64,000 nucleotides of DNA from Candidatus Planktophila sp. (GTDB taxonomy: Bacteria > Actinomycetota > Actinomycetes > Nanopelagicales > Nanopelagicaceae), in the NCBI GenBank assembly GCA_003569185.1, contig BGOJ01000001.1, positions 128,557-192,556 of the forward strand. The letters run 5' to 3'. Positions 1-64,000 of this stretch are shown here, piece by piece (position 1 is the first letter of the stretch; each line of letters starts with the position of its first letter). Made by a program: the position numbers and the translations under genes. The notes beneath the pieces were generated by a model. That model worked only from the letters and a program-made list of their open reading frames with translations. It had not been told where the DNA came from and did no database searches.

Positions 1-431
1 ACTAATGATGCTTTATATCCGGCACAAAGTGCTTGAGAGGTAAGGGCATCCATTGATTGTGCTCTAGAAATTCTTGGCACCATTTCAAGTGAAATTGCGG
101 TAACACCAGCACTGACTGCTGCATCAATTGAATCTTGCGCAGTTGATGGTGATAGAAATGAGATAGTTATTGCGCCTTTTTTCAGTGTTTTCATTTGATT
201 AGCAGTAAGTGGCTGTACTGATAAGACCACATCACTTCCGGCTAATACATCACCGCTTTTAACTTCAGCCCCAGCATCACTAAATTGCTTATCTGAGTAC
301 TCAGAAGCAAGGCCAGCATTTGATTCAATAATTACTTCTAAGCCCGCTTTTGTTAATTTAGAAATAATATCTGGCACCAAGGCAACCCGTAGTTCACCAG
401 ATTTTGTTTCCTTTGGTACTGCAATTCGCAT
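1..431 (-). CDS. pntA: NAD(P) transhydrogenase subunit alpha, partial (3' end outside window)
   Basis: This is the N-terminal 143 codons of the soluble, NAD(H)-binding alpha subunit of proton-translocating transhydrogenase, which exchanges hydride between NADH and NADP+ at the membrane. The reading frame begins MRIAVPKETKSGELRVALVP, the typical opening of the PntA/alanine dehydrogenase fold, and contains the segment VPRISRAQSMDALTSQA near residue 120, characteristic of PntA rather than alanine dehydrogenase. The ATG at 431 is preceded on the minus strand by TAAAGT and six bases, so the mRNA is probably leaderless. The C-terminal part and pntB would lie to the left of the window. Confidence 0.9.
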   Translation of the reverse strand, partial: MRIAVPKETKSGELRVALVPDIISKLTKAGLEVIIESNAGLASEYSDKQFSDAGAEVKSGDVLAGSDVVLSVQPLTANQMKTLKKGAITISFLSPSTAQDSIDAAVSAGVTAISLEMVPRISRAQSMDALTSQALCAGYKASL

Positions 432-456
432 CTGCTTACTTTACCCAACCTTAACT

Positions 457-1410
457 TTACTTATTACCCATTAAATCACCTTTAGTTAGGTGATATAGCA
501 AGGCTTGAATTGTGGTTCTGCGATGAAAGGCTTGGCGCCAGACAACAGATTTGTCGCCATCGATAACTTCGGCTGAAACCTCTTCACCACGGTGGGCTGG
601 CAGGCAGTGCATGAATATGGAGTCCTTAGCAGTTAACTTCATCAAATCAGCTGTGACTGCAAATGGAGTCAACGCTGCGATTTTTTCTGCTCGATCAGAT
701 TCAGAATCTCCCATCGACATCCAAACATCGGTGTAGATGGCACTGGCACCGGCAGCGGCAGCTTTAGCATCGGAGGTAACCTCAATTTGTCCGCCAGATC
801 GTTTAGCAATTTCAAGTGCTTGATTTACAACAGTTGCCTTTGGCGCCCATTTACCACCTGGGGTTGCAACAACAACATGTGCTCCCATGGTGGCGCCCAT
901 GATCAACCAGGCAGCAGCAACATTATTGCCATCGCCGATATAAGAAAACTTACGCCCCTTTAAATCTTTACCAAATCTTTCATGAATAGTTAGCCAATCT
1001 GCAAGTAATTGCGTTGGATGGTCATCATCAGTCAAGGCATTTATGACAGGAATCGATGCATGTTTTCCTAATTCATCAACATCTGACTGAGCAAAAGTTC
1101 TAACTATCAGAGCACTACAAAATCCAGAAATTATCTTTGCAGTATCAGAGATAGTTTCACCGCGACCTATTTGTAAATCATCAGCTCGCAAGAAGATTGG
1201 TGAGCCGCCTAAATGGGCAACTGCAGTTTCAGATGCCAATCTTGTTCGAGTTGAAGATTTAGTCATATATATAGCCACAGTCTTTTTGGCTAAAGCCTTC
1301 TTTGCGCGCAGTGGTTTTTTGGCAAATTTACTTGCGGTATTCAAAATCAATTCAATATCTGTCTTAGACAGATCAGAGGTGCGCAGGAGATCTTTTAATG
1401 GCCGGCTCAT
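457..1410 (-). CDS. argF: Ornithine carbamoyltransferase
   Basis: Catalyses carbamoyl phosphate plus ornithine to citrulline in cytosolic arginine biosynthesis. The 317-residue protein has the carbamoyl-phosphate loop SSTRTR at about residues 52-57, the HPTQ motif near residue 131 and the ornithine-binding HCLPAHRGEE segment near residue 268, which separates it from aspartate transcarbamoylase. Length is normal for the family. No other arg gene is adjacent, so it is not in an arg cluster here. TACCAT lies six bases before the ATG on the minus strand (1417-1422), with no Shine-Dalgarno, so transcription is probably leaderless from a promoter back-to-back with that of the next gene. Confidence 0.95.
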   Translation of the reverse strand: MSRPLKDLLRTSDLSKTDIELILNTASKFAKKPLRAKKALAKKTVAIYMTKSSTRTRLASETAVAHLGGSPIFLRADDLQIGRGETISDTAKIISGFCSALIVRTFAQSDVDELGKHASIPVINALTDDDHPTQLLADWLTIHERFGKDLKGRKFSYIGDGNNVAAAWLIMGATMGAHVVVATPGGKWAPKATVVNQALEIAKRSGGQIEVTSDAKAAAAGASAIYTDVWMSMGDSESDRAEKIAALTPFAVTADLMKLTAKDSIFMHCLPAHRGEEVSAEVIDGDKSVVWRQAFHRRTTIQALLYHLTKGDLMGNK

Positions 1411-1450
1411 TGGTAAATGGTAGGCGATAAATTTGGATTAAGATTTGGGT
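1411..1450. promoter_or_regulatory. Divergent leaderless promoter pair (argF / DUF3039)
   Basis: On the minus strand TACCAT (1417-1422) sits six bases before the argF ATG. On the plus strand TAAGAT (1439-1444) sits six bases before the ATG at 1451. Both fit an actinobacterial -10 hexamer (TANNNT) placed so that transcription would begin at or next to the start codon. The -35 regions must overlap in about 16 bases between them. The -10 matches are seen; promoter activity is inferred. Confidence 0.5.
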
Positions 1451-1702
1451 ATGGGATTTTTAGATGATTTACGCGGTAAATCAGGTAAGACTGACTTATT
1501 GGAGAAGGAAGATTTATCACCAACTGATGAGGGTGACCATGAACGTTTCTCTCACTACGTTGATAAAAACAAGATCACAGAATCTGCTGTAACTGGAAAA
1601 CCCGTGCGCGCTTTATGTGGAAAGAAGTGGATACCTAATCGTGATCCACAAAAATTCCCAGTATGTCCAACATGTAAAGAGATTCACGCCCGCTTAAAGT
1701 AA
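1451..1702 (+). CDS. DUF3039 family protein with CxxC zinc-knuckle-like motif
   Basis: A small actinobacterial conserved protein of about 83 residues with no established function. The C-terminal half shows C..K-W-P and CPTCKEIHARL, three cysteines plus a histidine that could bind zinc; the N-terminal half is acidic and polar. A TTG six bases upstream (1445) could also start the frame, but the -10-like TAAGAT at 1439-1444 favours a leaderless start at the ATG at 1451. The family assignment rests on the characteristic segment around VRALCGKKW. No function can be given from the sequence. Confidence 0.75.
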   Translation: MGFLDDLRGKSGKTDLLEKEDLSPTDEGDHERFSHYVDKNKITESAVTGKPVRALCGKKWIPNRDPQKFPVCPTCKEIHARLK

Positions 1703-1733
1703 ATTCTCAGTTAAAACCGATACTCTAAAATTC

Positions 1734-3452
1734 ATGAGATCGCGCAAATTATTAATACTTGCAGTCGCTTTCTCATTTATGCTTTCAACTTTAACTCCGG
1801 CCAATGCCGATAACCCACCAAGAAGAATATTGTCTGGTTGGCTACCAGATTATTCACTTGCTCGTAATTTGCCGACCGTTGAAGGTAATTTAGATCTGAT
1901 TCGAGATATCTCACCATTTTGGTATGGCTTAACTGGTGAAACAAATATTAAAGACAAGTATGCCTTAGGTGGATACACAACCCCTAAGGAAGCGGTAATT
2001 GCTAGATTAAAAGCCAATGGATTGCTTTTACTTCCCACCATTACAGATGATACAAAAAAATTAGTCCTGGCTAACTTGCTTGCCAATCCAACATCTCGAA
2101 CCAATATTGTTCAAACAATTAAGTCATTAGTGCTTAAATATAATTACGATGGTATTGACTTAGATTTTGAAGTCTTTTATACCCAAGATGGCAGATCATC
2201 TTGGCTGACGACAAAACCAAATTGGATCGCATTTATAAAAGAGTTGTCTACCGCTTTGCATGAGCAAGGAAAATTGTTATCGGTAACTACCCCGCCAGAT
2301 TTTGCTCCGGAAACTAAACGAGCTGGTAACTGGGTTTTTTCTTGGGCAGAAATTGGACCACATATTGATCGCCTTCGAATTATGGCTTATGACTTTTCAA
2401 CGGTAAATCCTGGCCCAATTGGTCCACTTCCTTGGAGTGAAGATGCTGTTAAGTATGCATCAACACAAATGCCAGCATCTAAAGTTTTCTTAGGTATTCC
2501 AGGATATGGCCGAGATTGGATTACAAAAGTAGAGGGTGTTTGTCCAAAAGATTTTGCCACCTCAGTTGTGGTTGGCGCAAAAGCTGCGGTTGTAATGCGT
2601 GAGGCGGTAACACTTGCTACGACAAATAACGCAGCAATTACTTATAACCCAACTCATGCAGAATCAACTTTTACCTATAAAAAAACATATGTAGATCCAA
2701 CAAACTCTGCCAGCTTTTGCACTGCAACTAGGACGGTCTGGTTTCCAGATGAGAAAAGTTATGCTGCTAGAACAAATTTAGTTGGCAAATATCGATTAGG
2801 TGGAATTGCGGTTTGGACCTTTGGAATGGAAAATACTGCAGCTATTACTGCAGTTAGAGATATTGCAAAATCTATTGCCCCAGATCAAGTTATAGGCACT
2901 ATTGCAACAGATTTAGAGCAGATCGCCTACGGCTCCACCTTTAACTTAACTGGCACTTTCAAACTACCTGATAAAACTCCAATTCCATCCCTAAATGTAA
3001 GATTTGAAATCAAAAACAGTTCAGATAATAGTTGGCGAACTTTAGCTGCCGGGGTAACTGATGCGGCCGGCGTGATTGCAGTGCCAGTAATTGTGGGTCA
3101 AAAAAGTGAGATCAGATTAGTTTCAGAAGGAAGTTGGGAAAGATCAGAGGGAAAGACTTTAGAAAAAACTATTTCAGTTATTCCAAAAGTTAGGTTGGAT
3201 CTACCAGCTTCGCTCAAAGTTAATACAACATATGCAGTAATTGGACAGGTATCGCCAAAAAGTGCTGACATCAAATTAACTGTTAAGCAAGGCGGCAAGT
3301 CGATCGGTGAGTTCTCAACAGATGCCAATGGCCTATTTACCTTTAATACTAAAGTGACAGAGCCTGGCCTTGCCAAATATCAGGTGGTTATTGCAGCTGG
3401 CAGCAAAAATACCGCCGGTATTAGTGATGAGATAACTGTTTTAGTTAGATAA
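1734..3452 (+). CDS. Secreted glycoside hydrolase family 18 protein with C-terminal Ig-like domains
   Basis: Starts with a Sec signal peptide (residues 1 to about 25, ending ANA) followed by a GH18 TIM barrel. The catalytic DxxDxDxE motif is intact at residues 139-146 (DGIDLDFE), with E146 the expected proton donor; the later segments RIMAYDF and GGIAVWTFG also fit. The family includes chitinases, endo-N-acetylglucosaminidases and spore-cortex-type lysins, so the target could be chitin or peptidoglycan. Residues about 395-572 look like two beta-sandwich domains, probably for binding or spacing. A -10-like TACTCT ends seven bases before the ATG. The next gene starts seven bases downstream. The enzyme class is well supported, the substrate is not. 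Confidence 0.85.
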   Translation: MRSRKLLILAVAFSFMLSTLTPANADNPPRRILSGWLPDYSLARNLPTVEGNLDLIRDISPFWYGLTGETNIKDKYALGGYTTPKEAVIARLKANGLLLLPTITDDTKKLVLANLLANPTSRTNIVQTIKSLVLKYNYDGIDLDFEVFYTQDGRSSWLTTKPNWIAFIKELSTALHEQGKLLSVTTPPDFAPETKRAGNWVFSWAEIGPHIDRLRIMAYDFSTVNPGPIGPLPWSEDAVKYASTQMPASKVFLGIPGYGRDWITKVEGVCPKDFATSVVVGAKAAVVMREAVTLATTNNAAITYNPTHAESTFTYKKTYVDPTNSASFCTATRTVWFPDEKSYAARTNLVGKYRLGGIAVWTFGMENTAAITAVRDIAKSIAPDQVIGTIATDLEQIAYGSTFNLTGTFKLPDKTPIPSLNVRFEIKNSSDNSWRTLAAGVTDAAGVIAVPVIVGQKSEIRLVSEGSWERSEGKTLEKTISVIPKVRLDLPASLKVNTTYAVIGQVSPKSADIKLTVKQGGKSIGEFSTDANGLFTFNTKVTEPGLAKYQVVIAAGSKNTAGISDEITVLVR

Positions 3453-3459
3453 TTAGGCC

Positions 3460-3756
3460 ATGAGTTCTCAAACCCAAGTTGAAGAGACTTTAGATTTAAG
3501 TAAGTTTTTTGACAATCTTTGGGTAGCAATTGTGTGGGATGACCCAGTTAATTTAATGAATTATGTAACTTATGTATTTATAAAGCTTTTCGGCTTTTCA
3601 AAAGAGAAAGCACATAAATTAATGATGCAGGTTCACACCGAAGGAAAAGCAGTAGTCGCATCTGGTACACGGGAAGAGATGGAACGAGCTGTTCAGCAAT
3701 TACATGAGCATGGCTTATGGGCCACATTACAAAGAGATGATCATGGGCGAGTTTAA
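3460..3756 (+). CDS. clpS: ATP-dependent Clp protease adaptor ClpS
   Basis: A 98-residue N-end-rule adaptor that delivers substrates to ClpC or ClpA with ClpP. It shows the diagnostic core: [16 protein letters not shown], where the D-D-P-V-N residues form the N-degron pocket, followed by [20 protein letters not shown] and the [10 protein letters not shown] tail. Length matches the family. It is translationally coupled to the DUF2017 gene, whose probable start lies inside its last codons, an arrangement common in actinobacteria. Confidence 0.93.
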
Positions 3757-4315
3757 AGGATCTGCTGCCGCTAATGATTTATCAGTTGCGTTAAGCAATG
3801 ATGAGTTACACATTCTTATAAATCTAGTTGAACAGTTATTAGAACTACTAGGTGAACGTAATTTCACCCACCACTATCAATCAGATGATCCCTTTGCTCA
3901 ACTAATGGCGGCAACTCTTGGAAATATTGAATCACCAATAGATCAACCAGAGGATCCAGTTTTAAGAAGATTATTACCCAATGGCTATGCTGATCCAGAG
4001 AGCGCCGCTGAGTTTCGTAAATACACCGAAGGTTCACTCCGTATGGTTAAGCAAAAGCACCTGCTTTATCTGCGCGAACAACTAGTTTTTCCAGTAGATC
4101 ATGAATTACCTAAGGCAGATATTGCAGTAACTGATCCAACGCAGTGGTTGATTGCGATTAATGATTTACGAATAGCACTTGCCGTTAGGTTAGATATTGG
4201 TCAAGATGGATATGAGAAGTTTGAATTAATGAAGGACTCTGATCCACAAAAGCATTTGCATGCGGTTTATTACTGGCTGGGCGCAATTCAAGAGAGCCTG
4301 ATCAGCCATCTTTAG
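3743..4315 (+). CDS. DUF2017 family protein
   Basis: An actinobacterial protein of about 190 residues usually found directly after clpS; function unknown, although the conserved pairing suggests a part in Clp proteolysis. It is helical and acidic, with no signal peptide or membrane segment. The frame opens further upstream at 3704 and 3737, but those starts would lie deep in clpS; the ATG at 3743 ([12 protein letters not shown]) overlaps clpS by 14 bases and gives the usual family length. A strong hairpin follows the stop. Confidence 0.75.
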
Positions 4316-4321
4316 ATAAAA

Positions 4322-4351
4322 AAAGTGGGGCCAATTTCTTGGCCCCACTTT
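4322..4351. terminator. Bidirectional intrinsic terminator
   Basis: A perfect 13-bp inverted repeat, AAAGTGGGGCCAA / TTGGCCCCACTTT, with loop TTTC. An A-rich flank on the left and T-rich bases on the right let it act in both directions, between the clpS-DUF2017 operon and the convergent rhodopsin gene. Confidence 0.88.
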
Positions 4352-4369
4352 CTAATTCAGATCAACTGC

Positions 4370-5140
4370 TTAGTGATCGTCCTTCATTCCCTCTGCTACG
4401 GATTTCATCTTTGCAATCTTTAGGATTGTTAGACCAAATACGCACTTCGCCAAAACGTCAGCAATCGTGTAACCGATTTGACGATTAACAAATGCAGCTG
4501 GGTCCAATGCGTCTTGTCCCAAGATTGGAAGCAAGTAAGCGATTGGATAAACGCCCCAAGTTGCGATCAAAAGCAAGCGCAAGCGACCAACGGTTGCTGC
4601 AACTCCTGCTGGTTGACGATCTAGAGACTTTGATAGCTCTACGAACAATACGTACAAGATGTATAGGAAAGGTATTGTTGAAAGAACACCCCAAAGAACT
4701 TTGGTGTTGTTGTCAGTTGAAATCTCACCTGGGTAACCAAGTGCGATCATTGCTGCTGATGCTGGAACTAAGCGGGTGATTAATGAAGAAGCCGCTGCCT
4801 TAGCAAGAGCAAGAACTGCTACTACCTCAACAAGTAGTAGAGGTACTGTCAGAATCCAGTCAACATATCGGTAACCCTCGTTGAAAGTTCCGTGTCCTGT
4901 TCCAACCTTTACAGCGCCATCAACAAATGAATCATCAAATGAATTGAAGATTCTCATGTAATGGTATGCCGCAATGAAGGTAACCATTGAAGACATAACT
5001 AGAGCTGTGCGGTATTTAGGTAGTACACGTGATTGTGAAACTAATGTGTAGATAGTGCAGGCAAGCATTGATACAAGTCCAAATGAAAGAACGTTGTATA
5101 CAATCCCGAACTGATCTGCAGATAGCGCGATTGAGTTCAT
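4370..5140 (-). CDS. Actinorhodopsin, green-light-driven proton pump
   Basis: A 256-residue, seven-helix type-1 rhodopsin that pumps protons out of the cell using retinal. Helix C reads RYVDWILTVPLLLVE: D94 is the Schiff-base counterion and proton acceptor, E105 the cytoplasmic donor, and L102 at the spectral tuning site (residue 105 of green proteorhodopsin) predicts green absorption. H60 matches the conserved His partner of the acceptor. K232 in helix G (DVLAKCVFG) binds retinal. Helix E has W150-G151, where bacteriorhodopsin has two Trp; Gly here opens a side window that in xanthorhodopsin accommodates a carotenoid antenna. Unlike most genes here it has a long leader and a strong Shine-Dalgarno (GGAGG about ten bases before the ATG). 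No retinal-synthesis gene lies in the window. Confidence 0.97.
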   Translation of the reverse strand: MNSIALSADQFGIVYNVLSFGLVSMLACTIYTLVSQSRVLPKYRTALVMSSMVTFIAAYHYMRIFNSFDDSFVDGAVKVGTGHGTFNEGYRYVDWILTVPLLLVEVVAVLALAKAAASSLITRLVPASAAMIALGYPGEISTDNNTKVLWGVLSTIPFLYILYVLFVELSKSLDRQPAGVAATVGRLRLLLIATWGVYPIAYLLPILGQDALDPAAFVNRQIGYTIADVLAKCVFGLTILKIAKMKSVAEGMKDDH

Positions 5141-5387
5141 CTAAATAAGCCTCCATAGGCATTTAGGTTGCTCACACCCTTTTGGGCATAAGCGAGCAAT
5201 TATTCGTAACCCCATATGTAAGCTACGACCAACTGCCTAGGTATAGGGTGGCTGTTACTTGCCAGTCCAGCAAGACAATCCACCCTTATTTCACCCGAAT
5301 TTTTAAGTAATTTTTATGCCAAAAATGGGCAAATCGGACATTTATGCGGGGCAAAGTATGTGCAAGGGGATATCAAGGCTCGCCATT
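5141..5387. promoter_or_regulatory. Intergenic control region between actinorhodopsin and murI
   Basis: About 250 bases without a convincing gene. On the minus strand it holds the rhodopsin leader with its GGAGG ribosome site near 5150 and AT-rich stretches around 5200-5215 that could include a -10 element; I could not fix one promoter. The plus-strand frame that opens at 5344 has no support as coding sequence before the murI ATG. The region is large for this compact genome, which fits regulated, high expression of the rhodopsin. Confidence 0.4.
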
Positions 5388-5400
5388 TACACTTACACAA

Positions 5401-6213
5401 ATGGCCACCTCTGAAATACCAAAAAAGAGCGCCCCTATTGGAATCTTTGACTCAGGCGTCGGTGGGTTAACGGTAGCTAGGGCAATCATTGATCAACTGC
5501 CAGGTGAGTCAATTCTTTATTTAGGCGATACCGCCCGCGGTCCCTATGGAGTTCGACCATTAGCGCAAGTTAGAACCTTCGCACTTGAGATTATGGATCA
5601 ATTAGTTGCAGCTGGTGTGAAAGCAATTGTGATTGCATGCAACACAGCCAGCGCTGCGATGTTGCGAGATGCCAGAGAGAGATATCAGATTCCAGTTATT
5701 GAGGTAATTCAACCAGCGGTAAGGCGAGCGGTTTCGGCAACTAGAAGTGGCAAGGTTGGTGTGATTGGCACAAATGCCACCATCGACTCAAAGGCTTATT
5801 TAGATGCATTTGCTGCCGCACCACAATTAAGTATTACCTCAAAGGCTTGTCCATTATTTGTTGAATTTGTTGAAAATGGCAAAACCACGGGGGATGAGAT
5901 TACAAAGATTGCACAAGATTACCTATCTGAAATGAAGAGTGCTCAGGTTGATACCTTGGTTTTAGGTTGCACTCACTACCCACTATTAACAGGAGTTATC
6001 TCCTATGTCATGGGAAATGATGTCACCTTAGTTTCAAGTGCTGAGGAGACAGCAAAGGATCTTTATCGCACCCTAGTTGAGTCAAATTTGTTAAATGATC
6101 AATCTGGCAAGGTGAGTCATAGGTTTGTAGCAACTGGAGATCCAGATAAGTTTGCCACCTTGGCTAAGAGGTTTTTAGGCCCTGAGGTAGTAACTGTTAC
6201 AAATAAGATCTAG
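5401..6213 (+). CDS. murI: Glutamate racemase
   Basis: Makes D-glutamate for peptidoglycan. Residues 14-24 carry the [11 protein letters not shown] substrate loop. The two catalytic cysteines are present: C80 in VIACNTASA and C190 in LGCTHYPLL. The frame stays open back to 5344, but the ATG at 5401 gives the normal family length (270 residues), and TACACT seven bases upstream fits a leaderless start there. It begins a run of small housekeeping genes (murI, rph, rdgB), an order common in actinobacteria. Confidence 0.94.
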
Positions 6214-6246
6214 TTTTAATAAATTTAAAATCAAAGGGAGCCAGTT

Positions 6247-6972
6247 ATGAGTAGAGCAGATGGACGAAGTGATGATCAGCTGCGAGCCATTAAATTCACC
6301 CGTAATTGGCTAAATAATGCTGAAGGATCTGTATTGGTTGAGTTTGGAAACACAAGAGTTTTATGTGTTGCCTCATTTACACCAGGTGTTCCCAGGTGGT
6401 TAGTTGGCAAGGGTGAGGGTTGGGTAACAAGTGAGTATGCAATGCTGCCAAGAGCTACTCACACTAGATCTGATCGAGAGAGTGTTAAAGGAAAATTAGG
6501 TGGTCGAACTCAAGAGATCTCAAGATTAGTTGGCAGATCACTGCGCGGAATTGTTGATATGAAAGCTCTAGGTGAAAACACCATTGTGATTGATTGTGAT
6601 GTGCTGCAAGCAGATGGCGGTACTAGAACTGCTGCGATTACTGGTGCTTATGTTGCACTCGCAGATGCGATCTCTTGGGCGCAAGGTAAGGGACATATTG
6701 CACAAAGTGCTAAGCCACTTAGCCAATCTGTAGCAGCGGTTTCAGTTGGAATTGTTAATGGCAAGCCAACCTTAGATCTTTGTTATGAAGAGGATGTAAG
6801 TGCTGAAACAGATATGAATATTGTCTGCACCGGTGATGGTAATTTTATTGAGGTACAAGGAACAGCAGAGGGTGCACCCTTTGATCGCTCTCTGTTAAAT
6901 CAACTGCTTGACCTTGGCGCAGCAGGTTGTGCCCAACTTACTAAATTACAAATAGCAGCTTTAGCTAAGTAA
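6247..6972 (+). CDS. rph: Ribonuclease PH
   Basis: A phosphorolytic 3'-5' exoribonuclease that trims tRNA 3' ends. The 241-residue protein has the usual opening ([12 protein letters not shown]), the R-rich segment [22 protein letters not shown] cut into the active-site loop near residues 77-97, the phosphate-binding [10 protein letters not shown]-like segment ([12 protein letters not shown]) near residue 121, and D/E-rich metal residues in [17 protein letters not shown] ribosome site lies about eight bases before the ATG. It forms an operon with rdgB, ten bases downstream. Confidence 0.95.
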
Positions 6973-6981
6973 CTTTTTCAA

Positions 6982-7611
6982 GTGATACGCCGGCTGGTAT
7001 TAGCGACAAAAAATAAGGGAAAGATTGTTGAGTTTGAACGCCTACTAAATCAACATGCACAATCAATAAAAGTTTTAGGGTTAGCTGATTTTCCAGATAT
7101 GCCAGAGGTGCATGAGAGCGGTAAAACCTTAAGTGAGAATGCTAAGTTAAAAGCAAAATCCATCTCGATCTTTACCAAACTTCCTTGCTTAGCTGATGAC
7201 AGCGGTTTATTTATTGATGCCTTAGCCGGAGATCCTGGAATTTATTCAGCCAGGTGGGCCGGTTATGAAGGTGTAGATGCTCATGAGCGCGATCGGTTGA
7301 ACATTGAAAAGGTGTTAACACAATTAAAAGATGTGCCGGTGCAAAAGCGGGGAGCACAATTTAAGGCGGTAGTTGCTTTCTATAAACCAAGTACAAATGG
7401 GTTAGCGATCGAAAAAGAGGAGCTAGGTGTTATGCCCGGTGAGATAGTTTTGGCACCACTTGGTGATGGTGGATTTGGTTATGACCCAATTTTTAAACCA
7501 ACTGGATTTGATCAAACTTTGGCGCAACTTCCTCCAGGGGTGAAGGATGAGGTTAGTCATCGTGGTATTGCTTTTCGGGCGATGACCCCCTTTTTGCTTT
7601 CAAACCTTTAA
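6982..7611 (+). CDS. rdgB: Non-canonical purine NTP pyrophosphatase (RdgB/HAM1)
   Basis: Hydrolyses dITP, XTP and related damaged nucleotides to monophosphates, keeping them out of DNA and RNA. The 209-residue protein starts with GTG at 6982 and shows the family opening LVLATKNKGKIVEF, the central ADDSGLFIDALAGDPGIYSARWAG near residues 70-92, and the C-terminal GFGYDPIFKP and VSHRGIAFRAM motifs. The coupling to rph is the standard actinobacterial arrangement. Confidence 0.94.
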   Translation: MIRRLVLATKNKGKIVEFERLLNQHAQSIKVLGLADFPDMPEVHESGKTLSENAKLKAKSISIFTKLPCLADDSGLFIDALAGDPGIYSARWAGYEGVDAHERDRLNIEKVLTQLKDVPVQKRGAQFKAVVAFYKPSTNGLAIEKEELGVMPGEIVLAPLGDGGFGYDPIFKPTGFDQTLAQLPPGVKDEVSHRGIAFRAMTPFLLSNL

Positions 7612-7746
7612 TTGTTGGCAATTCATCTCAATAATTGGCAATCTGAGTGTTGTATCCTTGTCGCATCCTTCCCTAAGGAAATAACATCAAACCTCACTCT
7701 GCTAGTAAGCAAGATTTAGCTAGTGCCGATATTTAAGGAGTTTTAA

Positions 7747-8478
7747 GTGGCCGCAAAGAAGAAAGCTGCGAAGAAATCTGCAGCAAAGAAAAGCTCTGCT
7801 AAGCGCAGTGTAAAAAAGAGCGCTAAGCGCACACCTGCAAAGCGAAGTGCAAAGAAGAGTGCTAAGAAATCATCTCGCGCAAAGGTTCGCTACTCAATTC
7901 CAGCGGTACCTGTAAGCGGATCATCTAGATCTTCAGTATCAACAATCTCAACAACTCCAAAACCAGCATCAGGTTCTTCATACTCTTCAAAAAATACTAA
8001 GAGCAAGGACACTGGTTCCTCAAAAGGAATCATGATCGCGGTTGTATTGGGAATTGTTATTTTGGCAGTAGCTGTTATTTCAAAGAATTCATCCTCTGAA
8101 TCAACAACAGTTACACCAACTCCAGCAGCTTCAGAGAGCGCTGCACCAACTGAGCAACCAAGTGCAGAGCCAAGTGGTGCACCACTTGCTGCACATGAGG
8201 CACCAGTAGGAATCGTTTCACTTTACAACGCAACCGGTGCAACTGTTAACTGGAAAGCACCTGCAGCTTCTGAAGGAATTACTGGCTACAACATCGAACT
8301 TCGCGATAATGGCGTTGGCGAGTGGAAGTTAGTTGCAACAGTTCCAGCAACTCAATTTAAGCAACAAATCACCAAGAATGATTCAACAGGTTGGGTACAA
8401 GTTAAAGTCTCAACTGTTTACTCAGATGGTGTTGTTTCAGAAGGTAAAGTTCATGGATTGCCAGGTAGCTGGTCTTAA
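7747..8478 (+). CDS. Membrane-anchored protein with histone H1-like lysine-rich tail and extracellular FnIII-like domain
   Basis: A 243-residue protein of unknown function with three parts. Residues 2-48 are almost wholly Ala, Lys and Ser in AKK/SAKK repeats, like the DNA-binding tails of histone H1-like bacterial proteins. A Ser/Thr-rich linker leads to one hydrophobic helix at about 94-112. A Pro/Ser/Glu/Thr linker follows, then a domain at about 151-235 with the strand pattern of fibronectin type III (VNWKAP, ITGYNIELR, VQVKVSTVYSDG). The positive N-terminus implies it is cytoplasmic, with the FnIII domain outside. Translation starts at GTG 7747 with AAGGAG six bases upstream. It is followed by a strong terminator and looks monocistronic. 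DNA binding is inference. Confidence 0.75.
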   Translation: MAAKKKAAKKSAAKKSSAKRSVKKSAKRTPAKRSAKKSAKKSSRAKVRYSIPAVPVSGSSRSSVSTISTTPKPASGSSYSSKNTKSKDTGSSKGIMIAVVLGIVILAVAVISKNSSSESTTVTPTPAASESAAPTEQPSAEPSGAPLAAHEAPVGIVSLYNATGATVNWKAPAASEGITGYNIELRDNGVGEWKLVATVPATQFKQQITKNDSTGWVQVKVSTVYSDGVVSEGKVHGLPGSWS

Positions 8479-8494
8479 TTCATAACAAAATTCT

Positions 8495-8526
8495 AACGGC
8501 CCTTAATTTTTTAAGGGCCGTTTTTA
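8495..8526. terminator. Bidirectional intrinsic terminator
   Basis: A perfect 12-bp stem, AACGGCCCTTAA / TTAAGGGCCGTT, with loop TTTT, followed by T-rich sequence. It separates the plus-strand lysine-rich membrane protein from the convergent acyltransferase. Confidence 0.88.
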
Positions 8527-8527
8527 T

Positions 8528-10303
8528 TTAAGCTGTAGTTTTAACTAATACACTCACAACTAAATCTACGTAAACATCTGAACCTGCCGGACTTAAATGA
8601 ACACCATCTGGCGCAAATAACTCAGGACGACCTTTTGAGATGCGATCCCAATCAACAACCTTTACATTTGCATACCTTGAAGCAACTCTAGAAATAATTG
8701 CATTGTTTGAATCTTTCCAAGCCCTAGGTACTGCAGTGTTTACAACAATTACCTGCGGTTGATTTTTCACAATCTCAAATATTTCTACAACCGTAGCTTC
8801 AGATAAAGCGTTGTTATTACCTAGATTAAAGACCACTGGTGAAGATGGGACAGAGCTTTGATCTACTCGCATCACAGCTAATAACTCTGGTGCTTGTCGG
8901 CCAACTCGAGCATTAATAAGTGAAATATGCTCTTTTGCCTCCAACTTACTTCTTATTCCTAAAATAACACTGTCACCAGTCACCCATAAACCTGTAGTGC
9001 TGCCTAAATCTTCTTGGGCTTGTTGCTCTTGTGTGCTTTGCTGCAAAACTTGATTGGCAACTTCATCTGCCTTATTTATTGCTTGAACTGAAATTGAGGA
9101 GGTAATAGCCAGCACAATGATGATTGAAGAAATAACTGAAATCTTTTGGCGCAATTGCACCTTGGCTGACCGGTACTTCATACCCCTAAACCAGTCTTGC
9201 ACTAAACCTTGTCGAAATGGAATTTCAACCCAGCGAAGTGAGATATCAGCTAAAGCTAAAACTAATAAGACTCTTGCAAGATATAAGGCCCAGGTTTGGC
9301 CAGACAAATCAACTGAAGGCCTTGTTACTTGGAAAATTACCCAGTGCCATATGTAAATACCGTAACTACGTTGGCCTATCCAACGAAAAGGAGCGGTACT
9401 AATAATCGGAGCAAATCTAGATGCTGGATGAACCAGCGATATAAGTACTAAGCAGCCAAAAATGCCAGCTAGAGGGAATGCGATTCGATACAAACTTGGA
9501 TTGTTTTCATCAATAAATAAAAATGTTGATATCAATCCAAGCAAGCCCACAACGCCAATTCCATCAATTACATCCTGGGCACGCTTTTCAATATCAGCAC
9601 TTAGGTTTTGCGGAATCCATGACACAGCCAGGGCTGATCCTAAGAAAAGACCAAGTGAGTGAGTATCTGTTCCAAAGTAAATATGGCTGATTTGTTGGGC
9701 GTTAGATTGGTCTAATTGCAGTGAAACAAAAAATAATGTTGTTCCTGAAACCATAGCAATTATTAAGGCAATTCTGGCGATATTTTTCTTTCCAAAGTAC
9801 TTTAGAACTGTTAATAATATGATTGGCCAAATTAAATAAAATTGCAGCTCAACGGCCAATGACCAGGTGTGTTGTAATAGCGGTGGCCGGCCTACCGTTT
9901 CAAAGTAATCTTGGTGTCGGGCAACCAGCAGCCAATTTATGCTGCCAGTTAATGCGTAAGGAAGATCAGATAGAAATCTCTTAATCGCCTCTGGCGCCCA
10001 TACGCCAATAAAAATAATGGTGCAGATAACCATAAATAGAAAACCTGGATAGATTCGCCTAAGTCTTGCTGCATAAAAAGCTCGAAGATCAAGGGCGCTA
10101 GATTGATTTATTGAATCTAAAATCAAACGGGTGATTACATAACCAGATATAACAAAGAAAAGATCTACACCTAAGAATCCACCAGGTATCCAGGAGATTC
10201 CTAAGTGATACAAAACAACTGCAGTAACGGCAATAGCGCGCAAGCCGTCAATGGAAGAAATATGTTTGACGCCGATTTTGCCTGTGGAATTCTTTGAGCT
10301 CAT
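8528..10303 (-). CDS. OafA-type cell-surface acyltransferase with C-terminal SGNH domain
   Basis: A 591-residue membrane protein of the acyltransferase-3 family, which acetylates cell-surface glycans, fused to an extracytoplasmic SGNH hydrolase-like domain. The N-terminal half has the family signatures IDGLRAIAV near residue 18, HLGISWIPGGFLGVDLFFVISGY near residues 38-56, and about ten hydrophobic helices. After the last membrane helix (about residues 388-408) comes an SGNH domain with TGDSV (catalytic Ser), NLGNNN (Asn block) and DGVHLSPAG (Asp/His pair). This two-domain design is known from O-antigen, peptidoglycan and secondary-polymer acetylases. The acceptor is unknown. A GGAG ribosome site lies eight bases before the ATG. 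Confidence 0.87.
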   Translation of the reverse strand: MSSKNSTGKIGVKHISSIDGLRAIAVTAVVLYHLGISWIPGGFLGVDLFFVISGYVITRLILDSINQSSALDLRAFYAARLRRIYPGFLFMVICTIIFIGVWAPEAIKRFLSDLPYALTGSINWLLVARHQDYFETVGRPPLLQHTWSLAVELQFYLIWPIILLTVLKYFGKKNIARIALIIAMVSGTTLFFVSLQLDQSNAQQISHIYFGTDTHSLGLFLGSALAVSWIPQNLSADIEKRAQDVIDGIGVVGLLGLISTFLFIDENNPSLYRIAFPLAGIFGCLVLISLVHPASRFAPIISTAPFRWIGQRSYGIYIWHWVIFQVTRPSVDLSGQTWALYLARVLLVLALADISLRWVEIPFRQGLVQDWFRGMKYRSAKVQLRQKISVISSIIIVLAITSSISVQAINKADEVANQVLQQSTQEQQAQEDLGSTTGLWVTGDSVILGIRSKLEAKEHISLINARVGRQAPELLAVMRVDQSSVPSSPVVFNLGNNNALSEATVVEIFEIVKNQPQVIVVNTAVPRAWKDSNNAIISRVASRYANVKVVDWDRISKGRPELFAPDGVHLSPAGSDVYVDLVVSVLVKTTA

Positions 10304-10355
10304 TTTAAATTCTCCAATGCCAAAAGATTAAGCATTGTTAACCCCAGTTTAAGAG

Positions 10356-11159
10356 TTACTTAGATTTCTTTTTGCTGGCTGGCTTTTTGCGGTTTGCAGC
10401 CTTTTGTTTTCTTGCGGCAGCTTGGGCTGCTTTTTTGCCAGCGCCTGCGACAAATACTTTGCCAGTTGGCTTACTCTCACCATCTAAATTTGCATTGATG
10501 TCTGCTTGTAATTGGGAAAGGCGATCAAATGCGTGGCGTAATTTTTGACGTGATTCTTGAATTGCTTGCTCTGCTGCATTTAAAGAAGAGTTTTGGGCAC
10601 GGTGTAAGCGCTCTGCCTCTGAGATTGCTGAAGACAACCAGGAGCGGTAATCAAGTATGTTTTTAGCCGCATCTGTAACTAATCTTTGTGCATCTCGTTT
10701 TGCCGCTGAAGTAATTTGGGAGGCATCTCTGGCGGATTGATTTAACACTTCTTCTGCTTCACGCTCTGCTACGAGTACTAAGTCTGCTGCATCATTCTCA
10801 GCGGCTGCAATGTACTTTCGGCCTCGTGATTCAGCTGAGGATAAAATACTTTTAGCCTTTGCCTCTGCAGCCTCTAACTTCTCTTTTGTATTGCGACTGG
10901 TTTCGGATATCAATTTTTGAGCGGCTGAGTTCGCTTTTGCTTCACGTTGTTGAGCGGATTTGATCATGCTCATTGCAGTTTCTGTTGCCAGAATTTCAAA
11001 CTCTTCGCGGCTTAAGCCAGTTATATCGCGGCGAGAGCGCAAATCATTTAATTGGCTTTCAAGTTCGCGAATACGCTCTAATGCATTTTGTGTGGGAGCA
11101 GCTTTATTTTCATCCTCAGATTTAAAGCCAACCCAACTAAGAAAATTCTTTTCAGCCAT
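10356..11159 (-). CDS. Long coiled-coil protein with Lys/Ala-rich C-terminus, DivIVA-like
   Basis: A 267-residue protein of unknown function. After a short head (FLSWVGFKSEDE) and a predicted coil (ALERIRELESQLNDL), residues about 60-200 form an Ala/Glu/Lys-rich heptad pattern with repeated AEAKA, AESRG and AEREAEE units, like DivIVA/Wag31 or the stalks of cytoskeletal proteins. The last 30 residues are mostly Lys, Ala and Arg (KKAAQAAARKQKA, KKPASKKKSK) and could bind nucleic acid or the membrane surface. There is no signal peptide. It lies between tRNA-Leu and the acyltransferase on the same strand. A polar organiser role is only a guess from its shape. Confidence 0.65.
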   Translation of the reverse strand: MAEKNFLSWVGFKSEDENKAAPTQNALERIRELESQLNDLRSRRDITGLSREEFEILATETAMSMIKSAQQREAKANSAAQKLISETSRNTKEKLEAAEAKAKSILSSAESRGRKYIAAAENDAADLVLVAEREAEEVLNQSARDASQITSAAKRDAQRLVTDAAKNILDYRSWLSSAISEAERLHRAQNSSLNAAEQAIQESRQKLRHAFDRLSQLQADINANLDGESKPTGKVFVAGAGKKAAQAAARKQKAANRKKPASKKKSK

Positions 11160-11195
11160 GTCCTTAGCCTTCCCTACCTACAAATTAATTACAAC

Positions 11196-11277
11196 TGGTG
11201 CGGGAGGTGGGACTTGAACCCACACGCCGAAGCACAGGTTCCTAAGACCTGCGTGTCTGCCATTTCACCACTCCCGC
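11196..11277 (-). tRNA. tRNA-Leu (anticodon TAG), CCA encoded
   Basis: On the minus strand the gene runs from GCGGGAG (pairing with CTCCCGC at the 3' end) and ends with an encoded ACCA. The anticodon arm is CAGGT-CTTAGGA-ACCTG, giving anticodon TAG. A type-II variable arm follows (GTGCTTCGGCGT), and the T-arm reads GTGGGTTCAAGTCCCAC, all as expected for tRNA-Leu. It reads CUN codons, mainly CUA. Confidence 0.95.
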
Positions 11278-11375
11278 ATTTATTACTTGAGTGAGGGGGA
11301 AAGATTACGGCGTAAGTGGCGGCATCACCAAAACCCAACGACCTTTAGCAAGGGTAAGCGGGTAGCCTTGCTCAA

Positions 11376-13061
11376 ATGAGTGCAGATTCAGTGCAAAGTA
11401 AGGTCGCTTTGGCAATCTTAAACGCGCTGGAAATAGCCGAAAAGACAGGGTTAATTAACTGTCAGATCCCAGAACAAATTATTTTAGATCGACCGAAAAA
11501 TCGTGATCATGGAGATTATGCAACCTCGATTGCGTTAACACTGGCTAAAGCTGCCAATCTGCAACCACGGGTGATTGCAGAGGTGATTATTAAAACTCTT
11601 AATGAAAACAATCTCTTAGTACCAGCCGGAATCAGCAAAGTTGAAATTGCAGGCCCTGGCTTTATAAACATAACTTTAGAGAGTGCAAGCCAAGGCAGCG
11701 TGGTAATCGAGATTTTAACCGCTGGTAAAAAGTATGGCCAAGGTCAATCACTTGCTGGGAAAAAGATAAATCTTGAATTTGTTAGTGCAAACCCAACAGG
11801 ACCAATTCATCTTGGTCACACAAGATGGGCAGCAGTTGGTGACTCACTTGGTCGAGTTTTATCAGCAGCTGGCGCACAAGTAAGTCGAGAGTTTTATATT
11901 AATGACCGCGGAAATCAGATGGATTTATTTGGTCAATCCCTTCGGGCGGCTGCACTCGGTATTGATCGGCCCGAAAATGGCTACCACGGTGAGTACATTG
12001 CTGATTTAGCAAATGCGATCACTAAGAAAAATCCAGAATTTACTAAGTTAGATGAAGAATCAGGGATGGTAGCTTTTCGAGAAGCCGGCTATAAATTGCA
12101 ACTAGATCTGCAACGTGAGGTATTGGAAAATTTTGGCACACACTTTGATACCTGGTTTTCTGAACGTAGTTTGTATGAGAATAATTTTTTTAATCACACA
12201 TTGGATAAATTGAAATCTAATGGACATGTTTACGAGGAAGAAGGTGCGGTCTGGCTGCGCACAACAGATTTTGGTGATGATAAAGATCGAGTAATGATTA
12301 AGTCAGATGGATCATTTGCCTATTTTGCATCTGACTCTGCTTACTACATTAGTAAGCGAGAGCGTGGATTTAATTTATGTATCTACATGCTGGGAGCTGA
12401 TCATCATGGATATGTTGGTCGAATAAAAGCAATTGCAGCATGTGCTGGAGATGATCCGGAAAAAGATATCGAAGCTTTAATTGGTCAGATGGTAAAAATC
12501 ATTGAGGGTGGCCAGGAGTTAAAGCTTTCCAAGCGAGCTGGCACAATTATTACCTTAGAGGAGTTAGTTGAAAAAGTTGGAATTGATGCTGCTCGTTACA
12601 CATTGATTAGATATCCAACTGATACGCCAATGGTTATGGATGTTGATTTACTAAAGAAAAATACCAACGATAATCCGGTCTATTATGTTCAATACGCACA
12701 TGCCCGAATTTGTGCAGTGCTGCGAAATGCTAAAGATCTTGGAATTGATTACGGCTTGAAGTTTTATTCACCAGAGTTACTAGTGCATGAGCGAGAGCGC
12801 GAATTAATTGGCTTACTTGCTGAGTACCCAAGAATTGTTGCTGCCGCCGCCTTCGCACGTCAGCCTCATCGAGTTGCGCGATACATTGAAGATCTTGCCG
12901 CGCAATATCACCGCTTTTATAATGATTGTCGCGTGCTGCCATTAGGCGAAGAAAAACCAACGAAATTAAACTCAGCCCGCGCCTGCCTATCCATGGCAAC
13001 GGCGCAAGTAATCAGTAATGGTTTAGATTTACTTGGTGTTAATGCTCCGGAGAGAATGTAA
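11376..13061 (+). CDS. argS: Arginyl-tRNA synthetase
   Basis: A class-I aminoacyl-tRNA synthetase charging tRNA-Arg. The 561-residue protein has the N-terminal Add-1 domain (residues 1 to about 110), the HIGH-type motif HLGH at 145-148 (NPTGPIHLGHTR), the KMSK-like loop KLSKRAG near residue 385, and an anticodon-binding C-terminal helical domain ending LDLLGVNAPERM. TAGCCT at 11363-11368 ends seven bases before the ATG, so transcription is probably leaderless. It overlaps lysA by one base and leads the argS-lysA-hom-thrC-thrB operon, a well-known actinobacterial arrangement. Confidence 0.96.
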   Translation: MSADSVQSKVALAILNALEIAEKTGLINCQIPEQIILDRPKNRDHGDYATSIALTLAKAANLQPRVIAEVIIKTLNENNLLVPAGISKVEIAGPGFINITLESASQGSVVIEILTAGKKYGQGQSLAGKKINLEFVSANPTGPIHLGHTRWAAVGDSLGRVLSAAGAQVSREFYINDRGNQMDLFGQSLRAAALGIDRPENGYHGEYIADLANAITKKNPEFTKLDEESGMVAFREAGYKLQLDLQREVLENFGTHFDTWFSERSLYENNFFNHTLDKLKSNGHVYEEEGAVWLRTTDFGDDKDRVMIKSDGSFAYFASDSAYYISKRERGFNLCIYMLGADHHGYVGRIKAIAACAGDDPEKDIEALIGQMVKIIEGGQELKLSKRAGTIITLEELVEKVGIDAARYTLIRYPTDTPMVMDVDLLKKNTNDNPVYYVQYAHARICAVLRNAKDLGIDYGLKFYSPELLVHERERELIGLLAEYPRIVAAAAFARQPHRVARYIEDLAAQYHRFYNDCRVLPLGEEKPTKLNSARACLSMATAQVISNGLDLLGVNAPERM

Positions 13062-14428
13062 TGCCAACTAATTATCCAACCTCACTTTTCTCATCAAACC
13101 TAAAGTTTGCTAGTGAAAATCAATATGGCGGGGCACTTTCTATTGCTGGCTGCACAGCTGAAAAATTAGTCAAAGAGTATGGCTCACCTATATTTGTAGT
13201 AGATCAAGATGATTTTGTGGTGCGAACTAACGCTTGGCAAGCAGCCCTAAATGAATCATTTGGCAGCGGCAAGATTTACTACGCAGCTAAATCATTTATC
13301 TGTGTTGAGGTTGCGAAATGGCTTAAGGAGTTAAAGGTTGGCTTAGATGTTTGCACCGGTGGGGAATTATCCGTTGCTCTGGCAGCTGATTTTCCGGCAA
13401 GTGATATTGAATTTCATGGAAATAATAAATCTGAGGCTGAGATAACAACTGCGATTAAAGAAGGTGTTGGCACCATCGTGATTGATTCCTTTGATGAATT
13501 ATCACGGGTGGCAAAAATCGCAACTGAATTCAAGAAAATCCAGAAGGTTTATTTAAGGCTTACTCCTGGCATTGATGCGCACACCCATGAGTTCATTTCA
13601 ACTGCTCATGAGGATGTGAAGTTTGGATTTTCGATTGCATCAGGGGATGCGCAAATCGCAATTGATAAGTGCATGATGGAGAGTTCCTTAAACTTAGCCG
13701 GTATTCATTGCCACATCGGCTCACAAATATTTGAAGTATCAGGATTTGAATTAGCAGCACAAAGATTAGTTGCAGTCTTAGTTGCCTTTAGAGATAAGTA
13801 TTCAAAGGAGTTAGCTGAGTTAAATCTAGGTGGTGGATATGGAATTGCATATACAAAAAATGAAAGTGCAATATCACCAGCACAGGTTATTCCCGCAATT
13901 GCGAAGGTGATTAAATCTGAGTGCGAAAAGGCAAAACTTTCCGTTCCTAAAATTTCAATTGAACCAGGGCGAGCAATTGTTGGTCCAACAACAACAACCA
14001 TATATATGGTGGGAACAACTAAATCAGTTACCTTAGAAAATGGTGCAAAGCGTCGTTATATTTCAGTAGATGGTGGAATGAGTGAAAATATCAGGCCAGC
14101 ACTTTATGGTGCGACTTACTCAGCATTTTTAGCAAATAGAAATTCATCGGCACCGGCGATCAACTCTCGAATTGTTGGAAAGCATTGCGAGAGTGGGGAT
14201 ATCTTGATTTCTGAAATTGATATGCCAGAGGATGTAAAAGCTGGTGACTTATTGGCAATTCCAGCAACTGGTGCATATGGTCGAAGCATGGCTAGCAATT
14301 ACAACCATATGCCAAGGCCATCAGTAATTGCAGTAATAAATGGCACCGCTCGAGAGATTTTACGCAGAGAAAATGAGGATGATTTGCTAAATCTGGATGT
14401 AATTCAAGCGCCACGGCAACTGTCATAA
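13061..14428 (+). CDS. lysA: Diaminopimelate decarboxylase
   Basis: Decarboxylates meso-diaminopimelate to lysine, the last step of lysine synthesis. A PLP fold-III enzyme of 455 residues: the PLP lysine is K77 in YYAAKS, followed by ELSVAL, CHIGSQIF, LNLGGGYGIAY, EPGRAIVG, the dimer-interface Cys in GKHCESGDIL and ATGAYGRSMASNYN near the C-terminus. Start ATG overlaps the argS stop (TAATG). Confidence 0.95.
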   Translation: MPTNYPTSLFSSNLKFASENQYGGALSIAGCTAEKLVKEYGSPIFVVDQDDFVVRTNAWQAALNESFGSGKIYYAAKSFICVEVAKWLKELKVGLDVCTGGELSVALAADFPASDIEFHGNNKSEAEITTAIKEGVGTIVIDSFDELSRVAKIATEFKKIQKVYLRLTPGIDAHTHEFISTAHEDVKFGFSIASGDAQIAIDKCMMESSLNLAGIHCHIGSQIFEVSGFELAAQRLVAVLVAFRDKYSKELAELNLGGGYGIAYTKNESAISPAQVIPAIAKVIKSECEKAKLSVPKISIEPGRAIVGPTTTTIYMVGTTKSVTLENGAKRRYISVDGGMSENIRPALYGATYSAFLANRNSSAPAINSRIVGKHCESGDILISEIDMPEDVKAGDLLAIPATGAYGRSMASNYNHMPRPSVIAVINGTAREILRRENEDDLLNLDVIQAPRQLS

Positions 14429-14446
14429 GTTTGAGATACTTCTCCA

Positions 14447-15730
14447 ATGAAATCTCTTAAAGTCGGCATGCTTGGCTGCGGCACAGTTGGCTCTCAGATT
14501 GCCCGCCTGCTGGTCGCAAATAAAGCTGACCTAACTTCACGTGCCGGAGCACAAATTGAATTAGTAAAGGTTGCGGTAAGAGATGCCAAAGTAAAGCGCG
14601 ATGGAGTGCCAGATAATTTAATTACAACTGACGCAAACTCAATTGTTAATGATCCAAGCATTGATTTAATCATTGAAGTTATTGGTGGTATTTCACCTGC
14701 AAAAGAATTGATTTTAACTGCATTAAAAAATGGTAAATCAGTTGTTACCGCTAATAAAGCATTACTAGCCAAAGATGGCGCAGAGCTTTATGAAGCGGCA
14801 AGTAAGGCAAATGTTGATTTGTATTATGAAGCAGCGGTTGCTGGTGCGATTCCAATTTTGCGACCACTTCGTGAATCATTAGTTGGTGATCAAGTTATTA
14901 GAATTATGGGAATTGTAAATGGAACTACAAATTACATACTCACCAAGATGGATGAAAGTGGCACTGCATTTGCTGATGCACTAAAGCAGGCACAAGATTT
15001 AGGTTTTGCAGAGGCAGATCCAACTGCTGATGTTGAAGGTTTTGATGCAGCTGATAAAGCAGCGATATTAGCTGGCTTGGCATTTCACTCAAGAGTTACA
15101 GATAAAGATGTTTACCGTGAAGGAATTTCAAAGATAACAGCAACTGATGTAAAAGTAGCCAAAGCTATGGATATGGTAATTAAGTTACTAGCAATTACGG
15201 AGTTAACTGCTGCTGGTGAAATTTCGGTAAGAGTTCACCCAGCTTTAATTTCTCGAAATCATCCACTTGCATCAGTTAGAGAGTCTTACAACGCGGTATT
15301 CGTAGAGGCGAAATCTGCTGGCCAGATGATGTTTTATGGCAGAGGTGCTGGCGGTGAACCAACAGCAAGTGCGGTACTAGGTGATTTAGTCGCTATTGCC
15401 CGTCATAAAATTTCAGGTGGCATCGGTCCAAAAGAGAGTGATTACGCATCATTAAAAATTGCACCAATTGGCCAAACAAAAACTAAGTATTTAATTAGAT
15501 TAAATGTGGCTGATAAACCAGGTGTTTTAGAGTCTGTTGCCCATGTCTTTGCCGCCCATAGTGTTTCAATTCAAACCGTTAGACAAACTGGCGCTGGTGA
15601 TAAAGCTGAATTAATTGTTATGACTCATAGTTCAACCGAGTCAGCACTTTCTGCCACCGTAAAAGATTTGAGTAATCTGCCTGCGGTAACTGATGTCGCA
15701 AGTGTGCTTAGAGTTGAAGGTGCAATGTAA
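14447..15730 (+). CDS. hom: Homoserine dehydrogenase with ACT domain
   Basis: Reduces aspartate semialdehyde to homoserine with NAD(P)H, on the branch to threonine and methionine. 427 residues: Rossmann motif GCGTVG at 11-16, the [11 protein letters not shown] signature near residue 160, catalytic K in the [16 protein letters not shown] region, and a C-terminal ACT domain from about residue 348 ([20 protein letters not shown]) expected to bind threonine for feedback inhibition. It lies 18 bases after lysA and overlaps thrC. Confidence 0.95.
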
Positions 15731-16809
15731 TGGGATTATTTGGCAAAAAAGGCGCGCATCAGTGGCGGGGAGTAATTGATGAGTACCGTCGTTGGTTACC
15801 TGTAACTGATCAAACTCCAGTTATTTCTCTGCGCGAGGGTGGTACACCACTTGTATATGCATGTGTTTTATCTGAAATGTTAGGAAATCAAGTTTGGTTA
15901 AAGGTTGAGGGCGCAAATCCAACTGGATCATTTAAAGATCGCGGTATGACGATGGCAATATCTAAAGCGGCCGAAGATGGCGCTAAGGCAGTAATTTGTG
16001 CATCAACTGGAAACACAAGTGCCAGTGCGGCAGCTTATGCAAGCAAAGCCGAGATGAAACCAGTTGTTTTAGTTCCACAAGGCAAAATTGCAATGGGCAA
16101 ATTAGCGCAAGCAATAGCACATGGTGCAATTTTGTTACAGGTAAAAGGAAATTTTGATGATTGCTTAATGCTGGCCAGACAGCTATCTGAAAATTACCCA
16201 GTTTCCCTAGTCAACTCAGTTAATCCATATCGAATTGAAGGACAAAAAACTGCAGCCTTTGAAGTTGTAGATATGTTGGGATTTGCACCAGATATTCATG
16301 CAATGCCAGTTGGTAATGCTGGAAATATCACTGCCTACTGGAAAGGTTATCAAGAGTATAAAAAGGCGGGAATGTCTAGAACACTTCCAATGATGTGGGG
16401 ATTTCAAGCAGCAGGAGCTGCACCGATTGTTAAGAATAAAATTATTAAGAAACCAGAAACTATTGCAACCGCAATCCGAATTGGAAATCCGGCATCTTGG
16501 GATCAAGCAGTTGCCGCTCAGGTTGGATCAAAAGGATTAATTGATTCGGTAACAGATAAAGAAATTCTAAGCGCATATCGTTTGGTAGCAGCAAAAGAGG
16601 GCATATTTGTTGAGCCATCAAGTGCTGCAGGAATTGCAGGTTTAATTAAATTAAAAGCACTGAAAAAACTGCCAAAGGATAAAACCATCGTGGTTACCGT
16701 GACTGGCAATGGCTTAAAGGATGTTCAGTGGGTTTTAAACTCCTCTGCTAAACCAATTATTATTCCGGTTGATGTTAAAAAAGCAGCTAAAGTAATTGGG
16801 CTTAAATAA
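15730..16809 (+). CDS. thrC: Threonine synthase
   Basis: Converts O-phosphohomoserine to threonine. A short PLP fold-II enzyme of 359 residues (the actinobacterial/archaeal class), with PLP lysine K69 in [12 protein letters not shown], the phosphate loop PVGNAGNI near residue 195 and the C-terminal TGNGLKD. The start ATG overlaps the hom stop (TAATG) and its own stop overlaps the thrB start, so the three genes are translationally coupled. Confidence 0.95.
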
Positions 16810-17759
16810 TGGCAGCTAAACGCAACGCAAGTGGTCTTACCTTTAAAGCAACTATGGCGCAGATCAGCGTGCCAGCAACTAGTGCAAATATTGGTCCAGG
16901 ATTTGATTGCTTTGGATTAGCACTAGAGCTACGTGATCGATACGCCGCACAGGTTTTAGATGATGAAACTTTTGATGTTGATGTAACTGGTGAAGGTGCA
17001 GATGAAGTAAAAAAGGATTCCAAAAATTTAGTTATCAAATCTATGCTGCGTGGTTTTGAACACATGGGTGGTAAACCAAGAGGCATTGCACTTCGAGCAT
17101 TAAATGTTATTCCTCATGGCAGAGGACTTGGATCATCAGCAAGTGCGATTGTTGGCGGATTAGCACTAGCAAGATCTTTAGTTTTAACTGGTGAGCAATA
17201 TATGAGTGATGATGATTTGATTACATTAGCAACTGAGTTAGAAGGACACCCAGATAATGTTGCAGCTGCCTTTTATGGTGGCGCCACAATTGCTTGGGTT
17301 GAATCAAAGATTAATGATGATGGCTCAAATACAAATATTGGTAAAGCAGTCAGCCTTAAAGTTGATGATCGAATCAAAGCACTTCTATTAGTACCAGATA
17401 ATCAATTAGCAACCGCTAAGGCTAGAAAGTTATTGCCAGAGAGCATCTCTCATCAGGATGCTGTTTTAAACTCATCTAGAACGGCATTGCTTGTGCATGC
17501 GTTAGCTGAGCGCCCTGATTTATTATTTACAGCCACTGAAGATTTATTGCACCAAAGTTATCGAGCACAAGCTATGCCAAAAACGATTGCACTAGTTGAT
17601 AAGTTAAGAGGAGCAGGACTTGCAGCAGTTGTCTCAGGTGCAGGTCCTTCAGTTATGGTTCTTTACGCAGGTGGTGAGGATGAGATTGATCAGCTGCAAT
17701 CAATTGCCCCAGGCTTTAACGCCATGAAGTTAGCGATAGCAAAAGCAGGGGTTCAATAG
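16809..17759 (+). CDS. thrB: Homoserine kinase
   Basis: A GHMP-family kinase that makes O-phosphohomoserine for ThrC. The three family motifs are present: PATSANIGPGFD near residue 22, the ATP-binding PHGRGLGSSASAIVGG near residue 105 and the C-terminal GAGPSVMVLYAGG. The ATG at 16809 overlaps the thrC stop (TAATG), which favours it; an internal ATG at 16854 (MAQISVPATS) would give a length closer to other homoserine kinases. It ends the amino acid operon. Confidence 0.94.
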   Translation: MAAKRNASGLTFKATMAQISVPATSANIGPGFDCFGLALELRDRYAAQVLDDETFDVDVTGEGADEVKKDSKNLVIKSMLRGFEHMGGKPRGIALRALNVIPHGRGLGSSASAIVGGLALARSLVLTGEQYMSDDDLITLATELEGHPDNVAAAFYGGATIAWVESKINDDGSNTNIGKAVSLKVDDRIKALLLVPDNQLATAKARKLLPESISHQDAVLNSSRTALLVHALAERPDLLFTATEDLLHQSYRAQAMPKTIALVDKLRGAGLAAVVSGAGPSVMVLYAGGEDEIDQLQSIAPGFNAMKLAIAKAGVQ

Positions 17760-17917
17760 CCGATTTTCCCTATATATCTAGGGTGTGGTAGATTTACCTC
17801 TGTCGGAAAGTGCGACAGATAAATAAGCAAAAAAATCCCAAAATAAAAATACTTTTTTTCGCGGGATCACCCTCATACGGGTAATAAAAAATAAAAAGAA
17901 AGAATGGCAATATATAA
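17760..17917 (+). promoter_or_regulatory. rho leader region with hairpins
   Basis: A 158-base non-coding stretch before rho. It contains a 7-bp hairpin at 17799-17819 (TCTGTCG / CGACAGA, seven-base loop), a short CCCTA/TAGGG inverted repeat at 17768-17783, a later ATCCC/GGGAT pairing that brackets an A-rich and a T-rich run (about 17836-17868), and ACCC/GGGT at 17869-17882. rho autoregulates through its leader in several bacteria; that such control acts here is inference. TATATAA directly precedes the ATG. Confidence 0.45.
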
Positions 17918-19549
17918 ATGGCAGAGAAAAAATCAACCAATCGCGCAGATGCGGTTGAGTTAGTGGATATGGCGCTAGGTGATCTTAAAAAGGTTGCTGG
18001 TCAACTTGGAATTGAAAATGCCTCCACACTAAAGAAAGCAGAGTTAGTCCAATCTATTGGAGACCTGCAGGCCGCGAATCGCGAAGCCGCTAAAAATGAA
18101 CGAGAGGCTCGTCGTATGGAACGACAGAACAATCGAAACAACAAAAATAACAATGCTGAGGCAGATGACAACGAATCTAGCCAAGACAGCTCACCTAATA
18201 ATTCAAACAACAACTCCTCAGGCGGATACGGCGACTCTGATCGAGGCGATAACAATCGTAGATTTGGTAATCGAGACAACAATCGACGAGATCGCGGTCG
18301 TGACCGTAATCGAGATCGCGGAAATCGTGAGCGCGGAAATCGTGAAGAGCGTGAAATTGTCGTTGGACCAGATGATGTATTACTGCCAGTCGGCGGCTTG
18401 CTAGATATTTTAGATAGCTTTGCATTTATTAGAACTGGTGGATATTTGCCATCACCTAATGATGTTTATGTTTCACTGCAGCAGGTAAGAAAGTATGGCC
18501 TGCGTAAGGGTGATGTGATTACTGGATCTGTGCGTGAACCTAAAGAGGGTGAACGCCGTGAAAAATTTAACGCACTCGTCAGAGTTGAGACTGTAAATAG
18601 TGTTGAGCCAGAGAATGCAAAAGAGCGAGTTGAATTTTCAAAGTTGGTTCCCCTTTATCCGCAGGAAAGATTGCGACTTGAGACTGAGCCAAATGTTCTA
18701 ACCACCAGAATTATTGATTTAATCTCACCAATTGGTAAAGGCCAACGTGGTTTGATTGTTTCACCTCCTAAGGCTGGTAAAACAATGGTTCTGCAAGCAA
18801 TTGCAAATGCCATCACAACAAATAATCCAGAGTGTCACTTAATGGTTGTCTTAGTTGATGAACGTCCTGAAGAGGTAACTGATATGCAGCGATCAGTAAA
18901 GGGTGAGGTAATTGCCTCAACATTTGATCGCCCAGCAGATGATCACACCACTGTGGCTGAGCTTGCAATTGAACGTGCTAAAAGATTAGTTGAGCTAGGA
19001 CATGATGTTGTGGTGTTACTAGATTCAATTACTCGACTTGGACGTGCATATAACATCGCAGCTCCTGCTTCTGGTCGAATTCTCTCCGGTGGAGTTGATT
19101 CAGCTGCGCTATATCCACCAAAGAAATTCTTCGGTGCTGCTAGAAATATTGAAAATGGCGGCTCCTTAACTATTTTGGCAACTGCTTTGATTGATACCGG
19201 ATCAAAAATGGATGAAGTTATTTTCGAAGAGTTCAAAGGAACTGGAAATATGGAACTTATCCTCAATCGTAAGTTTGCTGATAAGAGAATTTTCCCAGCA
19301 GTTGATGTGGTTGCATCTGGAACTCGTAAGGAAGAAATTCTTATGGGAACTGAAGAGCTAAGCATTGTTTGGCGTTTGCGCCGAGTGCTACATGCACTTG
19401 AGCCACAGCAAGCACTTGAATTACTCCTAGAGAAGATGAAGGGAACCAAATCAAATGTTGAGTTCCTTCTTCAAATCCAAAAGACCACTACCGGTGGGGA
19501 TATGCCAACTGGAAATGGATCTAACAAGCAGGAGAGTGATCAGGCTTAA
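17918..19549 (+). CDS. rho: Transcription termination factor Rho
   Basis: A hexameric RNA helicase that ends transcription. 543 residues: an N-terminal helical Rho_N domain (about 10-50), then an actinobacterial low-complexity insert (about 60-147) rich in Asn, Asp and Arg with RDRGRDRNRDRGNRERG-type repeats that likely adds RNA affinity, then the cold-shock RNA-binding domain (about 149-240), and the RecA-like ATPase with Walker A PPKAGKT at 283-289 and the Walker B-like VVVLLDSITRLGRAYN near residue 368. Monocistronic; the stop is followed by a modest hairpin (ACTGCTC/GAGCAGT at 19567-19585) with T-rich sequence after it. Confidence 0.96.
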   Translation: MAEKKSTNRADAVELVDMALGDLKKVAGQLGIENASTLKKAELVQSIGDLQAANREAAKNEREARRMERQNNRNNKNNNAEADDNESSQDSSPNNSNNNSSGGYGDSDRGDNNRRFGNRDNNRRDRGRDRNRDRGNRERGNREEREIVVGPDDVLLPVGGLLDILDSFAFIRTGGYLPSPNDVYVSLQQVRKYGLRKGDVITGSVREPKEGERREKFNALVRVETVNSVEPENAKERVEFSKLVPLYPQERLRLETEPNVLTTRIIDLISPIGKGQRGLIVSPPKAGKTMVLQAIANAITTNNPECHLMVVLVDERPEEVTDMQRSVKGEVIASTFDRPADDHTTVAELAIERAKRLVELGHDVVVLLDSITRLGRAYNIAAPASGRILSGGVDSAALYPPKKFFGAARNIENGGSLTILATALIDTGSKMDEVIFEEFKGTGNMELILNRKFADKRIFPAVDVVASGTRKEEILMGTEELSIVWRLRRVLHALEPQQALELLLEKMKGTKSNVEFLLQIQKTTTGGDMPTGNGSNKQESDQA

Positions 19550-19566
19550 TTAATGCCTAAATTTTG

Positions 19567-19592
19567 ACTGCTCTGCCCGAGCAGTTATTCTT
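19567..19592 (+). terminator. Probable weak terminator after rho
   Basis: A 7-bp stem ACTGCTC / GAGCAGT with loop TGCCC, followed by TATTCTTT. The short stem and broken T tract make this a weaker call than the other terminators here. Confidence 0.45.
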
Positions 19593-19675
19593 TACCCCTC
19601 TAGTACTTCACTAGTCCTACTGGTTCACAAATGTTCTAACAAGAAAATTTGATCCAGTAATAATCAAGGAGAAAT

Positions 19676-19900
19676 ATGAAGAACGAAATCCACCCACAGT
19701 ATGTCGAGACCAAGGTAACTTGTGGTTGCGGTGAAGTTTTCACTACCCGCAGCACAAAAGAGAACGGCTCAATTTATGTTGAAGTTTGTTCAGTATGCCA
19801 TCCTTTTTATACCGGTAAGCAGAGAATTCTTGATACCGGCGGTCGCGTAGCTAAATTCCAAGAGCGTTTCGGAAAGGCTGACAAAAGCGGCACTAAGTAG
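19676..19900 (+). CDS. rpmE: 50S ribosomal protein L31, zinc-binding form
   Basis: A 74-residue large-subunit ribosomal protein. It keeps the zinc ligands C16 and C18 (TCGCGE) and the [12 protein letters not shown] pair at about 38-41, so it is the Cys-plus form used when zinc is sufficient. An AAGGAG ribosome site lies seven bases before the ATG and a strong terminator follows, so it is a single-gene unit. Confidence 0.96.
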
Positions 19901-19909
19901 TTTTCTTTA

Positions 19910-19956
19910 AGAGAGCGCACCTAAACATCGAAAGATGTGGTGCGCTCTCTTTTTTA
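19910..19956 (+). terminator. Strong intrinsic terminator after rpmE
   Basis: AGAGAGCGCACC pairs perfectly with GGTGCGCTCTCT (12 bp, 19910-19921 with 19939-19950). An inner ACATC/GATGT stem is closed by a GAAA tetraloop. A run of T follows directly. Confidence 0.92.
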
Positions 19957-19991
19957 ATTTCTTAACTCATAATTTTTGAAAGGAGGATCAG

Positions 19992-21070
19992 ATGGAACGG
20001 TTTGCCAAAGTTAATGAGTTGTTAGCTGAGTATGAATCACTTGAAGCGCAAATGGCTGATCCCTCTATTCATGCCGATCAAAATAAAGCACGTGCACTTG
20101 GAAAACGTTATGCCCAACTTGGACCAGTTATTGCTGGCTATCGTGCATACAAGTTAGCTGAAGAGGATTTAATTGCTGGTAAAGAGTTAGCAGAATCAGA
20201 TCCAGCTTTTGCCTCTGAAATAGTTGCATTAGAGAAGACTAAAGATGATGCGGCCGCTCTATTGGAGGAGCTATTGCTTCCTCGGGATCCAAATGATGAT
20301 CGTGATGTAATTATGGAATTAAAGCAGGTGCTGGTGGCGATGAATCTGCAATATTTGCTGGTGATCTATTTCGAATGTATTCAAGATTTGCTGAAAAACA
20401 AGGTTGGAAGGTTGAAGTTATTGATACCACGCCAAGTGATATGGGTGGATATAAAGATATGTCAGTTGCTATTAAATCTAAAGGTGTAGCAAAACCAGGA
20501 CAAACACCTTATGCAAAACTAAAATTTGAGGGCGGAGTCCACCGCGTACAACGTGTGCCTGAGACTGAATCACAAGGTCGAATCCACACCTCAGCTGCCG
20601 GAGTTTTAATCCTGCCAGAGGCGGAGGAGATTGATGTTGATATAAATATGAATGATCTTCGAATCGATGTTTATCGCTCATCTGGTCCTGGTGGACAAAG
20701 CGTTAACACAACTGACTCTGCGGTACGAATTACACATGTGCCAACTGGAATTGTGGTCTCCTGCCAGAATGAAAAAAGCCAACTTCAAAACAAAGAATCA
20801 GCACTCCGTATTTTGCGAGCTCGAATGCTGGCCGCAGCACAGGAGGAGGCAGAGCGAATTGCATCTGCTGAACGGAAGAACCAGGTGAGAACTGTTGATC
20901 GAAGTGAGCGAATTAGAACTTATAACTTTCCAGAAAACCGCTTAAGTGATCACCGCGTAAATTACAAAGCCAACAACTTAGATTCGGTAATGAATGGTGA
21001 TTTGGAGGCGGTAATTCAATCTTTAATCGATGCAGACCGCACCGCAAAATTATCAGCAGGTAACTCTTGA
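19992..21070 (+). CDS. prfA: Peptide chain release factor 1, split by a one-base frameshift
   Basis: Reads UAA and UAG stop codons and hydrolyses peptidyl-tRNA. The first part (19992 to about 20320) covers the N-terminal helices up to ...DVIMELK. The frame then slips, and the rest ([14 protein letters not shown]..., GGQ motif in [14 protein letters not shown]) continues one frame over to 21070. Adding one A to the AAA run at 20321-20323 restores a normal 359-residue protein. The codon-recognition tripeptide position reads PET ([15 protein letters not shown]), a PxT variant of RF1. A strong AAAGGAGG ribosome site precedes the ATG. The gene is essential and both halves are intact, so a sequence error is the likeliest cause. 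It overlaps prmC, its own methyltransferase. Confidence 0.9.
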
Positions 21071-21921
21071 AAGAGCTGCTAAGAGCAGCGTTTTCGCAGT
21101 TTGAAAAAAACCAAATTGCGACAGTAGATGCTGAGTTGTTACTAGCTCACCTACTAGGAGTATCTAGAAAACAAATTCACAGCCAATTGATTGAATTAAG
21201 TGGTGCTGATCGTGAAAAAATCTCTGCTGAATATAACGATCTAATAAAACAAAGATTGATGGGAAGGCCGGTCCAATACATAACTGGTAGTGCGGCATTT
21301 CGATATTTAGAACTTGAAGTTGGTGAAGGTGTATTAATTCCTCGGCCAGAAACTGAGTTAATTGTTGACCGAGTTATCGGGCATTTAAGCTCTGCAACAG
21401 ATAAAGAGCAAGCAAAAAGTGTTATTGAATTAGGGGCTGGTTCTGGTGCAATAAGTATTGCAATCGCATCTGAGGCAACCTTAAAGGGTTTAAAGGTGAG
21501 CATGGTGGCAGTTGAAAAATCACCAGAGGCTGCAGCCTGGTTAAATAAAAATATTGCAAAATATGATCTACCAATTCGGGTGGTAGTTGAAGATGTTGCT
21601 ACCGCACTGCCGAATGTAAAAGCCGATGTAGTTGTTGCAAACCCGCCCTACATTCCTAATGATGAGAAGTTGCCGATTGAGGTAGCAAAATTTGAACCTG
21701 AGATGGCACTTCGTGGTGGACCAGTTGATGGGATGCAAATTCCCAAATTGTTTATTGATGCAGCAACTAGGCTATTAAAGCCAGGTGGATTTTTTATTAC
21801 TGAACATCATGAGAAACAAGGTGAATTAATAAGGAGTGCGTTAGCAAAGGATTATTTGCCTGCACAAACTCATGCCGATCTAACTGGCAGAGATAGATTT
21901 ACTAGCGCGGTAAAGCGGTAG
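21067..21921 (+). CDS. prmC: Release factor glutamine N5-methyltransferase
   Basis: Methylates the Gln of the GGQ motif of release factors, using SAM. 284 residues starting with TTG inside the prfA stop (TTGA). It has an N-terminal helical domain, the SAM loop [14 protein letters not shown] at about 121-134 and the catalytic NPPY at 192-195 (VANPPYIPN). The prfA-prmC pair is a classical arrangement. Confidence 0.94.
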
Positions 21922-21929
21922 GGGTAGAT

Positions 21930-22589
21930 ATGGCAGAGCGTATTTCTTTAGTTAACTCATCAGATAAACAATTTAGTGAAGCTGTTGATACCGCCCTTAG
22001 ATACTTAAGATCGGGTGAGGTAATTATCGCTGCGGCTGAGCATGGTTATGTTTACCTTGCCAATGCCTTTGATAAGGATGCAGTAAATGCAATACAAATA
22101 TTGCGGGCAAATCCGGCAGCAACAACTTTACAAGTTTTAGTCTGCGATAAGAAAATGGCATCTGGTGTTTCTACCGCGTTAACTGTTCAACAAGACGCTT
22201 TACTTGAAAAGTTTTGGCCAGGATTATTATCAGTCACAGTTAAAGCACAACCTGGATTGACTTGGAATTTAGGTGATGATCGCAGACTTGGAAAAGTAAA
22301 TTTACGTGCGCCAAATAGAAATTTTATTTCTGCACTGCTTGAGCAATCTGGACCACTGGCAACATCTTCAGCTGCTTTAGTAGGAAAGCCAACGATCCTA
22401 GATTTAAACACTTTAAATATTTATGAAAGTGATGTTGGGGCAATTTTTGATGAGGCAGTATTACCTGCTGGCCCATTATCGACTTGGGTTGAGTTTTCTG
22501 AGAATGAAATCACACTCCAACGAGTAGGGGCCATTTCACTAGAAAAATTACAAGCGCTAGTTCCTACTATTTCTGCCCCAACCCTTTAG
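21930..22589 (+). CDS. Divergent TsaC/Sua5/YrdC-fold protein lacking canonical active-site residues
   Basis: Position after prmC and the overall YrdC-like pattern (GEVIIAA..., FWPGLLSVTV, KVNLRAPN, QSGPLATSSAA) point to threonylcarbamoyl-AMP synthase, which makes the t6A precursor. But the motifs that bind ATP and threonine are degenerate: the usual PT-x-T/A-x-x-G stretch reads AAEHGYVYLA, the KxRP motif reads LRANPAA, and the S-x-N of TSANLSG reads TSSAALVG. 219 residues, no frameshift. It may be an inactive structural relative, an enzyme with changed chemistry, or a highly diverged TsaC. I would not assign t6A synthesis without finding whether a canonical tsaC exists elsewhere. Confidence 0.65.
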   Translation: MAERISLVNSSDKQFSEAVDTALRYLRSGEVIIAAAEHGYVYLANAFDKDAVNAIQILRANPAATTLQVLVCDKKMASGVSTALTVQQDALLEKFWPGLLSVTVKAQPGLTWNLGDDRRLGKVNLRAPNRNFISALLEQSGPLATSSAALVGKPTILDLNTLNIYESDVGAIFDEAVLPAGPLSTWVEFSENEITLQRVGAISLEKLQALVPTISAPTL

Positions 22590-22598
22590 GCTTGGCGT

Positions 22599-23879
22599 AT
22601 GTCTAGATCTGAAAAATATTATGGACCAGATTTTAATGCGCTAGAAAAGCAAGATCCTGAAATCGCTGCGGTTGTAATTTCAGAGTTAGTTCGTCAACGT
22701 AAAGATTTACAATTAATTGCAAGTGAAAATTTCACCTCACCAGCAGTGTTAGCCACGATGGGCTCTTCACTTTCAAATAAGTATGCTGAAGGTTATCCAG
22801 GAAAGCGTTATTACGGTGGTTGTGAAGAGGTAGATAAGGTAGAAGTAATTGGTATTGAACGAGCGAAAAAGTTATTTGGTGCAGAGCATGCAAATTTACA
22901 ACCACACTCTGGTGCAAGTGCAAATGTTGCGGTCTATCAAGCATTTACAAAGCCAGGAGATACGGTGTTAGCAATGTCTTTGCCACATGGTGGCCACTTA
23001 ACACATGGCTCAAAGGTTAATTTCTCTGGAAAATGGTTCAATGTAGTTTCTTACGGTGTTCGCCAAGATAATGAATTAATTGATTACGATCAATTGCGAG
23101 ATCTAGCGATTGAGCACAAGCCAAAGATGATTTGCTCAGGGGCAACTGCCTATCCAAGTTTGATTGATTTTGAAAAAGTGCGCCAGATTTGCGATGAGGT
23201 TGGCGCGATTATGTGGGTGGATGCCGCGCACTTCATTGGATTAGTTGCCGGTAAAGCAATTCCATCACCTGTGCCATATGCAGATGTTGTTTCATTTACA
23301 ACACACAAAGTATTACGTGGACCACGCGGTGGCATGATTTTAAGTAAGGAAAAACATGCAGCCGCCATTGATAAAGCTGTCTTTCCAGGTATGCAAGGTG
23401 GACCAATAATGAGTGCGGTTGCTGGAAAAGCTGTGGCATTAAAAGAGTGCGCAACAGTTGAGTATCAAGATTATGCAAAGAAAGTTATTGAAAACTGCCA
23501 AGAATTAGCAAAAGGATTAGAAGCTGCGGGCATGCGGGCAGTATCTGGTGGAACTCAAACACATTTAGCGCTGATTGATATTCGATCAACAAAAGTAAAT
23601 GGCAAGATTGCAGATGAAAGATGTGGAAAATCTGGCCTTTCACTAAACAAAAATGCAATTCCATTTGATCCTGAGACTCCAGCTGTTACAAGTGGTATTC
23701 GAGTTGGAACTGCTGCGATCACAACCCAGGGAATGGGTAAGTCGGAGATGAATCAGATTGCAACTTTTATTGCCCGAGCAATTAAAGATGGTGAAGATGA
23801 TTCGAAGGCCAAAGCAATTCGCGCCGAGGTCCATCAATTGACAGCAAAATATTCAGTTTATCCAGAGCCAAAAAACTAA
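22599..23879 (+). CDS. glyA: Serine hydroxymethyltransferase
   Basis: Interconverts serine and glycine and loads one-carbon units on tetrahydrofolate. 426 residues, PLP fold I, with LIASENFTSPAVL near residue 33, GKRYYGGCEEVD near residue 68, the PLP lysine in SFTTHKVLRGPRGGM near residue 234, and the C-terminal VTSGIRVGTAAITTQGM. TAGGCT at 22587-22592 ends six bases before the ATG, consistent with its own leaderless promoter although it closely follows the TsaC-like gene. Confidence 0.96.
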   Translation: MSRSEKYYGPDFNALEKQDPEIAAVVISELVRQRKDLQLIASENFTSPAVLATMGSSLSNKYAEGYPGKRYYGGCEEVDKVEVIGIERAKKLFGAEHANLQPHSGASANVAVYQAFTKPGDTVLAMSLPHGGHLTHGSKVNFSGKWFNVVSYGVRQDNELIDYDQLRDLAIEHKPKMICSGATAYPSLIDFEKVRQICDEVGAIMWVDAAHFIGLVAGKAIPSPVPYADVVSFTTHKVLRGPRGGMILSKEKHAAAIDKAVFPGMQGGPIMSAVAGKAVALKECATVEYQDYAKKVIENCQELAKGLEAAGMRAVSGGTQTHLALIDIRSTKVNGKIADERCGKSGLSLNKNAIPFDPETPAVTSGIRVGTAAITTQGMGKSEMNQIATFIARAIKDGEDDSKAKAIRAEVHQLTAKYSVYPEPKN

Positions 23880-23891
23880 CGCAAATCTGCG

Positions 23892-24977
23892 ATGCGCGAG
23901 TACTTAGTAACAGTCCTACTTGCAGCGATAATAACTTATTTAGTTACACCACTTGTTAAAGATTTTGCTGTTAAAGCTGGTGCGGTCTCGGAGATTAGAT
24001 CCCGCGATGTTCACCTAGAGCCAACACCTCGTTGGGGTGGCCTAGCAATGTGGTTATCGATGGCACTGACCCTAGTAATTGTTAATTATCTGCCATTGGT
24101 ACACAAATCATTTGGACCAGAGGCTACTGGAATTTTTCTAAGCGGAACATTAATACTGCTAATTGGAATGATTGATGACCGCTTTGATTTAGATCCAATT
24201 ACCAAATTTGCTGGACAAGCATTAGCTGCAGGCATCTTGTTAATTTACGGAGTGCAAATCCTTTGGCTGCCAATAAATGGCATCACAACTTTGCCCACAA
24301 ATATTGGACAGATACTAACTGTTTTATTTGTAATGGTAGTTATTAATGCAATCAACTTTGTTGATGGATTAGATGGGTTGGCTACTGGAATTGTGATGAT
24401 TTGCGCAGCCTCATTTTTTGCCTTCTCCTATCTATTAGCAGTAATTAACGGATTAAATCGCGCAGGTGCACCCTCCCTTATTACCGCTGTCGTAATTGGT
24501 TTATGCCTTGGCTTTTTACCCCACAATTTTCATCCAGCCCAGATATTTATGGGTGACTCCGGAGCAATGTTTCTAGGATTATTGCTAAGTGCATCTGCAA
24601 TTACTTTGACTGGCCAAGTAGATGCTTCAGCAATTACAGAGGAAAATGGTGGCTCAGTATTACTGCCGCTGTTTTTGCCATTCACGGTGCTAGCAATTCC
24701 TTTACTTGATTTTGTAATGGCAATACTGAGAAGAATCAAAGCTGGGCGATCACCATTTACAGCAGACCGTGAACATCTTCATCACCGAATTATGCGCTTT
24801 GGTTTGTCTCAACAACGCACAACTGTCGTTCTATACCTTTGGAGTGCAATGTTTGCATTCCCAACAGTGATTGCAGCATTTGTGCCATTTTGGATTGCCA
24901 TTATCGCTGGCATATTTATCTTTGCTCTTTCCATCTGGGTGATTAGAAGCAACAAAGTGAAGGTGGAGTTCAAATGA
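23892..24977 (+). CDS. Undecaprenyl-phosphate GlcNAc-1-phosphate transferase (WecA/TagO family)
   Basis: An integral membrane enzyme that transfers a sugar-1-phosphate to undecaprenyl phosphate, starting synthesis of a wall polymer. 361 residues with about ten hydrophobic helices. Family motifs: PRWGGLAMW near residue 47, GMIDDRFDLDP near residue 92 (the metal-binding DD), NFVDGLDGLATG near residue 158 and FMGDSGAMFLGLL near residue 218, plus a C-terminal HLHHR. It lies directly upstream of the ATP synthase genes, as in many actinobacteria, and overlaps the next gene by four bases (ATGA). Confidence 0.88.
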   Translation: MREYLVTVLLAAIITYLVTPLVKDFAVKAGAVSEIRSRDVHLEPTPRWGGLAMWLSMALTLVIVNYLPLVHKSFGPEATGIFLSGTLILLIGMIDDRFDLDPITKFAGQALAAGILLIYGVQILWLPINGITTLPTNIGQILTVLFVMVVINAINFVDGLDGLATGIVMICAASFFAFSYLLAVINGLNRAGAPSLITAVVIGLCLGFLPHNFHPAQIFMGDSGAMFLGLLLSASAITLTGQVDASAITEENGGSVLLPLFLPFTVLAIPLLDFVMAILRRIKAGRSPFTADREHLHHRIMRFGLSQQRTTVVLYLWSAMFAFPTVIAAFVPFWIAIIAGIFIFALSIWVIRSNKVKVEFK

Positions 24978-25387
24978 GTGATGTTCAACTTTGGAAAGGC
25001 GCGATAGCCCCAGCAACTGTTGTAGCAGCATTGAGCGGGATAGTTCTAACAGTAATAAATGGTCAACCTGGATTATTTGGTTCACTCTTAGCTTCATTTA
25101 CCGTGATTATATTTTTTAGCATACATCTATTAGTTGCTCGAATTTCTAGAAATTTAGATCCAATGGCAACGATGGCACTTGCAATGTTTTCCTACTTTGC
25201 AAAGGTTTTATTTATGGGAGTTTTTCTCCTATTAGTCACCAAATACACCGATCGCGCCACCTTTGATCGGGGGAGTTTTGCCATCTGCGCAATTTTGATT
25301 ACCATGGCATGGTTATTTGGTGAGATTCGTAGCTTTTTAAAGTTGCGAGTTCACCTACCGCTACCAAAGAAGGAAGGCGATATTTAA
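24974..25387 (+). CDS. AtpI-like membrane protein, ATP synthase-associated
   Basis: A 137-residue protein with four predicted helices (about 10-28, 35-55, 66-84, 98-113) and a basic C-terminal tail. Its position between the wecA-type gene and the AtpZ/AtpI-like gene, overlapping both by a few bases or one base, matches the ATP synthase I protein found upstream of atpB in actinobacteria. AtpI-family proteins assist c-ring assembly or ion supply. Sequence similarity is weak by eye, so the call depends largely on context. Confidence 0.6.
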   Translation: MSDVQLWKGAIAPATVVAALSGIVLTVINGQPGLFGSLLASFTVIIFFSIHLLVARISRNLDPMATMALAMFSYFAKVLFMGVFLLLVTKYTDRATFDRGSFAICAILITMAWLFGEIRSFLKLRVHLPLPKKEGDI

Positions 25388-25611
25388 TGAGTCGAAGAAA
25401 TTCAAATAACGATAATTTAAGTAACTCCCAAAATGAGGAGAACGCTTTGTGGTCAATTGTTGGTTACCTTCTTTCTGGCCTACTTATTTGGGGTGGGATT
25501 GGCTGGGGGTTTGATCGCTGGCTGGGAACGACCTACCTAGTATTGGTTGGGATGTTGCTGGGGGCTGGAGCTTCGATTTATTTGGTTTGGCTCCGTTTTG
25601 GACGCGATTAA
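25387..25611 (+). CDS. AtpZ/AtpI-family small membrane protein
   Basis: A 74-residue protein with a polar Asn/Ser-rich N-terminus and two helices. The segment GGIGWGFDRWLG between them is the hallmark of the AtpZ/AtpI family (Gly-rich turn with Asp-Arg/Trp), which sits upstream of F-type ATP synthase operons. The start overlaps the preceding stop (TAATG). Confidence 0.75.
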   Translation: MSRRNSNNDNLSNSQNEENALWSIVGYLLSGLLIWGGIGWGFDRWLGTTYLVLVGMLLGAGASIYLVWLRFGRD

Positions 25612-25778
25612 GATCACCAAATCTTCATAAGGTGTGATTTTCACCTTCCTAAATTTCGCGCTAATCTGCCATATCTAATAGGGTTTCGCCCGTAGCCGCT
25701 TTTCCCACCGGCTATAGCAAAACCAAGCAGTATAAAAATTGTTTACGCAATATTGGCAACTAACATTTGGAGATTTTC
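25612..25778 (+). promoter_or_regulatory. Leader and probable promoter of the ATP synthase operon
   Basis: A 167-base non-coding stretch. It contains an AAGGTG/CACCTT hairpin at 25629-25647, a TAGCCG/CGGCTA inverted repeat at about 25694-25717 and an AT-rich TATAAAAAT at about 25730 that may be a -10 element about 45 bases upstream of atpB. A GGAG ribosome site (25769-25772) is spaced six bases from the GTG start. Promoter activity is inferred. Confidence 0.45.
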
Positions 25779-26558
25779 GTGGGCGTGCGGTTGGCAGCAG
25801 AGGATGGTTTTCAGCCACCTAGTACAGCCGACTTTGAATTACCACCAGTTTTTGGCGACAACCCCTACACAACCAAACCAGTATTTTTAGTTTTCTTCTC
25901 CGTAATTTTAATTTCAGTATTTTTCATCTTGGCTTCCAGAAAAGCCTTAGTGGTGCCATCAAAGCTGCAATTTGCCGGTGAATCAATCTATGGCTTTGTG
26001 CGAAATGATTTAGCACGCGATGTGATCGGCCATGAGTTCATGCGCTTTGTGCCATACCTTTTTACCTTATTTACTTTTATTTTAACCAATAACTTATTTG
26101 GAATTATTCCATTTTTGCAATTTCCAACGATGTCTCGGGTCAGCTTCCCTTACGTCTTAGCGTTATTTACCTTTGTGATCTTCCATTATGTGGCGATTAA
26201 ACATAAAGGATTGATCACTTACCTAAAAGAGATCATGTTTATGCCAGGTGTGCCAAAGCCGGTATATGTACTGCTAACTCCAATTGAGGTTGCCACCTAC
26301 TTCATAGTTCGCCCACTAACTCTTTCCTTACGTTTATTTGCAAATATGTTTGCTGGCCACCTTTTGTTACTTGTCTTTATTTTGGGTGGTGAGCATCTTC
26401 TACAAGGAGTGATCGGCTTAAAACTGGTCTCACCTTTCGCCTTTGCCTTCGGAATTGCCCTTACATTCTTTGAATTTATGGTGCAATGCCTACAGGCATA
26501 TATCTTTACCCTGTTGACCGCCCTCTATATTGCGGGTGCGTTAGCGGATGAACACTAG
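25779..26558 (+). CDS. atpB: ATP synthase F0 subunit a
   Basis: Forms the proton half-channels against the c-ring. About 260 residues and five or six helices, with the essential Arg in the penultimate-helix region PLTLSLRLFANMFAGHLLLLV and the C-terminal FFEFMVQCLQAYIFTLLTALY. The frame opens at TTG 25767, but the GGAG spaced six bases from GTG 25779 makes the latter the better start. It heads the complete atpBEFHAGDC operon. Confidence 0.95.
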   Translation: MGVRLAAEDGFQPPSTADFELPPVFGDNPYTTKPVFLVFFSVILISVFFILASRKALVVPSKLQFAGESIYGFVRNDLARDVIGHEFMRFVPYLFTLFTFILTNNLFGIIPFLQFPTMSRVSFPYVLALFTFVIFHYVAIKHKGLITYLKEIMFMPGVPKPVYVLLTPIEVATYFIVRPLTLSLRLFANMFAGHLLLLVFILGGEHLLQGVIGLKLVSPFAFAFGIALTFFEFMVQCLQAYIFTLLTALYIAGALADEH

Positions 26559-26601
26559 AAAAAACCAAAGCAGCAACTAACAAAGAAAGAAGGAAAAGAA
26601 T

Positions 26602-26805
26602 ATGGAAGGCACACTCAACCTGGTCGGTTATGGCCTATCTGCAATCGGACCTGCAATCGCAACTGGCATGATCTTCGCCGCTTACATCAGCGGAGTAGCA
26701 CGCCAACCAGAGGCACGGTCAGTACTGCAACCGATCGCATTTCTAGGCTTCGCATTAGCTGAAGCGCTAGCACTATTCGGTCTAGTTCTAGCTTTCGTTC
26801 TGTAA
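26602..26805 (+). CDS. atpE: ATP synthase F0 subunit c
   Basis: The 67-residue proteolipid of the rotor ring, two helices joined by the RQPEAR loop. The proton-carrying Glu is in the second helix ([16 protein letters not shown]). The segment lacks the extra polar Na+-coordination pattern (Q in helix 1, S/T next to Glu), so a proton-driven ring is expected, fitting a rhodopsin that pumps protons. Confidence 0.96.
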
Positions 26806-26824
26806 TTAAAGACAGAAAAGTCAG

Positions 26825-27367
26825 ATGATGTCCTTAATAAGTTTTAGTAACTGGGCAGCAGGTGAAGGGGCTAACCCTTTAATTCCGCATACCGCTGAAT
26901 TAATTGTTGGTTTTATTGCCTTCTCACTTTTATTCCTAGTTCTTCGCTCAAAGGTTGTGCCAATGTTTGAAAAAGCATTTGCAGAGCGCACTGAGGCGAT
27001 TCAAGGTGGAATGGAAAAAGCAGAGCGTGCACAAATTGAAGCAGAGCGCGCACTTGCCCAGTACACAACACAATTAAATGAAGCACGTGGTGAGGCACAA
27101 AAGATTCGCGAGGATGCCAGAGCACAAGGTGCTGCAATTATTGAAGATCTGCGCAGTAAGGCAGCCGAGGAGGCAGCAAGAATTACCGCTGCAGCAACAG
27201 CTGCTATTGAAGCAGAGCGTCAACAAGCAGTTACCTCACTTCGCAATGAGGTTGGTTCCCTTGCAACTGAGCTAGCCGGAAAGATTGTCGGAGAAGCATT
27301 AGATGACCAGGTTCGTCAGTCTCGGATAGTTGATCGCTTTATTGCAGATCTGGAGAAGAGTAAATAA
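26825..27367 (+). CDS. atpF: ATP synthase F0 subunit b
   Basis: The peripheral stalk subunit: one N-terminal helix (about 24-42, ELIVGFIAFSLLFLVL) and then a long Glu/Arg/Ala-rich coiled coil that meets subunit delta. 180 residues. Two adjacent ATGs (26825 and 26828) could start it. It is followed two bases later by atpH. Confidence 0.94.
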   Translation: MMSLISFSNWAAGEGANPLIPHTAELIVGFIAFSLLFLVLRSKVVPMFEKAFAERTEAIQGGMEKAERAQIEAERALAQYTTQLNEARGEAQKIREDARAQGAAIIEDLRSKAAEEAARITAAATAAIEAERQQAVTSLRNEVGSLATELAGKIVGEALDDQVRQSRIVDRFIADLEKSK

Positions 27368-27369
27368 TC

Positions 27370-28197
27370 ATGAAGGTATTAGGCGGCTCAAGCAGAGCAT
27401 CAGTATTAACTCTGCGTAAATCATTAGCACAGGTTGTTGATAAACAATCAGCTAATGATGTGGCCGTATTTGCCAGTGACTTATTTATTATTCTTTCAGT
27501 TTTAAGCACCTCAATTGGTGTCAGACGTGCACTAACTGATAACTCTCGTGATGCCGGTTCTAAAGCGGAGTTAATCTCTAACTTGTTTGGGAAAAATATC
27601 AGCGCCCCAGCACAATCTCTCCTTGCTAGTGCTGCATCGCTTAGATGGTCTAGCCCAGGTGAGATTGCAGATGCAATTGAAAATCTAGCTGTTGAGGCAG
27701 AGGCTGCTGCTGCAGATAAAAATGGTGAGTTAGAAAAAGTTGAAAACCAACTATTTGATTTTGCCAGAGTCCTTCGGGCAAATCCTGAGCTTCGCCAAGC
27801 ATTAAACACCTCCGCCGATACCGATTTGGGCAAAGTAACACTGCTTGAGAGTTTGGTTAAAGGTAAGTATGCGAACTCAACTCTTAACTTACTTCGTAAA
27901 GTAGTTTCACTTCGCAGAGGTCGCAGTATTGATGCCACATTAGCTGCCTACTCACATTATGTTTCAACCCGCAAAGATCGATTAGTTGCTCATGTTAAAA
28001 GCGCTGTTGAGTTAAGTGATGCCCAGTTAAGTAAGTTAAATGCCGCCCTGGCTAAGCAAATGGGTAGAGATGTTCATATCAATCTTGAGATTGATCCAAA
28101 AGTTTTAGGTGGCATATCTATTAGGTATGCCGATGATGTTATTGATGGCACCATCGTTAATCGTTTAGCAGAAGCGGGCAGAGCGCTCGTAAGTTAG
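27370..28197 (+). CDS. atpH: ATP synthase F1 subunit delta
   Basis: Links the peripheral stalk to the alpha3-beta3 head. At 275 residues it is the longer actinobacterial type; the usual delta domain is in the C-terminal 180 residues ([10 protein letters not shown]..., [35 protein letters not shown]), with an extra N-terminal helical part. No fused b-type helix, unlike mycobacterial b-delta. Confidence 0.93.
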
Positions 28198-28200
28198 CTT

Positions 28201-28225
28201 TAACAGATGCCAACAGCATCTGTTA
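28201..28225 (+). other. Hairpin in the atpH-atpA spacer
   Basis: A perfect 10-bp inverted repeat TAACAGATGC / GCATCTGTTA with loop CAACA, right after the atpH stop and about 25 bases before atpA. No T tract follows, so it is probably an mRNA processing or stability element that adjusts subunit ratios; function is inferred. Confidence 0.6.
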
Positions 28226-28249
28226 TTTAAAGAGAGAAGAGAGAAAAAG

Positions 28250-29886
28250 ATGGCCGAAGTAAGTATCCGCCCCGAAGAGATTCGGGATGCACTGGCAAAA
28301 CATGTCGCTGCATACAAACCAGGAGCTGCCGTAAAGGATGAAATCGGTAGCGTCACCGAAGCAGGAGATGGCATCGCACGTGTTGAAGGTCTGCCATCAA
28401 CAATGACCAATGAGTTATTAAAGTTTGAAAATGGCACATTAGGTCTTGCGCTGAACTTAGATGTTCGCGAAATCGGTGTAGTTATTTTGGGTGAGTTCAC
28501 CGGAATTGAAGAAGGAACAACTGTTCGCCGCACTGGAGAAATTCTCTCTGTTCCAGTTGGCGATGGTTTCCTAGGACGTGTAGTTGACGCACTTGGCCGG
28601 CCAATTGATGGCAAGGGTGAGATTAAAGCTGAAACAACTCGTGCGCTTGAAATTCAAGCACCATCTGTTGTGCAACGCCAGCCAGTTAAAGAACCAATGC
28701 AAACTGGAATTAAAGCAATTGACTCAATGACTGCAATCGGCCGCGGTCAACGTCAGTTGATTATTGGTGATCGCCAGACTGGTAAGACTGCAATTGCAGT
28801 TGACACAATTATTAACCAATTGGAGAACTGGAAGAGTGGGGATCCAAAGAAGCAGGTTAAATGTATTTATGTTGCGATTGGACAAAAGGGTTCAACAATT
28901 GCATCCGTAAAGGGCGCCCTTGAAGCAGCAGGTGCAATGGAGTACACAACAATTGTTGCAGCCCCAGCATCTGATCCAGCTGGATTTAAATATCTAGCCC
29001 CATACACCGGCTCATCAATTGGTCAGCACTGGATGTATAAAGGTCAACATGTATTAATTATTTTTGATGATCTATCAAAACAAGCAGAGGCTTATCGTTC
29101 AGTATCGCTATTGCTAAGGCGCCCACCGGGCCGCGAGGCATATCCTGGCGATGTTTTCTATTTACACTCTCGCTACTTGAGAGATGCGCAAAGTTATCTG
29201 ATGAATTAGGTGGCGGTTCAATGACTGGCTTGCCAATCATTGAGACTAAAGGAAATGACGTTTCAGCCTTTATTCCAACTAACGTAATTTCGATTACCGA
29301 TGGTCAGTGCTTCTTAGAGACTGATTTGTTTAACGCAGGTGTTCGTCCTGCGATTAACGTTGGTATTTCAGTATCTCGTGTTGGTGGATCAGCACAAACT
29401 AAGGCGATTAAAAAGATTGCCGGACGTCTTCGTCTTGATCTTGCGCAGTACCGTGAATTAGAAGCTTTCGCAGCTTTTGGTTCAGATCTTGATGCTGCAT
29501 CTAAAGCACAGCTAGAGCGCGGTGCACGAATGGTTGAACTATTAAAGCAAGGTCAGTACTCCCCATTCTCAGTTGAGCGCCAAGCGGCATCAATTTGGGC
29601 AGGAACTACTGGCAAAATGGATTCAATTCCAGTTGCAGATATTCGCCGATTTGAAGCAGAGTTCTTAGATTTCATCGCTCGTGAGCGTAAGCAAATCTTT
29701 GATGTAATTTCTGCAACTAGAGAGTTAACTGATGACACAGTTAAATCTTTGGAAGAGGCGATTACAACATTTAAAACTCAATTTAAATCATCAGTGGCAC
29801 CAGCTGTTAATGAGAAAAAAGCTGATGCATTAAGTGGTGAAGATAATGAGCAAATTACTCGTCAAGTACCAGCGGTAAAGCGATAA
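28250..29886 (+). CDS. atpA: ATP synthase F1 subunit alpha, split by a one-base frameshift
   Basis: Non-catalytic nucleotide-binding subunit of F1. The first part (28250-29173) carries the P-loop [13 protein letters not shown] near residue 180 and runs to ...FYLHSR. One missing base at about 29174 (CGCTAC where CGCTTAC is expected, for R-L-L-E-R-C) throws the frame to a stop at 29209. The frame that resumes reads [31 protein letters not shown] cut here, the normal continuation, to 29886. Corrected length is 545 residues. The gene is essential and otherwise intact, so an error in the sequence is more likely than a real mutation. Confidence 0.92.
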
Positions 29887-29906
29887 GAAAAGAGAGCTAG
29901 GAAAAA

Positions 29907-32236
<2,330 letters not shown>

Positions 32237-32239
32237 CAA

Positions 32240-32496
32240 ATGCTAAAAGTTGAGGTAGTTACCCCAGAGAAGCGGGTGTGGAGCGGAGAAGCAAAGATGG
32301 TCTCTGCTCGCACATTAGAAGGAGATCTTGGCGTTCTGCCAGGACATGCACCACTTCTTGGGGTACTTGCCGATGGAACTGTCTCAGTAAAGCTGCAGAT
32401 GGTTCGGTAAATGAGTTTGTAATAAATGGTGGTTTTATTTCAGTTTCAAATAACCGAGTTTCAATTTTGGGCGAAGCGCAGGTAGTTTCAAACTAG
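32240..32496 (+). CDS. atpC: ATP synthase F1 subunit epsilon, split by a one-base frameshift
   Basis: Short epsilon subunit. The reading from ATG 32240 gives LKVEVVTPEKRVWSGEAK and the DLGVLPGHAPLLGVL core to ...GTVSVK, then a missing A in the AAA run at about 32390 gives a false stop near 32407. The next frame continues AADGSVNEFVINGGFISVSNN and ends at 32496. Corrected length is 85 residues, lacking most of the C-terminal helical hairpin, as in other short actinobacterial epsilon subunits. It is convergent with glpX, only four bases apart. Confidence 0.85.
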
Positions 32497-32500
32497 TTTT

Positions 32501-33457
32501 TTATCTGTGCTCAGTTTCAATAATTCTTACCGTCTTAGATCTTCCTCTAACAACTAGTGAGTGTGAAACTGCGCCAAAAGCGTTATGGCGTACTCCTCGT
32601 AATAACTCACCATCAGTAATTCCGGTGGCAGAGAAGAAAACATCATCTGATGCAACTAAATCATTGGTTGAATAAATCTTAGAAAGATCATGTCCGGCAG
32701 CTTTTGCTGATTCTTTTTCACTATCACTTTGTGGCATTAACTGTCCTTGAATTACCCCGCCTAGTGCACGCATCGCAGCGGCAGTAACAACACCTTCTGG
32801 TGTACCACCGATACCCATCAAAATATCAATACCAGTTCCGATTCTTGCTGTCTCGATTGCAGCCGCCACATCACCATCTCGAATTAATCTAATTCGTGCA
32901 CCTGCTTGGCGTAAATCTTTTAACAATTGCGCATGACGTGGGCGATCAAGAACTATCACCGTAATATCTGAAACATCAACACCTTTTGCTTTTGCAACTT
33001 TTTTAACATTCTCACCAGCTGGGGCGGTGATATCTATTACTGAGGCTGCCTCTGGTCCAGTCACAATTTTGTTCATATAAAAAGCACCCTTTGGATCAAA
33101 CATGGTGCCTCGTGGCGCTAAAGCGATAACACTTACTGCACCATTTAATCCATTTGAAGTTAATGTGGTGCCATCAATTGGATCAACAGCAACATCACAG
33201 GCAGGCCCATTGCCATTACCAACCGCTTCGCCGTTATGCAACATTGGGGCGTTATCTTTTTCACCCTCACCAATAACAATTACACCTGACATATCAACGG
33301 TATTAATCATCTTTCGCATAGCAGCAACAGCTGCGCCATCAGCTGCATCTTTATCACCGCGACCAACCCAGGTAGATGCTGCAAGAGCGGCGGTTTCAGT
33401 AACTCTTACTAACTCAAGAGCTAAGTTGCGATCTGGAAAATTAAGTTCGACTGACAT
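32501..33457 (-). CDS. glpX: Fructose-1,6-bisphosphatase class II
   Basis: A gluconeogenic phosphatase of the GlpX type, the only FBPase class in many actinobacteria. The metal-binding signature VDPIDGTTL is near residue 92, with [11 protein letters not shown] near residue 63 and [16 protein letters not shown] near residue 215. About 318 residues. Start is ATG 33457 or GTG two codons earlier; both overlap the 3' end of murA, so the two are in one minus-strand operon. Confidence 0.94.
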
Positions 33458-34697
33458 CTGCACCTAACGATTGAAGTTGAGCGGGAAAATCTGGGTAACC
33501 TCGATCAATATGGAAAGCATCCTCAATAATAGTCACACCATCACTGACTAGGGCGGCCAACACTAAGCCAGCGCCAGCACGAATGTCAGTAGCAACTACC
33601 GGTGCAGCAGAAAGCTGCTTGATTCCCGTAATTGCGGCGTGGTGGCCATCTACTTGAATTTTGGCGCCCAATCGCAATAACTCATTAACAAACATAAATC
33701 TTCCCTCAAATACATTTTCGGTAACAATTGATGTGCCTTCTGCAATTGAATTTAAAGTGATAACCATTGGTTGTAAATCAGTTGGAAACCCTGGGTAGGG
33801 AAGTGTTGCAACATCAACTGCGATTGGTCTTTTATCCATCTTTACTCTAAAACCAGTTTTGGTTGTGGTTACAACCGCGCCCGCCTCAACTAACTTATCT
33901 AATGGAAGCTCCAAGTGATCTGCTCTGCCATTTTCAATTGTGATATCGCCCTGGGTCATCGCCGCCGCAAATGCCCAAGTGCCAGAGACAATTCGATCTG
34001 CCAAGGTGGCATGAGTTGTTGGCGTTAATTTACTTACCCCTTCAATTGTTATGGTGTGGCTACCTAAGCCAGTTATTTTTGCGCCCATCGAAATTAAGAA
34101 CTCACCAAGATCTACTACATCTGGCTCTCTAGCTGCATTATCAATAACAGTTATGCCAGTTGCTAAGGTGGCTGCGGTCATAATGTTTTCGGTGGCGCCA
34201 ACACTTGGAAACTCAAGAGTTATCTTCGCACCCTTTAAACCAGAGGGTGCTTTAGCAATAATAAAACCATGCTCAGATGAAACTTGCGCGCCCATCTCAG
34301 TTAAACCATTTATATGAAAATCTAATCCTCGCGAACCAATCGCATCCCCGCCAGGAAGAGCTACCTCCGCAACCAACTCTCTAGCAATTAATGGCCCTAA
34401 TACATTTATGGATGCTCGCAACTTTCTAACCATGTCGTAATCGGCGCGATGACCAAGTTTTTGTGGAACATCAATGAGCACTTCATTGCTATCTCTATTA
34501 ATATCAACTTGGCACCCTAATCTGGTTAACAACTCAGCCATGTATTCAACATCGGCGATCGCCGGCAGATTTGTAATTTTTGATTGACCAGGAGCTAGCA
34601 AAGTTGCCGCCATTAATTTAAGTGCTGAGTTTTTTGCCCCAGAAACGCGAACTGTGCCAACTAATTTGGCACCTCCAACTACCCGCAAGCGTTCCAT
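33441..34697 (-). CDS. murA: UDP-N-acetylglucosamine 1-carboxyvinyltransferase, fosfomycin-insensitive type
   Basis: First committed step of peptidoglycan synthesis. Starting at ATG 34697 the protein is about 418 residues, with K22 in [12 protein letters not shown] and the active-site loop [13 protein letters not shown] in which D118 replaces the fosfomycin-targeted Cys (C115 in E. coli), as in mycobacteria. The frame opens upstream to 34754 but that would overlap the divergent cobalamin gene; TACAAT on the minus strand at 34706-34711 supports a start at 34697. Intrinsic fosfomycin resistance is expected from the known effect of Cys-to-Asp. Confidence 0.94.
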
Positions 34698-34734
34698 AAT
34701 TCCCCATTGTAATTGCTTGGGGTAGGGTGAGGTC
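34698..34734. promoter_or_regulatory. Divergent promoter pair murA / adenosyltransferase
   Basis: The 37-base gap holds TACAAT on the minus strand (34706-34711), eight bases before murA, and TAGGGT on the plus strand (34723-34728), six bases before the ATG at 34735. Both fit leaderless -10 placement. Seen as motifs only. Confidence 0.45.
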
Positions 34735-35310
34735 ATGGTCAACTTAACCCGCATTTACACAAAAACTGGCGATGATGGCACAACCTCACTCGGGGATATG
34801 AGCCGGACTTCAAAAAATGATCCACGACTTGAGGCGTATGCCACCGTTGATGAAGCAAACTCATCAATCGGAGTTGTGTTGGCAATGGGTGATATCAAAG
34901 ATGAAAGTATTAAGAAGTTGTTAATTCGAATTCAAAATGATTTATTTGATGTTGGTGCAGATCTTTGTACACCAGTAGTTGATAACCCAGCATCTGAACC
35001 GCTTCGAGTATTAGAGTCACAAATCGATTATTTAGAAAATCAGATCGATCACTACAACGAAAGTTTGCAACCACTGCGCTCATTTGTATTACCTTCCGGC
35101 ACTCCTGCTGCAGCGCTAATGCATGTGGCAAGAACTGTTACTAGAAGGGCAGAGCGCACTACTTGGCATGCAATCCATGCCTTCGGTGGTGGTGTTAATC
35201 CAATAACAGCAAAGTATTTAAATCGTCTTTCTGATTTATTATTTGTATTGGCAAGATTTGTTAATAAAGATGAAGGCGATCAGCTTTGGGTGCCAGGAGC
35301 AAACCGCTAA
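34735..35310 (+). CDS. Cob(I)alamin adenosyltransferase, PduO type
   Basis: Makes adenosylcobalamin from ATP and cob(I)alamin. 191 residues: the opening [16 protein letters not shown] (ATP loop), [12 protein letters not shown] near residue 40, and [11 protein letters not shown] near residue 135 followed by [12 protein letters not shown]. It implies a B12-dependent enzyme elsewhere, such as ribonucleotide reductase or methylmalonyl-CoA mutase. It is convergent with the next gene, and the two stops share CTAA (35307-35310). Confidence 0.93.
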
Positions 35311-35627
35311 GAAATTAGAGTTGCCTTGGCAATCTTTAAATCTTTTTCAAAAACTAAAATCTTAGGTCCAGTTTTAGTCTGAGATAGGGTTGCTTTAATC
35401 CCAACTGAAAGTAATTTCTGCCGCAGCATCTCACCTTCAATATGGTTTTTTGGCGAGGCAGCAACCTTTAGCAATCCATACTCATCTTCATTTCCTATTT
35501 TCTTAGCCCGCTCAACAACTGACTTATTATTTGAAAATGCCCATTTTAAAATAAGCGCCATTACGCCCACGATTAAAAAGCCAGAAAGAGATATTAGATA
35601 AAGCCCATTATTGATACCGCCAAGCAA
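35307..35627 (-). CDS. Small membrane protein of unknown function
   Basis: A 106-residue protein with one N-terminal hydrophobic helix (about 8-30, GLYLISLSGFLIVGVMALILKWAF cut) and a soluble C-terminal domain with an alternating beta-alpha pattern (GEMLRQKLLSVGIKATLSQT, KILVFEKDLKIAKATLI) that resembles small SPOR-like or DUF2007-type signal-transduction domains. The GH-type residue pattern is not diagnostic. An A/T-rich GGAG-like ribosome site (AAGGAGGGTTTGTA on the minus strand) precedes the ATG at 35627. Confidence 0.6.
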   Translation of the reverse strand: MLGGINNGLYLISLSGFLIVGVMALILKWAFSNNKSVVERAKKIGNEDEYGLLKVAASPKNHIEGEMLRQKLLSVGIKATLSQTKTGPKILVFEKDLKIAKATLIS

Positions 35628-35646
35628 TTACAAACCCTCCTTAAAC

Positions 35647-36359
35647 TTATCTAATTGGTGTGTAGATATTTGCTGGAAACTTTTCATCAGTTCCAGATTT
35701 ATGACAGATCGCAGAGATTCCACCAACTGAAATGCCATTTCGAGCCGGGCCTGCAACTGTTTGGCCAGAGTTAGGATCTAAAACAGATGGTCCATAAAGT
35801 GGCTCATCACTTACTAAAATAATATTTGCATAAGTCTGTGCAGAAAGTGGACCATATAAGGTTCGAAGTTTTCCTAGAGTCAATTTCTTACTCGCATCAT
35901 TAGGATCGATGCCATAAACAGTGGATTTAATTTCCCACCACTCACAACGGTAATCAGCTGCCACAATTACTGCACCACATGCATTTGATTCACACTTTTT
36001 AACTACCTCAGCAAGACCAGCCTTTGCTGAGATTAAGCCCAATAACTCTTTGCTTGTTGGGATTTTGCGTAAATTCCTTTATTTGCAGTAAAGCCAACTG
36101 GTGGCCAAACAGGAGATGGTGAAGGTATTGGTGTTGCAGTCTTCTTTACCTTCTTTTTCTTCTTTACCGGTTTCTTACTTGGCTTCTTGGTTGTTGATGA
36201 AACCGCAGGGGTTGCTTGGGCACTCTTTGAAACCGCTGGAGTTGCTTTTGCAGTAGGGCTTGCTTTAGGTGTTGGTGAAGCAGCATGTGCTGATGAAAGT
36301 AAGAGAGAAGAAGATGTAATTGCTGCAATTAGTAAATTTCGCTTCACTCTCTGCTCCAT
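35647..36359 (-). CDS. Secreted protein with Pro/Lys-rich linker, split by a one-base frameshift
   Basis: An exported protein of unknown function. The first part (36359 to about 36067) has a signal peptide (residues 1-27, ending AHAA), a Ser/Pro/Thr/Ala linker and a lysine-rich stretch (KKPSKKPVKKKKKVKK). A missing A in the run at 36063-36066 (minus-strand GCAAAATCCC for GCAAAAATCCC) breaks the frame. The second frame continues IPTSKELLGLISAKAGLAE and a C-terminal domain with two Cys pairs (CESNACGAV, CEWW, CHKSG) to 35647. Corrected length is 237 residues. The two frames match seamlessly, so I treat it as one gene. Function not recognised. Confidence 0.7.
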
Positions 36360-37138
36360 TTAAATTTCTTGATTGCAAAGATAAGTCCAAGAAGTAACCA
36401 AATAACTAGAACTAAGGCAGTTTTACCAATCTCCCAGCTACCTGCAACCTCTTGTGTTGCAAAATCATCTGGCAAGAAAACAGAACGCATTCCTTGAGTT
36501 AACCATTTCAAGGGAAATAGCGCAGCAAATTGCTGCATCCAAGATGGCAGTGAGGTGAAGACAAAAAACACACCACTAAAAAACTGCAAGATAATCACAA
36601 TGGGTGAGACCACCGCTGATGCACCTCGACCACTCTTTGGCACAATTGAAAATGCGATTCCGAGAATAGTTGAACAGGCACTACCTAGTATGACTAGCCA
36701 GGTGAAGTTCCACCAAAGATTAGCTTGGGTTGGCAGATTTAGATCAAAGACTACTGAGCCAAAAAACAATAGCAAGGCGGTTTGGATAATCATTAAAAAG
36801 GTTACGAGCAAAGCCTTTCCAATAAAGTATGAAGAGACTGACATTGGTGTGCCACGTAAGCGCTTTAAGGTTCCATCATCTCGCTCCATTGGAATTGTTA
36901 TCGCAAGTTGTTGAAAACCGGTGTTTACTAAACCAGATGCAATCATGCCAGCCACAAAGTATTGACTAAAGGTCACACCAGGTGCGATTGTGTCTTTAAA
37001 TACTGTGCCAAAAATGAATAGCAATATCACTGGGAAAAACAATGTAAAGACAACAGACTCTCGTTGACGTAAGAATTGTTTTAACTCTAATCCACTTCGA
37101 AGTAAGCCGATACGAATAGTTTCAACTATTGAATTCAT
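36344..37138 (-). CDS. ABC-2 type transporter permease
   Basis: Six-helix membrane subunit of a small exporter, 264 residues. The N-terminal ELKQFLRQRESVVFTLFFPVIL, the middle IPMERDDGTLKRLRGTP coupling-helix motif near residue 79 and the ABC2_membrane helices FSGVFFVFTSLPSWMQ are typical of DrrB-like permeases. Start ATG overlaps the stop of the ATPase gene (ATGA), so they form one transporter. Substrate unknown; such pairs export drugs, lipids or polymers. Confidence 0.9.
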   Translation of the reverse strand: MNSIVETIRIGLLRSGLELKQFLRQRESVVFTLFFPVILLFIFGTVFKDTIAPGVTFSQYFVAGMIASGLVNTGFQQLAITIPMERDDGTLKRLRGTPMSVSSYFIGKALLVTFLMIIQTALLLFFGSVVFDLNLPTQANLWWNFTWLVILGSACSTILGIAFSIVPKSGRGASAVVSPIVIILQFFSGVFFVFTSLPSWMQQFAALFPLKWLTQGMRSVFLPDDFATQEVAGSWEIGKTALVLVIWLLLGLIFAIKKFKWSRE

Positions 37139-37991
37139 CTAAGCTCACCAATCATCTTTAAATAAATCTCTTCTAAGTTAGGTCTAAGCACTTCCAGCTC
37201 TGGAATTTGTCCGTTAAAGCGCTGACTAAGTTTTAAAACCTCAGCCGTTGGATCTTGGGTGTGGATCTGATTTGTCACGCCATTTTCAAGCCAAGTTACC
37301 TTAGCTGGCGCATGGTTTCGACCACCAAGAGTTTGTGGGGTCGCAATCTCAAGAATTTTTCCATTGTTTATTACGCCAACTCGATCAGCTAATGCTTGTG
37401 CCTCATCTAAGTAATGGGTGGTTAAAAGAATTGTTGTTCCTTCTGCCTTTAATACTCTGATTAATTCCCAGAAAGATCTTCTCGCCTCTGGATCAAATCC
37501 AGTGGTTGGTTCATCTAGAAATAAAAGTTCTGGAGAGCCGATAATGCCGAGTGCAACATCTAAGCGACGGCGTTGACCTCCAGATAACTCACGGGCTTTT
37601 GCATTTACTTTTTCTCTTAAGCCAACCTCATCAATTACCTGTTCAACATTTCTAGGATTTCATAATAATTTGCATAATGTGAGATGGTTTCAACAACAGA
37701 TAAATCGGCTGCATCTGAGGTGGATTGCAAAACAATTCCAATTTGATTTCGCCATCGTTGGGCAGCATTACCTTTAGTTGCTGGATCAAAACCTAAAACT
37801 CTGACATCCCCGCTACTTGCTTTGCGATAACCCTCAAGAATTTCAACTGTTGTGGTTTTACCAGCTCCATTTGGACCAAGGAGTGCGAATATCTCACCAC
37901 GTTCAACAGTTAGATCTATGCCATCGACTGCACTCTTAGCGCCATACTTTTTACTCAGCCCACGTACCTCTATTGCTGCATTAACGCTCAT
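37135..37991 (-). CDS. ABC transporter ATP-binding protein (DrrA-like), split by a one-base frameshift
   Basis: The ATPase partner of the ABC-2 permease. The first part (37991 to about 37661) contains the Walker [17 protein letters not shown] and Q-loop QIGIVLQST, ending ...HYANYYE. One missing base in the run at 37658-37660 causes an early stop at 37635. The other frame continues [14 protein letters not shown], the signature [16 protein letters not shown], Walker [18 protein letters not shown] and [15 protein letters not shown], and ends MIGELR at 37135. The corrected protein is 285 residues with all motifs. The C-terminal half has no long uninterrupted ATG-started frame of its own, so it is easily missed. 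Confidence 0.88.
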
Positions 37992-38048
37992 GGCGACATC
38001 CTGCCGTAATTGGTAATAAATACTTAATTTATTCGGGAGAATAATCCT

Positions 38049-38372
38049 GTGAGTCCACGTAAAGCTAAGCCCAAGGGCAAAGGCAAGAGAGATTTCACTC
38101 ATGATGATGAGCGGGAGTTATCCACATCAAATGAATCCATTGAAGAACATGATGATGGAATCTTTGTAGTTAGAAAAATAAGTGGCTCTACATCAAATAA
38201 ACCATATCGATGTCCAGGTTGTGATCAGGTAATCCCAATGGCAACCCCACATACTGTGGCATGGCTAGAGCATGATCAATCAGGCCGACGCCATTGGCAT
38301 AACATTTGTTGGAGCAAGCGAAATCTAAGAAAACCAAAGGTTGAGCGAACTAGAAGCGCTCCTAGATATTGA
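38049..38372 (+). CDS. Small basic protein with Cys/His zinc-binding pattern
   Basis: A 107-residue protein conserved in actinobacteria (sometimes labelled ATP/GTP-binding protein without firm basis). Basic N-terminus ([10 protein letters not shown]), acidic middle, then [18 protein letters not shown] and [10 protein letters not shown], giving a likely CxxC-H-H-C zinc site. GTG start at 38049, GGGAG nine bases upstream. Role unknown. Confidence 0.7.
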
Positions 38373-38423
38373 GATTTCTAGCGCGGAATATTTAAAATTG
38401 AATTTTCTAGTTATAGTTATCAA

Positions 38424-39950
38424 ATGAGCAAAACTTTTACCGCAACCAACCCAGCCACCGGCCAAGCTGTTGGAAATCCAATTACTGAGCACAGTTTTGA
38501 AGAGGTTAGCGCTGCCATTGCAGCTGCTGAAAAAATAAAAGCAAAGTTTGCCGCCACCACTCCAACCCAAAGATCTACCCTCCTTAATGCGATTGCAGAT
38601 TCAATTGAATCTGAAAAAGAAGCTTTAGCTCAAATTTCTCATTTAGAAACCGCACTACCTATGGCCAGAGTTACTGGTGAGGTAATGCGAACTGTTATTC
38701 AAATCCGTGCCTTTGCCGATCTAGTTAAAACTGGTGGACATCTGCTACCAATAATTGATTTAGCTGATCCAAATTTTCAACCAGTTGCACGTCCTGATCT
38801 TCGTAAGTCTCAACAACCATTGGGAGTTGTTTCGATATTTGCCGCATCAAACTTTCCATTAGCTTTTTCAGTTGCAGGCGGCGATAGCGCATCTGCATTG
38901 GCTGCAGGATGCCCAGTTGTTGTTAAGGCTCATCCATCACATCCAAATACCTGCCAAGCAGTTTATGATGCAATTACTAAAGCAATCACCGCGCAAGGAT
39001 TACCAAAAGAGATATTTTCATTAGTTCAGGGAGTAAATCCAGAGATAACCCATTGGTTAGCCAAGGACCCATTAATAACTGCAATTGGTTTTACTGGCTC
39101 TGGTTTAGTTGGAAAATTATTAATTAAGTTAGCGCAGGAGCGCCCCGTGCCAATTCCAGTGTTTGCAGAGATGGGTTCTTTAAATCCAGTCTTCTTCACA
39201 CCGACTGCATTAGCTGAAAAAGCAGATGAGTTAGCAAAGGCTGCGATGGATTCAGCGCTGCTGGGATCTGGCCAATTTTGCACAAAGCCTGGAATTATTA
39301 TTGTGCCAAGTGATGCATCCGGAGATAAATTTATTGCCCAAGTTCAAATTTATCTTTCAGAGCAAAAGGTTGGACCATTATTAAATAAAGGAATTGCCAC
39401 AAGATTTATTGAAGCAATAACATCAATTAGCAAGGCAAAGGGCGTAAAGGTATTAACTGGTGTAAGTAATCCAGATGGTTATGGTGTGACTCCAAGTATT
39501 TTTGTAGTTGATTGGGCTGATGTTAAAAATCATGATGATTTATTGGAGGAACACTTTGGTCCAACCTCAGTAATTATTAGAGCCCCATTTGATCAATACT
39601 TAGCTGTAGCAAAGGCGATGAGTGGTCAATTAGCCTCTGCAATTCATGCTGGTAATGATGAGAAGCTGCCAGAGTTAGTTTCACAATTAACCCAAAAAGC
39701 TGGCCGGGTAATTTGGAATGGTTTTCCAACCTCAGTTTCAGTTACCGCTGCGCAAAATCATGGCGGCCAATGGCCAGCCTCTTCCTCTCACACAACCTCT
39801 GTTGGCTTAGATTCACTATTCCGCTTTGTTCGCCCAGTGGTTTATCAAAACTTTCCAGATAATCAATTACCAGCTGAATTACAAAACGCTAATCCATATG
39901 CAATTGAGCGGGTAATTAATGGCGTGCGAAGTAATAAGGCGATTAACTAA
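38424..39950 (+). CDS. Aldehyde dehydrogenase of the 2-oxoglutarate semialdehyde dehydrogenase type
   Basis: Oxidises an aldehyde to an acid with NAD(P)+. The 508-residue sequence fits the ketoglutarate-semialdehyde (2,5-dioxovalerate) group: FAASNFPLAFSVAGGDSASALAAGC-type segment with N143, K168 in VVKAHPSHP, general base E249 in FAEMGSLNP and nucleophile C286 in GSGQFCTKPG. Such enzymes finish the oxidative (Weimberg-type) breakdown of pentoses, glucarate or hydroxyproline, yielding 2-oxoglutarate, though related ones oxidise other short aldehydes. TATAGT at 38412-38417 ends six bases before the ATG (leaderless). It abuts the convergent FAH gene with no gap. The neighbouring sugar-acid genes support the assignment. 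Confidence 0.85.
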   Translation: MSKTFTATNPATGQAVGNPITEHSFEEVSAAIAAAEKIKAKFAATTPTQRSTLLNAIADSIESEKEALAQISHLETALPMARVTGEVMRTVIQIRAFADLVKTGGHLLPIIDLADPNFQPVARPDLRKSQQPLGVVSIFAASNFPLAFSVAGGDSASALAAGCPVVVKAHPSHPNTCQAVYDAITKAITAQGLPKEIFSLVQGVNPEITHWLAKDPLITAIGFTGSGLVGKLLIKLAQERPVPIPVFAEMGSLNPVFFTPTALAEKADELAKAAMDSALLGSGQFCTKPGIIIVPSDASGDKFIAQVQIYLSEQKVGPLLNKGIATRFIEAITSISKAKGVKVLTGVSNPDGYGVTPSIFVVDWADVKNHDDLLEEHFGPTSVIIRAPFDQYLAVAKAMSGQLASAIHAGNDEKLPELVSQLTQKAGRVIWNGFPTSVSVTAAQNHGGQWPASSSHTTSVGLDSLFRFVRPVVYQNFPDNQLPAELQNANPYAIERVINGVRSNKAIN

Positions 39951-40814
39951 TTACTTGTAGTTAACAACCTTATTTTTAATTGTTCCAATACCTTCAATAG
40001 TTGTCACAATATTTTCCCCACCCTTTAGGTATTTCTCTGGCTTAAAGCCCATACCAACACCCTCTGGTGTTCCAGTGTTAATTACATCTCCAGCTTTTAA
40101 CTCCATGAATTGGGAGATATACCAAACGCAGTGATTGATGCCAAAGATTAAGTCATTAGTTCTGGAGTTTTGTCTAACCTCACCATCAATGGTGCAAGAA
40201 AGAGCTAGATTATTTGGATCTAAATTCTTTTGCTTTAACTCATCAGCGGTAATAATCCATGGACCCATTGGATTAAAGGTTGGGAAAGATTTGCCCTTCA
40301 CCCATTGTCCACTTCGCTCAACCTGCCAGTGTCGCTCTGAAACATCTTGGGAGATTGTGTAACCCAGTATGTGGGCGGCAGCCTCATCTGGAGATTTTAA
40401 GTAAAGTGCGTTTTTACCAATCACAACACAAAGCTCAACCTCATAATCTGTTTTAGTTGAATTTGGTGGAACTACTACATCATCATTTGGACCAATTACA
40501 GTATCTGGTGCCTTCATAAAAATTACTGGCTCAGGTGGTGGGGTCATGCCCGACTCAACTGCATGCTTTGCATAATTTAATCCAACGCAAATTACTTTAG
40601 TTGGACGAGCAACTGGTGAGCCAATTCGGTAATCAGCAATCTTCACCTTTGATCTGCTGCTTAAATCCGCTTGGGCTAATTTTGCGATTGCGCCATTTTC
40701 TAACTCAACTCGGTTGAAATCACTAACTAAATCATCAACAAAGATCGCCTCAGTATCTGAGACAACTACTGCTGGCTTTTCTTTATTTAACTGACCTAAG
40801 CGTGTGATTCTCAT
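39951..40814 (-). CDS. Fumarylacetoacetase-family hydrolase, likely 2,4-diketo-3-deoxy-aldonate hydrolase
   Basis: A 287-residue FAH-family enzyme. The catalytic core has the segments GLNYAKHAVE, FMKAPDTVIGPNDD, the metal ligands in DYEVELCVVIG (E..E) and QDVSERHWQ (D), and INTGTPEGVGMG. This version resembles the hydrolases of the L-fuconate and L-rhamnonate routes, which cleave 2,4-diketo-3-deoxy acids to pyruvate and a hydroxy acid; databases often label it ureidoglycolate lyase. The adjacent dehydratase and the 4-dehydrogenase-like SDR at 46602 complete that route. Start is ATG 40814; GTG 40823 is also possible. Confidence 0.8.
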   Translation of the reverse strand: MRITRLGQLNKEKPAVVVSDTEAIFVDDLVSDFNRVELENGAIAKLAQADLSSRSKVKIADYRIGSPVARPTKVICVGLNYAKHAVESGMTPPPEPVIFMKAPDTVIGPNDDVVVPPNSTKTDYEVELCVVIGKNALYLKSPDEAAAHILGYTISQDVSERHWQVERSGQWVKGKSFPTFNPMGPWIITADELKQKNLDPNNLALSCTIDGEVRQNSRTNDLIFGINHCVWYISQFMELKAGDVINTGTPEGVGMGFKPEKYLKGGENIVTTIEGIGTIKNKVVNYK

Positions 40815-40858
40815 AATTCTCACATTTCCATTGAGGTGAACTTTTGGCGGTAATCAAC

Positions 40859-40903
40859 TAGAATATGAAAACCTTAACATAGGAATTTTCTCAATATTTG
40901 AGA
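40859..40903 (+). promoter_or_regulatory. Putative promoter and operator of the dehydratase gene
   Basis: TAGAAT at 40859-40864 is a good -10 hexamer. About 25 bases downstream is a palindrome TCTCAA-TAT-TTGAGA (40889-40903) placed as a repressor would be, in the 5' leader. Unlike most genes here the dehydratase has a leader and an AGGAAAGGG ribosome site, fitting regulated expression. No regulator gene was seen nearby. Confidence 0.35.
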
Positions 40904-40919
40904 GTAGGAAAGGGCGAGC

Positions 40920-42647
40920 GTGAGCGAAGAGAAGTTTGATCGCCGCAGCCAATATTGGTTTGGATTAAAAGATAAGGGTGGTTATATCCACCGCGAAAGA
41001 CTTCGAAATCAAGGTTATGCCCCAGATGTTTTTGATGGCCGCCCGGTAATTGGTATTGCAAATACCTGGTCAGAGTTAAATCCTTGTAATGGCTCACTTA
41101 ATGATGTTGCTGAAGCTGTTAAACGTGGCGTTTGGGAGGCTGGTGGTTTTCCACTTGAGTTCCCAGCAATGTCACTTAGTGAATCTTTGCAGCGACCAAC
41201 CACCATGTTATATCGCAACATGTTGGCAATGGAGGTTGAGGAGTTAATTCGTTCCCATCCATTAGATGGTGTGGTTTTACTTGGCAATTGCGATAAGACG
41301 CCACCTGGATTATTAATGGGAGCAGCAAGTGTTGATCTGCCAACCTTAATGATTACTGGTGGTCCAATGCTTAATGGTCGATTCCAAGGTGAAGCAGTTG
41401 GCTCTGGCACATTAGTTTGGAAATATAGTGAGCAGGTAAGAAGTGGAAAGATTTCTTTTGAAGAGTTTATGGCGATGGAGTCATGCTCAGCACGAAGCCA
41501 AGGTTCTTGTATGACTATGGGAACTGCATCAACTATGGCATGTGTAACTGAAGCACTAGGCGTGCAATTACCAGGAGCGGCTGCAATTCCAGCGGTTGAT
41601 TCACGTAAATTTACTCTTGCCCATCTTTCTGGCCGCCGAATTGTGAAGATGGTGGAGGAGGATTTAAAGCTTTCAAAGGTGTTAAATCGAAAAGCATTTG
41701 AAAATGCGATCAAAATTTTAGCTGCTATTGGTGGCTCAACTAACGCAGTAGTTCACCTACTTGCAATCGCTGGCCGCGTTGGCGTGCCATTGAATTTAGA
41801 TGATTTTGATAAGTTAGGAAAAGATGTTCCGGTAATTGCAAATATGATGCCAAGTGGAAAATTCCTAATGGAGGAGTTTTTCGATGCTGGTGGTGTGCCA
41901 ACTGTGATGAAGGAGATTGCAAATCTAATTCACACCGATCACATTACTGTTACTGGCAAAACTGTTAAGGAAAATATCGAAGGCGCTGAAAATTGGAACA
42001 AAGAGGTAATTACTCCAGCTAATAAACCATTCCAAGCAGCAGGTGCTGGCATTGTGGTTGTTCGTGGCTCACTTGCTCCAGATGGTGCGATTATTAAAGT
42101 ATCTGCAGCATCTCCTAAATTATTAACACATAAAGGAAAGGCTTTAGTATTTAATGAGATCGAGGAGTACTTAAAGGTTGCAGATGATCCAAACCTGCCG
42201 GTAACACCAGAGACAATTTTGGTTTTGAAAAACTCAGGACCTAAGGGTTACCCAGGATTTCCTGAGGTTGGCAATTTACCTATGCCAAAGAAAATGCTTG
42301 ATCAAGGTGTAACCGATATGGTTCGAATCTCTGATGCCAGAATGAGTGGCACTGCCTACGGCACCGTTGTATTACATGTTTCACCAGAATCTACTGCTGG
42401 TGGACCACTTGCATTTGTTGAAAATGGAGATGAGATTGAGTTAGATGTGCCAAATCGTAAATTAAATTTACTTATTTCACCGGAGGAGTTAGCAAAACGT
42501 AAAGCTGCTTGGGTGCCACCAAAGCCTAAGGCTGAGCGCGGTTGGAGCAAGATGTATATCGAGCATGTGCAACAAGCACACCTTGGCGCAGATCTAGATT
42601 TCTTAGTTGGCAGCAGTGGCGATTATGTGCCACGCCACTCACATTAA
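40920..42647 (+). CDS. IlvD/Edd-family sugar-acid dehydratase
   Basis: Dehydrates an aldonic acid to its 2-keto-3-deoxy form, using a [2Fe-2S] cluster. 575 residues with the ligands C56 (NPCNGS), C124 in GNCDKTPPG and C197 in SCSARSQGSCMTMGTAS, a lysine K126 for Mg2+, and the C-terminal DARMSGTAYG serine. The N-terminus (SQYWFGLKDKGGYIHRER) places it with L-arabinonate/D-xylonate/gluconate-type dehydratases and not with dihydroxyacid dehydratase IlvD. GTG start at 40920. It ends tail-to-tail with the enolase-like gene, the two stops sharing TTAA. Confidence 0.87.
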   Translation: MSEEKFDRRSQYWFGLKDKGGYIHRERLRNQGYAPDVFDGRPVIGIANTWSELNPCNGSLNDVAEAVKRGVWEAGGFPLEFPAMSLSESLQRPTTMLYRNMLAMEVEELIRSHPLDGVVLLGNCDKTPPGLLMGAASVDLPTLMITGGPMLNGRFQGEAVGSGTLVWKYSEQVRSGKISFEEFMAMESCSARSQGSCMTMGTASTMACVTEALGVQLPGAAAIPAVDSRKFTLAHLSGRRIVKMVEEDLKLSKVLNRKAFENAIKILAAIGGSTNAVVHLLAIAGRVGVPLNLDDFDKLGKDVPVIANMMPSGKFLMEEFFDAGGVPTVMKEIANLIHTDHITVTGKTVKENIEGAENWNKEVITPANKPFQAAGAGIVVVRGSLAPDGAIIKVSAASPKLLTHKGKALVFNEIEEYLKVADDPNLPVTPETILVLKNSGPKGYPGFPEVGNLPMPKKMLDQGVTDMVRISDARMSGTAYGTVVLHVSPESTAGGPLAFVENGDEIELDVPNRKLNLLISPEELAKRKAAWVPPKPKAERGWSKMYIEHVQQAHLGADLDFLVGSSGDYVPRHSH

Positions 42648-43915
42648 TTAAAGGGATTTAAAAACTTAGTACTTTCAGTTGCCTCAAACTCCAGCAATCT
42701 ATTCCACTTAGCATTTCGCTCAGAGCCATGGGTGGAGCCAACCTTAATCTGACCAGCACTCCAACCAGTTGCTAAGTCAGCAAGCCAAGAGTCCTCACTC
42801 TCACCTGATCTTGCTGAGACAACGGTATTAAAGTTATTAGCCCGAGCTTGCTTTAACACATTCAAAGTTGCACTTACTAGACCGTTTTGATTTGGCTTTA
42901 TCAAAATCGCATTGGCACTCTTTTCGGCAATTGCTCTATTTAATCTATCTAAATTTGTGGTTAATAAGTCATCTCCTAGAAGTTGCAGCTTTGCTGGCAT
43001 CTGATTTGAAAAATCCTGCCAACTTTGCCAATCATCCTCGGCAAATGGATCTTCAATCGAAATTATTGGCTGATTACTTACTAATGATTTAATAAATTGC
43101 AGATACTCACCTCGGTTATAACTCTTACCCATTGTAGATAGGTTGTAATTATTGCCATCATAAAATTGGGTGGCTGCGATATCTAAGGCTAAGCCAACTT
43201 GGCTACCAACATTTAGCCCAACCTTTTCAATTGCCTTAACTACAAACTCACAAGCTTTTTCAATGCTGGCAAAGGAGAGCGCTAAGCCGCCTTCATCAGC
43301 AATTAAATTTGTAACCTTTCCATCCTCTTTGCCTAACCTGGCAGCCATCTCTCTAATTGCAACAATCCAGGAGAGTGCTTGGGTAAAGGTCTTAGCGCCA
43401 ACTGGCACAACCAAAATATCTTGAATATCCATGGTGCGATTTGCATGTGCTCCGCCGGACAAAATATTGACCATCGGCATTGGAATTTGTAGTGGACCAT
43501 CGGGGGAAAAGTATCTAGCTAGTGATTTATTTTGTGAATGTGCGGTGGCAAGACTTGCTGCTAATGAAACTGCCAAGGTGGCATTAGCACCAAGGGATGA
43601 ATGATCTAAAGTTGGATCTAACTCAATAAGTTGGGCATCTACTAGATTTAAATCAATCTGCTCTTCAACTAGTTTTGGCGCAATTTTCTCATTGATATTT
43701 GCAACCGCTTGGGCAACTGATAAACCACCATAAAAGCTTTCAGCAAATTTACTTCCCGTATCACGAAGCTCTTTTGCTTCATGTTTGCCAGTAGATGCCC
43801 CTGATGGCACACGTGCGGTGTGAACACTGCCATCAGTTAATGAGATAGCAGCTGCAACTGTTGGCCGCCCTCTTGAATCTAATACCTGATAACCAATAAC
43901 TTTATTGATCTTCAC
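42644..43915 (-). CDS. Enolase paralogue with altered active site
   Basis: A 423-residue enolase-superfamily protein of true enolase architecture: S39 loop (PSGASTGKHEA), H157 (GGAHANRT), E208 (ADEGGLAL), metal ligands D245, E288 (SIEDPFAEDDW) and D315 (LLGDDL), general base K340 (LIKPNQNG) and K391 (GQIKVG). But two invariant residues differ: the E168 equivalent is D166 (DIQD for DIQE) and the H373 equivalent is A368 (VSARSGES for VSHRSGET); the N of HADNN/HANNN also reads R. The changes touch the leaving-group and phosphate side of the pocket, so a different 2-phospho-acid substrate is likely. GTG start overlaps the kinase stop. It is not a good candidate for the cell's glycolytic enolase. 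Confidence 0.85.
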   Translation of the reverse strand: MKINKVIGYQVLDSRGRPTVAAAISLTDGSVHTARVPSGASTGKHEAKELRDTGSKFAESFYGGLSVAQAVANINEKIAPKLVEEQIDLNLVDAQLIELDPTLDHSSLGANATLAVSLAASLATAHSQNKSLARYFSPDGPLQIPMPMVNILSGGAHANRTMDIQDILVVPVGAKTFTQALSWIVAIREMAARLGKEDGKVTNLIADEGGLALSFASIEKACEFVVKAIEKVGLNVGSQVGLALDIAATQFYDGNNYNLSTMGKSYNRGEYLQFIKSLVSNQPIISIEDPFAEDDWQSWQDFSNQMPAKLQLLGDDLLTTNLDRLNRAIAEKSANAILIKPNQNGLVSATLNVLKQARANNFNTVVSARSGESEDSWLADLATGWSAGQIKVGSTHGSERNAKWNRLLEFEATESTKFLNPFN

Positions 43916-44901
43916 TTTGCACTCATTTCAAATAATTGCGCAACTGCAAGGTTAGCGTTATTTCCCAAGATTGCTTTGGTAAAGCTTTGTAATTTGCGCT
44001 GTTGCTCAACAGATAAGTAGTTAACCGGGGATTTTCCCTCCACCCTTGCCAGGGCGATTAAAGCTGCATGTTTTGCCACCGATGGTGAGATAGGACGTAT
44101 TTTTTCATACTCCTTCACAAAGGCGGCTGCGGTGTTTGCCAATAACTTTGCATGCAATCTGTCATCGGTTCTAAAGAACTTGCATACTAAGTGCGCAATT
44201 AAGAAGGCTAGATCAAAAACAGGATTACCAACATGGGCAACTTCAAAATCTAAAATATAGATCTCATCGTTCATCGCCACCATAATATTTTTAGGTGAAA
44301 AATCACCATGCACAATTGTGGTTTTATCTGCCTCTAGCTCATTAATTAACTTTCTGATCGCCACCTCAATTTGCGGATTTTTCGCAGCTACAAATCGGTA
44401 GAAGGGATCAATTCGAAGTTGATCAAATAAAGCATCCTCCATAAATTTAAGTTTGACTTGCGGATTCTCCTGGCCGTAGTTATGCCAAGTTGCCAAGGTT
44501 TTGCCAAGCTTTGCGCCAATATCTGGATTAATTACCCCAGCTAATAAATCAGATTTCCAAACGGTGCTGCCAACTGGAACTCGCTCTAATACCAAAATAA
44601 ACCGAAGTGGATCTAGAAATACTAATTTAGGAACCTGATCTGGGCTTAATTGATTAAATAAGGAAAGTGCATCAGCTTCAACAATTGCTCGGCGTTGATC
44701 TGCCTCCCATTTTTCACTAACCGCAAGTTCAGCTAATGCCTGTTTTAAAACTAACTTTTGATTACTGGTAGTAATTGCCAGTACTACATTTGAAACCCCA
44801 CCAGTTAATACCTCAACCTGGGGATTATCACCAGAACTTATAACCTTCTTATCTATTAGGTACTCAACAACGGTATCTTGATTTAGTAACTCCACACTCA
44901 C
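43912..44901 (-). CDS. APH/methylthioribose-kinase-like small-molecule kinase
   Basis: A 329-residue protein of the choline/aminoglycoside kinase fold. ATP-loop LTGGVSNVV at 32-40, the K-Q pair VLKQALAEL at 51-59 followed by a W-E-A-D segment like that of methylthioribose kinase, the catalytic HGDFSPKN with D200, and the metal D218 in ILDFEVAHVGNPVFDLA. It phosphorylates some hydroxylated metabolite. Translational coupling to the enolase paralogue suggests it makes that enzyme's substrate. GTG start at 44901. No other methionine-salvage gene is nearby, so methylthioribose is unlikely. Confidence 0.75.
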   Translation of the reverse strand: MSVELLNQDTVVEYLIDKKVISSGDNPQVEVLTGGVSNVVLAITTSNQKLVLKQALAELAVSEKWEADQRRAIVEADALSLFNQLSPDQVPKLVFLDPLRFILVLERVPVGSTVWKSDLLAGVINPDIGAKLGKTLATWHNYGQENPQVKLKFMEDALFDQLRIDPFYRFVAAKNPQIEVAIRKLINELEADKTTIVHGDFSPKNIMVAMNDEIYILDFEVAHVGNPVFDLAFLIAHLVCKFFRTDDRLHAKLLANTAAAFVKEYEKIRPISPSVAKHAALIALARVEGKSPVNYLSVEQQRKLQSFTKAILGNNANLAVAQLFEMSAK

Positions 44902-44914
44902 AAAAAGCTATCCC

Positions 44915-45619
44915 TTAAAGAACTCGGGCGATAGCAAAGCCGTAATCAACAAATAAAGATTGTCCAGAGATTGCACTGTTATCTTCACAGCCAAGTAGGT
45001 AGGCAGCATTTGCCACATCTTGTGGAATTACCATCTTGTGTCCTGGGGTTTGGCTCTGCACATTTTCAATCTGGGCTGGCTTTAATAATCCTCTAGCCAT
45101 TGGTGAATCCACTACTCCTGGTAGTAATCCATTTACCAAAATACCCTTTGCATTTCCTAAATCAACCGCCATTGATCTGACCAACCCACCAACTGCTGCT
45201 TTGGTAATTGTGTAGGACATTTTCTCTTGTCTTGTGATCTGCTCCCAAAATGAGCTCAAGATAACTATCTTGCCCTTTTGTTTAATTAGATTGTGCAGCA
45301 TCAAAGCTTTGGTTGTATCGGTAATAAAAGAGACATTTGCTTGAAATAATCTTGTTAAATCATCTGGTGAGTGATTAATAACGGAGTCATTGTTATTAGC
45401 TCCTTGAGCAAATACCACCACGTCAAATAACTCACCCTTTAGTAACTCAGGAACTGGTCCATCGGTAATTGGCAGCAGGAATTGATCTACTGGGTTGGTA
45501 ATAGTTCGAACACCGTAAGTAACCTTGTAATCATGAGTTTTAAACTTCTCAGCGATCGCACTTCCTAAGACACCGCTGCCACCAAAGATTAAAAGCTTAA
45601 GTGGTAATGAGTTTGTCAT
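44915..45619 (-). CDS. Short-chain dehydrogenase/reductase
   Basis: A 234-residue NAD(P)-dependent oxidoreductase. Cofactor loop GGSGVLGSAIA at 14-24, the NAG-equivalent FAQGANN near residue 72, catalytic Ser in ILSSFWEQ and Y-x3-K in SYTITKAA near residue 138, then LLPGVVDSPMARG. Second gene of the four-gene minus-strand operon, its ATG overlapping the stop of the TIM-barrel gene. Substrate unknown; context suggests it reduces or oxidises an intermediate feeding the kinase. Confidence 0.82.
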   Translation of the reverse strand: MTNSLPLKLLIFGGSGVLGSAIAEKFKTHDYKVTYGVRTITNPVDQFLLPITDGPVPELLKGELFDVVVFAQGANNNDSVINHSPDDLTRLFQANVSFITDTTKALMLHNLIKQKGKIVILSSFWEQITRQEKMSYTITKAAVGGLVRSMAVDLGNAKGILVNGLLPGVVDSPMARGLLKPAQIENVQSQTPGHKMVIPQDVANAAYLLGCEDNSAISGQSLFVDYGFAIARVL

Positions 45620-46542
45620 TACTTTTTAAACCCATACCGATCTAATATTGCCTTACTTATTGCAGCTCTTCTTACCCGCTCACGAGCGGTGGACTCAACT
45701 AATCCTTGAATATGAGCACCTGATGGATAAAGGCCAGGTGAGTTACGAAGTGTGAACTTTAAGTAGATAGGGGAGGCAACTCTTACTAAATCTGGCGTCT
45801 CATAATGACGAACTGCGCCTCCAAAATCATCAGGTCCTTCAACATAGATATCAACTGGAACATCAACCTGTGATCTAATGGCAGCAATTTGTTGCAATGA
45901 AAGATCAGTTGCCAGATTTAATGTTGAAGCTCCTAGATCCTCTAGCAGCGCAGCAGTTGCCGGGTTATTACAAACCATCGCCACTGAGGTTTTAAGAATT
46001 AAATCCTTTGGCAGATCACCCTTGCGTTTTGCATCCCCTAATACCTTTAATAATCCAAGATCTCCCACCAAAACACTTCGAAGACCAAGATTTACGCCAT
46101 TTATTACATCCTCTAATGCAAATCTAAGTTGATCACCCCCGCGAAGAGTTGGCGATGCAATCACGCCAGCAGTAGCGCTTACCTGCTTACCAATATCCCA
46201 GGCAGCTCTTGGTCCAACAAATAAACAAACCTCAATCTTTTCCTTTTTACCCATCGCAACCATCTGCTTAATCTCTTCATCAGTTTGCAACATGATGCCG
46301 GAGCCTTGGGAGATGCGGTGAATAATTAATTTATGTTTTTTAGCCTCATCGATTACCGTTTTAAATGCAACTGGACCTTCAACGGAGGGAATCTCGATTT
46401 TGTATCGGCTGCCATCAGCAAATCTTTTGCCTGATTCAGGTAATCCATCTGCATCTTGAGATTGAATCTTTTGCTTATTTAATATGCCAATTGAGCGCTT
46501 CATTGGCCCTTTAGGATCTCTCGTGCTTGGCCAAGATGCCAT
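45619..46542 (-). CDS. TIM-barrel protein of unknown function, distantly U32-peptidase-like
   Basis: A 307-residue soluble protein with repeated beta-alpha units (KIEIPSVEGPVAF, LIIHRISQGSG, IEVCLFVGPRAAWD, LRSVLVGDLGLLKVLGDAK, LKTSVAMVCNNPATAALLEDLGASTLNLATD, VPVDIYVEGPDDFGG, each shown in part). The pattern of a strand followed by an alignment to a nitrogen or phosphate loop suggests a barrel, and the DLGASTLNL-type section recalls the U32 family, but the U32 Cys signature is missing. GGAG five bases before the ATG at 46542 fixes the start. It is the first gene of the operon with the SDR, kinase and enolase paralogue. Catalytic role unknown. Confidence 0.55.
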   Translation of the reverse strand: MASWPSTRDPKGPMKRSIGILNKQKIQSQDADGLPESGKRFADGSRYKIEIPSVEGPVAFKTVIDEAKKHKLIIHRISQGSGIMLQTDEEIKQMVAMGKKEKIEVCLFVGPRAAWDIGKQVSATAGVIASPTLRGGDQLRFALEDVINGVNLGLRSVLVGDLGLLKVLGDAKRKGDLPKDLILKTSVAMVCNNPATAALLEDLGASTLNLATDLSLQQIAAIRSQVDVPVDIYVEGPDDFGGAVRHYETPDLVRVASPIYLKFTLRNSPGLYPSGAHIQGLVESTARERVRRAAISKAILDRYGFKK

Positions 46543-46580
46543 GATGCTCCATCCAAATCACTTTTTATATTTAAGTACTA

Positions 46581-46601
46581 GGCAAGTATAATCGGATAAT
46601 A
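46581..46601 (+). promoter_or_regulatory. Consensus -10 element of the SDR-malY operon
   Basis: TATAAT at 46587-46592, exact consensus, ends nine bases before the ATG at 46602; the transcript would start within a few bases of the start codon. It lies in the 59-base gap between the divergent operons. Confidence 0.55.
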
Positions 46602-47378
46602 ATGAGTAACAACAGTGGCTTTGAAGAGATCTCCTACGCAGGACAGGTAGTAATTGTTACTGGCGCAGCCAGTGGTATTGGTAAATCAGCAGCGCAATTA
46701 ATCGCTTCCCGTGGGGCAAAGGTTATTTGCCTTGATCTAAATCAGGCTGGTGTTGATCAAAGCGTTGCTGAAATAAAGGCAACTGGTGCAACTGCTGAGA
46801 GCGCAGTTCTAGATATTTCAAATCAATCTGGTGTGATGGAGTTAATTTCAACTCTTGCTAAAAAACATAATCAAATTGATGCGCTAGTTAATTGCGCCGG
46901 CTACCCAGGGCCAACTGGAAAATTTGTAGAAGATATAACCTGGAGTGATTACCAAAAGGTAATTGAGGTTAATTTATATGGCGCAATCTGGTTAACCCAA
47001 GCAGTGCTGCCAATTATGAAAAAACAAAAGTATGGCCGAATTGTTCAGGTGGCATCAATTGCCGGTAAAGAGGGAAACCCAAAGATGGCCCCCTACAACA
47101 CCGCTAAAGCTGGCTTAATTGGTTTTGTAAAAGGTGTTGCTAAAGAGGTAGCAGTTGATGGCATAACTATTAACGCACTTGCCCCAGCAGTAATTGCAAC
47201 GCCAATTAATGTTAATACTGCAAAAGAAACTTTGGATTACATGATTTCAAAAATTCCAGCAGGCCGTCTTGGTGAGCCAAGTGAGGTTGCAGAGATAATT
47301 GCATTTATGGGATCAAAGGCTTGTTCATTCACAACCGGCTTCACCTTTGATATTTCAGGCGGGCGCGCGACCTACTAG
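46602..47378 (+). CDS. SDR dehydrogenase, likely 2-keto-3-deoxy-aldonate 4-dehydrogenase
   Basis: A 258-residue classical SDR: cofactor loop GAASGIG at 21-27, catalytic S152, Y165 and K169 (ASIAGKEGNPKMAPYNTAK). The stretch DYMISKIPAGRLG and the C-terminus CSFTTGFTFDISGGRATY closely match, from memory of the family, the 4-dehydrogenases of 2-keto-3-deoxy-L-rhamnonate and L-fuconate. Its product would be the 2,4-diketo acid that the FAH-family hydrolase at 39951 cleaves. It could also be annotated as a FabG-like reductase; the C-terminal signature argues for the sugar-acid role. Confidence 0.78.
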   Translation: MSNNSGFEEISYAGQVVIVTGAASGIGKSAAQLIASRGAKVICLDLNQAGVDQSVAEIKATGATAESAVLDISNQSGVMELISTLAKKHNQIDALVNCAGYPGPTGKFVEDITWSDYQKVIEVNLYGAIWLTQAVLPIMKKQKYGRIVQVASIAGKEGNPKMAPYNTAKAGLIGFVKGVAKEVAVDGITINALAPAVIATPINVNTAKETLDYMISKIPAGRLGEPSEVAEIIAFMGSKACSFTTGFTFDISGGRATY

Positions 47379-47407
47379 TAATTTAAATAAGTGGCATACT
47401 TGCACTT

Positions 47408-48556
47408 ATGGCCGATGCGGTTAGAGCGTTATCAATAGATCAATTACGTAAACGCAAAAGTGTTAAGTGGCGACAATTTCCAAATGATGTTCTGCCGCTG
47501 CCAGTTGCTGAGATGGATTTTGAATCAGCCCCGGCAATAAAAGCAGCCTTATTAGATATGGTCGATCGATCAGATACTGGCTACCTCGGACCATTCCCAG
47601 AGTTATTTGATGCCTTTGCCAAATTCTCACTTTCTCGCTGGGGTTGGCAGGTTGATACCAAACAAATGCGAATGGCAACTGATGTTGGCGTTGGCATTGT
47701 GGAGATCATGCGCACCTTAATTAAGCCAGGTGAAAAAGTAATGCTTAACTCCCCAGTTTATGAAAATATCTGGCGATGGATTACTGAGGTTAATGCCACC
47801 ACAGTTGATACCCCACTTATTGAGGAAGATTTAAATTACAAATTAGATTTAGTAGCGATTGAAAAAGAGTACAAGGCTGGGGTTAAGGTCCATATTTTAT
47901 GCCACCCACATAATCCAGTTGGAGTTATCTTTGATAAGCAAGCATTAGCTGCATTAGCTGAATTAGCAAAGCGTTATCAAGTGGTGATTTTAAGTGATGA
48001 GATCCACGCACCTCTTTCCTATGATGCAAAAACTTTCACACCCTTCCTTGCGGTAAGTGATGTTGCTAAAGAGGTTGGAATTATTATTACTAGCGCTAGT
48101 AAATCCTTTAACTTAGCTGGGCTTAAGTGCGCCTTTATTATCACCCAATCAAGTGCGCTGCAGGAGCGAATTAATAAAATGCCACTGGCAGTAACTTGGC
48201 GGGCATCCTTATTTGGCGCTGTGGCATCAACTGCAGCTTACGCGGACTCTGTTAATTGGTTAGATGGAGTATTAATCACATTGGATGAGAATAGGAAATT
48301 ACTTAGCAATTTACTGCAAAGTAAATTACCGCAGGTTAAGTATCGAATCCCAGATTTTGGCTACCTTGCTTGGCTGGATATGAGCGGCCTTGGCTTAGGG
48401 GATGATCCAGCAGCGAAGATTTTAGAAAAAGGAAAGGTTGCATTAAATGGTGGTGTTTTATATGGACCAAAACATAAGAGCTTTGTTCGACTTAACTTTG
48501 GCACAAGCCCACAACTTATTACAGAAGGTATTGATCGGATTGCAAAGAGTTTGTAG
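47408..48556 (+). CDS. MalY/PatB-family PLP C-S lyase or aminotransferase
   Basis: A 382-residue fold-I PLP enzyme of the MalY/PatB group, usually cystathionine beta-lyase. The N-terminus SIDQLRKRKSVKWRQFP, PLPVAEMDFESAPAI near residue 32, HNPVG near residue 170, DEIHAPL near residue 200 and the PLP lysine in TSASKSFNLAGLK near residue 233 are all typical. Expected activity is cleavage of cystathionine or cysteine conjugates for methionine synthesis. It follows the SDR by 29 bases. Its stop lies two bases from that of the convergent ALDH. Confidence 0.86.
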   Translation: MADAVRALSIDQLRKRKSVKWRQFPNDVLPLPVAEMDFESAPAIKAALLDMVDRSDTGYLGPFPELFDAFAKFSLSRWGWQVDTKQMRMATDVGVGIVEIMRTLIKPGEKVMLNSPVYENIWRWITEVNATTVDTPLIEEDLNYKLDLVAIEKEYKAGVKVHILCHPHNPVGVIFDKQALAALAELAKRYQVVILSDEIHAPLSYDAKTFTPFLAVSDVAKEVGIIITSASKSFNLAGLKCAFIITQSSALQERINKMPLAVTWRASLFGAVASTAAYADSVNWLDGVLITLDENRKLLSNLLQSKLPQVKYRIPDFGYLAWLDMSGLGLGDDPAAKILEKGKVALNGGVLYGPKHKSFVRLNFGTSPQLITEGIDRIAKSL

Positions 48557-48558
48557 TA

Positions 48559-50022
48559 CTACTTCTTTCTTCCGTGCAAGCGCTTAATTAAGGTTGTTAG
48601 GATTTTTTCAGAAAATCTGGTGCGTTTAAAGGTAGTAAATCTAAGTGGGATATTAAATCTAGTTTTAACTACTGTGCGTGCGTAGGTGTACTCAATTAAA
48701 CCTTCAGCGCCATGAATGCGGCCATATCCAGAATCTTTAACTCCACCAAATGGCACAGATGCAACAGCTGCAAATAAAAAGACTGAATTTACCGAGACCA
48801 TGCCACAGGCAAGCTTTGCGGCAATCTTTTCACCATCTCGCTTAGAAAAAACCGCTGCAGCAAGTCCATATGAGCTGGCATTAGATAACTTAATTGCTTC
48901 ATCTGTATTCGATACCTTATTAATAGCAATAGTTGGCCCAAAGGTCTCCTGGGTCATCGCAGTTGAATCCTCTGGCACATCCAACATAATTACTGGTTCA
49001 ACATAGGCACCCTTTACAGACTCTGTTCCCCCAAGTAAAAACTTAGCTCCCTTTGCTTTGGCATCATCTAAATGGGATTGAATAACATTTAATTGTGATG
49101 GCATGGTGGCTGGGCCATAATCTTGGCCAGCTTGAATCTTTTTTGCCATCTTACTTATCTCTTCAATAAATTGATCAGCAACAGATTCGACCACATAAAC
49201 TCTTTCTGCCCCAATACAAGATTGGCCAGCATTAGCCATGGCAGACCAGAGTGTGTATTCAGCAGCAAGTTTTATATCAGCATCTTTTGCCACAATTACT
49301 GGATCCTTGCCACCACATTCGAGCACAACTGGAATCATTGATTGCGCGCAACTTTCTGCCACCTTTTTAGCAGTTTTAGTAGATCCGGTAAATGAGAGCT
49401 TATTAATCTTTGATTGAGTTAATGCTCTACCGGTATCAGGTAAGCCAGTCACCGTTGCAAAGATATTTTCAAAAGGTGCAATGAGAGCAAATGAATCTGC
49501 CAACCACTGTCCAACACCGGGTGTGAACTCAGATGGTTTAAAGACAACTGTATTTCCAGCAGCTAAGGCGTAAGCAATAGAGCCCATTGGCGTAAAGATT
49601 GGATAATTCCAAGGACCAATTACACCAACCACACCAAGGGGTGATCTTTGAACCTGCGCCTTCATGTTAAACATCAATAAACCAGCTGGGCGGTTTTGTT
49701 TTTGCATAATCTCTTCTGCATGCTTTGCTGCCCAAGCAAGGTGATCAATTGCAATAGAGACCTCAAGGGAGGCATCACTTAATGGTTTGCCACACTCAGT
49801 TGCAACTAAGGCAGCAATCTCTTTTTGATTTTTAGTTATATAAGAAGCCCATTTAAGTAAGGTGCGCTTTCGAGCGGTGAAACCAAACTCTTGCCAGCGA
49901 ATACTTGCAGTTTGGGCCAGATTTACTTGGGCAAATACCTCATCGAGTGAAAAGTTTTTATACTTTGCAATTACCTCACCAGTTTTAGGATCATATTTAT
50001 CAAAGGTGGCTTCAAGGTTCAT
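48559..50022 (-). CDS. NAD(P)-dependent aldehyde dehydrogenase (succinate-semialdehyde type)
   Basis: A second aldehyde dehydrogenase, about 487 residues. Motifs: GVVGVIGPWNYPIFTPMGS (catalytic N), VVFKPSEFTPGVG (K), FTGSTKTAKKVAESC, LECGGKDPVIV (general base E), NAGQSCIGAERVYV (nucleophile C), and TFGPTIAI. Start is fixed at ATG 50022 because TACTCT lies six bases upstream on the minus strand; a longer frame to 50103 would overlap the divergent hydrolase. The C-terminal extension (about 30 residues after the catalytic domain, ...IKRLHGRKK) is basic. Substrate cannot be told from sequence. Confidence 0.87.
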   Translation of the reverse strand: MNLEATFDKYDPKTGEVIAKYKNFSLDEVFAQVNLAQTASIRWQEFGFTARKRTLLKWASYITKNQKEIAALVATECGKPLSDASLEVSIAIDHLAWAAKHAEEIMQKQNRPAGLLMFNMKAQVQRSPLGVVGVIGPWNYPIFTPMGSIAYALAAGNTVVFKPSEFTPGVGQWLADSFALIAPFENIFATVTGLPDTGRALTQSKINKLSFTGSTKTAKKVAESCAQSMIPVVLECGGKDPVIVAKDADIKLAAEYTLWSAMANAGQSCIGAERVYVVESVADQFIEEISKMAKKIQAGQDYGPATMPSQLNVIQSHLDDAKAKGAKFLLGGTESVKGAYVEPVIMLDVPEDSTAMTQETFGPTIAINKVSNTDEAIKLSNASSYGLAAAVFSKRDGEKIAAKLACGMVSVNSVFLFAAVASVPFGGVKDSGYGRIHGAEGLIEYTYARTVVKTRFNIPLRFTTFKRTRFSEKILTTLIKRLHGRKK

Positions 50023-50044
50023 AAGGTAAGAGTAAACTCTTTTT
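50023..50044. promoter_or_regulatory. Overlapping divergent leaderless promoters
   Basis: Within 22 bases lie two -10 hexamers on opposite strands: TACTCT on the minus strand (50029-50034), six bases from the ALDH ATG, and TAAACT on the plus strand (50033-50038), six bases from the hydrolase GTG. They share the bases TA at 50033-50034. Both genes show no Shine-Dalgarno, as expected for leaderless mRNAs. Confidence 0.6.
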
Positions 50045-50755
50045 GTGCCAGAGTTAATCCGCCCTTCAACGGTATTGCCCGCTAATCGCAGCGCAATAAC
50101 CATAAAAACCAGCGATGGGCTTAATTTAATTGGTGAGGTTGCTGCCCCGCTGGGTGAAATAACTGGCTCACTTTTAATGCTTCACCCCAACCCATCAGGT
50201 GGGGGAATGATGGACTCTCATATATATAAAAAGGCAGCAAACCGCTTACCTGCCATGGCTGGAATTCAAATAATTAGATTTAACACCAGAGGAACGGTCA
50301 GTGAGGCAGGAAAAAGTGAGGGTGAGTATGACCATGGTAAAGGTGAAAAGTTAGATGTATTAGCAGCCCTTGATTACTGCTTTGATCAATTAAAGATAAA
50401 GAATTTATATGTAATTGGTTGGTCCTTTGGCACAGAGCTTGCACTGCAATATGCAAGGGATAAAAGAATTAAAGAGTTAATCCTGCTAAGCCCACCGATG
50501 CTATCGACAACGGAAGATGATCTAGATTTTTGGATTAAGGATGGCAGAGTGATTACCGCACTTATCCCTGAGTTGGATGATTACTTAAAGTCTGAGGCAG
50601 CAAAGCTTAAGTTTTCTAGAGTTAAAAATTTAAAGCAGATTGATGTGGCAGGTGCAAAGCATCTATGGGTTGGGGAGCCAATGGTTCATTTAGTTTTAAG
50701 TGAGATTGTTAAGGTTATTGCGCCAAACAGATTGCCACTTGCGCAAGAGATCTAA
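50045..50755 (+). CDS. Alpha/beta hydrolase (dienelactone hydrolase-like)
   Basis: A 236-residue alpha/beta-fold hydrolase with LMLHPNPSGGG (oxyanion region, HPxP type), GTRG-like FNTRGTVSEAG and nucleophile S127 in GWSFGTE; the acid and His are probably D near residue 156-180 and H in GAKHLWVG. The HPNPSGGG variant is typical of small hydrolases of unknown substrate widespread in bacteria (COG2945-like). Starts with GTG at 50045 and ends sharing CTAA with the convergent AI-2E-type gene. Confidence 0.75.
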   Translation: MPELIRPSTVLPANRSAITIKTSDGLNLIGEVAAPLGEITGSLLMLHPNPSGGGMMDSHIYKKAANRLPAMAGIQIIRFNTRGTVSEAGKSEGEYDHGKGEKLDVLAALDYCFDQLKIKNLYVIGWSFGTELALQYARDKRIKELILLSPPMLSTTEDDLDFWIKDGRVITALIPELDDYLKSEAAKLKFSRVKNLKQIDVAGAKHLWVGEPMVHLVLSEIVKVIAPNRLPLAQEI

Positions 50756-51886
50756 GCTTGATCAGCTCTTGGAAAAACAACCTCATCTAAAATAAGAAGT
50801 ACTGCTGCTGCAATTGGCACCGCTAGAAGACCACCAACTAAGCCAAGCAGAGAGGCACCAAGTAAGGCAGCTATAATTGTGACTAGCCCTGGAATTGCTA
50901 GAGACTTTCGCATAATCCTTGGCGTGATTACATAATTTTCAATCTGAACATAAACAATATAAGCACCAAGTGCAATCGCTGCGGTGGTAAGTGAGTCAGT
51001 TAGTGACACCACAGTCACTATCGACATTCCAATGAAGTGGCCAACTAATGGAATAAAGCCGCAGATTAAAACCACCATTGCAAGTGGTCCTGGATATGGC
51101 ATGCCAACAATTAATCCCATAATTAAAATGAAGGTGGCAGCAAGGGCGGCAATAATTGCTTGTCCGCCAACAAAGGAGCCGATTCTGGCAACGATGGCAT
51201 TGGTTAATTTAGAGACTCGGTCCCGCCTTGTTGCTGGCACGAACCTGAGACCAATATTTATTACCTGTGGCAGGGAGGCAAGGAAGTAGAGAGTTAATAC
51301 AAGAATAGTAATTGTTGAAACCAGCCCTGAAACCACAGCCTTTCCAACACCAATTACCCCGCCAAAGGCGGTGATCGCAAATTGGCCATCTTTAATGAAG
51401 TGAATCAATTTTGGTTTGCAGTGAGTCAATTACTCCATACTTATTATTTAGATCATTAATAAAGGCGTTGTTATTTAAATCCTTAATTAAGGCTGGTGCG
51501 TTATCAAGTAATTGATTTCCTTGATCAATCAGCGGCGGAACTGCGATTGCGATAAAGGCTGCGACAAAGAGTAAAACAGATGCCATTACAGCGCCCACCG
51601 ATGCCCCACGGTTTAGCCCACGATTTTGAAAAAACATTACCGCTGGATTTAAACCAGCTGCTAGGAAGATAGAGATAATAATGAGTATAAATACCGCACT
51701 TGCTGAGGCCAGTGCTTGCAACATGGTTAGCGCAAGCAGTGCGCCAATAGTGACCATAAAGCCAAAGTAGAAAGGGTGGGAGGTATTTACCGGTTTACCT
51801 GCCGTACCAAAATCTTCATTGGCAACTTTGCTCACTTTGCGCCGAAGTAATTTTGAAGTGATCTTTGGTTTAGTAAATCTAGCCAT
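50752..51886 (-). CDS. AI-2E family transporter, split by a one-base frameshift
   Basis: A polytopic membrane protein of the AI-2E/PerM exporter family. The first part (51886 to about 51413) has hydrophobic helices near residues 50-95 and 105-125 and reads ...NNKYGVIDSLQTK. An extra base in the TTTT run at 51409-51412 shifts the frame to a stop at 51392. The rest resumes as LIHFIKDGQFAITAFGGV and has the family's later helices and GLVGGLLAVPIAAAVLLIL end. Corrected length is 377 residues, normal for the family. TAAAAT on the minus strand six bases before the ATG supports the start at 51886. Substrate unknown. Confidence 0.82.
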
Positions 51887-51967
51887 AGGTGAATTTTATC
51901 TTGCTTTTCACATCACCACAGACCGATTAATGAGCAAGGAGTGGTTTAAATACGAGAGAATAAGCCT

Positions 51968-53197
51968 ATGAGTGGATTGCGTATCAAAGGATTAGGTGAG
52001 GAGATTGCCACCTTAGCTAACCTGCCTTGGGATAAACCACTTGAGGGCTGGCCTGAGGATGAGGTGCTAACTGGCATGCGCGGTATCTCTCGCCATGTTG
52101 TTAGGTTAATTAGATCAAATCCCAGCAAAAGTAATAGCCAAATATTTGCAGTTAAAGAGACAGTTCCTGAGTTTGCAAATCGTGAGTACTCATTACTTAG
52201 AGATTTAAATCAAAAAACAGCGCCTTGTGTTGAACCAGTTGCAGTTATTGAGGGAAGAGTTGACACAGATGGCAATGAGTTACCAGCAGCCTTGGTAACA
52301 AAGTATCTGCCTTACTCACTTCCTTATCGGGTGATCTTAAGTGGATCTGTTACCCCAACTGAGATATTAAATATGGCAAACGCGCTCGCGTTACTCTTAG
52401 TAAGACTTCACCTACTTGGTTTTTGGTGGGGTGATTGCTCCCTTTCAAATACATTATTTAGAAGAGATGCCAATGATTTTGCCGCCTATCTAGTGGATGC
52501 TGAAACTGGTGAGTTTCAAAGATCATTAAGTGATGGCCAGCGGGAGCATGATTTAGAGCTTGCTCACTTTAATGTGGCAGCAGAGCTTGAGGATTTAGCA
52601 GTGGCAGGTGTCTTATCAAATGATATAAATCCTGTTAGAGCATCCGATGGTGTTATAAAGAGGTATCGAAGATTGTGGAAGATGTTAAAGGAGCCACAGA
52701 TATTAGATTCATCAGATCGCCAAGCGGTGGAGCGGGCGATGCGAAGTTTGCAAGATCTTGGCTTTGCAGTTGAAGAGGTTGAGGTAACAACAACTGGGGA
52801 TAAGGGATCAATTAGATTTCAACCAAAGTTAGTTGCAGCTAGATACCATGCAAATCGGCTAGAAGAGTTAATGGGATTACAAGCAGAGGAGTTGCAAGCA
52901 AAGCGATTACTTGCCTCCTATGACAGATATAAAGCACGAGAGTTTCCACCTGCCACACCACATGCAGTAGTTGTTAAGCAATGGCTAACTGATGTATTTA
53001 AAAGAGTAGTTAACCAAGTACCGGAGGAGTTAAAGGGAAGAGTGGAACAAGCCCAACTTTTCCATGAGGTATTGGAGAATCGTTGGTATCTAGGTGAGAA
53101 ATTAGGTAGAGATGTTGGGCTAGATTTTGCCACTGCCGACTACATTGAAAAGGTATTGCCATACCGAATGGATTCAGGGGTTGTAATTAAAAAATGA
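51968..53197 (+). CDS. DUF4032 kinase-like protein
   Basis: A 409-residue actinobacterial conserved protein. The N-terminal part (residues about 60-190) has kinase-like elements: FAVKETVPEFANREYSLL (candidate Lys and Glu), LLGFWWGDCSLSNTLFRR (HGD-like catalytic loop) and AYLVDAETGEF (DFG-like metal Asp). The C-terminal half is helical DUF4032. It overlaps the next gene (ATGA), and a thioredoxin/TPR protein and an MFS transporter follow in the same run. Phosphotransfer function is inferred. Confidence 0.75.
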   Translation: MSGLRIKGLGEEIATLANLPWDKPLEGWPEDEVLTGMRGISRHVVRLIRSNPSKSNSQIFAVKETVPEFANREYSLLRDLNQKTAPCVEPVAVIEGRVDTDGNELPAALVTKYLPYSLPYRVILSGSVTPTEILNMANALALLLVRLHLLGFWWGDCSLSNTLFRRDANDFAAYLVDAETGEFQRSLSDGQREHDLELAHFNVAAELEDLAVAGVLSNDINPVRASDGVIKRYRRLWKMLKEPQILDSSDRQAVERAMRSLQDLGFAVEEVEVTTTGDKGSIRFQPKLVAARYHANRLEELMGLQAEELQAKRLLASYDRYKAREFPPATPHAVVVKQWLTDVFKRVVNQVPEELKGRVEQAQLFHEVLENRWYLGEKLGRDVGLDFATADYIEKVLPYRMDSGVVIKK

Positions 53198-54084
53198 GTA
53201 GTAATAAACCAATCCCTGGGATGGGTAGTGCCAATTTTGGTAACGCCTTTGATCTTTCAACCTTAAAAAAGCCAATAGGTGAGGCAGTAACACCAACCCA
53301 TGGCAAGGCGGTAACACAGGAGAATTTAGTATCTGATTTTGTTGCTAAATCAAAAGAGTCGGTAGTTATCTTGCTGGCTTGGTCTGCCAGAAGCGCGCAA
53401 GCAAAGGAGATCCTTGAAACTTTAGGAAAGCTTGAGATTGCCGATAAAAATGCCTGGCTACTTGGCGTAGTTGATGTTGATACTCAACCGCAGGTTGCCC
53501 AAGCGCTGCAGATTAAATCTGTGCCAGTTGCAATTGCAATTATTGGCGAGCAATTACTTCCACTATTTGAATCAGTGCCACCTGCTGATCAGGTGCGATT
53601 AGTAATTAATAAATTACTAGAGCTTGCTGCTCAAAAAGGAGTCGGAACTGCCCCTGAAGGTCCAACTGAGATTCCAATGGAGGCTGAAGAGGCAGCTGCA
53701 TATGCTGCAATGGAGAAAGGTGATTACAAAGCAGCGAAGCTTTCATATGAGGCATGGCTTAAACGAAAACCAAATGAGCAGGTGGCAGTAGTTGGTTTAG
53801 CCCAGGTTAATTTGATGCTCCGTATTGATGGCTTAGATCCTGTATTAACTTTGAAAAATGCAAAGGCTGATGATGTGACCAGCCAGATGATGTGTGCTGA
53901 TATTGAGATTGCAACTGGAAATTATGAGGCCGCCTTTGAGCGATTACTAAATGCAGTTAGAAGTATGGCCGGGGATGATCGAGATAAGGCAAAGGCGCAT
54001 TTAATTACCCTCTTTAATTTGGTAGATCCAACCGATCCAAGGTTGGTTAAAGCACGTGGTCAGTTAGCAAGTGCACTCTTTTGA
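53194..54084 (+). CDS. Thioredoxin-fold/TPR protein lacking the redox motif (CnoX/YbbN-like)
   Basis: A 296-residue cytosolic protein: a thioredoxin-like domain (about 40-145; VVILLAWSARSAQAKEIL, SVPVAIAIIG with the cis-Pro) and then TPR-like helical repeats (about 160-290, AYAAMEKGDYKAAKLSYEAWL). Such proteins (CnoX, YbbN) are holdase co-chaperones. Here the CxxC is replaced by S-A-R-S, so it should be redox-inactive. Coupled to DUF4032 upstream and MFS downstream. Confidence 0.82.
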   Translation: MSSNKPIPGMGSANFGNAFDLSTLKKPIGEAVTPTHGKAVTQENLVSDFVAKSKESVVILLAWSARSAQAKEILETLGKLEIADKNAWLLGVVDVDTQPQVAQALQIKSVPVAIAIIGEQLLPLFESVPPADQVRLVINKLLELAAQKGVGTAPEGPTEIPMEAEEAAAYAAMEKGDYKAAKLSYEAWLKRKPNEQVAVVGLAQVNLMLRIDGLDPVLTLKNAKADDVTSQMMCADIEIATGNYEAAFERLLNAVRSMAGDDRDKAKAHLITLFNLVDPTDPRLVKARGQLASALF

Positions 54085-55292
54085 AAAACTTTGAAAAAAC
54101 TAATTACTCAAAGGCGGAAAAGCGTTACTTAAGTATTATCTTTTTTCTCTTTGGCATCTCCATCATGTCACTTGCCCCCAGAACACCAGATCTTAAAGCC
54201 AACCTAGATATCAACAATGGCGCCTTTGGCACCCTCCTTGGCGCATCATCAATTGGCTCAATCATTATGTTGTTAATCGGCGGCCAGATTGTTCATGCCA
54301 TTGGTGCAAAGCGTGCACTACAGATTGGTTCCACTGGGGTGGCGGTTATGTTTACCGCCTTAGTTCACACCAGCTCACCAATTTTATTTCTATTTTTAAA
54401 TATCTTGGCAGGTGCTTCAATCTCGATTTATCACATTGCATCTAGTGGCCACTCACTGCACCGGCAAGATGAGGTTGGTTCAGTTATTGTTCCAAAGTTG
54501 CATGGCGCCTGGGCAGTTGGGGCGATGAGCACAGCCGCGATTGCTTTTTTAATATCTAATTATGTTTCAATCACCTGGCATATCACTATCTTGATGATCA
54601 TTGTTTGGCTAATTACCCAATTTTCTATCGCCAAGTTATCAAATACATTTCCTGCAAACCCCGCAGCAGATGATGCTTATCAAGCTGGTTCAATAAAGCA
54701 ATTTAAGTTTAAAGTTAATTGGTTTTTAAGCTTAGGGTTTTTCTGCGCCTCAATTATGGAGTTCACCATCGCAGATTGGGCAACCTTATTTGGCAAGGAG
54801 GAGTTAAATATGAGCTCATCAATTGCCACCTTGTCATATCTAGTTTATTTAATTGGACTTATCATTGGTAGATTCTCAATTGGTTGGGCGTTAAATCATC
54901 AATCTGAAAGATTTTGGATTAAGGCAGGCGGGGCGGTAGGGGGCGCTGGATTTATCTCAATGATCCTACTTTCTGCTTTGCTAGTTGATACCAATAAAAC
55001 AATTGCGTATCTAATTGCCTTTCTTGGATTTTTCTTAGCTGGTTTAGGCTCCTCAGCCCTTGCGCCAATCTTTTTCTCAATTGCCGGCCGGCTTTCAAAT
55101 GGGCGAAATGCAATTGCAGTTGCGCAATTAAGTTTTGTTAATACATTTATTATCTTTATTTCAAAAACAATTTTGGCTTGGATAGTTCAGTTAACTTCAA
55201 TTACTACTGCGCTACTTTTTGCATCGGTGATGATGTTGGCCCTGCTTTACTTTGGAAAGGTCGGATCGCCCATACGGGCCGGTAGGTTGTGA
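54081..55292 (+). CDS. Major facilitator superfamily transporter
   Basis: A 403-residue transporter with twelve predicted helices. The motif-A-like segment GAKRALQIGST after helix 2, LNINNGAFGTLLGASSIGS at the N-terminus and IGRFSIGWAL near residue 268 fit the FucP/YbjJ-like group of sugar and drug transporters. Start ATG overlaps the previous stop. Given the DUF4032/CnoX operon partners, the substrate cannot be predicted. Confidence 0.83.
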   Translation: MKNFEKTNYSKAEKRYLSIIFFLFGISIMSLAPRTPDLKANLDINNGAFGTLLGASSIGSIIMLLIGGQIVHAIGAKRALQIGSTGVAVMFTALVHTSSPILFLFLNILAGASISIYHIASSGHSLHRQDEVGSVIVPKLHGAWAVGAMSTAAIAFLISNYVSITWHITILMIIVWLITQFSIAKLSNTFPANPAADDAYQAGSIKQFKFKVNWFLSLGFFCASIMEFTIADWATLFGKEELNMSSSIATLSYLVYLIGLIIGRFSIGWALNHQSERFWIKAGGAVGGAGFISMILLSALLVDTNKTIAYLIAFLGFFLAGLGSSALAPIFFSIAGRLSNGRNAIAVAQLSFVNTFIIFISKTILAWIVQLTSITTALLFASVMMLALLYFGKVGSPIRAGRL

Positions 55293-55499
55293 GGGCACTT
55301 AGAGCTTGCCTAGATGGTCAATAACAAAACTGTTATTTACGCCTGAAATTTCTATCTCACTGGGCAATTTTTAAGCCCAGATAATGAGATTCACAGCAAA
55401 ATTCAACTAGTAAAAATCACCCCAAACCTCTACCCTTGCCCGACAACATTATGGACAAAAGTCTGTGGTGTCGAAAACCTAGGAAAGGTATACCTCTTA
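55293..55499 (+). promoter_or_regulatory. Intergenic control region before the Liv-type importer
   Basis: A 207-base non-coding stretch. A near palindrome (TGGGCAATTTTTAAGCCCA, 55361-55379) may end the MFS transcript. Close to the gene, TATACC (55489-55494) precedes the ATG by about five bases and AGGAAAGG (55481-55488) by eleven; either a leaderless or a ribosome-site start could operate. Long for this genome, fitting strong regulated expression. Confidence 0.4.
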
Positions 55500-56744
55500 A
55501 TGAAGAAAAATCCTGCAAAGGTAGCGATTGTTGCTCTTGCAGCTGCAGCTGTTAGCTTGACACTAGTATCAAGCTCATCATCTGCTGCTACAACTCTGTA
55601 TATTTCTTCAGATCTTCCAAAACAAGGTGGATCTGCTGATCAGAGCGCATCAACAAACAAAGCTATCCGTCTGCTTCTAAAGCAGATGAATAACAAAGCT
55701 GGCAAGTTCACAATCAAGTTCCGCGAGTATGACAACTCAACAGCCGCTAAAGGCTCATGGGATGATGCTCAATGCGCAAAGAACGCACAAGCACACGTTG
55801 CAGCTCGTGACGAAGTTGCGGTAATGGGTACATATAACTCAGGTTGCGCAAAAATTATTGTGCCAATCTTGAACCAAGATCCTAAGGGTCCAATGGTGAT
55901 GGTATCTAACGCAAACACAAACCCTGGTCTAACAAAGACATGGGGACCTGGCGAGCCAGAAAAGTATTACCCAACAGGAAAGCGTAACTACTTCCGTGTT
56001 GTAACAACTGATGATAACCAAGGTGCAGCTGCTGCAGAGTATGCAAAGAGCCTAGGCGTTAAGAAGGTTTATGTTCTTAACGATCGTCAAACATACGGAC
56101 AAGGCGTTGCACAAGCTTTCACAACAAGCGCAAAGAAGCTAGGACTAACAGTTCTATCTGATGGTGTTGCTGGTGAAGGTTGGGATGACAAGGCTTCAAA
56201 CTACGAAGCACTATTTACAAAGATCAAGGCACTTACACCTGACATGGTTTATGTAGGCGGAATCTTTGATCTAAACGGTGGACAATTAGTTAAGGACAAG
56301 GTTAAGTACCTTGGATCTAACACCGCTGTTAAGTTCATGATGCCAGACGGCTTCACTGGATACCCAGACTTCTTGGCTCTGCCAGAGGCTGCTGGTGCTT
56401 ACCTTTCATTTACTGGTCTTTCAATTGATCAGTTCCCTAAGGGTGGAGTAGCAGAACAATTCCAGGATGAATACCTACTAACTTACGGTGAGGCTCCAAC
56501 AAGCTCATTCTCTGTTTACGGTGCAGCAGCTGCTCAAGTAATCCTTGATGCAATCTCTCGCTCAAACGGAACACGTAAGGACATCTTCGCAAAGATGGCA
56601 ACAGTAAACATTCCTGCATCTAAGTCAGTTGTAGGAACAGCACTTAAGTTCGATAAGAACGGTGACATCATGTCAAGAGATATCACAATTCTGATCGTAA
56701 AGGACAAGACTGAGACCTTCGTAAAGAAGATCACAGTTAAGTAA
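55500..56744 (+). CDS. Liv-type ABC transporter substrate-binding protein without lipobox
   Basis: Extracytoplasmic receptor, 414 residues, of the type-I fold family used for branched-chain amino acids and amides. N-terminal signal-like segment (basic start, then VAIVALAAAAVSLTLVSS), then the mature start around ASTTLYISSDLP. Later: YNSGCAKIIVPILNQ near residue 115, VYVLNDRQTYGQGVAQAF near residue 190 and SFSVYGAAAAQVILDAI. It lacks any Cys after the signal, so it cannot be a lipoprotein; it may stay attached by an uncleaved helix or be released. A strong hairpin follows, before livH. Which substrate it binds cannot be told. Confidence 0.9.
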   Translation: MKKNPAKVAIVALAAAAVSLTLVSSSSSAATTLYISSDLPKQGGSADQSASTNKAIRLLLKQMNNKAGKFTIKFREYDNSTAAKGSWDDAQCAKNAQAHVAARDEVAVMGTYNSGCAKIIVPILNQDPKGPMVMVSNANTNPGLTKTWGPGEPEKYYPTGKRNYFRVVTTDDNQGAAAAEYAKSLGVKKVYVLNDRQTYGQGVAQAFTTSAKKLGLTVLSDGVAGEGWDDKASNYEALFTKIKALTPDMVYVGGIFDLNGGQLVKDKVKYLGSNTAVKFMMPDGFTGYPDFLALPEAAGAYLSFTGLSIDQFPKGGVAEQFQDEYLLTYGEAPTSSFSVYGAAAAQVILDAISRSNGTRKDIFAKMATVNIPASKSVVGTALKFDKNGDIMSRDITILIVKDKTETFVKKITVK

Positions 56745-56766
56745 TACCCCTTATATAAGGTATAGA

Positions 56767-56800
56767 TTTGGGTGGCCCGCCATTAGGTGGGCCACCCAAA
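56767..56800 (+). other. Strong intercistronic hairpin between the binding protein and permeases
   Basis: A 15-bp stem with one G-T pair (TTTGGGTGGCCCGCC / GGTGGGCCACCCAAA) and ATTA loop. No T run follows, so it probably stabilises the binding-protein mRNA or reduces readthrough to the permease genes, as REP-type elements do in other binding-protein operons. Function inferred. Confidence 0.7.
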
Positions 56801-56921
56801 CTCTTGCTAACGAGAGCAAGTCAGCTATTACCTAGTTGGGCCATACTGTTGTATCTTTCGGCATAACCTTTCAAGGTTCGACCCTTAGAAATTAGGGGAT
56901 AGTAGAAAGTAAGGAGTTACC

Positions 56922-57974
56922 TTGGCCAAAGCAGTTGAGGCAAAGAAATTTAGCGGCACTCCTGGTCAGATCCGCCAACAAAGAGTTGAAAGAGCTGGCG
57001 CTATTGCAATTAGTGCAATCGCAGCTGTTTGGATGTTAGCCAACTTAATTAAGGCTCCAGAGCAATTTGCACAGGTTGCAATCTCAGGATTACGTAACGG
57101 CTTGATCTACGCATTGATCGCCCTTGGCTACACACTTGTTTATGGAATTATTGAATTAATTAACTTTGCTCACGGAGATCTCTTCATGCTTAGCGCTGTT
57201 TTCTCCTCCTTCTTTATCACCTATTGGATGGGTGCTGAAGAGTCCAATGGATATGGCTGGTTTGCATTTGGTTTGTGTTTGATTGCAGTGATGATATTTG
57301 GTGCAGTAATAAATGTTTTAATTGAGCGATTGGCATATCGAAGATTGCGCCACGCACCACGGCTTGCACCTCTTATTACCGCGGTTGGTATGTCATTTTT
57401 ACTTAACTTTGTTGGTTTAAAGTGGAATGGTTCAACACCACGTCAGTGGCCAACAGTTATCCCAAGTGGCGATATAAATATTGGTGAGGTAAGAATCAGC
57501 ATGATCACTGTGTGGTTATTCCTTGTTGGATTCCCACTTCTTCTTGCTTTGAATTATTTGGTCACAAACACTAAGCAAGGAAAGGCGATGCGAGCAACCT
57601 CCCAAGATCGCGATGCCTCAACACTTATGGGAATTAATGTTAATAAAACAATTGCCTTCACTTTCGCCCTTGGTGGTGCGATGGCCGGTGCTGCTGGACT
57701 TTTGTATCAGCAATCAATTGGAACAACTAGCTATAATCTAGGATTCCAACTTGGCTTAATCGCATTTACATCCGCCGTACTTGGTGGAATTGGAAATCTT
57801 TGGGGCGCAGTTGTTGGCGGTCTTTTGATCGGCTTAATCCAAGGATTAAATGATGGTCTGCCAATTGCATTTGGTCAGCAATGGTCACAATCGGTGGTGT
57901 TTACAATCTTGATTATCATCTTGGTATTTAAGCCAGCTGGCTTACTCGGTAAAGCTGTTACGGAAAAGGTCTAA
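56922..57974 (+). CDS. livH: Branched-chain amino acid-type ABC permease LivH
   Basis: A 350-residue permease with eight or more helices; typical LivH features are the N-terminal GLRNGLIYALIALGYTLVYGIIELINFAHGD cut and the coupling-helix segment KQGKAMRATSQDRDASTLMGINVNKTI near residue 230. AAGGAG six bases before TTG 56922 decides the start. It pairs with LivM. Confidence 0.92.
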   Translation: MAKAVEAKKFSGTPGQIRQQRVERAGAIAISAIAAVWMLANLIKAPEQFAQVAISGLRNGLIYALIALGYTLVYGIIELINFAHGDLFMLSAVFSSFFITYWMGAEESNGYGWFAFGLCLIAVMIFGAVINVLIERLAYRRLRHAPRLAPLITAVGMSFLLNFVGLKWNGSTPRQWPTVIPSGDINIGEVRISMITVWLFLVGFPLLLALNYLVTNTKQGKAMRATSQDRDASTLMGINVNKTIAFTFALGGAMAGAAGLLYQQSIGTTSYNLGFQLGLIAFTSAVLGGIGNLWGAVVGGLLIGLIQGLNDGLPIAFGQQWSQSVVFTILIIILVFKPAGLLGKAVTEKV

Positions 57975-57977
57975 GCC

Positions 57978-59165
57978 ATGGCTAAAACATCTGTTTCAAA
58001 CAATGTAACTCGATCTAACCGAAAGTGGATTATTGGTTACTCAATTGCTGGATTAATTCTTTTTATTACCTACCAATTTTTAATTCCTTGGGAAGGTCTG
58101 CCTCTTGGAATTTATGATGCGGTTTACCAATGGATGCCACCATCAGCAATAAATGAATCTTTGGTCTATGTGATTATGGCTTTGGGTTTAAATATTGTGG
58201 TTGGTTACGCCGGTTTGCTTGATTTAGGTTATGTGGCTTTCTGGGCAATCGGCGGATACTGCGCTGGTTGGTTTATGTCAGAGTTCTTCTACTTCTTAAA
58301 TATTCACTTCTTAGGCTCAGTGCCAGCAGAGGCCCCTGGTATTCACATCAACTTCTGGATGGTGTTATTAATTGGTGGATTTGTTTGTGCCCTATTTGGA
58401 ATCTTAATTGGTGCGCCAACTCTTCGGTTAAAGAGTGATTACTTAGCGCTGGTAACACTTGGTTTTGGTGAGATTATCCCGCAAGTCTTTTTCAATGGTG
58501 AGAACTTCTTTGGCTTTAACATATCCAATGGAACTAAGGGAATTGTGCGAGTTGATCCAATTCCTGTTGGAGTTAAGGATCTTGGACCATTTGATTTTGG
58601 TTGGAAATTATTAATCTTCTTACTTCTTACTGCTGTAATGGTATTTATCTCCCTTCGCCTGCGTCGTGGCCGGTTAGGCCGGGCTTGGCTTGCCATCCGT
58701 GAGGATGAGTTAGCAGCTTCCATGATGGGTGTGCCATTGATGCGTACCAAACTAGCTTCATACGCTGTTGGCGCTTTTGCTGGCGGTCTTGGTGGTGTGG
58801 CATTTGCTACCCACGTTGATGGTGTTTATGCCGAGCGATTTAACTTCACCATCTCAATCTTCTTACTTGCCATGGTGGTTCTTGGCGGTATGGGAAATGT
58901 TTGGGGCGTAATCCTTGGCGCATTTATTCTCTCTTGGGTAAATGGCAATGGCTTAACTGCATTTGGTCAGTTCTACAATGATCGATTTGGTACTGAGGTT
59001 GATTTTGCCTCCTTCACCTTCTTGCTCTTTGGATTAGTACTTATTTTGATGATGCTATTTAAGCGAGAGGGCTTACTACCTGAATCTCGTTTGAAGTTGA
59101 TGCTTCACGAGGATGAGCTAGATGATGAAGATGCATCTGGTTCAAAGAAGAAAGTGGGTAAGTAA
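57978..59165 (+). CDS. livM: Branched-chain amino acid-type ABC permease LivM
   Basis: The partner permease, 395 residues. Motifs: NIVVGYAGLLDLGYVAFWAIGGY, LGFGEIIPQVFFNGENFFG, RLGRAWLAIREDELAASMMGV (coupling helix) and GGLGGVAFATH. Acidic C-terminal tail (DELDDEDAS). Follows livH by four bases. Confidence 0.92.
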   Translation: MAKTSVSNNVTRSNRKWIIGYSIAGLILFITYQFLIPWEGLPLGIYDAVYQWMPPSAINESLVYVIMALGLNIVVGYAGLLDLGYVAFWAIGGYCAGWFMSEFFYFLNIHFLGSVPAEAPGIHINFWMVLLIGGFVCALFGILIGAPTLRLKSDYLALVTLGFGEIIPQVFFNGENFFGFNISNGTKGIVRVDPIPVGVKDLGPFDFGWKLLIFLLLTAVMVFISLRLRRGRLGRAWLAIREDELAASMMGVPLMRTKLASYAVGAFAGGLGGVAFATHVDGVYAERFNFTISIFLLAMVVLGGMGNVWGVILGAFILSWVNGNGLTAFGQFYNDRFGTEVDFASFTFLLFGLVLILMMLFKREGLLPESRLKLMLHEDELDDEDASGSKKKVGK

Positions 59166-59169
59166 TCCC

Positions 59170-59949
59170 ATGGCTAATGTATTAGAGGCACAAAATATCT
59201 CAGTTCAATTTGGTGGATTACTAGCGGTCAACAATGTGACCTTTAATATTCCAAACAAATCAATTGTTTCTTTAATTGGCCCAAATGGTGCTGGTAAGAC
59301 CACCTTCTTTAACGTCTTAACTGGTCTATATAAACCATCTGCTGGAAAGATTGTTTATGGTGATCGCGAAATTACAGATCTGCCACCACATAAGATTGCA
59401 GAGATTGGTATTGCTCGAACCTTCCAAAATATTCGCCTATTTGGTTTGATGACTGCGCAAGAGAATTTACTTGTTGCGATGCACTCACACTTAAAGGCTG
59501 GTATTACCTCAACAATTCTTAGAACTCCTAAGCAACGCAAAGAGGAGCGCGAAGCAGAGGCCAAAGCACAGGAGATCCTAGATTTCGCAGGTGTTGGCAA
59601 GTGGACACATGAGTTTGCAAGAAATCTTTCCTATGGTGATCAACGCCGTCTTGAGGTTGCTAGAGCTCTTGCCCTAAATCCAAAGGTTTTATTACTTGAT
59701 GAGCCAACTGCTGGAATGAATGCCCAGGAATCACAGGTGTTTATTGATTTCATCAACAAATTAGTTTCAGAGCGTGATATCGCAGTTATGTTAATTGAAC
59801 ATGACATGAAGGTTGTTATGGCTCTTTCACAACGAATCACCGTGCTAGATCAAGGTGAGAAGATCGCTGAAGGATCCCCAGATGAGATTAAAAATAACCC
59901 TCGAGTTATTGAGGCATATCTTGGCAAGCCTAAGGGAGCTAGAAAATGA
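59170..59949 (+). CDS. livG: Branched-chain amino acid-type ABC ATPase LivG
   Basis: An ATP-binding subunit of about 259 residues. Walker [13 protein letters not shown], LivG-type RTFQNIRLFG loop, signature NLSYGDQRRLEVARAL and Walker B VLLLDEPTAGMN, followed by VMLIEHDMKVVM. The ATG at 59170 (MANVLEAQN) is the expected start, with TAATCCC upstream of it as the only spacer from livM; an earlier frame from 59122 overlaps livM. Overlaps livF. Confidence 0.94.
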   Translation: MANVLEAQNISVQFGGLLAVNNVTFNIPNKSIVSLIGPNGAGKTTFFNVLTGLYKPSAGKIVYGDREITDLPPHKIAEIGIARTFQNIRLFGLMTAQENLLVAMHSHLKAGITSTILRTPKQRKEEREAEAKAQEILDFAGVGKWTHEFARNLSYGDQRRLEVARALALNPKVLLLDEPTAGMNAQESQVFIDFINKLVSERDIAVMLIEHDMKVVMALSQRITVLDQGEKIAEGSPDEIKNNPRVIEAYLGKPKGARK

Positions 59950-60659
59950 GTGCGATGTTAGAGGTTAAAAATATCGAGGTTGCCTACGGCAAAATCATTG
60001 CAGTCAAAGATATCTCTGTAACTGTTAATAATGGTGAGATTGTTACCTTAATTGGTTCAAATGGTGCTGGTAAATCAACCACACTTCGCACAATTTCAGG
60101 ATTAATCAAACCTAAATCTGGTGAGATTACATTTAATGGCAAGCGTATTGATGGCATGCCAGGCCATGAGATTGTTGGCATGGGAATTTGTCATTCACCA
60201 GAAGGAAGAAGAATTTTCCCTCGTATGACTGTTAAGGAAAATCTTGAGCTGGGCGCATTCCTTAGAAATGATAAGAGCGCGGTAAATGCTGATATGGAAC
60301 GGGTTTTAGATCTATTCCCACGTTTGAAAGAGCGTATTAAGCAAACTGCTGGAACTATGTCAGGTGGTGAGCAACAGATGCTCGCCGTAAGCCGGGCATT
60401 AATGGGAGATCCAAAGCTATTACTACTGGATGAGCCATCAATGGGTCTTGCGCCAGTATTAGTGGAATTAATCTTTGACACTATTGTGAAGATTCGAAAG
60501 CAAGGAATTACTATCTTGCTTATTGAGCAAAATGCTACCGCTGCCCTTGAGGTTGCAGATCGTGCTTATGTTCTTGAATCTGGCAAGGTGAAGATGAGTG
60601 GCAGTGCTAAAGAGTTAAGCGCTGATGACAAGGTAACAAAGGCTTACTTAGGTCACTAA
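59946..60659 (+). CDS. livF: Branched-chain amino acid-type ABC ATPase LivF
   Basis: A 237-residue second ATP-binding subunit. Walker A GSNGAGKSTTLRT, the LivF-typical HSPEGRRIFPRMTVKENLELGAF loop in part, signature TMSGGEQQMLAVSRALM and Walker B LLLLDEPSMGLAP. It completes a five-gene importer with the binding protein, LivH, LivM and LivG, and is convergent with the FAD oxidoreductase 20 bases away. Confidence 0.94.
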   Translation: MSAMLEVKNIEVAYGKIIAVKDISVTVNNGEIVTLIGSNGAGKSTTLRTISGLIKPKSGEITFNGKRIDGMPGHEIVGMGICHSPEGRRIFPRMTVKENLELGAFLRNDKSAVNADMERVLDLFPRLKERIKQTAGTMSGGEQQMLAVSRALMGDPKLLLLDEPSMGLAPVLVELIFDTIVKIRKQGITILLIEQNATAALEVADRAYVLESGKVKMSGSAKELSADDKVTKAYLGH

Positions 60660-60679
60660 GAGTTTTTTCTTACCCTGCT

Positions 60680-62031
60680 TTAACCCATTACCGTTCCGCT
60701 AGTTAAATTCCGGGCGCGCTTTCTAGAAAATGTACCTAAATTAATCGCACTTTTACTCTTTGTGCATTGATAAACCACTGCCTGATTATCATGATCAGCA
60801 CCATTTTCAACCTGATCTATTAAGTGGGCCATGATTAAGCCAGCACCTGGTGCGTTTTTAAATTGATTGCCACTTGTTCCAATTGCCACATAAAACCCTG
60901 GCACATCAGTCTTGTCATAGATTGGTGTCCAATCAGATGAAACATCATAAACTCCAACTACTCCAACTGGGGTGGAAGGAATTTGAGCTGCTGGAAATCT
61001 TCTAGCAAAACGGTAGGTTTGGATTCAAAAACTTCAACAGTTCTTGTCATATTAACTTCATCAACCTTGTCTGGCTCAACCCACTCCAAAACATCACACT
61101 CTGGCTCTGTGCCACCAACTAAGGTAATTCCACCAGGGCCAGATCTAACATAGGTGCCAAGATCTAAATCTCCCATGATTGGACCGGGCAAAATATCCTT
61201 TGGTGTTGATATCTGGTGCACCTCAGCACGTAATGGTCTTAACTCCATCGTGAAATCACTGCCAGCACCTGCCATTTGATTTATTAAAGTCGACCAAGGC
61301 CCTGCCACATTAACAATTACATCAGCAGTAATTACTTCACTGCCAGTATCTAGAACCTTCTTACTTTGGGAATCAAAATCACTCAGCCTAACCCCACTCA
61401 CCCTGCCATCCTTTTTTTCAATTCCAATAACCGCTTTTCTAAATTTAAAACTTACCCCTTCACGTTTTGCTGCTGCTGCAAAGTTTTGCGCAGCAAGGAG
61501 GGGATCTGAGACATAGCCACCATGTTTAGAAAAGATTGCACCTAGCTCCTCCGTCGCCTCATTGAAGAACTCATCTGATTTAACTGGTTTGTTTGGCCAA
61601 TACCTGCCAGCATCAATGCCAACCATTCGTTTCTTTAAAGTATTTGAATCCCAGATCTCATATGGAATACCAGCCCGATCAAAGAGCGCCATAGTTTTAT
61701 CATTTGAAAGCACTGGCACATCCAACATCACATAACCACGATCCTCTAAATGCGCATAGTGATCTTGTGAGTTACTTAATGGATTATTTGAGTATGAGTT
61801 TGTGCCATCAATTAACTCTTTAAACTCTTTCCATAAAAAGTAAGACTCCCAGGAGAGTGCAACTGCGTCAAAGGTTGAGTAATTAAATCTAACTACCGCA
61901 CTTGATGCGCTAGTTGAACCCATACCAGCAGCTGAGTTTCGCTCCACCACTGTCACATCATGGCCAAGACGTTTTAGTTGTAATGCAATGGATGAGCCAA
62001 TGACACCTGCGCCAATTACCACTGCATGCAT
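60680..62031 (-). CDS. FAD-dependent amino acid/sarcosine-type oxidoreductase, split by a one-base frameshift
   Basis: A DAO-family flavoenzyme. The first part (62031 to about 61021) opens with the dinucleotide fold [15 protein letters not shown] and the DAO segments [16 protein letters not shown] and [15 protein letters not shown] missing base in the run at 61018-61020 sends it to a stop at 60958. The other frame continues [16 protein letters not shown] and the C-terminal FAD loop [19 protein letters not shown] to 60680. Corrected length is 450 residues. TAACTT six bases before the ATG supports the start at 62031. The substrate is probably an N-methylated or secondary amino acid, consistent with the neighbouring Liv importer, but this is inferred. 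Confidence 0.82.
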
Positions 62032-62128
62032 GATGTTAAGTTATCGAAGATGTGGCAAATGTCAATTACTAAGGTTGAAAATAAGTGCAAAATATAGTTT
62101 TTTTGGACCAAGTGATAGATTAAGAGAT
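62032..62128. promoter_or_regulatory. Divergent promoter region FAD oxidoreductase / prpB
   Basis: TAACTT on the minus strand (62038-62043) lies six bases before the oxidoreductase ATG. TAGATT on the plus strand (62116-62121) lies seven bases before the GTG at 62129. A TATAGT at 62093-62098 could be another plus-strand -10. Matches seen; activity inferred. Confidence 0.45.
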
Positions 62129-63000
62129 GTGATGATGCAAGCAGGGGATCTATTTAAAAAAGCACTCAAAGATGAGTCCCCATTGCAGATCGTTGGGGTT
62201 ATAAATGCCAACCACGCACTCCTTGCTGAACAATCAGGTTATAAAGCGATCTATCTATCTGGTGGTGGAGTTGCAGCTGGCTCTTTGGGTGTGCCAGATC
62301 TTGGAATTACAGAATTAGAGGATGTATTAACTGATGTTAGAAGAATTGTTAATGTAACCAAGCTACCACTTTTAGTAGATATAGATACCGGCTTTGGTCC
62401 ATCTGCCTTTAATATCGCAAGAAGTATTACCTCACTGATTGCAGCAGGAGCAGCAGCTGCTCATATTGAAGATCAGGTTGGCGCTAAAAGATGTGGGCAC
62501 CGCCCAAATAAAGAGTTGGTTTCAAAGCAGGAGATGGTTGATCGAATTAGCGCAGCTGTCTCTGCCAAGGGTGATAACTCCTTCGTAATTATGGCAAGAA
62601 CTGACGCCCTCGCTGCTGAGGGAGTGGACGCTGCCCTTGATCGCGCAAAGGCTTATGTGAAGGCTGGAGCGCAAATGTTATTTGTTGAAGCAGTTGATGA
62701 TTTAAAGATCTATCAAAGATTTGCTGATGAGGTTAATGTGCCAATCCTGGCAAATATCACTGAGTTTGGTTTAACCCCAATGTTTACCACGGGGAGTTAA
62801 AAGCTGCCAAGGTTTCAATGGCACTTTATCCACTATCTGCCTTTAGAGCGATGAATAAGGCGGCCCTTGAGGTTTATCAAAGTATTAAAGCAAATGGCAC
62901 CCAAAAAGAGGTGCTCAATAAGATGCAAACCAGGGATGAGTTATATAAGAGCATTAATTACTATGAGTATGAAAAATCCTTAGATAGATTCAACAAATAG
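62129..63000 (+). CDS. prpB: 2-methylisocitrate lyase, split by a one-base frameshift
   Basis: Cleaves 2-methylisocitrate to pyruvate and succinate, last step of the methylcitrate cycle for propionyl-CoA. The first part has the PEP mutase/ICL fold: [25 protein letters not shown]-type start, DIDTGFG (metal Asp), [13 protein letters not shown] (active-site Cys in KRCGH) and MARTDALA. A missing G in the run at 62791-62794 gives a false stop at 62800; the next frame reads [20 protein letters not shown] to 63000. Corrected length is about 290 residues. The start is GTG 62129 by promoter spacing, or ATG 62132. Followed by prpC after seven bases. Confidence 0.9.
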
Positions 63001-63007
63001 TTAAATA

Positions 63008-64000
63008 ATGAGTGAGGTAAGAGTAAAAAAATCAGTTGCACTCTCAGGAGTTGTTGCCGGAGATACCGCCCTTTCAACTGTTGGACATACTGGTAATGAT
63101 CTTCACTACCGTGGGTATGAGATAAATGATCTAGCTCAAAATTGTGAGTTTGAAGAGGTTGCCTACCTAATTCTTTATGGATCACTTCCAACCAAGGGGC
63201 AATTAGCAGATTACAAAGCTCAGTTATCAAAATTACGAGAGCTGCCAGATCAAGTTAAAATAATCTTAGAAAACCTTCCTAAAACAGCCAACCCAATGGA
63301 TGTGGTTAGAACTGCTACCTCTGCCCTTGGTAGTTTCTACCCAGAGGATGAAAAACATGATGCGCAAAGCGCGCTGCTGGCTGCAAATCGGTTAATTGCA
63401 GCCTCACCATCTGCTCTTTTGTACTGGTATCACTTCTCCCACTTTGGCAAAAAGATCACGCTAAGTACTGATGCAGATGGGGTAGCAGAGCATTTCTTGC
63501 AATTATTCTTACAAGAAAAGCCAAAGCAATCTTGGGTGAAGGCAATGCAAGCATCCTTAATCTTGTATGCAGAGCATGAATTCAACGCCTCAACCTTTAC
63601 CGCCCGGGTTATTGCCGGTACTGGATCAGATATTTACTCATCCATAACCGGTGCCATTGGTGCATTACGTGGACCAAAACATGGTGGTGCTAATGAGGTC
63701 GCACTTGAAATTCAACAACGTTACAAATCAGCAGATGAAGCAGAGATTGATATCAAGAAGAGATTGGAAGTTAAAGAGGTTGTAATTGGCTTTGGTCATC
63801 CGGTCTACACAATCGCAGATCCAAGAAATCCAATTATTAAAGCGATTGCTAAATCAATCTCTACAGAAAACAATGACTTAAAGTTATTTGATGTGGCGCA
63901 GCGGATTGAATCTGTGATGATGAGTGAGAAGAAGATGTTCCCAAACCTTGACTGGTTTTCAGCTGTTGCCTACCACCAGATGGGTATTCCCATCACCTTC
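63008..64000 (+). CDS. prpC: 2-methylcitrate/citrate synthase, partial
   Basis: The first 331 codons of a short type-II citrate synthase-family enzyme; the 3' end is outside the window. Features: GVVAGDTALSTVGH near residue 16, the His in GPKHGGANEVA near residue 225, and GFGHPVYTIADPRN near residue 260 with the second active-site His, ending FPNLDWFSAVAYHQMGIP. Clustering with prpB argues for 2-methylcitrate synthase, although such enzymes often also make citrate. prpD may lie to the right of the window. Confidence 0.9.
   Translation, partial: MSEVRVKKSVALSGVVAGDTALSTVGHTGNDLHYRGYEINDLAQNCEFEEVAYLILYGSLPTKGQLADYKAQLSKLRELPDQVKIILENLPKTANPMDVVRTATSALGSFYPEDEKHDAQSALLAANRLIAASPSALLYWYHFSHFGKKITLSTDADGVAEHFLQLFLQEKPKQSWVKAMQASLILYAEHEFNASTFTARVIAGTGSDIYSSITGAIGALRGPKHGGANEVALEIQQRYKSADEAEIDIKKRLEVKEVVIGFGHPVYTIADPRNPIIKAIAKSISTENNDLKLFDVAQRIESVMMSEKKMFPNLDWFSAVAYHQMGIPITF

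Follow-up and report, generated by a model that had tools for sequence, protein, structure and literature searches.

How transcription of two divergent genes can be initiated when their start codons are separated by 22 nt is the question raised by the boundary between an aldehyde dehydrogenase (ALDH) gene and an alpha/beta hydrolase gene in Candidatus Planktophila sp., a very small actinobacterium of fresh water. The pair lies in a window of 64 kb, i.e. the whole stretch of DNA that was analysed, which belongs to an 868-kb genome assembly (G000) estimated to be 64% complete. Judging from the geometry of the gap and its conservation among relatives, the locus is very probably a housekeeping-type bidirectional promoter which would produce two leaderless mRNAs, with co-expression of both genes as the most likely outcome.

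Layout of the gap and starts of the two genes

The segment 50020–50047, read directly, is CATAAGGTAAGAGTAAACTCTTTTTGTG. It can be laid out as CAT AAGGTA AGAGTAAACT CTTTTT GTG, where AAGGTA overlaps no box apart from the minus-strand −10, which begins at 50034. The features of the locus, numbered within the window, are the following.

48559–50022, minus strand: ALDH gene, 487 aa, start codon ATG at 50022, Pfam Aldedh (E 8e-128)
50010–50016, plus strand: expected place of the hydrolase −35, in ALDH codons 3–5, without a conserved motif
50029–50034, minus strand: −10 TACTCT of the predicted ALDH promoter, followed by 6 nt (50028–50023) and the ATG at 50022; TANNNT conserved at 71 loci
50033–50034, both strands: self-complementary TA common to both −10 elements
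50033–50038, plus strand: −10 TAAACT of the predicted hydrolase promoter, followed by 6 nt (50039–50044) and the GTG at 50045
50045–50755, plus strand: alpha/beta hydrolase gene, 236 aa, start codon GTG at 50045, Pfam Abhydrolase_1 (E 3e-10)
50052–50057, minus strand: probable ALDH −35 TTAACT, 17-bp spacer, in hydrolase codons 3–5 (GAG TTA ATC)

The first-pass annotation had described interlocked divergent −10 boxes with two bases in common and with 6 nt between each box and its start codon, and this description is exact to the base. The gap between ATG 50022 and GTG 50045 is 22 nt long and, according to the leaderless geometry, the predicted start sites of the two transcripts are 23 bp apart. 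No Shine-Dalgarno sequence was found upstream of either gene (CTTTTT before the hydrolase, TACCTT before the ALDH). Both genes thus display what is typical of leaderless genes, namely TANNNT 6–7 nt before ATG or GTG and no Shine-Dalgarno site.

Neither product received a name above the NCBIfam cut-off; the best NCBIfam score of the ALDH was obtained with the succinic-semialdehyde dehydrogenase model, under its cut-off. The N-terminus of the ALDH from ATG 50022 agrees with those of its relatives. Among the 71 loci of the family with the same arrangement (see below), an in-frame stop codon occurs four codons upstream of the hydrolase start, within the hydrolase's own −10, at 56 and upstream of the ALDH start at 26. 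Longer N-termini of either protein, named in the earlier annotation as an outcome that would speak against leaderless starts, are therefore unlikely. In the window itself, the hydrolase frame is closed by the TAA at 50033–50035 inside its −10. The ALDH frame extends upstream without a stop as far as 50103, and the window sequence alone therefore still allows a longer ALDH. The corresponding ORF of 514 aa (start 50103) was rejected because the relatives' N-termini align at 50022 and a stop lies four codons upstream in 26 of the 71.

On the other side of the hydrolase gene (50752–51886, minus strand), an AI-2E-type permease-like gene is present in two overlapping ORFs of 225 and 164 aa in different frames; in the relative L104, it is a single ORF of 356 aa (419–1489). 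The split would reflect either an assembly frameshift or a broken gene.

Leaderless signature and conservation of the shared TA

The genes of G000 were called on the contigs with a simple longest-ORF script and the choice of starts is therefore approximate. TANNNT was found exactly 6 nt upstream of 9.5% of candidate ATG/GTG starts vs 0.39% of in-frame internal ATG/GTG codons, which is a 24-fold enrichment, and the only other clear peak was at 7 nt (3.7% vs 1.1%). The motif precedes 186 of the 841 called genes at 6–7 nt, and TANNNT leaderless starts were similarly assigned to 285 of the 1136 called genes of G254, a relative of another genus. Since TANNNT peaks at 6–7 nt genome-wide, both promoters of the ALDH–hydrolase gap are of the genome's usual leaderless kind. 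The proposal of two divergent leaderless promoters is thus backed by these statistics and by the conservation described below.

The sharing of a TA step is not confined to this gap. Among the 109 divergent pairs called in G000, 22–24 have a leaderless −10 on both sides and 3–4 share the TA, although those shared-TA pairs that overlap or have a GTG start, e.g. at C1 ~364850 of G000, may be false. In 1.2 Mb of G254, a leaderless −10 on both sides was seen in 49 of 152 divergent pairs and a shared TA in six, one of which is the same ALDH–hydrolase pair. In both genomes, no other single offset is as common as the shared TA among pairs with divergent leaderless starts. As TA reads the same on both strands, just one further consensus base is needed to create a second −10 at this offset, and this property alone may account for the excess. 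The 22-base gap, which had been called an extreme compression, is therefore real but not unique. Another divergent pair with a shared TA, AAGTCTACTGTT, 7 nt from both ATGs, is located on contig C1 of G000 at ~15072–15097 and also in G068 at ~135525–135550, i.e. in two species of the genus. A second divergent pair of the window, at ~34697–34735, carries leaderless-type −10 boxes on both sides; these are not interlocked, with 38 bp between the starts.

The search covered 108 near-complete genomes of the family and found the hydrolase in 106, and a divergent ALDH was recognizable at the expected place in 84 of the 91 distinct loci. At 71 of these 84 loci, which represent several genera, the shared-TA arrangement is present, mostly with 6/6 spacing and a 22-nt gap. 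Two separated −10 boxes were seen at nine of the partnered loci, and at the other four the ALDH −10 is degenerate (TATCCC); interlocking is hence not required. In the clade formed by L106, L020, L022, L019 and L026, the −10 boxes lie 7 bases further apart (gap of 29 nt), which provides a natural comparison for the effect of interlocking.

To set this conservation against a neutral baseline, fourfold-degenerate third positions were used in 1902 locus pairs with hydrolases 50–80% identical. Only six positions of the 10-mer ANNNTANNNT count as evidence, since the search itself demanded the four consensus positions. These six showed 76% identity vs 32% at the fourfold sites, and the hydrolase discriminator showed 38% in the same pairs. 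Across both hexamers (relative positions −5 to +5), conservation per position is mostly 0.8–1.0, with a single value of 0.55, and it falls from 1.0 at the final base of the hydrolase −10 to 0.42 one base further. Positions 4 and 5 of the hydrolase −10 (A and C), which were not demanded by the search, are invariant over the 71 loci. The loci share descent, so that 71 loci are not 71 independent observations, and the fourfold comparison and the tree correct for kinship in part. On the strength of these alignments, the shared-TA layout is not a chance arrangement but a real feature conserved across the family.

Loss of the partner gene provided a further comparison. A divergent ALDH is missing from four loci, L043, L044, L054 (Ca. 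Planktophila versatilis) and L063, and in L054 other genes occupy the region upstream of the hydrolase. In the tree, the four form one clade nested inside the shared-TA loci. All of them keep the hydrolase −10 (TAGACT or TAGAAT) 7 nt from the ATG, and the hexamer on the ALDH side has become TACTTC, which falls outside TANNNT. The apparent decay of the ALDH-side −10 after ALDH loss is a single evolutionary event, in the predicted direction.

The −35 elements

It had also been stated that each gene has its −35 within the coding sequence of the other. This is true by geometry, but a conserved −35 was seen only for the ALDH promoter. Its TTAACT, which matches TTGACA in only four of six positions, occurs with spacer 17 at 43 of the 71 loci, and TTGGTT takes its place at 11. 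The overlapped Leu4 codon of the hydrolase is TTA at 50 loci vs four listed with another Leu codon, and in the rest of these hydrolase genes TTA accounts for 24% of the Leu codons; codon 4 has the second highest codon identity among the codons examined. Although codons 3–5 also open the conserved protein motif PELIRP, amino-acid conservation does not explain the choice of TTA. These counts show synonymous constraint on the putative ALDH −35 within hydrolase codons 3–5. The retention of GAGTTA in L104, which lacks this ALDH partner, counts against reading it as an ALDH −35.

On the hydrolase side, no common hexamer was found at spacers 15–19 among the 71 loci. Leaderless promoters show nearly no −35 signal across G000 and a weak −35 excess at spacer 17 in G254.

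Use of the promoter and comparison with known systems

In the reading we prefer, RNA polymerase holoenzyme would recognize either of the two head-to-head TANNNT −10 boxes that share the TA step, and would load onto the same ~22 bp facing either way. Transcription would start on the first base of the start codon, i.e. A 50022 for the ALDH and G 50045 for the hydrolase, and both leaderless mRNAs would be translated in the absence of a Shine-Dalgarno site. Transcription towards the ALDH would be aided by the −35 encoded in hydrolase codons 3–5, and the hydrolase direction would lean mainly on its own −10. We infer the actual start sites, the sigma factor and the absence of a switch from the features described above. 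Both orientations could presumably not be occupied simultaneously; simple co-expression would still be the likeliest result, with competition arising only when one direction turns strongly active. Co-expression is taken as the default because, at basal activity, the five E. coli bidirectional promoters tested were transcribed too weakly for competition to occur (Warman et al. 2026, PMC12825309).

Selection for the coupling of ALDH and hydrolase output through polymerase competition, without a regulator, might underlie the family-wide shared TA, whose conservation would then exceed the needs of two separate promoters. We regard this as unlikely; if true, such coupling would fix the ratio of the two products or cut noise in a streamlined genome.

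The first-pass annotation went further and expected the two genes to be mutually exclusive on each DNA molecule, the interlocked boxes having evolved as a switch in which the orientation of the polymerase sets ALDH or hydrolase expression. Simultaneous binding is indeed sterically implausible, one polymerase binding event excludes the other at bidirectional promoters, the partner is repressed in E. coli once one direction is strongly activated (PMC12825309), and interlocking was kept at most of the partnered loci. The exclusion is momentary, however, and the E. coli promoters did not compete at basal activity. Moreover, separated promoters are tolerated at the same locus in nine relatives, and the shared TA at several other gene pairs is to be expected from compaction and the self-complementarity of TA, and not from a switch specific to this locus. 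Exclusive ALDH or hydrolase expression is possible but unsupported, and we consider a dedicated switch quite improbable.

A common repressor shutting both genes might instead bind AAGAGTAAACTCTT (50028–50041), a perfect 6+2+6 inverted repeat present here and in most members of the genus. Its right arm past the −10 (50039–50041) is variable outside the genus and among some of its members (ACTGCT, ACTTAT), whereas the hexamers do not change, so that conservation tracks the −10 boxes rather than the repeat, which is generally not kept outside the genus. No regulator gene directly adjoins the pair in the ORF list of the window. Since the outer arm of the 14-bp repeat is unconserved, an operator was rejected as the main explanation and is very improbable. 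A direct repeat at a distance of 21 bp, GAGTAAACT / GAGTTAATC, was dropped as its first copy turns into GACTAAACT or GACTAGACT in other genera. That the boxes are chance look-alikes in an A+T-rich gap, with the true start sites elsewhere, is hardly credible: TANNNT is a loose motif, but its 24-fold enrichment at precisely 6 nt, a much stronger conservation than at neutral sites and the broken ALDH-side −10 of the clade without the ALDH all argue against it.

The preferred reading, a bidirectional promoter with co-expression, can be placed among known systems. Divergent starts of mapped bacterial bidirectional promoters lie 7–25 bp apart (Middlemiss et al. 2023, PMC10268837); 18 bp is the most frequent spacing, and those of 10 and 23 bp are likewise common (Warman et al. 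2026, PMC12825309). The 23 bp predicted here from the sequence geometry would fall within this range. Bidirectional promoters with overlapping −10 elements were described by Warman et al. (2021), as cited in PMC12825309, and the opposite-strand −10 boxes overlap here in the same manner, at TA 50033–50034, an overlap which 71 of the 84 loci retain. The two products are mRNAs, which is the case for 24% of E. coli bidirectional promoters (PMC12825309). In contrast to the known cases, both transcripts are predicted to be leaderless, and the promoter therefore fills the entire gap between the start codons; in addition, the arrangement is conserved family-wide and occurs in an uncultured streamlined actinobacterium, with starts predicted from sequence. 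The crtR–crtE divergon of C. glutamicum was considered as a precedent and set aside, as its layout differs.

Leaderless genes with TANNNT are known from Actinobacteria, including M. tuberculosis (PMC3898074, PMC4633059), and from Deinococcus (PMC12340547). The two genes studied here resemble them in having TANNNT directly before ATG or GTG, no Shine-Dalgarno site and a weak or optional −35. Those papers cover single genes, whereas an interlocked divergent pair is found here. In the part of the literature that was covered, neither a description of divergent leaderless promoters that interlock nor a map of transcription starts in Nanopelagicales was found.

The family thus offers a natural comparative series, with interlocked boxes, separated boxes and a lost partner, which together with a −35 written in the codons of the other gene is usable to test polymerase competition at such loci. 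The locus is a compact case of an already known type, the bidirectional promoter. Such promoters are known in model bacteria through the mapping of start sites; in uncultured streamlined Nanopelagicaceae, they can be recognized in the sequence by itself, since leaderless starts determine where transcription is expected to begin.
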